Below, piece after piece: positions 1 to 32,165 of a stretch of 32,165 nucleotides of DNA. The translations under genes were made by a program, and so were the position numbers. Origin of the DNA: Anaerolineae bacterium (GTDB taxonomy: Bacteria; Chloroflexota; Anaerolineae; B4-G1); NCBI GenBank assembly GCA_026418995.1, contig JAOAAG010000147.1, positions 1 to 32,165 on the forward strand. Direction: 5' to 3'. The first letter of the stretch is position 1. Each line of letters opens with the position of its first letter. Under the pieces are notes generated by a model. It did not search any database. It was given only the letters and a program-made list of their open reading frames with translations, and was not told the origin of the DNA.

Positions 1-2406
1 GTCCTGGCCCAGCTCCCCCAGCGCCCCCGCCGCTGCCTCTCGCACATCCTCATCCCGCAGGGCAGCACGCAGCGCCTCAGCCGTCGCCCGCCGCACATCC
101 ACATCCCTATCCCGCAGGGCAGCAAGTAGCGCACCCAGCACCTTGTCGGAGTCCCGGCCCAGCTTCCCCAGCGCCTCCGCCGCCCTCCGCCGCATATCCG
201 CATCCTTATCCCGCAAGGCGGCCAGAAGATGGCGGGCAGCCAGAGGCGCGTACAGGCCGCCACCCAGCGCGGCCAGTCCAGAGGCCAGCCCGTCTCGCAG
301 CTCTTCGTAGCGGGCGGAGCGCAGCAGGCGGGCCGCCCGGCCCACTACCTCCTCCGCCAGAGGGTTCTCCACCGGCACGTCATCGGCCAGGATGCGCAAG
401 GCCAGGCGGAGGTCCCGATGCAGGAGCTGCTCATAGGGACTGCGGGCCCCCAGAACCGCCCGCAGGAAGCGTGAGGCATGGGCGGAGGAGAAATCCCCCA
501 GGATGCCCGCCGTCAGGAGGACGACCTCCCGCCAGCGGGGGGCTTGCAGGCAGGGGCGCAGCAGGGCGAAGGGGTTCTCCTGCGCGGCGATGTGGCGGGC
601 AGCCAGATACTCCTGAAAGGTCAGGTGGATAAAGCCAAACTGCCCCTGCCCCCGCTCCACCAGCAGCCCCATCTGCTCCCGGGCCAGCTCCAGAAAGTCG
701 GAGGCCAGTTCGGAGCTCAGCCGTAAGGAAGCGGCCATCAGTTGGGAGATGAGGTCCTCCCGCGAGGCCAGGCCGCCGGGCCGCTCCCGGTGCATCCAGA
801 AGGCCACCGGAGCCAGCATCTGGACGACGGTCCGTTCGTCCAGCCGCCGGTCGCCCAGCCAGAGGTCTATGGGGCGGCCGGAGAGGCTGCGGGCCAGGTT
901 CCAGGTCTCCGCCAGCGCCTCCACACAGAGCCGGTAGAGCTCCACCCGCCGGTGGGGGAGGCGAGTCCCCTGGTAGTGGATGAGCGCCAGGATCGTCAGG
1001 AGCAGGGGGTTGGTCGCCAGCCGCTCAATGGCGGGATGGCTGGTAATGGCCGCAAAGAGGGCCTCGGCCCGCGCGTCGGCCCGCTGCTGGATCTCCGGCG
1101 GGAGCGTGCTGAGCTCCCGTCCCGCCGCCTCGTAGGCCAGGCTCCACCGGTGGGCAAAGCGCCGGATGTCCTCTCGCCCCAGGGGAGAAATCGTCAGGCG
1201 GACGAAATCCCCGCTCAGGGGAGCGGCGTCGTAGCCAGCAATGCGGGAGGTCACGACGAAACGGCGGCGGGGGTGCTTCGCCGCTAGCGTCTCCCCCGCC
1301 TGCGTGACGATGCGCCGCTCGTCGGCAGAGATTACCTCATCCAGGCCGTCCAGCAGAAGCACGGCCCGCCCCTCCCGCAGGCAGTGGACGAAAAGTGGGC
1401 TCAGGTCGGGGAGCTCCAGCCCCTGAAAGTAGCGGGGCAGAAAATCGGCCAGTGAGGGTGGTGGGCTCCCCGGCGGCTGATATGTCTTCAGCTCAAGCAC
1501 GTAGGCTGCCAGTGGGACTAAGATGGGGAGGGGCGCGTCGTCCAGCCCCAGCCGCTCCCGCGCCGCCTGCGGCCCCTCGGCGCAGGCCAGCGCGAGGTAA
1601 CGCAAAAACGTGCTTTTGCCGCTGCCCGGGTCGCCCAGGAGGACCACCCGGCGGTGCTCCCGCAGGGCCTGATCCAGAGTGACCCTGCGGGTCACCCTGG
1701 TGAGGCCAGGAGCTGGGGATAGCTCTCTCTGCTCCGGGAAGTCCAGCGGGGGCGCCGGGCGTACCTCTATTTCCTCCGTGGCCGAGAGAGGCGTGTAGAC
1801 CTGCGCCAGGGGGAGGCGGACCAGGTTACGCACCTGCATCAGCCCCCGCAGGTCCAGCCAGCGATAGGCCGCGACAAGGTACTCCAGGTAGCGGCGACGC
1901 AGGGCCTCCAGAGGGGCAGGGAGGCTCAGGCGGAGCGCGGCCAGCGCCTCTTGCCGGGCCGCTCCGTCCGGCGGGGCCGTAAATTCGTAGTAGCCGGAGC
2001 GCCAGGACCAGAGATCGCCGGCCTGGAAGGTCAGGTCGTGGACGGTCCCCGGACGGATAAACAGGACAATGGAACGGCCGGTGCGGGCCAGCCCCTCCCG
2101 CTCGCGGTTGAGATGTCGGAGCGCGCGGGCACGGGCCTCTGCTGGGAGGTCGTCCAGGCCGTGGGCCAGCACCACGCGCGGCCCGTCGGAGGGGCGGGTC
2201 TCCAGGTAGGCGGCCAGGCTGGGGTAGGCGGCGTCAAAAGCGTACTGCTCCACCCGGCCGTCCAGCGCCTCAGCCAGGACCCCGGCCAGGTCCTGCTCCA
2301 GCGCTGCGTCGGCCGTCGCCACAACCAGGAGACAGCCCCGGTCAGCCGCCGCCAGGACCGTCCGCATTTCCGTCAATTGCTCCACCCAGCGCTGCAGCTC
2401 GATCAT
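1..2406 (-). CDS. NACHT-type STAND NTPase with N-terminal degenerate-NTPase-like region and C-terminal HEAT repeats; truncated by the left window edge
   Basis: Open minus-strand frame from ATG at 2406 (MIELQRWVEQLTEM...) to base 1, absent from the ORF track because no stop lies in the window. Walker A LLGDPGSGKSTFLRYLA (about 1603-1653), Walker B AVLLLDGLDEV, C-terminal HEAT-like units (LRDKDADMRRRAAEALGKLG...). Confidence 0.85.
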   Translation of the reverse strand, partial: MIELQRWVEQLTEMRTVLAAADRGCLLVVATADAALEQDLAGVLAEALDGRVEQYAFDAAYPSLAAYLETRPSDGPRVVLAHGLDDLPAEARARALRHLNREREGLARTGRSIVLFIRPGTVHDLTFQAGDLWSWRSGYYEFTAPPDGAARQEALAALRLSLPAPLEALRRRYLEYLVAAYRWLDLRGLMQVRNLVRLPLAQVYTPLSATEEIEVRPAPPLDFPEQRELSPAPGLTRVTRRVTLDQALREHRRVVLLGDPGSGKSTFLRYLALACAEGPQAARERLGLDDAPLPILVPLAAYVLELKTYQPPGSPPPSLADFLPRYFQGLELPDLSPLFVHCLREGRAVLLLDGLDEVISADERRIVTQAGETLAAKHPRRRFVVTSRIAGYDAAPLSGDFVRLTISPLGREDIRRFAHRWSLAYEAAGRELSTLPPEIQQRADARAEALFAAITSHPAIERLATNPLLLTILALIHYQGTRLPHRRVELYRLCVEALAETWNLARSLSGRPIDLWLGDRRLDERTVVQMLAPVAFWMHRERPGGLASREDLISQLMAASLRLSSELASDFLELAREQMGLLVERGQGQFGFIHLTFQEYLAARHIAAQENPFALLRPCLQAPRWREVVLLTAGILGDFSSAHASRFLRAVLGARSPYEQLLHRDLRLALRILADDVPVENPLAEEVVGRAARLLRSARYEELRDGLASGLAALGGGLYAPLAARHLLAALRDKDADMRRRAAEALGKLGRDSDKVLGALLAALRDRDVDVRRATAEALRAALRDEDVREAAAGALGELGQD

Positions 2407-3752
2407 ACGCCCTCCAGCAATGGCAGGACGTTAGGATGGACCGCGTACCAGAGGGCGTCGTTGGCGTAACTCAGGACATAGAGGTTCTGGAGCAATTTGT
2501 CGCAGATGTCGGTCCCCGTCGGACGCCCTAGCTCATGGACTTTCCGCAGTTCTTCCAGGTAGGGGAGGCTGAGGCCAGCCGAGTATTGTCGCCGCAGCCG
2601 GTAGATAGCTTGCCGGGCCGTGGCCTCTCCGATACGCGTTTCACCGTTGATCTGGGCCCGGAGGGCGGCATCATGCATCAGGTGAACCAGTTCTCGCACC
2701 ACGCCGCCGCTCATCGCCACCAGCGCGTCCAGCGCCGCCGGCTCTATCCGGGCGTCCGGGTCCAGGCCCAGTTTCTGCAGGCGGGTGCGCACGACGGCTC
2801 GCAGGAATGCGTACCCCTGCTCGTCCCGTCGGTTCCGGTCTTCCCGGTAAAAAAGGTGGACGTTGGGAAACTCGTAGGTAGCGAATAACTGGCGGGCAGA
2901 GGCCAGGTCGGGAGAATAATAGAGCAGGATGGGCGCTGTGTACACGACCGAACAGATGGGTTCCTGGAGGATGCGGCTTTCGGCAAAGACGGTTCTCGCC
3001 TGCTCCAGTTCAATCTTATCTAACCCATCCACCAGCAGCAACAAGGGACGGCTGGCAACCTGCTGGAGATGTGCTATCAGCTCGTTGAGACGGGTCAGGA
3101 TTTCTGTGACCCGTGGCCGGACCTCCATGCGGCGCACCGTTTCACTGCTGAGGCCCAGGGTAAAGAGTTTTCCGAACACAGCAGCCGCTCCGGCGACGGC
3201 CGCCCCGACCGGCCCGGCTACTGCGGCCGCCGCTCCCAATCCTATCGCGAAGACAGAATCCAGGACTTGATCCAGGTCAATCCCGAATTGCTCGTCGCGG
3301 GTCTCCTGCCGGACCAGCGTGGTCAGGCTATCCACCAGAGCCTCCAGGTACTTCCGGTCAGGTTTGAGCCCTGTGTTCCGGGCCGCCTTGAAGGCCGCCA
3401 CGCCCATCAGGAAAAGGACTTCCACGTGGTTGACATTGAAAATATCGGCGCTACGCTCCACGTCCAGCCAAACCACCAGAAAGCGCTGGGCGATTTCCGG
3501 GTTCAGGGCCAGGTTGGCCAGTGCCCAACTCTTGCCTGAGCCCCGGTGGCCGGTGACAATGGCCTTCAAAGGGTACGCCCGGCTGGCCAGGAGGTCTCTC
3601 ATCAGGGGTAGCAGGGGCTGGTCGTACCGCTCCACATACCATTTCCGAACGGCACTCTCTTCCAGGGTGGGCTGGGAAGGGTCCAGGGTGGGCTGCCAGG
3701 GGTTAAACCCCATTATCACCACATCCCATATCTTATCAGGATTCATCGCCAT
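2403..3752 (-). CDS. AAA-type P-loop ATPase with internal Ala/Gly-rich hydrophobic segment
   Basis: 449-aa ORF; Walker A GHRGSGKS, Walker B LLLLVDGLDK; segment IGLGAAAAVAGPVGAAVAGAAAVFGK. Stop overlaps the start of the downstream NACHT gene (ATGA). Confidence 0.85.
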   Translation of the reverse strand: MAMNPDKIWDVVIMGFNPWQPTLDPSQPTLEESAVRKWYVERYDQPLLPLMRDLLASRAYPLKAIVTGHRGSGKSWALANLALNPEIAQRFLVVWLDVERSADIFNVNHVEVLFLMGVAAFKAARNTGLKPDRKYLEALVDSLTTLVRQETRDEQFGIDLDQVLDSVFAIGLGAAAAVAGPVGAAVAGAAAVFGKLFTLGLSSETVRRMEVRPRVTEILTRLNELIAHLQQVASRPLLLLVDGLDKIELEQARTVFAESRILQEPICSVVYTAPILLYYSPDLASARQLFATYEFPNVHLFYREDRNRRDEQGYAFLRAVVRTRLQKLGLDPDARIEPAALDALVAMSGGVVRELVHLMHDAALRAQINGETRIGEATARQAIYRLRRQYSAGLSLPYLEELRKVHELGRPTGTDICDKLLQNLYVLSYANDALWYAVHPNVLPLLEGV

Positions 3753-4020
3753 CTCCCGTATCGCACTCGCAGCCAGTATTTGGCTTACCGCCTCCGCTCA
3801 CCGACAGCCCGCCGGAAAGAGCGAGGGACACGCCAGCAGACAGCAGATTTATTCTCCAGTGCTGAGCAGGGTCAAGTCGGTGTGCCTGAGACCTGGACCA
3901 GGCCACACCCGCCTACCTCAATATTGCCCACGTCTGGCATAAGGCCGCCTGGAACGGCGATGCCGCAGTGAAGCATTCACCTCTGGCCTGCAGGCGCCGC
4001 TGCCCCGGCTCAACTCGCCC

Positions 4021-4045
4021 CCAGCAGTTACTGTAGCACTGCTGG
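4021..4045. promoter_or_regulatory. Perfect 8-bp inverted repeat CCAGCAGT-N9-ACTGCTGG, candidate operator
   Basis: Arms 4021-4028 and 4038-4045, 17 bp upstream of the -35 of the kinase promoter. Confidence 0.4.
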
Positions 4046-4062
4046 ACGGCTTCCGCTGCAGC

Positions 4063-4091
4063 TTGACAGAATCGGCCTTCTCACTTATGAT
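4063..4091 (+). promoter_or_regulatory. Near-consensus sigma70-type promoter of the kinase gene (TTGACA-N17-TATGAT)
   Basis: TTGACA 4063-4068, 17-bp spacer, TATGAT 4086-4091; CDS starts at 4130. Confidence 0.75.
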
Positions 4092-4129
4092 GATGTACCG
4101 AACGCCGCGGTGGGGAGAAGAAGGAAGCC

Positions 4130-5113
4130 ATGGCTCGTCTGCTCGAACCAGGAACCGTCCTGCGCAGACGGTATAAAATTATCGCGCCTGTCGGTCAGGG
4201 CGGCATGGGGGCGGTGTACCGCGCCGAAGACCTCCGCCTCGAGGGCCGCATCTGCGCGATCAAAGAGATCCGCCCCGACCCTGACGCCTCCCCCGAGGAG
4301 CTGGAACAGGCACAAGAGCAGTTCCACCGCGAGGCCTCTATCCTGGCACGCCTGGACCATCCCAATCTCCCCAAAGTCTCCGATATTTTCACCGAGCGCC
4401 AGCGCGAGTATCTGGTGATGGACTTCGTCGAAGGGCCGGACCTGCGCCAGTTGATGGAGCAGAAACGGCTGCAGGGCGAGTTTCTGGACGAGCAGGTGGT
4501 TCTGCAGTGGGTAGACCAATTATGCGACGCGCTGGAATACCTGCACAGCCAGAACCCCCCCGTGCTCCACCGGGACATCAAGCCGGCCAACATCAAGCTG
4601 ACCCCCGGCGGGTTAATCAAACTGGTGGACTTCGGCCTGGTGAAGCTGCTGGCAGCGGATGATTCGAGCACTATCACCGTGTTGCAGGGCCGTGGCACGC
4701 TTGCGTACACGCCGCTGGAGCAGTACGGTGGAGACACAGGCCACACCGATGTGCGCTCCGATATCTACTCCCTGGGCGCGACGATCTATCACCTGCTGAC
4801 CAACCAGCCCCCGGCCGATGCCAGGCAGCGCTTTCTTAACCCCAATGCCCTCATCTTCCCACGGGCGATCAACCCGCGCATCTCTCCGGCCACCGAGCGC
4901 GCTATCCTGGCAGCTATCGCTATGCACCCTGACCCACGCCCGCCCAGCATCGCAGCCTTTCGGGAACTCCTGCACGCTGATACTCCACCCTTCTCCCCTC
5001 ACATCCTGCCACCCAGGCGCGAGGAATGGTATCGTGCGGCATGGGAAAACCTCCCCCTCCTCCTGCTGGCCGCGCTGATGTTTCTTCTGGCGGTGCTGGT
5101 TACCTTTCTCTGA
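4130..5113 (+). CDS. Hanks-type serine/threonine protein kinase with C-terminal transmembrane helix
   Basis: Motifs [28 protein letters not shown], and C-terminal hydrophobic [18 protein letters not shown]. Confidence 0.95.
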
Positions 5114-5129
5114 ATCGTTAGAGCGGCCC

Positions 5130-8009
5130 CTAGCCAAATTGCCCCGGCCAAGGTCTCTGCCTGGTTACGCGGGCCAGGATAAGCGGCACGGCGCCTCCCA
5201 GCAGCGCCATTCCCCCGGCCATCCATACTCCCACGCCACGCAAACGCGCCATCACAGGCGTCTGCGAAGTATATAACACGTACATCATTAAGCCAGTGAT
5301 GCCACACCACAGCGCCAGGCGCAGGGCCTGACTGATAGACCTGTGCCTCGTCCACCCGAGGTTGTACCCTGCAGCGGCGACGATGCCGGCGCCCACGATA
5401 GCGGACAGCAGGTCCAGGACACCCGCTTTCCGTGCTCTGGTCGCTTTCCCCTCATCCACCTCTAAAGGCTGAGGGGTCGGCACCGCCGTTTCCTTCACTT
5501 CCGGGAGAGGTTCCGGCGTCGGAGAGGAAGTCGGAAGCGGGGTGGGTGTGGGAGGCAGCGGCGTAGGCGTGGGGGTGAGTATTACAGCCGACTCGCCCTC
5601 AGCGATGGTGATCTGGAGCACAAGCGTGCGTGGTGCAGGATCGGCCTGAATGGCAATGTCCAACTGGCCCGTGCGATCCAGCATGACGATGGTCTCGGCG
5701 ATCCCGCCCCGTGTCAGGGCTACCACCGAGCGCTCCAGCCCTTCACGCGGATAGGAAAGTATGAACTGGACAGGCGTGCCATCCGGCACGGGATGACCGT
5801 TGTGGTCCACAATCACGCTGGTGCGCAGCCGCAGCCCATCGCCTACCCCCAGCCGCGGCGGCTCAAGAGTCGGGGTAACGGCAGCCGTCGGCTCAGGCGT
5901 GACTTCAGGTTCTGGCGTGTGTTTCTCTGCTAGTGCTGATTCCATAATTTCGTAGGAGAGGGTCAGTATCTGATCCGGGTCTGGTGAAACCTGAGTCAGC
6001 AGATCGTAGTTGATGCCAGGTATACTGACCGGTGAAGCGCCGGTGGGTACAAATTCGTTGAACAACGCACGCACCAAGGCCTCAACAAACGGTTCGGAAC
6101 GGCTGTAGGCTACGTAGTAAGCGCTCAGTTTGTTGATCTCAGTGGCGTCCAGGTAGTAGGGCGCGTCACAGGCCAGCACGACTATATAGGGCCTGGGACG
6201 CAGCGCATCCGCCCGCTCAGCCAGGAAACGCCGTAGTACGGCGGAATGCGGCTGATCGGGCACAGGATTCAGCATCGCAAAGATGATCCAGTCAGCGTGA
6301 TTGACCGCCACCTCCACTGCAGGAGGCAAGGTAGGCGTGACAGTTTCCCCAGCACCAGGAGTGGGGGTCGGGGTCGGGGGGGGCATGTTCAAATACGCTT
6401 CCAATTGTCTGAAGGTGAAGCTGGAGATAAGCGACGGGTTCACCTGCCCGGTCGCGTTCGGCCCGTACAGGCGCAGAATGGTGTTCTGAAGCGCCAGCCG
6501 GTCAATATAGGGCACCGGCGCGCAGGTCGCGCACGGCTTACCCTCGCGGCTGTCGGTGAAGATGACGATCCGGTCCTCAGCGGTAGGCACTGCCGTGAAT
6601 AGGTCAGGGGAAGGGGGAGACACCAAGGTGACGGCATCGCGGGCGATGGCCGCCAGGACCTCACTATGCCCCCCCACCTGGGCGCTGACCGCATCTGGAT
6701 CGGGCCGGACAGAGTCCAATAGAAACCTGCCGCCGTAGAGCGCCAGTTTCAGGCGCAGGATGCGCGCGACCGCAGCATCCACCAGTGCCTGGAAGGAAGG
6801 GTCTGCCTCATATTTGCCCTGGAAGAAGGCAATGGTGGACTTCACGTTGGCCATCCGCTCTTCCCAGCCGGAGCCGAGTGCGAATTGGGAGAGGATCAGC
6901 ACGTCGTTTCCAGCGAGCAGGGCATCCTGGGCGATGCGGCGGCCGTTGAAGCTCTCTTCCTTAGGATCATAGAAACGACGCAGGGCACGTAATCCCAGGC
7001 TGTCGGCCACGACGATTCCCCCCTGCTCGCGCCAGGCGGAGAATTCCTGCAGTCCCAGGAGCCGGCGCAGCGCCTGGCTGTCCACGCTGATCGGGCCAGT
7101 AGTCGTGAAACGGCCGCCTTCCAGTCCCCGGAAACGGATATGCGAGACAAGCAAGCCGTCCGGGCGGGCCAACGGGTCCTCGGCCTGGGCCACAGCCGCG
7201 AAAGGCAGCAGGTCTACCTGGCGCAGTTTGTCCAGGGTGCGCTGGACGGTGGAGATTTCCTCGTTGAGCGAGCGGTCCGCAGTTCCCAGGCCGGGGAAAT
7301 GTTTAACAATCACCGCGACCTGTCCCTCGGCGCCGGTGTGGACGCCCCGGATGTACGCCTTGCCCATCTGCCCCACCCAGAACGGCTCACCACCGAAGAC
7401 ACGGACCCCCAGGTCACCGGAGCTGTGAGGGCGGGGGGTCTCAACCACATCCAGCGACGGTCCCAGCAGCAGGTTGATCCCCATCGCCCGCAGTTCCTGC
7501 CCCACGATGTGCCCCACCGCCTCAGCATAGGCCGGGTTCCAGGTGGCGCCCAGGGCCATCTCGGCAGGGATGGGGGTCACGCCGTTGAAGATAGCCGTGT
7601 AGGGCATGCCGTTTCCTTCCTGGCTGACGGCGATGAACAGCGGGATAAAAGGGTTGGTCTCCGTGTCACTGACCGGCCGCGAGGCCTCCCAGGCGATAGT
7701 CTGAAGCTGGCCCACCAGGGTGGCGACCTGTTCGGGGGTATCGCCCTCGTTGATGATATTGTTGTTCTCGGGCAGGAGCAACACACCACCAATATGGTAG
7801 TCGCGGATCAGTTCGGCGATGACAGAGGTATCGCTCGCCTCGTGGCCGGGGAAGGTGACCAGGAAGAGCTGGCCCACCCGGGCTGCGCCGGACATGCTGG
7901 CCATCAGCCGCGCGACAGTGTCCTCCTCCTGCGCTCGCGATGGCCCGTGCAGGGGAAGCGGTATCAACAGGGCTATGGCTAACGCCAGGGCGCACCAACG
8001 CCTTATCAT
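5130..8009 (-). CDS. Secreted/membrane-anchored glycoside hydrolase family 3-like (NagZ-like) protein
   Basis: Signal peptide, KHFPG motif, VVADSLG nucleophile-type motif, TPTP linkers, C-terminal hydrophobic helices. Confidence 0.85.
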   Translation of the reverse strand: MIRRWCALALAIALLIPLPLHGPSRAQEEDTVARLMASMSGAARVGQLFLVTFPGHEASDTSVIAELIRDYHIGGVLLLPENNNIINEGDTPEQVATLVGQLQTIAWEASRPVSDTETNPFIPLFIAVSQEGNGMPYTAIFNGVTPIPAEMALGATWNPAYAEAVGHIVGQELRAMGINLLLGPSLDVVETPRPHSSGDLGVRVFGGEPFWVGQMGKAYIRGVHTGAEGQVAVIVKHFPGLGTADRSLNEEISTVQRTLDKLRQVDLLPFAAVAQAEDPLARPDGLLVSHIRFRGLEGGRFTTTGPISVDSQALRRLLGLQEFSAWREQGGIVVADSLGLRALRRFYDPKEESFNGRRIAQDALLAGNDVLILSQFALGSGWEERMANVKSTIAFFQGKYEADPSFQALVDAAVARILRLKLALYGGRFLLDSVRPDPDAVSAQVGGHSEVLAAIARDAVTLVSPPSPDLFTAVPTAEDRIVIFTDSREGKPCATCAPVPYIDRLALQNTILRLYGPNATGQVNPSLISSFTFRQLEAYLNMPPPTPTPTPGAGETVTPTLPPAVEVAVNHADWIIFAMLNPVPDQPHSAVLRRFLAERADALRPRPYIVVLACDAPYYLDATEINKLSAYYVAYSRSEPFVEALVRALFNEFVPTGASPVSIPGINYDLLTQVSPDPDQILTLSYEIMESALAEKHTPEPEVTPEPTAAVTPTLEPPRLGVGDGLRLRTSVIVDHNGHPVPDGTPVQFILSYPREGLERSVVALTRGGIAETIVMLDRTGQLDIAIQADPAPRTLVLQITIAEGESAVILTPTPTPLPPTPTPLPTSSPTPEPLPEVKETAVPTPQPLEVDEGKATRARKAGVLDLLSAIVGAGIVAAAGYNLGWTRHRSISQALRLALWCGITGLMMYVLYTSQTPVMARLRGVGVWMAGGMALLGGAVPLILARVTRQRPWPGQFG

Positions 8010-8230
8010 GCTTTCCGCTCCGGCGATTGTGGTCTTCCCGGTGGGGCGGGCAATCTCTGGTGCTGGCCCTTAAATCCGGCCACCAGACAACACGTACCGC
8101 CACATGTCACCACTCAGCAGCAGAGGGCCGGCAGCTCGCTGGGCTGTGTATGGTCCGAGGAAGCATTTCTGTGCTGCCGGCATAGCCCAACAGGCTCAGG
8201 ATGCAGAACTGCCTGGCCTGCCGGACAGTC

Positions 8231-8470
8231 TCACTGTTTGGACGGGGCGTTGTTGCCCTCCGCAGCCTCTTCTTCCTCGTCCTCCCATCCGATGATCCAC
8301 ACGCACAGCCCGGCCAGGCCGATGGTCGCTATAATCAAAGCCGCCCACTGTCCGGGCAGCAGGCCCACATCGCGGGCAGACCAGACCAGGATGGCTACCA
8401 TCCCCACGGCCAGCACCGCCCAGGCCAGTAAACGTGGATGCCGAGCGGCAAAGTTCTTCAAAGCGGACAT
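8231..8470 (-). CDS. Small protein with two predicted transmembrane helices and acidic tail
   Basis: 79-aa ORF MSALKNFAARHPRLLAWAVLAVGMVAILVW...GWEDEEEEAAEG; collinear with neighbouring minus-strand genes. Confidence 0.65.
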   Translation of the reverse strand: MSALKNFAARHPRLLAWAVLAVGMVAILVWSARDVGLLPGQWAALIIATIGLAGLCVWIIGWEDEEEEAAEGNNAPSKQ

Positions 8471-8488
8471 AACACCTCCTCAGCAAAG

Positions 8489-8995
8489 CTATATCGGGCG
8501 CAGCACCCGTTTTTCACGCAGCTTTTTCAGCATAACGGTCTCGTGCTCACGCAGCCCACCTTCCTGTGCTGCTTCCTTCCAGGCTTTGGGCAGCTCCGAG
8601 ACAAGATGAGGTTCGTACCCGAAAGCGCGATAGAAGTTCATCAGGGCTGGCGGAGTAGGGCGGGGCAGGAACAGTATCGCCGCCTCGCATTCCAGTACGC
8701 GCGCCTCCTTTTCCATCTGGGTGAGCAGTGCCCGCCCGATAGATTCGCGTTCGGCGCCCGGCCCGATGAGGAAGTCGGTGACCCGCGCGACGAGGTTTTC
8801 GATCTGCCAACCAAGCATCCCGACCAGCGCATCGTCGCGTTCTGCCAGCAGGAAGCCAACGCTGCCGAAACGTTCAATGACGGCCAGCGCATCAACTTGC
8901 TTCTGGCCCTTCCAGGCGCTGTTGATAAAGGCGGCAATGCGCTGAGCATCTGCTGGCCTGGCCCGACGCACTTTAAGCTGCGGTTGCGCCATCAT
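8489..8995 (-). CDS. GNAT-family N-acetyltransferase
   Basis: 168 aa; LKVRRARPADAQRIAAFINSAW..., ERESIGRALLTQMEKEAR, NFYRAFGYEP. Confidence 0.85.
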   Translation of the reverse strand: MMAQPQLKVRRARPADAQRIAAFINSAWKGQKQVDALAVIERFGSVGFLLAERDDALVGMLGWQIENLVARVTDFLIGPGAERESIGRALLTQMEKEARVLECEAAILFLPRPTPPALMNFYRAFGYEPHLVSELPKAWKEAAQEGGLREHETVMLKKLREKRVLRPI

Positions 8996-9100
8996 ACTTG
9001 TGTCCCTCCAGGAAAGCTGAGCAAAGCCCTGACGACCGGTGCGATGGTATTATACCCGGATTGCCCACTTTGAGGAAGGGATGGTTTAAACTCCCTCTGC

Positions 9101-9270
9101 GCTCTTTGCGGTTCAATGAAAACCGCAAAGGGCGCAAAGCGCGCAAAGAAGACATGGAAAACCCTTTGCGTCCTCCGCGCTCTTTGCGGTTCAATGAAAA
9201 CCGCAAAGGGCGCAAAGAGCGCAAAGAAGACATGGAAAACCCTTTGCGTCCTTCGCGCTCCTGGCGGTTT
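9101..9270. repeat. 78-bp tandem repeat (two full units plus a partial third), each containing a CTTTGCGGTT/AACCGCAAAG palindrome
   Basis: Units 9101-9178 and 9179-9256, partial from 9257. Hairpin arms in unit 1: 9104-9113 and 9121-9130. Confidence 0.9.
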
Positions 9271-9283
9271 TTAAATGTAAAAC

Positions 9284-9913
9284 CTATTGTGAACCATCCC
9301 TCGTGGCAGATTCTATAAGTCGCGCCCAGGCACGTCGTACCTGGGCGCGCGTCTGCTCAAGCGAGCCGGAGTTATCAATCACGACATCGGCGCGGGCGAT
9401 TTTCTCCTCCTGCGGCGGTTGGGCCTGAATGCGCAGCCTGGCCTCAGCCTCACTCAGGTTGCGTGCAGCCATAAGACGCTGAAGCTGCTGCTCCGGCCTG
9501 CATATGGTCACCCAGAGGCTGTCGTAAGCATCTGCCATGCCGGCCTCTATGAGCTTGATAGCCTCGACCACTACGACAGGGGCCGAGGAAGCAGCAATAC
9601 GCTGTGCGATAGCCGCGACGGTGGCCGGATGGACGAGCTGTTCCAATCGCGCCAGTGCCTCGGCATCGGCGAAGACAATCGCTCCCAGCCGTCGCCGGTC
9701 AATCTCTCCATCAGCAGCGAGGACCTGGGGGCCGAACGCCTCGACGATGGCGCTGTGGACAGGCGTGCCAGCCCGCATCACCTGATGGGCCACCTGGTCC
9801 GCGTCCACCACTTCAGCGCCCAGCTCGGCCAGCATCCGGGCCACGGTTGATTTGCCCGTGCCGATATTGCCGGTCAGGCCAATCAGTATGGGACGTCCAC
9901 GCTCAGGATTCAT
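9284..9913 (-). CDS. coaE: Dephospho-CoA kinase
   Basis: IGLTGNIGTGKSTVARMLAELGAEVVDADQVAHQVM...; coaE family layout. Confidence 0.95.
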   Translation of the reverse strand: MNPERGRPILIGLTGNIGTGKSTVARMLAELGAEVVDADQVAHQVMRAGTPVHSAIVEAFGPQVLAADGEIDRRRLGAIVFADAEALARLEQLVHPATVAAIAQRIAASSAPVVVVEAIKLIEAGMADAYDSLWVTICRPEQQLQRLMAARNLSEAEARLRIQAQPPQEEKIARADVVIDNSGSLEQTRAQVRRAWARLIESATRDGSQ

Positions 9914-11786
9914 CTATCCAGGCCGTAAGCAGGGCATCTAACCTGGCCTCGAGCTGAGTATATTCCTCTCCTAAACGACGTACCCGCTCGACGTCCTGCG
10001 CCTGGCTGGCGATCGCCAACTGGTTCTCCAGCTCCGCCTGACGTGCCTCCAGTTGCCCGATCAACTCCTCCAGCTCTGCACGGCGACGGGCCCGCAGAGC
10101 CGCTTCCCGCTCCGCCTGGCGGCGGGCTTCACGCTCCTGATCCCTGGCAGCGGTATGCCGCTGTTTCTGCTGCGCGGCTCTTTGAGAGCGACGTTGTGTC
10201 TCCCAGGCGTGGTATTCCTCGTACCCGTACTTGAAGTCCCATAGACGCCCATCCGCGATCGCCCAGACGCGAGTGACCAGGCCACGGATCAGGTAACGGT
10301 CATGGGTGACCAGCAGCAACGTGCCGCCAAACCCCGCGAGCACCTCCTGAAGGACCTCCTGCGAGGGGATGTCAAGATGACTGGTCGGCTCGTCGAGCAC
10401 CAGGAAGTTAGCACCCTGAAGCGCAAGCACGGCCAGGGCGACACGGGCCCTTTCACCTCCGGAGAGATCGGCGATGCGTTTGAACACGGCGTCGCCGGAG
10501 AAGCGGTAGCGACCCAGGAGATCGCGGGCCTGGTGAAGCGAGGTAATGCCTGCGTCCAGGACGGTATCCAGCACCGTCTTCGCGCGTTCAAGACCAGCAA
10601 GCCCCTGGGCAAAGTAGCCCGGACGCACGCTGGTTCCGAGACGCACCTGCCCGCTCAGCGGCTCAAGTTCCCCTATGATGGTGCGTAGAAAGGTGGTCTT
10701 ACCAGAGCCGTTCGGGCCCAGCAGGGCCACGCGCTCCCCCCGCCGCAGCTCCAGCTTCTCCACGCTGAACAGGGGAGTAGCAGGATCGTAGCCCACCACC
10801 AGACCATACAGCCCCACGACTAAATCGCCGCTGCGGAGCACCTCCCTGCCAAGCGACAAGGCCATCGGGCGATATTCCTGCGGGCGCTCGATCCGCTCCA
10901 TACGGGCGAGCAGTTTCTGCCGTCCCTGCGCCTGGCGGGTGCGCTGACCAGCGAGATTACGGCGGATGAACTCCTCCGTCTCCGCGATGAACTGCTGCTG
11001 GCGCCGGTACTCGGCTTGCTGATGGGCCTCCCGCGCGGCTTTCTGAGTCACGTAGACGCTGTAGTTGCCCCGGTAATGCTCCAGCCTGCCATACGCCAGC
11101 TCCCACACCCGATCAACGAGTGCATCCAGAAAGGCGCGGTCGTGAGCCACGATGACGAGGGCGCCAGCCCAGCTTTTCAGACGTTCCTCAAGCCACTCTA
11201 TTCCGGCCAAGTCCAGATGATTGGTCGGCTCGTCGAGGAGCAGGAGCTGTGGTTCCTCCAGCAACAGGCGGGCCAGCAACGCGCGCGTCTGCTGCCCTCC
11301 GCTGAGACAGGAAAGGGGACGGTGAAAGGTCTCGTCGCCGAAGCCAAGGCCATGCAGCACCTGCGCGATACGCTGCTCGTACAGGTAACCTCCAGCCTGC
11401 TCGAAGGCCTCAAGCGCCCGGCCATATCTGGCCAGCGCCCCATCCCGGGTAGCAGGGTCAGCTATGGCCAGCTCCAGGCGGCGCAGCGCGTCGGCCTGCT
11501 CGCGCAGCCCGGCAAACACCTCCTCCATCGCCTCCCACAGGGTGGCATGGGTATGCCAATCGGCCTGCTGGGGAAGATAGGCCACACGGATACCCTTGGC
11601 CCTGGTGACGGTGCCGGCGGTCGGTGTCTCCAGGCCCGCGAGGATGCGCAGCAGCGTCGTCTTCCCCGAGCCATTGGGCCCGATCAGGGCGATGCGGGCG
11701 CCGTGCGGTATGTCAAGCGTCACTCCCTCGAACACATCCTGGGAGCCGTATGATTTCGCCAGCTCTATCGCGCTCAGGAGAGGCAT
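9903..11786 (-). CDS. ABC-F family ATP-binding protein (two ABC domains, C-terminal coiled coil)
   Basis: Two Walker A (GPNGSGKTT) and two LSGG signatures. The ORF track begins at 11963, but MPLLSAIELAKSYG at 11786 fits the family N-terminus. 11-bp overlap with coaE. Confidence 0.93.
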   Translation of the reverse strand: MPLLSAIELAKSYGSQDVFEGVTLDIPHGARIALIGPNGSGKTTLLRILAGLETPTAGTVTRAKGIRVAYLPQQADWHTHATLWEAMEEVFAGLREQADALRRLELAIADPATRDGALARYGRALEAFEQAGGYLYEQRIAQVLHGLGFGDETFHRPLSCLSGGQQTRALLARLLLEEPQLLLLDEPTNHLDLAGIEWLEERLKSWAGALVIVAHDRAFLDALVDRVWELAYGRLEHYRGNYSVYVTQKAAREAHQQAEYRRQQQFIAETEEFIRRNLAGQRTRQAQGRQKLLARMERIERPQEYRPMALSLGREVLRSGDLVVGLYGLVVGYDPATPLFSVEKLELRRGERVALLGPNGSGKTTFLRTIIGELEPLSGQVRLGTSVRPGYFAQGLAGLERAKTVLDTVLDAGITSLHQARDLLGRYRFSGDAVFKRIADLSGGERARVALAVLALQGANFLVLDEPTSHLDIPSQEVLQEVLAGFGGTLLLVTHDRYLIRGLVTRVWAIADGRLWDFKYGYEEYHAWETQRRSQRAAQQKQRHTAARDQEREARRQAEREAALRARRRAELEELIGQLEARQAELENQLAIASQAQDVERVRRLGEEYTQLEARLDALLTAWIDES

Positions 11787-11796
11787 CGCGAGCAAA

Positions 11797-11824
11797 ATTA
11801 TACCACGGGTCAGAGGTAAGCCAA
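11797..11824 (-). promoter_or_regulatory. Candidate promoter of the ABC-F gene (TTGGCT-N16-TATAAT)
   Basis: Reverse complement: -35 at 11819-11824, -10 at 11797-11802; predicted +1 about 11790, ATG at 11786. Confidence 0.5.
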
Positions 11825-11843
11825 CCAGATGGTGGCCGGTAGT

Positions 11844-11872
11844 TTTACAGGGAATGGAAAATGCGGTATAAT
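11844..11872 (+). promoter_or_regulatory. Sigma70-type promoter of the RMD-like gene (TTTACA-N17-TATAAT)
   Basis: TTTACA 11844-11849, TATAAT 11867-11872. The track ATG at 11861 lies inside this promoter, so translation should begin downstream. Confidence 0.65.
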
Positions 11873-11953
11873 CTGCTACCCAGATACTGCCTGTGCCGGA
11901 GCGAGCGCACTTTACACCGGCAGAGGCAAGACCTTGCTTTAAAGGGGTACCCA

Positions 11954-12919
11954 TTGCGCGCACTGATCACCGGGGCAGGTGGTTTTGTCGGGCGACACCT
12001 ATGTACATATCTGCTGACCTGCACCGATTGGGAACTCGTGGGGACGGTCTACCCGGAACCAGTGGATGCTCAACCGGCAGCGCCTCGCCTGCATCTGCTC
12101 CATCTCGACCTGCGCGATTCGGCAGCGGTGCAGACGCTCATCGGCGAGACGCAACCGGAATTCATCTTCCACCTGGCAGCACAGGCCTTCGTGCCCTCCT
12201 CCTTTGCTGATCCGTGGGATACGCTGGAGAACAACATCCGTTCCGAGCTGAATCTGCTGGAGGCCGTGCGCCGTCTGGCGCTCCACCCGCGAGTGCTGGT
12301 GATCGGCTCGAACGAAGAGTATGGTGCCCCACAGCCGCACGAGCTGCCCCAGACAGAGGAGAGCCCGCTGCGTCCCAATAACCCCTACGCGGTCAGCAAG
12401 GTGGCTCAGGACTTTCTGGGACTTCAATATTACCTTGCCTACGGGATACCGGTGGTGCGGGTACGGCCTTTTAACCACACTGGACCCGGTCAATCACCCC
12501 GTTTCGTCGTGCCGGCCTTCGCCAGCCAGATCGCGCGCATCGAGGCCGGTTGCCAGCCGCCCGTGATGAAGGTGGGAAACCTGGAAGCTTCCCGCGATTT
12601 CACCGATGTGCGTGACATCGTGCGAGCGTATTACCTGGCGATCACTCAGGGTGCACCGGGCGAAGTGTACAACCTGGCCTCAGGACGACCACGCTCCATC
12701 AGGTTCGTACTGGAGACCCTCCTGGGGTACGCGCAGGTGGAAGTACATGTTGAGATTGACCCGCAGCTCTATCGCCCTGTGGACGTGCCCGTAGTCTACG
12801 GCAGCGCGGAGAAATTCCGCCGCCTGACTGGTTGGCAACCGGAGATCCCTTTCGAGCAGACCTTGCGCGACACACTTGACTATTGGCGAGCACGGGTACG
12901 CGAGGAGCACGCAGCTTAA
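11954..12919 (+). CDS. NAD-dependent epimerase, GDP-6-deoxy-D-mannose (GDP-4-keto) reductase-like
   Basis: TTG start at 11954 gives (M)RALITGAGGFVGRHL. Motifs NPYAVSK, VRPFNHTGPGQ, FVVPAFASQIARIEAG are typical of RMD-type reductases. Confidence 0.8.
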   Translation: MRALITGAGGFVGRHLCTYLLTCTDWELVGTVYPEPVDAQPAAPRLHLLHLDLRDSAAVQTLIGETQPEFIFHLAAQAFVPSSFADPWDTLENNIRSELNLLEAVRRLALHPRVLVIGSNEEYGAPQPHELPQTEESPLRPNNPYAVSKVAQDFLGLQYYLAYGIPVVRVRPFNHTGPGQSPRFVVPAFASQIARIEAGCQPPVMKVGNLEASRDFTDVRDIVRAYYLAITQGAPGEVYNLASGRPRSIRFVLETLLGYAQVEVHVEIDPQLYRPVDVPVVYGSAEKFRRLTGWQPEIPFEQTLRDTLDYWRARVREEHAA

Positions 12920-13990
<1,071 letters not shown>

Positions 13991-14028
13991 TCCCCCTCCC
14001 GGAGGGGAATAACCTGTGGAGGCACGCG

Positions 14029-15450
14029 ATGAGCAACATCAAGTTCGGCACTGATGGGTGGCGTGGACGCATTGCAGAGGACTACACGTTCGACAATGTG
14101 CGCCGCTGTGCGCAGGGCTTTGCCGCTTACCTGATCGCGCATGGCAAAGAGGGAAGCGACCTTGTCATCGGCTACGACAGACGCTTTGCCGCTGAGCACT
14201 TCGCGGCTGCCGCCGCCGAGGTGATGGCAGGCAACGGCTTTCACGTCTGGCTGACCGATAAGGCGACCCCCACACCGGTAATTTCTTACTCGATCGTGGA
14301 ACGCGGCGCAGCCGGGGGCATCAACATCACTGCCAGCCATAACCCGCCCTCGGACTGTGGCTTCAAGGTGCGCGACGAGCATGGGGCCGCGGTCGCTCCC
14401 GAAGGGTTAAGAGAGATCGAAGCCCTCATCCCACCTCTGGACCAGGTCAGGCGCATGCCCCTCGCCCAGGCTCAGGCCCAGGGACGCATTACCATCTGGG
14501 AGCCGGCCCCGGCTTACCTGGCCCATATCAGTAAACTCGTTGACGTGGAGCCGATAAAGGAGGCTGGGCTGCACATCCTGGTCGAGCCGATGTGGGGGAA
14601 CGGCGCGGGCTGGTTCCCGCGCCTCCTGGCGGGCGGCAAGACCATGGTCACGGAAATCCACAGCGAGCGCAACCCTCTCTTCCCGGAGATGCTGCGCCCC
14701 GAGCCGATCCCGCCCAACGTGGATGTCGCGCTCCGCAAAACGGTCGAGCTGGGAGCCGACGTGTGCCTGATCCTGGACGGGGACGCCGACCGCATGGGTA
14801 TCGGTGACGAGCACGGCGTGTTCGTCAATCAGCTCCAGGTTTACGCGCTGCTGGCCTATTACTTTCTGGAAGTGCGTGGCGAGCGTGGCCCCATCGTCAA
14901 AACCCTCTCCACGACCTCCATGCTGGAGAAACTGGGTGAGCTGTACGGAGTTCCGGTCTACCAGACTGGCGTGGGCTTCAAGTTCGTGGGGCCCAAAATG
15001 CTGGAGACGAACGCGCTGATCGGCGGGGAGGAAAGCGGCGGCTACGCCTTCCGGGGCAGCGTACCCGAGCGGGACGGCATACTCGGCAATCTCTACTTCC
15101 TCGACCTGATGGTACGCACAGGCAAGAGCCCGGCCCAGTTGTTGAAACAGTTGTACACCAGGTTAGGCGCGACCTATTACTACGACCGGGTGGACACACA
15201 GTTCCCTCCGGAGCAACGGCCCCAGGCACAGGCACGCCTGGACGCCGCTCGTCCGACCTCCCTGGCCGGGTTACGTGTCACCGACGTCCTCACGACCGAC
15301 GGCTACAAATATGTGCTGGAGGACGGGGGCTGGCTCCTGATCCGTTTCTCCGGCACGGAGCCGATCGTACGCGTCTATTGCGAGACCACCGATGAACGCC
15401 GGGTGAAACCATTGCTGGACGAGGGATTGGCACTGATCGGGCTGGTCTGA
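14029..15450 (+). CDS. Phosphoglucomutase/phosphomannomutase family phosphohexomutase
   Basis: KFGTDGWRG, catalytic TASHNPP, metal site [15 protein letters not shown]. Confidence 0.93.
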
Positions 15451-15479
15451 GGGTTCGGGGTTCGGAAGCCGGGGTTGGG

Positions 15480-16250
15480 GTGTTGCTGGTTGATTCCCAC
15501 GCTCACCTGAGCTTTGCGCAGTTCGATGCCGACCGCGACGCAGTCATCCGACGAGCGCGTGAGGCCGGGGTCACCGCTATCCTCGAAGTCGGCGCCGACC
15601 TGGAGTCCAGCCGTGCGGCGGTGGCGCTGGCGGAGCGGTACACATTCATCTACGCCACTGTAGGTGTCCACCCGCACGACGCCACAGCGCTCACCCCGGG
15701 AGCACTGGCGGAATTGCGTGCACTCGCCTCCCATCCCAAGGTCGTCGCCATCGGCGAGATCGGGCTGGATTATTACCGCGATCTATCGCCGCGCGATGTG
15801 CAACGACGGGCCTTCGAGGCGCAGTTGGCGCTGGCGGCGGACGGGCGGCCGGTGGTCATCCATTGCCGTGAGGCGCTCGATGAGGTACTGGCTATCCTGC
15901 GGGGCTGGAAAGGCAGCGGCGTGATGCACTCCTATTCCGGCGGGCCGGGGCGGCTGGACGAGGTTCTGGCCTTGGGGTTTTGTGTGAGCCTCTCCGGGCC
16001 GGTGACTTTCCCCAAGTCCGAGCGGCTGCGGGCGGTGGCGGCGGCGGTGCCCTTGGACCGGCTGTTAGTCGAAACCGATTGCCCTTATCTGACGCCGGAG
16101 CCGTACCGTGGACGCCGCAACGAGCCGGCCTATGTGCGCTATGTGGTCGAGGCGGTAGCCAGAGCCAGGGGTTTGAGCGCGGAGGCCGTTGCCAGAGCTA
16201 CGGCAGAAAACGCGCGTCGTCTGTTTGCAGGGTTAAGCCCTGGACACTAA
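15480..16250 (+). CDS. TatD-family metal-dependent hydrolase
   Basis: DSHAHLSF, GVHPHDA, GEIGLDYY, HCREA, ETDCPYLTPEPYRGRRNEP. Confidence 0.93.
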   Translation: MLLVDSHAHLSFAQFDADRDAVIRRAREAGVTAILEVGADLESSRAAVALAERYTFIYATVGVHPHDATALTPGALAELRALASHPKVVAIGEIGLDYYRDLSPRDVQRRAFEAQLALAADGRPVVIHCREALDEVLAILRGWKGSGVMHSYSGGPGRLDEVLALGFCVSLSGPVTFPKSERLRAVAAAVPLDRLLVETDCPYLTPEPYRGRRNEPAYVRYVVEAVARARGLSAEAVARATAENARRLFAGLSPGH

Positions 16251-16329
16251 CCCTGGATCCTGTACCGCCAAAGCCCTGCGAGACAGCAGCAAAGGCAGGA
16301 CACAGAGGCGAGGGATCAGGGAGGTCGGA

Positions 16330-17340
16330 TTGTCGGAGCTACCTTTTCTTGTCCTCATCCGGGACGAGTTGGAGCAGGTGGAGCAGTTGCTGAGGCGGCG
16401 TCCGCCGGATACTTACCCCGCGATCACTGAGGCAATAGAGCGCCTGGTTAGCAGCGGAGGCAAGCGTATCCGTCCGGCGCTGGTACTGCTTTCCGCCCGT
16501 CTGTGCGGCGCGGGATTGGAACGGGCGCTATTCGCTGCCGCTGCTGTCGAAATGCTCCACACGGCCACGCTCATCCATGACGATCTTATTGACGGGGCAA
16601 CAGTACGGAGAGGACAAAGCACGTTGAACGCCACCCATTCGCCGGCTGAGACAGTACTGATCGGCGATTACGTCTTCGCCTATGCTGCTTATCTGGCCTC
16701 GCAGACGGAGAGCACCCGGTTAATGTGCCGCTTCGCCGAGACGCTGATGGTCATCTGTCAGGGTGAGGTGCGCCAGATGCTGGGCGGCCGGGGCGGGAGC
16801 TTCAGTTTCCGCGAGTACGAGCAGAGGATTTACGCCAAAACCGCCTCTCTTATCTCGCTCGCTGCGGAGGCCGGGGCTATCCTGGCTTCCGCCGACGAGC
16901 GTGCCGTGCAGGCCCTACGTCTCTACGGGAAACATCTGGGCCTGGCCTTCCAGATCGTAGATGATGTGCTTGACTTCACGGCCGACGAGGAGATGCTGGG
17001 CAAGCCGGTGGGCAGCGACCTGCGGCAGGGCCTGTTCACCCTCCCATTTCTTCTGTTCATCGAGTTAGAAGCCCAACATCCCGTAGCACGCCGGGCACTG
17101 GAAGGAGAGTATGCGGCAGGTAGAGCGCCGCTCTCGGAAGCCGCGCTGTATGAGGCTGTACAGGCAGTAGCCGGGTCAAAGGCCATCGAACAGGCTATGG
17201 AGATAGCCGATCGGCACATCGAGTGGGCGAAGGAGGCGCTGGCCTCCCCCGCCCTCTCCTCCTGTGCCACCGATGCCAGAAGAGATTATCTCATCGCCCT
17301 GCTGGAACTGGCCGATTTTGTCGTGCGCCGTCGCTTCTGA
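16330..17340 (+). CDS. Polyprenyl (isoprenyl) diphosphate synthase
   Basis: GGKRIRP, first Asp motif LIHDDLIDGA, second Asp motif QIVDDVLDF; TTG start. Confidence 0.93.
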   Translation: MSELPFLVLIRDELEQVEQLLRRRPPDTYPAITEAIERLVSSGGKRIRPALVLLSARLCGAGLERALFAAAAVEMLHTATLIHDDLIDGATVRRGQSTLNATHSPAETVLIGDYVFAYAAYLASQTESTRLMCRFAETLMVICQGEVRQMLGGRGGSFSFREYEQRIYAKTASLISLAAEAGAILASADERAVQALRLYGKHLGLAFQIVDDVLDFTADEEMLGKPVGSDLRQGLFTLPFLLFIELEAQHPVARRALEGEYAAGRAPLSEAALYEAVQAVAGSKAIEQAMEIADRHIEWAKEALASPALSSCATDARRDYLIALLELADFVVRRRF

Positions 17341-17341
17341 C

Positions 17342-18322
17342 ATGGTGGACCTCTCGGTGATCATTGTCAACTGGAATGTGCGCGCACTGCTGCGCCGCTG
17401 TTTGCACTCCGTCCTCTATCCCCAACCGAAACCAGGACTGGAAGTGATCGTCGTTGACAACGGCTCCACTGACGGGAGCGCCGCAATGGTGCGGCAAGAG
17501 TTCCCCAATGTCTGCCTCATTGCTAACCACGACAACCGTGGTTTCCCCGCTGCCAACAACCAGGGTATCGCGATCGCCAGAGGACGTTATATCCTGCTGC
17601 TGAACCCGGATACCGAGGTGGTGGGCGATGCCCTTTCGACGCTGGTCGCATTTGCCGATGCCCATCCCGATGTCGGAGTTGTCGGCCCACAGCTTCTGTA
17701 CCCCGATGGCCGTGTGCAACCCTCGCGACGACGCTTCCCGACCCTGGCGACGGCGTTCTTTGAGTCCACCTGGCTGCAGCCCTACGCTCCCCGGCGCCTG
17801 TTGGAGCGGTATTACGTCTCCGACCGGCCGGATGACATACCCCAGGACGTGGACTGGGTATGCGGAGCGGCGCTGATGGCCCGCCGTGAGGCGATTGCTC
17901 AGGTCGGGCTGATGGACGAGGGCTTCTTTATGTACTCGGAAGAACTGGACTGGTGTCGCCGCTTCAAGGAGGCTGGCTGGCGCGTTGTTTACCTGCCCAC
18001 AGCTAAGGTGATACACCACGAGGGCAAGAGCAGTGAGCAGGTGTTGCCGGCCCGCCATGTCCATTTTCAGACCAGCAAGGTGCGTTACTTTCGCAAGTAC
18101 CATGGCGCTCTGGCTGCCGAGACACTCCGTCTGTTCCTGCTGGGCACCTATCTGTGGCAGATCGGAGTGGAGGGCTGCAAGTGGCTCGTCGGCCACAAAC
18201 GGCCTTTACGTGCGCAGCGCATTGCCGCCTATCGGCAGGTGCTGGTTTCAGGATTGCGGGTACCGGAGGGCCAGAGGGACTTCGGGGTAGAGTTGCCGGT
18301 GGCCGGCTATAAAAATGGTTAA
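17342..18322 (+). CDS. Glycosyltransferase family 2 (rhamnosyltransferase-like)
   Basis: ATG at 17342 gives MVDLSVIIVNWNVRALLRRCLHS; VVDNGSTDGS, LLLNPDTEV, MYSEELDWCRR. The track start at 17264 is too early. Confidence 0.92.
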   Translation: MVDLSVIIVNWNVRALLRRCLHSVLYPQPKPGLEVIVVDNGSTDGSAAMVRQEFPNVCLIANHDNRGFPAANNQGIAIARGRYILLLNPDTEVVGDALSTLVAFADAHPDVGVVGPQLLYPDGRVQPSRRRFPTLATAFFESTWLQPYAPRRLLERYYVSDRPDDIPQDVDWVCGAALMARREAIAQVGLMDEGFFMYSEELDWCRRFKEAGWRVVYLPTAKVIHHEGKSSEQVLPARHVHFQTSKVRYFRKYHGALAAETLRLFLLGTYLWQIGVEGCKWLVGHKRPLRAQRIAAYRQVLVSGLRVPEGQRDFGVELPVAGYKNG

Positions 18323-18484
18323 GCTCCAAGTGGCTTACTTGGTTTCTTCAGATCGGTTCTCATCTTTCTTCCTCTGACAACCTCCTTCCTGGCCCGAGTT
18401 TACGTTCCAGGCTCTCATCGGCTGTCAGATTGTTAAAGATAAGTTCCTCTCTGCTTCCACCTTTCGGTCTCTTGGAGCTTAACC
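18317..18484 (-). ncRNA. Candidate structured small RNA (~168 nt) with 14-bp closing stem; identity unknown
   Basis: Perfect 14-bp inverted repeat GGTTAAGCTCCAAG (18317-18330) / CTTGGAGCTTAACC (18471-18484). Nested stems TCTGACAGCC/GGTTGTCAGA and ATCTTT/AAAGAT. Consensus-like promoter with predicted +1 at 18484. Minus-strand ATTTTTATA follows the 3' arm. No ORF reported on this strand here. Confidence 0.6.
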
Positions 18485-18490
18485 GCCCTT

Positions 18491-18519
18491 AATATAGCAC
18501 AACTTGTATGCCGTGTCAA
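18491..18519 (-). promoter_or_regulatory. Sigma70-type promoter TTGACA-N17-TATATT driving the candidate ncRNA
   Basis: Reverse complement: -35 at 18514-18519, -10 at 18491-18496; +1 expected about 18484. Confidence 0.65.
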
Positions 18520-18531
18520 TAGGTTATGAAA

Positions 18532-18560
18532 TTGTTAATAGTTTGTTAACAACTTGTTAA
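18532..18560. repeat. Three TTGTTAA boxes with exact 11-bp spacing
   Basis: 18532-18538, 18543-18549, 18554-18560; about -48 to -76 relative to the predicted ncRNA +1. Confidence 0.75.
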
Positions 18561-18571
18561 GAGCCATGTGT

Positions 18572-18614
18572 GCCATATATTGGGATTATCACAGAATAAC
18601 CTCCAATATATGGC
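18572..18614. repeat. Perfect 12-bp inverted repeat GCCATATATTGG-N19-CCAATATATGGC
   Basis: Arms 18572-18583 and 18603-18614 in AT-rich intergenic DNA. Confidence 0.8.
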
Positions 18615-18642
18615 GGTGAATCACGCTCTCGCGAGAAGTACA

Positions 18643-18665
18643 TTTTAAGGTTAATTTTAAGGTTA
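18643..18665. repeat. 12-bp tandem direct repeat TTTTAAGGTTA
   Basis: Copies 18643-18653 and 18655-18665. Confidence 0.7.
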
Positions 18666-18859
18666 TTATGTAAATTAATACCGGGCAAGCGTCGTATGAA
18701 CAGCCATTGCATGCCGGCGGCCGATATGGTAGCCGAGTTTGCGCCTTTATGGTACAATACCTTATATCCTTGGCAATCCTGCCAAGGGCAACACCCTACC
18801 AGAGCAGGCAGGGCGGAATGCTTTGCCTGAAGACAACCAGATTCGATTCCCAGGAGACT

Positions 18860-20143
18860 ATGATGAGCAAAGTAAAGTCAGTGATCCTTGTGCTTCTGCT
18901 GGTGGTGTTGACCACCGGCTGTGGGGAGCAGTTAGCGGCTCCGACGGCGACCCCCACCCCGGCGCCGACGCCCACGCCACTGCCATCGCCTACGGCCGCT
19001 CCTGTAGCGCCTGGGGCGACTACGGGCACTCCCACGCGCCCCGCTACCTGCGTCCCAGAGCCGTTCGATCCCCCCGTTGTGAGCGGCCTGCCCCCCGTTA
19101 CAGACGCGGACCACGTCTACGGTTCTGCCAATGCTTCCATCACTCTCATCGAATACGCCGATTTCCAGTGCCCCGGGTGTGCGGCGATGCACACGTTGCG
19201 CACCTACCTGGAGGAAGCGTATGGCGACGATCTGCGTTACGTGTACCGCCATTTCCCGCTGAGTTTTCATCCCCTGGCCACCATCGCGGCCGAGGCAGCC
19301 GAAGCCGCCGGCGCCCAGGGCAAGTTCTGGGAGATGCATGATATGCTCTTTGAGCATCAGCAGGAGTGGAGCCAACTGACGGATGATACGGTGCGCGAGA
19401 AATTTGTCGAGTATGCCAGTGAGCTGGGTCTGGACACCGAACGTTTTGCGCAGGAACTGGATGAACACAAATACCTGGATAAAGTCAATGCGGACACTCA
19501 ATCCGCTATGCAGGCCAATCTCGGTGGCACTCCTACCTACATCGTCAACGGCGTGGCTTATCCATCTCAATGGGGTCTCCACCCTGCTCTGGTTGTCGGT
19601 TTCATCAACCTGCTGCAGTTGAAAGACCGTATGTACACCTCTCCCCCTGAGCAGGTCATTGACCCAGGTAAGGAATACACCGCTACCATCCGTACCGAGC
19701 GAGGTGACATCGTGGTCAAGCTGTATGCAAGCCTGGTGCCGGTCACGGTGAACAGCTTCGTCTTCCTGGCACGGGAGGGCTGGTATGACGGCGTATCTTT
19801 CCATCGCGTTATCCCTGGCTTTGTGGCCCAGACCGGCGACCCTACCGGCATTGGTATTGGTTCTCCGGGCTATCGTTGTGACGACGAGATCGTGCCCTCG
19901 CTCAGATATGATAAGCCCGGCGTGGTGGGCATGGCCAGCCAGGGGCCGGGGACCAGCAGCGTCGGCAGCCAGTTCTTCATTACGTATGCTGCCCTGCCCC
20001 AGCTCGACGGCAACTACACGATTATCGGCCAGGTGGTCAGGGGGATGGAGGTGGTCGAGAAGCTCTCGCCGCGCGATCCGGCTCAGGACCCCACAGCTCC
20101 GCCCGGCGACAAAATCCTGACGATTGTGATAGAAGAGAAATAG
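18860..20143 (+). CDS. Lipoprotein fusing a DsbA-like thiol oxidoreductase domain to a cyclophilin-type peptidyl-prolyl isomerase domain
   Basis: ATG at 18860/18863 (MMSKVKSVILVLLLVVLTTGC, lipobox); YADFQCPGCAAMHTL (CxxC), GGTPTYIVNG cis-Pro region; cyclophilin SFHRVIPGFVAQTGDPTGIGIGSPGY...GSQFFITYAALPQLDGNYTIIGQVV. Confidence 0.9.
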   Translation: MMSKVKSVILVLLLVVLTTGCGEQLAAPTATPTPAPTPTPLPSPTAAPVAPGATTGTPTRPATCVPEPFDPPVVSGLPPVTDADHVYGSANASITLIEYADFQCPGCAAMHTLRTYLEEAYGDDLRYVYRHFPLSFHPLATIAAEAAEAAGAQGKFWEMHDMLFEHQQEWSQLTDDTVREKFVEYASELGLDTERFAQELDEHKYLDKVNADTQSAMQANLGGTPTYIVNGVAYPSQWGLHPALVVGFINLLQLKDRMYTSPPEQVIDPGKEYTATIRTERGDIVVKLYASLVPVTVNSFVFLAREGWYDGVSFHRVIPGFVAQTGDPTGIGIGSPGYRCDDEIVPSLRYDKPGVVGMASQGPGTSSVGSQFFITYAALPQLDGNYTIIGQVVRGMEVVEKLSPRDPAQDPTAPPGDKILTIVIEEK

Positions 20144-20155
20144 CGGGGAGGACGG

Positions 20156-21370
20156 ATGCAAAGCCGCTGGCCGTGGCTCTTCGTTCTCGCAGGTGGGGTA
20201 GTGTTACTGCTGGCGAGCCTGGGAGGAAGTGCGCTTTTCTTGTTAGCAGGCCTGCTGGCTAGCGAAGGGATGGGCCTGGTCGAGGTACTGGTCATAGCCG
20301 GCATGATAGGCATGGGCTTGCTGTTCGGCATCCCACTGATATGGCATGGATGGGCCGGCTGGCAGGGACGTCCCTCTGGAGTCTTCCGCCCGGTTCTTAC
20401 CGCATGGCTGTGGCTCGCTTTTCTGCTTCTTCTGGTCGCTGGGACGCTGCTTGACCACCTCTCGTTCTATCCCACGTTGCTCTTGCCTCCCATACATGTT
20501 TTGACGATGACGCTTCCCTCGCTGCTCGTGCTATGGGCAGTGGGAGGACGCTTGCGCGGGGCAGTAGCTTCCTGGCGCGAAACCTGCACCACTATGTTCG
20601 GCGGTGGAGCGCTGGCGCTCGGGACAAGCCTCCTGGGCGAGGGAGTGATTGGACTTCTGGCTCTGATGTCAGTGATGGTCGTTGTGATGATGATACCCGG
20701 CGGCCAGGAGATGATCACTGCTCTCTCCGAGCGTCTTCAGGATCCATCCCAGATAACCGAGTTCGCCGACTTGGCGCCTTTGGTCTTATCGCCGCCGATT
20801 GCGCTTGTGTTGCTGGGTGTATTCTCCATCCCTGTGCCGCTTGTGGAGGAAGCCTTTAAGACGCTGGCACCGGGCATCGCCGGTAAGTGGCTACGCCCGC
20901 ACCCTGCGCGTGCGTTCTGGCTGGGGGTAGCCGCTGGCGCGGGTTTTGCCCTCGGCGAAAACTTGTTTAACGGGGCACTGGGTGGCACAGAAGGATGGAC
21001 AGCAGGCGTCCTAGCACGCTGCGGCGCTACGGTGATGCATTGTGCTACCGGCGGATTGGTCGGATGGGGCTGGGGTCAGTTGTGGCGCTCAGGCCGCCCC
21101 TTGCGCCTGCTGGGGACCTACCTGGCAGCAGCGGTAATACACGGGATATGGAATGCTTTGAGCGTCGGTGCCGTGGTGCTGGGAGCGGTGGGGATCACGA
21201 GCGAAAGTGGCTGGCCGGTCTACGCTGCTGGCGTGGGAACATGGCTTATTCTGGGTCTGCTGGCGATGCTGTGCCTCTTGTTTGCCATAGGGTTGCTTAG
21301 CGTAGCCGGCAGGCTATCTGCAGAGCAGGTGACGGTCACTTTCGAAAGTGACCGTCACCTTGTCGCCTGA
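20156..21370 (+). CDS. PrsW-like intramembrane metalloprotease (CAAX/PrsW superfamily)
   Basis: Multi-pass; VEEAFKTL, AGAGFALGENLFN, VMHCATGGLVGWGWG, VIHGIWNAL. Confidence 0.78.
   Translation: MQSRWPWLFVLAGGVVLLLASLGGSALFLLAGLLASEGMGLVEVLVIAGMIGMGLLFGIPLIWHGWAGWQGRPSGVFRPVLTAWLWLAFLLLLVAGTLLDHLSFYPTLLLPPIHVLTMTLPSLLVLWAVGGRLRGAVASWRETCTTMFGGGALALGTSLLGEGVIGLLALMSVMVVVMMIPGGQEMITALSERLQDPSQITEFADLAPLVLSPPIALVLLGVFSIPVPLVEEAFKTLAPGIAGKWLRPHPARAFWLGVAAGAGFALGENLFNGALGGTEGWTAGVLARCGATVMHCATGGLVGWGWGQLWRSGRPLRLLGTYLAAAVIHGIWNALSVGAVVLGAVGITSESGWPVYAAGVGTWLILGLLAMLCLLFAIGLLSVAGRLSAEQVTVTFESDRHLVA
21327..21360. repeat. Perfect 34-bp palindrome AGGTGACGGTCACTTTCGAAAGTGACCGTCACCT (family copy 1)
   Basis: First 17 bp are the reverse complement of the last 17. 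Overlaps the 3' end of the PrsW-like CDS, between convergent genes. Confidence 0.95.
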
Positions 21371-22039
21371 TTACTCAGGCGAGGGGTTGCGCCTTAACAA
21401 CCCCCGCATCAAAGCATTCGCCCGGCTGAGGATTTTCTCCTTGTTATCGCGCCACAGGTGGAACAGTGTGGGAAGGCCGGGTATGAAGAAGAAGGCCAGC
21501 ACCAGCAGCGTGAAATACCGGTCAATTCCCTCCACGTGGCCCAGCGCGGAGCCCAGGTAGTAGCCCAGCAGCGGCATCCCGACAGCCCACACCAGCGCAC
21601 CAAGGAGGTTAAACATCAGAAAGCGGCGGTAGTTCATACCCACCGCGCCAGCTACGATGGGGGCGAAGGTGCGTATAAAGGGCATAAAGCGGGCCAGCGT
21701 GATGGTCTTACCGCCGTGTTTGTCGTAAAACGCTTTTGCGGCTAGCAGGTTCCTGGGCTTGAAGAACAATGATTCTTCCCGCTTAAAAAGGGGCGGACCG
21801 GTTTTGGCTCCGAACCAATAGCCGACCGTGTCGCCCAGAGCTGCAGCACAGAAGAGGAGTGGGCCCAGTGCCCATATGTTCAGCCCGGTGCCGGGCCTGG
21901 AGGCGAGCAGGCCAGCCGTGAGGAGCAGACTATCGCCTGGTAAAAAGAAGCCAAAGAACAGGCCGGACTCGGCAAAGACAATACCAAATAAACCCGCATA
22001 ACCGACGGTTAAAATCAACTGCTCCAGGTCAATGGACAT
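21371..22039 (-). CDS. DedA/SNARE-associated family membrane protein
   Basis: FAESGLFFGFFLPGDSLLLTAGLLAS, ARFMPFIRTFAPIVAGAVGMNYRRF, GDTVGYWFG. Confidence 0.92.
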   Translation of the reverse strand: MSIDLEQLILTVGYAGLFGIVFAESGLFFGFFLPGDSLLLTAGLLASRPGTGLNIWALGPLLFCAAALGDTVGYWFGAKTGPPLFKREESLFFKPRNLLAAKAFYDKHGGKTITLARFMPFIRTFAPIVAGAVGMNYRRFLMFNLLGALVWAVGMPLLGYYLGSALGHVEGIDRYFTLLVLAFFFIPGLPTLFHLWRDNKEKILSRANALMRGLLRRNPSPE

Positions 22040-22059
22040 GCTCTTCTCCTCAGACAGTC

Positions 22060-22091
22060 AGGTGACAGTCACTTCTAAGTGACTGTCACCT
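22060..22091. repeat. Palindrome AGGTGACAGTCACTT-CT-AAGTGACTGTCACCT (family copy 2)
   Basis: 15-bp perfect arms around a 2-bp centre, in the divergent intergenic region dedA/amidase. Confidence 0.95.
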
Positions 22092-22138
22092 TGGCAACTT
22101 GGTGTGTGCGATTATACCATACTGATAGGATAAGGCAA
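22091..22138. promoter_or_regulatory. Interleaved divergent promoter candidates for dedA (minus) and amidase (plus)
   Basis: Plus: TTGGCA 22091-22096, N16, TATACC 22113-22118. Minus (reverse complement): TTGCCT 22133-22138, N16, TATAAT 22111-22116. Confidence 0.45.
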
Positions 22139-25100
22139 ATGAGCCGCAGATGGCTCGTTCTGTTACCCTGTTTATGGCTCGCTTTGCTCAGCGCGGCCCA
22201 GGCGCAAAACCCTGCGCCGGTATGTTTCTGGTCGGCACAAGGGGCGGTCTGTGTGCCACGGGCAGCCGGGGTGGGGAAAGAATCGCTGCGAGCGCTCCTG
22301 GCCGGCCCCACCACCACCGAGCAAGCGCAGGGGTTGTGGTCTGCCATCCCGGCAGGAACAGCACTGAGAGCGCTGGACGTGCAACCTGACAGGACTGTCA
22401 TCGTGCGTCTGGAAGTGCCGGAGCGGGCGCTGGCAGCGCTGACCCACGAATCATTCGAGGGTATCGTAGAACAGATTGCCGCTACGCTAGAGCCACTGGG
22501 GTGGCGCGACCTGCGTCTCCAGGTGCGCCATCCCGCAACGGGGAAGTTTGTCCCCCTGGCCGATTTCCTCCCCCCGATTCCTGCCCCGCGCAAAGAGACC
22601 GAGCTGCTGGCTCCCGCCCAGGGGCAGCCCCCAGCCCCAGGCCAGGGAAGGCCTCGCGGTGCGCTGACCGGCAAAACCATCTACGTAAGCGCCGGGCACG
22701 GCTGGTTGTGGAACAGCACGTTGCAAAAATGGCGCACCCAGCGCCCACCTTATCCCTATCCACCCTACGAGGGGCCCATTATCGAGGACCATAATAATGC
22801 AGAGGCAGTGAACCAGTATTTGCTCCATTACCTATGGAACGCAGGGGCGATGGTCTGGCCGGTGCGGGAGCGTGATATGAATGGCTACGAGGTGATTGTT
22901 GACAATGACAACCCTGCACCGGGCACCGGTTACTCGGAAAGCGGCGCCTGGACGACAACATCTTACCCCGGAACAGGCTACGCAGGTGGGAGTTACCGCT
23001 GGACGCTGACGGCTGTCAGCGCCCCGACCGCTGCTGCCATCTGGACCGCGACCATCCCCTTCGACGGTTACTATGCGGTCTACGTCTGGTATCGCCCTGG
23101 CTCAAACCGCAGCACGGATGCCCAGTATATTGTGCACCATGCTGGTGGAACGACCACGTATACCGTCAATCAACAGGAGCATGGCCTGACCTGGCATTAC
23201 ATAGGCAGCTACGCCTTCCGGGGTGGAGAGGTAGCCAGGATTGTGCTGACCAATCTGTCCTCGCAGGCCGGGCGCGTGGTCATCGCCGACGCCGTGCGCA
23301 TCGGTGGCGGCACCTTCAGCAGCCTGGCCGGCATCGAGACCTCCGCTCCCTATGCACCGTACAAGCCATGGTGGGAGGTGGGTGCTTTCTACTACACTCA
23401 GCGGATGGGAATGGAGGCAGCCCCCGACGACATCACCGCCCGTCCCATCTACGCTCGCTGGGAGCACGCGGGAACTTACGACGATGCGGTATACATCTCC
23501 TGGCACTCCAACGGTGCTACAGGGTATCAGACCTACGCCAGCGGCACGGAGACCTATGTGCATAACGGCGAAGGCTTGCCCCGTACCGGGGGCAGCCTGG
23601 AGCTTCAGAATGCTGTTCATACTGAACTCATCAACGACCTCCGCGCCGGATGGGACCCGGCCTGGCCGGACCGGGGCAGGAAGACGAAAAACCTGGGGGA
23701 ACTGCGCCTATTGTGGGACGACGATCCTACCGTGCGGATGCCGGGGGTGCTGGTCGAGGTGGCTTTTCACGACCACCCAACCGATACCGACGCTTTGAAA
23801 GAGCCGTATTTCAACATGCTGGCCGCCCGGGCACTGTACCAGGGCATCGTCAAGTATTTCGAGCGCAGAGATGGGGTGGACCTGAAGCTCCTGCCGGAGC
23901 CGCCCACCCATCTCCGCCTGCGTAACCTGGGGAGCGGAAGGGTGCGGGTGGATTGGCAACCTTCTCCCACGGACAACGCTGGCCTGGCCGGGGATGCGGC
24001 TACCGGCTATCGCGTCTATACCAGCACCAATGGCCTGGGCTGGTCGAACGGAACGCCGGTAGCCACAACCGCGTATACGCTCACGGGACTTACAGAGGGG
24101 CAGCTCATCTTTGTGCGGGTGACCGGCACCAATGAAGGCGGAGAGTCGTTTCCTTCGGAGACGCTAGCGGCGCGCGTGGGATCGCCTGCACAGGTGCTCC
24201 TGGTGAGCGATTTCAGAGACATGAACCGGACGATGGCCATCCCTGAGACCGATCCGGTGGAGGGATATAACATGCGCCTGTTCCTGGAACGTATGAATAG
24301 CTACAACTACACGGTTCAGCACGGCGAGGCGGTCCCCTACCCCTTCGATAGCTCCTCTTCCGAAGCGGTGCGCAGCGGGTTTGTCCGGCTGAGCGATTAT
24401 GCGCTGGTAGACTGGATACTTGGAGAGGAAGGACGCGTCCCGGCGACCGAATCCTCGCTCGAGACGCTGGATAGCACGGAGCGCGCTTTGCTGTCCAGCT
24501 TCCTGAGCGGTGGTGGAGCGCTGTTTCTGAGCGGCAGCGAAGCAGGCCGCCATCTTGCCCAGGCCGCCCCACAGTTTTATAATAACGTCCTTAGGGCCCG
24601 CTATGAAGGAGACGATGCCGGAACTTACCAGGTGTGGCCTGTGGCTGGCTCGCTCTTTGACGGCCTGGGGACTTTCCGCTTCGATGCGCCACGTATGTAT
24701 GATGCCGATTTCCCGGACCGCCTGGCGCCGCTCAATGGCTCCACCGCCGCCCTGCTCTATGACGGCGGCGAGGGAGGGGTGGCAGCCATTCAGTACGAGA
24801 ATCCCCTCAATCGTTGTGAGCGGCTGGTGTACCTGGGCTTTCCTTTCGAGACCATCTGGCCACAGCACAGGCCGACGACAATGGCACGTGTCCTCGATTT
24901 CCTGGGCCGTTGCTTGGGGCCGGCGGTACGCACGGACATTCTCAGCCCCGGGGATGGGAGTGCTCACGCCACCCTGCCGAATTTTGCGGGAGTGAGCACA
25001 GCCAGGGGTAATGAGCTTATCGAGCTGGTAGAGGTCCAGCTTCAAAGGGCTTTTGACGGCTACTACTGGGTGACGGGCACCGCGTGTCTGACCGGAACGC

Positions 25101-25585
25101 TGTGGAGCGCGGAGGAGTTCTGGATTACAGTGGCAAGGCCATCCCCGCCTGTAGCCACGTTATCATGGACGTATCCCCTCCCGTGCCTGAGCGATGGCGA
25201 ATACACGTTGCGTGCCCGCGCCAGAGCGGTGGGCGGCACGCTCTCCGAGCCGGCCGAGGTGTCCTTTATCTATGATACGGTGCCTCCACGCGCCACCGTT
25301 CTCATCACTCCTACCGGCGGGATCACCATCACAGCCCTGCCGGCACTGCGCCTGGAGTGGGAGGCCGTTCCACCTGATGGTGGCTCCGCCCTGGCCTATA
25401 CGGTCCGGCTGGATGGGCGCTTCTATACCACCACAAACAACGTATATACTCTCTCCCACGTTTTCGACGGGCCGCACCTGTGGGGGGTGCAGGTCTTTGA
25501 CGCGGCCGGGAATCGGTCGGCATGGGCAACAGATTCCTTCTACGTGGCACGGCATAACCTCTGGCTACCGGTTGTTTTGAGGTAA
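22139..25585 (+). CDS. Secreted multidomain N-acetylmuramoyl-L-alanine amidase (GerMN-like, Amidase_3 with inserted golvesin-like domain, FN3, further C-terminal domains)
   Basis: ATG at 22139 begins the signal peptide MSRRWLVLLPCLWLALLSAAQA. VSAGHGW, IIEDHNNAE, ISWHSNG, VLVEVAFHDHPTD amidase motifs. Confidence 0.85.
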   Translation: MSRRWLVLLPCLWLALLSAAQAQNPAPVCFWSAQGAVCVPRAAGVGKESLRALLAGPTTTEQAQGLWSAIPAGTALRALDVQPDRTVIVRLEVPERALAALTHESFEGIVEQIAATLEPLGWRDLRLQVRHPATGKFVPLADFLPPIPAPRKETELLAPAQGQPPAPGQGRPRGALTGKTIYVSAGHGWLWNSTLQKWRTQRPPYPYPPYEGPIIEDHNNAEAVNQYLLHYLWNAGAMVWPVRERDMNGYEVIVDNDNPAPGTGYSESGAWTTTSYPGTGYAGGSYRWTLTAVSAPTAAAIWTATIPFDGYYAVYVWYRPGSNRSTDAQYIVHHAGGTTTYTVNQQEHGLTWHYIGSYAFRGGEVARIVLTNLSSQAGRVVIADAVRIGGGTFSSLAGIETSAPYAPYKPWWEVGAFYYTQRMGMEAAPDDITARPIYARWEHAGTYDDAVYISWHSNGATGYQTYASGTETYVHNGEGLPRTGGSLELQNAVHTELINDLRAGWDPAWPDRGRKTKNLGELRLLWDDDPTVRMPGVLVEVAFHDHPTDTDALKEPYFNMLAARALYQGIVKYFERRDGVDLKLLPEPPTHLRLRNLGSGRVRVDWQPSPTDNAGLAGDAATGYRVYTSTNGLGWSNGTPVATTAYTLTGLTEGQLIFVRVTGTNEGGESFPSETLAARVGSPAQVLLVSDFRDMNRTMAIPETDPVEGYNMRLFLERMNSYNYTVQHGEAVPYPFDSSSSEAVRSGFVRLSDYALVDWILGEEGRVPATESSLETLDSTERALLSSFLSGGGALFLSGSEAGRHLAQAAPQFYNNVLRARYEGDDAGTYQVWPVAGSLFDGLGTFRFDAPRMYDADFPDRLAPLNGSTAALLYDGGEGGVAAIQYENPLNRCERLVYLGFPFETIWPQHRPTTMARVLDFLGRCLGPAVRTDILSPGDGSAHATLPNFAGVSTARGNELIELVEVQLQRAFDGYYWVTGTACLTGTLWSAEEFWITVARPSPPVATLSWTYPLPCLSDGEYTLRARARAVGGTLSEPAEVSFIYDTVPPRATVLITPTGGITITALPALRLEWEAVPPDGGSALAYTVRLDGRFYTTTNNVYTLSHVFDGPHLWGVQVFDAAGNRSAWATDSFYVARHNLWLPVVLR

Positions 25586-25586
25586 C

Positions 25587-25661
25587 GTAGGGGCGACCCC
25601 TGCGGTCGCCCACTTGGGCAGGGGCAAGCCCTCTTTGGGCAGGGGCAAGCCCTGCCCCTAC
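25587..25661. repeat. Intergenic double-hairpin element bounded by GTAGGGGC/GCCCCTAC
   Basis: Hairpin GGGCGACC-cctgc-GGTCGCCC (25591-25611); hairpin GGGCAGGG-gcaag-CCCTGCCC (25637-25657); 19-bp direct repeat at 25614 and 25635 (period 21). Confidence 0.85.
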
Positions 25662-25667
25662 CGGAGA

Positions 25668-26150
25668 ATGGCTATGAAACAGGTGACACTGATATTCCGT
25701 GTGCTGGCCGCAACTATCGCCCTGGCGCTGACGGCAGTGATGTGTGGGCTGTGGGTTATATACCTGACGCGTGGCCCGGGCGGCGGGAGCAATCAGCCCA
25801 CCCCTACCCTCATCATCTGGACACCCACGCCTGTGCCGACCGTAGCGACCGCCACCCCGACGCCTACGCCGACCGAAGCACCGACGCTGATCCCAACGCC
25901 CCCCGCCGGCATCGCCGTTGGGCGCTATGTGCGCGTCGCTGGCACCGGGGGCGCCGGTCTGAACCTGCGCGAAGGCCCCGGTGCGAACTACCCACGCAAG
26001 GATGTTGCCTCTGAGGGAGAGGTGTTTATTGTCGTGGAAGGGCCTGTGGAAGCCGGCGAGTTCACATGGTGGAAGATCAGAGACCACAAGAACAGCGAGC
26101 GGGAATGGTGGGCTGCCGGCAACTTCCTGGAGCCGATTGAGCATCCCTGA
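25668..26150 (+). CDS. Membrane-anchored protein with TP-rich linker and bacterial SH3-like domain
   Basis: MAMKQVTLIFRVLAATIALALTAVMCGLWVIYL, TPTPTPT linker, VAGTGGAGLNLREGPGANYPRKDVASEGEVFIVVEGP...WWKIRD. Confidence 0.82.
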   Translation: MAMKQVTLIFRVLAATIALALTAVMCGLWVIYLTRGPGGGSNQPTPTLIIWTPTPVPTVATATPTPTPTEAPTLIPTPPAGIAVGRYVRVAGTGGAGLNLREGPGANYPRKDVASEGEVFIVVEGPVEAGEFTWWKIRDHKNSEREWWAAGNFLEPIEHP

Positions 26151-26170
26151 TCTGGAGCGAGGTGTCTATC

Positions 26171-28225
26171 ATGAACCAGGATGTCGCAGAGCGTATTGCC
26201 CGGTTACGTCAGGAAATCCATTATCACAACTACCGGTACTACGTGCTGGACGCCCCTGTCATCAGCGACGCTGAGTACGACGCCCTGATGGACGAGTTGC
26301 GGGCGCTGGAGGCGGAGCACCCGGAGCTGATCACCCCGGACTCACCGACCCAGAGGGTCGGCCATCAGCCAGCGGAAGGCTTTGCTAAAGTGGAGCATCC
26401 CGCCCCGATCCTCAGCCTCGACAAAGCCACCAATGGCGAGGAAATCCGCGCCTGGTGGGAACGGGTCAGCAAGTTTCTGCCCCCGGATGCACCGCCCCCG
26501 GCCTGGGTCGTCGAGCCCAAGCTGGACGGGCTGACGGTTGTGCTCCACTATGAGGACGGTGTTTTTGTGCTTGGGGCGACACGAGGCGATGGTTTCGTCG
26601 GGGAGGATGTGACGAGCAACCTGCGCACGGTGCGCGCGCTCCCCCTGCGTGTCCCGGTACCCTCGCCCGACGGTAAACCCGTATCGGTGCCACACCGCCT
26701 GGTGGTACGCGGCGAGGCGATCATGCGTATCGAGGACTTCGAGGAGCTGAACCGCCGCCAGGCTGAGGCTGGAGAGAAGATTTTCGCCAATCCCCGCAAT
26801 GCCGCGGCGGGAAGCCTGCGCCAGCTCGACCCGCGCATCACCGCCTCCCGGCCCATTTCCCTGCTCTGCTATGCCATTGTGGATGCCGACGGGCCAGTGC
26901 CGACGACCCAATGGGAGACGTTGCGCTACCTGCGGGAGCTGGGGTTCCCCGTTTCGGAGCAAATTGCCCGCTTCGAGTCGCTGGATGAGCTGATCGCCTA
27001 TTGCGAGGCGTGGGTTGATAAAAGGGATACGGTGGAGTATGAGCTGGACGGGCTGGTGATCAAGGTGGACGATCTGGCAACCCGCCAGGCGATGGGCGTG
27101 GTGGGGAATGCGCCGCGCGGTGAGGTGGCGTTCAAGTTCCCTGGTCGCGAGGCGACCACCCGCATACTCGACATCGGCGTAAACGTAGGACGTACCGGCG
27201 TGCTCACTCCCTACGCCATCCTGGAGCCTGTGCGCCTGGGAGGGGTGACCATCCGCAAAGCCACCCTGCATAACTTTGAGGACATGGAGCGCAAGGACAT
27301 CCGCATCGGGGATGTGGTCATTGTGCGCCGGGCCGGCGATGTTATCCCCTACGTCGTCGGGCCAGTGCAGGAGCGTCGCACTGGCGCGGAGCGCCTCTAC
27401 CGGCCGCCACAAATCTGTCCCTCCTGTGGAGAACCGGTGGTCTCGCCGGAGGACGAGGTGGCCGTGTACTGCATTAATGTGGCCTGCCCGGAGCAGCGGG
27501 TACGTCGCGTGGAGTATTTCGCTGCCGTGATGGACATCGAGGGCCTGGGTGAGCGCACAGCGCAATTGTTCGTCGCGCGCGGATTGGTGCAGGACGCAGC
27601 CGATCTATACTATCTCAAGCGGGAGGAGATACTGGGCCTGGAGGGTTTTGCCGAGAAGAGTACTGACAACTTGCTGGCGGCCATTGCGGCCAGCAAGGAG
27701 CGTCCGCTGGCGCAGGTGATCGCGGCGCTGGGCATCCGTGGTGTGGGGAGCACGGTGGCCCAAGTGCTGGCCCGTCACTACCGCTCGCTGGATGCGCTTG
27801 CCGCGGCTACTGCCGAGGAGCTGCAGACCATCGAGGGGCTTGGTCCACATATCGCCGGGGCGATTGTGGAATGGTTCGCCCTGCCGCGCAACCGGGAGTT
27901 CGTCGAGAAGCTGCGCCGGGCCGGCGTCAGGCTGGCTGAGGAGGTTGGCGAGGCTCCGCCGGCGGGCGGGCCATTGGAGGGGTTGACCTTCGTCATCACC
28001 GGCACGCTGCCGACGATGAGCCGCGAGGAGGCGACCCGGCTGATTGAGCGACATGGCGGCAGGGTTACCGACAGTGTCAGCCGCAAGACGGACTATCTGG
28101 TGGTAGGAAGCGCGCCCGGTGGCACCAAGTATCGCAAGGCGCAGCAACTGGGCGTGCCGATGATTGACGAGGCGCAATTGCTGGAACTGATTAACAGGAG
28201 GAGGACTGGTGAGCAATCCGATTAG
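26171..28225 (+). CDS. ligA: NAD-dependent DNA ligase LigA
   Basis: YYVLDAPVISDAEYDALMDEL, adenylation motif VEPKLDGL, zinc-finger cysteines CPSCGEP...CINVACPEQ, HhH and BRCT domains. GTG at 26162 is an alternative start. Confidence 0.96.
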   Translation: MNQDVAERIARLRQEIHYHNYRYYVLDAPVISDAEYDALMDELRALEAEHPELITPDSPTQRVGHQPAEGFAKVEHPAPILSLDKATNGEEIRAWWERVSKFLPPDAPPPAWVVEPKLDGLTVVLHYEDGVFVLGATRGDGFVGEDVTSNLRTVRALPLRVPVPSPDGKPVSVPHRLVVRGEAIMRIEDFEELNRRQAEAGEKIFANPRNAAAGSLRQLDPRITASRPISLLCYAIVDADGPVPTTQWETLRYLRELGFPVSEQIARFESLDELIAYCEAWVDKRDTVEYELDGLVIKVDDLATRQAMGVVGNAPRGEVAFKFPGREATTRILDIGVNVGRTGVLTPYAILEPVRLGGVTIRKATLHNFEDMERKDIRIGDVVIVRRAGDVIPYVVGPVQERRTGAERLYRPPQICPSCGEPVVSPEDEVAVYCINVACPEQRVRRVEYFAAVMDIEGLGERTAQLFVARGLVQDAADLYYLKREEILGLEGFAEKSTDNLLAAIAASKERPLAQVIAALGIRGVGSTVAQVLARHYRSLDALAAATAEELQTIEGLGPHIAGAIVEWFALPRNREFVEKLRRAGVRLAEEVGEAPPAGGPLEGLTFVITGTLPTMSREEATRLIERHGGRVTDSVSRKTDYLVVGSAPGGTKYRKAQQLGVPMIDEAQLLELINRRRTGEQSD

Positions 28226-29399
28226 AAGGCGTATTGAGGAGATCAACAGGCGGGTGACAGAAGCACAGCAGGCCGGGCTGTACTTTTACTTGCAGCCGCT
28301 GGAGGAGCTGGACGGGGCCTGGGTCACCGCCAATGGCCGCCGCATGCTGAACTTCGCTTCCTACAGTTACCTGAGCCTGCTGGGCCATCCCAAGATCGAG
28401 GCGGCAGCACATAAGGCGGTAGCTCGCTATGGAACGGGTACCCACGGGGTGCGTATCCTGGCCGGGTCGCTGCCGCTCCATGAGGAGCTGGAGGAGACTA
28501 TCGCTCGTTTCAAAAATGCCGAGGCGGCTATCGCCTACTCCAGCGGGTATGTCACCAACCTGGCTACCATCTCATCGCTCGTGGGCAGGGGCGATGTTGT
28601 CATCTGCGATAAGTATGACCACGCCAGCATTGTGGACGGATGTCTGCTCAGCGGGGCTAAATTCGTGCGCTTTCCGCACAACGATATGGCTGCGCTTGAG
28701 CAACGGCTGCAACAGGCCGATCCACAGGCCGGCAAGCTGGTCGTGGTGGATGCTGTGTTCAGCATGGACGGGGATATCATCAATCTCCCCGAGGTCAGCC
28801 GGCTGTGCCGCCAGTACGGGGCGATGCTCATGGTTGACGAGGCCCATAGCCTGGGCGTACTGGGCGAGACAGGGCGCGGTATCGAGGAACATTTTGGCCT
28901 GGAACAGGCCATTGACGTGAAAATGGGCACGCTCTCCAAGACCATCCCCAGCGTGGGTGGGTATGTCGCCGGCAGCCGTGAGTTGATCACCTATCTCAAG
29001 CACACCGCACGGGGTTTTGTCTTCTCGGCCGCTCTTCCGCCTGCGCAGGCGGCTGCGGCCTGTGCTTCGTTTGAGGTCATGGAGGAGGAGCCGGAGCGGG
29101 TCAAGAAACTGCACCGCAATGTGGAGCTGTTTTTGAACGGGCTTAAGGCGCTGGGGTTCAATACGCTCAATAGCGAGACGCCTATCGTGCCCATCATCTG
29201 CGGAGAAGACGAGCGCGCTTACCGGATGACACGGCTGTGCCAGGAAGAGAATATCTTTGTCCTGCCGGTCATCTCGCCGGCCGTTCCCGCTGGACTGGCA
29301 CGGCTGCGGGCGACCGTAACGACGGCTCATACCGAGGCGGACATTGCCTATGCACTGGAGGTGTTCGAGAAGGCGGGCAGGGAGGTGGGGTTGATATAG
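28209..29399 (+). CDS. PLP-dependent alpha-oxoamine synthase family (glycine C-acetyltransferase/BioF/SPT-like)
   Basis: NFASYSYLSLLGHPKI, GTGTHGVRILAGSLPLHEELE, VVDAVFSMDGDI, VDEAHSLGVLGETGRG, GTLSKTIPSVGGYVAG; 17-bp overlap with ligA. Confidence 0.9.
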   Translation: MSNPIRRRIEEINRRVTEAQQAGLYFYLQPLEELDGAWVTANGRRMLNFASYSYLSLLGHPKIEAAAHKAVARYGTGTHGVRILAGSLPLHEELEETIARFKNAEAAIAYSSGYVTNLATISSLVGRGDVVICDKYDHASIVDGCLLSGAKFVRFPHNDMAALEQRLQQADPQAGKLVVVDAVFSMDGDIINLPEVSRLCRQYGAMLMVDEAHSLGVLGETGRGIEEHFGLEQAIDVKMGTLSKTIPSVGGYVAGSRELITYLKHTARGFVFSAALPPAQAAAACASFEVMEEEPERVKKLHRNVELFLNGLKALGFNTLNSETPIVPIICGEDERAYRMTRLCQEENIFVLPVISPAVPAGLARLRATVTTAHTEADIAYALEVFEKAGREVGLI

Positions 29400-29401
29400 G
29401 T

Positions 29402-29494
29402 GAGTAGACAAGTAGACAAGGAGACAAGGAGGCAAGGGGACAGGGGGGAAGGTGGACAAGGGGACAAGGAGGAAGGTGGACAAGGGGACAGTAG
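29402..29494 (+). repeat. Purine-rich minisatellite-like tract (GGACAAGG / GGTGGACAAGGGGACA units)
   Basis: GGTGGACAAGGGGACA repeated at 29451-29466 and 29475-29490 (period 24), with degenerate GGAGACAAGG units before. Confidence 0.8.
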
Positions 29495-29498
29495 GTAG

Positions 29499-30686
29499 AT
29501 GGACGGTGCGGTGATTCTTAAGCCAGACCGGGGCAGGCCGGTATTGCAGCGCCATCCCTGGATTTTCTCCGGCGCCATTGCCAGCTTCGAGGGGACGCTA
29601 GCCGACGGCGACATCGTCGAGGTATACAGCGCCGAGCGTGAGTGGCTGGCCCGTGGCTACTTCAACTCCCATTCCCAGATTGTGGTGCGCCTCCTGACGT
29701 GGCAGCGCGATGAGCCGATAGACCGGGACTTCTGGCTGCGCAGGCTGGAGCAGGCGATCGCCGCCCGCCGGCCCCTGGCCGCCGACCGGTCTACCACCGC
29801 TTATCGCCTGGTGCACGCCGAATCCGACTTTGTACCCGGCCTGGTCGTGGATCGCTATGCGGAGTGGCTCGTGGTTCAATTCCTCACGCTGGGCGTCGAG
29901 TGCCGCAAAGAGGAACTGGTGGGCCTGCTGGTCGAACTGGTGGAGGGCATACGCGGCGTCTACGAGCGCTCCGATGTCGAGGTACGGACGAAGGAGGGTT
30001 TACGACCGCGGACCGGCCTGCTGTGGGGAGAGGAGCCGCCGGAGCTGATAGAGGTTTGGGAGAACGGGAAGCGCTTCCTGGTGGACATCCGGCAGGGTCA
30101 CAAGACCGGTTTCTACCTGGACCAGCGCGAGAACCGGCTACGGCTGTCTGCTTTCTGCGCCGGAGCCGAGGTGCTCGATGCCTTCGCCTATAGCGGGGCG
30201 TTCGGCCTCTACGCCGCGCTCGGCGGGGCGAGGACGGTCACGCTGGTGGATAGTTCAGCCGGGGCACTGGCACTGGCACGGCGCCATTTCGCGCTCAGCG
30301 GCATAGGCAGCGTGGATTGCGTGGAGGGAGATGTCTTCGGCGTGTTGCGTGGTTACCGCAGTGAGGGGCGGCAATTCGATCTCATCGTGCTCGATCCACC
30401 TAAGTTTGCCTCCGCCGACCAGGAAGTAGCGCGGGCTGCACGGGCCTACAAGGACATCAATCTGCTGGCCTTTCAGCTCCTGCGGCCGGACGGAATATTA
30501 TTTACCTTCTCCTGCTCCGGCGCTATCCCCCCCGACCTGTTCCAGAAAATCGTCTTCGGTGCGGCGGTGGATGCTCGACGTGATGCTCAGATCATCGGCT
30601 TCATGGCTCAGGGGGCGGACCACCCGGTCGCTCTGACTTTCCCGGAGGGGCTATATCTGAAAGGGCTGATTTGCAGGGTCAGATGA
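29499..30686 (+). CDS. RlmI-like class I SAM-dependent rRNA methyltransferase with N-terminal PUA-like domain
   Basis: GRPVLQRHPWIFSGAI, DIRQGHKTGFYLDQRENR, VLDAFAYSGAFGLYAALGGA, LDPPKFA, CSGAI. Confidence 0.88.
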   Translation: MDGAVILKPDRGRPVLQRHPWIFSGAIASFEGTLADGDIVEVYSAEREWLARGYFNSHSQIVVRLLTWQRDEPIDRDFWLRRLEQAIAARRPLAADRSTTAYRLVHAESDFVPGLVVDRYAEWLVVQFLTLGVECRKEELVGLLVELVEGIRGVYERSDVEVRTKEGLRPRTGLLWGEEPPELIEVWENGKRFLVDIRQGHKTGFYLDQRENRLRLSAFCAGAEVLDAFAYSGAFGLYAALGGARTVTLVDSSAGALALARRHFALSGIGSVDCVEGDVFGVLRGYRSEGRQFDLIVLDPPKFASADQEVARAARAYKDINLLAFQLLRPDGILFTFSCSGAIPPDLFQKIVFGAAVDARRDAQIIGFMAQGADHPVALTFPEGLYLKGLICRVR

Positions 30687-30713
30687 CGGTCACTTCCGAA
30701 GTGAGCGTCACCT
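30681..30713. repeat. Degenerate palindrome AGATGACGGTCACTTC-C-GAAGTGAGCGTCACCT (family copy 3)
   Basis: Two mismatches between arms; same family as 21327-21360 and 22060-22091; contains the stop codon of the upstream methyltransferase. Confidence 0.85.
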
Positions 30714-30728
30714 GTGGGGGTGATAGGG

Positions 30729-32165
30729 TTGGTTAAGGGTTCCTGGCTTAAACTGACGCTCATCGTTGTGTTTTTGGCCTCCACATCCTCCATCACGGCC
30801 TCCGCTGCGCCGCCTGATCCGCGTTTCGGCGTTGTCGAGGCTTACGCCGCGCCGGAGGCCGCCACCGCGCTGGGCGCGGGGTGGACGCGCGTCACCTTCG
30901 AGTGGAACCGTATCCAGCCGAATAGCCCGGACGAATGGTACACCGTCCCCCTCTCCGACGAGGCGCTGGATAACGAGCTGGCTCAGGGGCGGCTGGTCGT
31001 AGGGCTCCTGATCACTACGCCCGGCTGGGCTACCGATCTGAGCATCGGACCGGGGGTGCCTGAGGGGCTGTACCTTCCCCCAGATGATCCGCAAAACCAC
31101 TGGGCTAACTTTGTGCGCACCATCGTTACCCGCTACGCCGGCCGCATTGACCACTGGACGATCTGGAATGAGCCGGAGATCCCCGCCAGCTCTTCGGATA
31201 TGACCTGGGGCGGCTCCGTTGCAGACTTCCTCCAGTTGCTGCGTGTGGCCTACCTCGTCGCCAAACAGGCCAATCCCAGCGCGGTCATTCACCTGCCGGC
31301 CATCACCCACTGGCATAACGAACACTGGTTCGGTCAGTTCCTCGACGCGCTTGTCGCTGACCCGGAGGCTGCGGCCCACAACTATTACTTTGATGTGGCC
31401 ACGCTCCACCTCTACCACGAGCCGGAGAAAATCTACGATATCACCACCCACTACTACCGCCTGATGCGTAATCGGGGCATCTATAAGCCGTTTTGGCTGG
31501 CCGAGACGAATGCGTACCTGTCGCGCGTCACGGAGGAGGAACAGGCCTTCTTTATTGTCCAGGCCTTCGCGCTGGAAATCGCTGCTGGGGTGGAGCGCAT
31601 CGCGGTCTACAAGATGGCCGATACGGAGACGGACGCCGCCGCCGACCCGGAGCCGTTCGGCCTGGTGCGGATGGATGGCAGCCGCCGCCCGGCCTTTACT
31701 GCCTACCAGGTAGCGACGTATCACCTAGCCGGCTTCCGGGGCGGGAAGTGGGAGCGACGCGATGAGATAGCGCTGGTCACCATAGATCGGGGCAAGAAAA
31801 CGACTACCGTCGTCTGGGCGCGCACCCCTGAGGGGCAGACGGCCATCATCCCGGCGCGCACCACGCGGGCTATGCTGGTGGATGTGTGGGGCGCCAGCCG
31901 CGACATCTACCCCGACCACGGATACTATTTCGTAGACCTGCCTGGCGCTAACTGTGCAGCAGGCTGTCAACTGGGCGGCCCGCCTTTTATGGTGGTGGAA
32001 GAAGCCAGTATTGGTGACCAGAGCGCTCCTATGCCGCCCACTCCGACGCCGCGCGGGATGGAAAGTCCGCCCTCCGCCGTGACGCCGGATGCTAACGCAC
32101 TCCCCACGCCCACTCCAACCTTCACCCCGACGCCGACACCTACACCTACGGAAACCCCCACCCCC
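30729..32165 (+). CDS. Secreted TIM-barrel glycoside hydrolase-like protein with C-terminal TP-rich tail; truncated by the right window edge
   Basis: Open plus frame from TTG 30729 (GTG 30720 also possible), no stop to window end, so absent from the track. LKLTLIVVFLASTSSITASAAP signal; HWTIWNEPE and FWLAETNAY resemble clan GH-A acid/base and nucleophile regions; ends in TPTPTPTPTETPTP. Confidence 0.78.
   Translation, partial: MVKGSWLKLTLIVVFLASTSSITASAAPPDPRFGVVEAYAAPEAATALGAGWTRVTFEWNRIQPNSPDEWYTVPLSDEALDNELAQGRLVVGLLITTPGWATDLSIGPGVPEGLYLPPDDPQNHWANFVRTIVTRYAGRIDHWTIWNEPEIPASSSDMTWGGSVADFLQLLRVAYLVAKQANPSAVIHLPAITHWHNEHWFGQFLDALVADPEAAAHNYYFDVATLHLYHEPEKIYDITTHYYRLMRNRGIYKPFWLAETNAYLSRVTEEEQAFFIVQAFALEIAAGVERIAVYKMADTETDAAADPEPFGLVRMDGSRRPAFTAYQVATYHLAGFRGGKWERRDEIALVTIDRGKKTTTVVWARTPEGQTAIIPARTTRAMLVDVWGASRDIYPDHGYYFVDLPGANCAAGCQLGGPPFMVVEEASIGDQSAPMPPTPTPRGMESPPSAVTPDANALPTPTPTFTPTPTPTPTETPTP

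Follow-up and report, generated by a model that had tools for sequence, protein, structure and literature searches.

Two near-identical palindromes, each built of smaller palindromes, stand on either side of a dedA-type gene in this Anaerolineae contig. Of what entity are they copies, and has it anything to do with the gene between them? The window (here and below, the whole stretch of 32,165 nucleotides that was analysed) holds the following features.

21327..21360, no strand assigned: copy 1, a perfect nested palindrome 34 bp long with a G-C centre; its boxes span 21329-21339 and 21348-21358
22060..22091, no strand assigned: copy 2, a nested palindrome 32 bp long with an A-T centre; its boxes span 22062-22072 and 22079-22089
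30681..30713, no strand assigned: copy 3, decayed, with two box mismatches; overlaps the stop of ORF 29499-30686
20156..21370, plus strand: 404-aa ORF whose C-terminal residues are encoded by copy 1; no Pfam match
21371..22039, minus strand: dedA-type gene, a bystander flanked by copies 1 and 2; VTT_dom, PF09335, E=4.7e-18
22139..25585, plus strand: gene with Golvesin_C, Amidase_3 and fn3 domains, downstream of copy 2; start 22139 inferred from sequence

An earlier note on this DNA had described a perfect 34-bp palindrome at 21327-21360, a 32-bp near-twin at 22060-22091 and, in both, boxes lying 19 bp apart from centre to centre. The first palindrome (AGGTGACGGTCACTTTCGAAAGTGACCGTCACCT) is exactly that. 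The second is a twin in so far as two perfect arms of 15 nt enclose a CT centre, but its central pair differs from that of 21327-21360; likewise the 19-bp spacing is true of 21327-21360, but at 22060-22091 it is 17 bp. An exact GTGACNGTCAC box is present in every arm (starts 21329, 21348, 22062 and 22079), the central pair being G-C in the copy at 21327-21360 and A-T in that at 22060-22091. The number of near-boxes in the window is far above chance: 9 with no more than one mismatch, against 1.0 expected and a maximum of 4 in 100 shuffles. A third copy, decayed and absent from the earlier note, occupies 30681-30713 (ATGACGGTCAC-ttccgaa-GTGAGCGTCAC). No Rfam match above the gathering score was found in the window.

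The gene layout had been read correctly: copy 1 occupies a junction of convergent 3' ends, where it supplies the last codons of ORF 20156-21370, and copy 2 lies between divergent starts, preceding that of dedA (22039, minus strand) by 20 bp and the ATG at 22139 by 47 bp. Copy 2 thereby belongs to a minority of copies sited between divergent genes. The identity of dedA (21371-22039) is upheld by its VTT_dom (PF09335); the label 'PrsW-like' for ORF 20156-21370 finds no support in Pfam, even at E<=1.

The genome to which the window belongs (G000) comprises 3.85 Mb in 418 contigs and is 96% complete; it was searched for further copies, a count that the earlier note had proposed. It contains 111 exact GTGACNGTCAC pairs, almost all of them intergenic, and the backward-read control word, likewise a nested palindrome, gave zero pairs in G000. 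Enrichment near particular gene classes, also suggested at the outset, was not seen: no family dominates among the adjoining genes. The element is, like a REPIN, a dispersed, multicopy and mainly extragenic palindrome.

The anatomy of the element was drawn from 67 non-overlapping examples in 0.5 Mb of G000, a sample whose element density is biased because the stretches were picked for containing a copy. Exact boxes in this sample come overwhelmingly in pairs (108/113; single boxes, 5/113, are rare), from which it follows that the unit is the pair of boxes: an inverted pair forming a hairpin, with singlets rare, as in REPINs. The unit consists of two 5-1-5 palindromes with AG...CT edges, its consensus being (T)MAG-GTGACRGTCAC-YTnnnAR-GTGACYGTCAC-CTK(A); the letters of the stem hardly vary, while those at mid-loop are close to random. 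Nesting arises because the unit is an inverted pair of palindromes. Partial third boxes adjoin the hairpin at L055:9673, L079:965 and L081:4396 and resemble replication-slippage duplications. Two further repeat families came to light alongside: a second family, likewise dispersed (CTTTGCG...TTTGCGGTT), forms an inverted-repeat cluster at 9095-9226 of the window and recurs in L056, L071 and L079 of G000, and a third palindromic family (GGGTGGGCGACGGCA / TGCCGTCGCCCACC) occurs in G000 at L065:5502, L073:9509, L090:5672 and L056:4035, in part overlapping genes or arranged in tandem.

Y1 transposases accompanied by REPs or REPINs are termed RAYTs (PMC3116915; PMC3733652). When Y1_Tnp genes were taken from element-rich and element-poor genomes, a RAYT subfamily of ~190-200 aa proved to be flanked by nested palindromes in several Anaerolineae, mostly at 2-20 bp.

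L184 RAYT: ACCTC word on both sides, at 2 and 4 bp
L357 RAYT: AAGTT word on both sides
L355 RAYT: GAAAC type on both sides
L030 RAYT: nested palindromes on both sides
L036 RAYT: nested palindromes on both sides
L022 RAYT: GTGCG word on one side
L162 RAYT, L162:1880-2497: GTGAC word 95 bp upstream and 16 bp downstream
L175 RAYT: GTGAC word 21 bp upstream
G204 Y1_Tnp, C28:12178-12513: between GTGAC elements 12038-12066 and 12735-12763, by coordinates only

In carrier genomes, then, elements flank RAYT genes, L162 and L175 with the GTGAC word itself and others with sister words. Nested palindromes lie within 200 bp of 5 of 7 core RAYTs, as against 0 of 17 distant Y1 transposases (loci taken as Y1_Tnp hits); L162, L175 and L184 were excluded from this comparison because they had been chosen for holding a GTGAC pair. 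The best NCBIfam match of the flanked proteins is NF047646, REP_Tyr_transpos (E 1e-14 to 1e-21, all eight under the curated 80-bit cut-off), and the L175 protein matches PDB 4er8, the TnpA-REP of E. coli, at E=7.7e-4. The HYH and YIHxNPV motifs (HUH and tyrosine motifs) are present in the RAYT alignment; L162 has HYR in place of its relatives' HYH and for this reason may be inactive. G000 gave no match to Y1_Tnp (PF01797), a model that also misses the L355 RAYT, in an assembly 96% complete, and the 0.5 Mb sample yielded no core RAYT. Co-occurrence with RAYTs (26/30 element-rich genomes; 11/24 in a mixed set) is not counted as proof, because genome size and IS200-like transposases confound it. 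At L020:735-1316 (G059) and L346:1002-1348 (G204), 4-6 hairpins GGCGGCATCGGTT...AACCGACGCCGCC precede Y1_Tnp genes, a REP-like array that is not nested.

Because RAYT genes in several Anaerolineae are flanked by nested palindromes, we assign the palindromes, with a probability of about 0.8, to a REPIN-type miniature mobile element of which they are copies: compact, doubly symmetric and without the GTAG tag. The REP-like option of the earlier note is thus the one that prevails, given 111 exact copies that are almost all intergenic, the lack of a dominant gene class, and kindred RAYT genes that have these palindromes at their sides. The element would comprise two inverted REP-like units, AG-edged 11-bp palindromes (AG-GTGAC-N-GTCAC) ~7 nt apart, and when single-stranded is predicted to fold either into one 14-17 bp hairpin or into two small hairpins. 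By analogy with REPINs, the RAYT – a Y1 transposase of the HUH kind, akin to those of IS200/IS605 – would recognise the small hairpins, and, to judge from work on IS200/IS605 and on REPINs, could copy or move the pair via single-stranded DNA. Sequence-specific recognition of the box is likely. Copies may persist mainly right after stop codons since it is there, presumably, that they do least harm, some even supplying the stop codon; and the word differs among Anaerolineae, presumably by co-evolution of each RAYT with its palindrome. As no RAYT was found in G000, RAYT-driven movement of its own copies is something that we infer.

How widely, and how patchily, is the element distributed? Exact GTGAC pairs are lacking from 10 other genomes of the host's family; one genus of another family carries up to 54, and at least one pair occurs in 38/298 genomes of the class. 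Scanning 84,980 genomes with a stricter pattern returned at least 106 loci, and among the matches listed all named contigs are from Chloroflexota, mostly Anaerolineae in the wide sense. The proteins of the window likewise find their best matches on contigs of Thermoflexales and other Anaerolineae, in keeping with an origin in that class. A few contigs of a viral collection hold GTGAC palindromes too, as a tandem array (L096:2826-2870) and as typical elements (L097:3101, L098:10796). For three element sites in G019, the counterparts in congeners of ~90% identity were examined. At the well-resolved site, L224:7815, the element is missing in two congeners; at the others the sequence between the genes has drifted apart and one degraded remnant is left, and no clean empty site was seen among the three. 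Elements thus differ between congeners at orthologous sites.

The geometry is not confined to one word. When 612 kb from 40 class genomes, picked regardless of elements, were scanned de novo, nested hairpins turned up 9 more times (7 distinct), where shuffled arms predict 1.1, and under a stricter definition local shuffles yielded none; the words include GTGCC, ACCTG, AAGTT, ACTGG, AGAGG and AAACC. The GTGCC word is found in 39/298 class genomes, with up to 134 copies, and the ACCTS word in 122/298, with up to 227 copies, as against 2/176 phylum-sample genomes outside the class. The ACCTS search left two positions per box free. Among 88 distinct copies listed (the total is larger, and the 88 may stem from two main words, so that they do not count as independent events), 83 are inner-palindromic against 53.5 expected, and all 88 are outer-palindromic. 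Inner and outer symmetry are therefore properties of the element and no accident of one word.

The alternative that fares best, unlikely as it is, holds that the palindromes are RNA hairpins maintained by the host at mRNA 3' ends, where they protect or process transcripts or tune the expression of neighbours, mobility being secondary. It draws strength from the tight siting behind stop codons: 63/67 sampled G000 elements are not buried in genes, and 51 of these 63 have a stop codon no more than 30 nt away, compared with 35% expected under random intergenic placement; for start codons, the positions of which are rough because the genes were called by a simple codon-usage script, the figure is 36/63 against 38%. 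The TGA of the first box is the actual stop codon in 13/52 oriented G000 copies, and at named loci of other Anaerolineae 65 of 87 copies fall within 30 nt of a stop. The hairpins are also stable (-24 to -26 kcal/mol), their stems conserved and their loops free. Host-maintained hairpins, however, sit poorly with the lack of copies in 10 other family genomes and with congeners that differ at the same gene end, and RNA folding leaves both the inner symmetry and the RAYT linkage unexplained. Nor is G.U favoured at mismatched centres when these are read as transcript (5 A..C, 3 G..T), from which it follows that selection need not act on RNA. Host function may also select the strongly conserved stems of a mobile element: given how strongly the box letters are conserved, an added role in mRNA 3'-end protection is possible.

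More doubtful again is the proposal that each 11-bp box is bound on double-stranded DNA by a dimeric protein – nucleoid- or chromosome-organising, or a regulator – with two boxes per site. The inner palindrome is retained across different words and the box letters are near-invariant, both of which speak for such a protein. Two dimer sites, however, need neither complementary centres nor outer compensation. The two centre bases of a copy complement each other in 54/64 cases against 30.5 by shuffling, the other 10/64 being one-step mismatches (A..C or G..T); the loop-edge pair behaves like the centre pair; and for 28 box changes the outer partner compensates 12 and the inner partner 2. The outer hairpin, in short, covaries. 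Furthermore, the words vary between genomes and flank RAYT genes. That copies stand at gene 3' ends rather than promoters, taken together with the complementary centres, also makes unlikely the paired regulator-binding site that the earlier note had entertained, and the element is probably not a simple operator. The box resembles matS of E. coli (GTGACRNYGTCAC), which we take to be the MatP site of Enterobacteria, through the common GTGAC...GTCAC palindrome; unlike what we understand of matS, the spacer is 1 rather than 3, the boxes are paired, and they are sited at gene 3' ends.

That the palindromes are bidirectional intrinsic terminators is very improbable. Hairpins behind stop codons and between convergent genes might suggest it, but the T-tract that should follow a GC-rich hairpin is missing (a TTTT run within 18 nt downstream in 0/52 oriented G000 copies), just as the earlier remark that a pure terminator role does not fit would have it; many copies lie 10-30 nt ahead of the next start codon, and some between divergent genes. 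Hairpins with a T-tract at gene ends are, besides, no commoner than in the reverse-complement control (12/322 vs 10 in G000, 7/229 vs 6 in G019). This lack of terminator enrichment at the gene 3' ends of G000 and G019 is an observation in its own right, and hints at little use of intrinsic termination. The idea that copies 1 and 2 bound a composite mobile unit with dedA as cargo owes its appeal to their position, 733 bp apart on either side of the gene, but can hardly be right: just 2/111 exact copies flank the dedA of the window and more than 100 adjoin other genes, relatives without any GTGAC pair still have dedA homologues (G023 and G025, for instance, at ~41% identity), and three copies in 32 kb are ordinary at about one per 25-35 kb. 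The palindromes are unrelated to dedA itself.

If the palindromes are REPIN-type elements, then a broader proposition comes into view, for which we would offer about even odds: an Anaerolineae-wide radiation of RAYT/REPIN systems with a fixed 5-1-5 nested geometry and an interchangeable five-letter word read by each RAYT, the words (GTGAC, GTGCC, GTGCG, ACCTG, ACCTC, AAGTT and others) making up a specificity code of natural origin that could be deciphered by matching each RAYT sequence to its word. To our knowledge, recognition of the REP by its RAYT is poorly defined beyond a few Proteobacteria; in the nested elements, an 11-bp palindrome plus an AG edge seems to be all that is left of the recognised unit. 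Because several words come with flanked RAYT genes, co-evolution between RAYT and DNA is directly testable. The REPIN reading would also account for a large class of gene-end hairpins in Anaerolineae for which we found no published description: in openly accessible papers (subscription journals lay outside the scope) GTGAC and its sister words appeared only in papers whose titles suggest no connection, and no account of palindromic intergenic repeats in Anaerolineae was found.

The parallels with known systems are extensive, as are the departures. As in REPINs (PMC3116915), the inverted pair is the unit, the hairpin is compensated, single units are rare, tandem clusters occur in some genomes, RAYT genes adjoin the elements, and alternative folds – a long hairpin or two hairpins – are predicted. 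Unlike REPINs, the element is just ~33 bp in total, whereas the 16-mers of GI REPINs start 71 bp apart (PMC3116915); each of its units deviates little from a perfect 5-1-5 palindrome, which makes the whole doubly palindromic; and MAG takes the place of GTAG at the edge. The GTAG and CGTC superfamilies of REPs (PMC3733652) are similar in being palindromes of 20-40 bp that lie downstream of genes near their 3' ends, between tandem and convergent ORFs, with ends that supply stop codons, and GTAG repeats have been reported in Chloroflexi (PMC3733652). Membership of the GTAG superfamily fails on the unpaired end tag, GTAG standing at 2/132 element ends and NNAG at 116/132; membership of the CGTC superfamily fails too, CGTC occurring only within the paired stems of G-C copies and being absent from A-T copies. 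GTAG-23 of T. roseum we take to belong to the Chloroflexi GTAG repeats, a different family from the nested palindromes. Set beside the known RAYT/TnpA-REP proteins (NF047646; PDB 4er8), the flanked RAYTs form a divergent branch, one that is tied to nested, non-GTAG palindromes.
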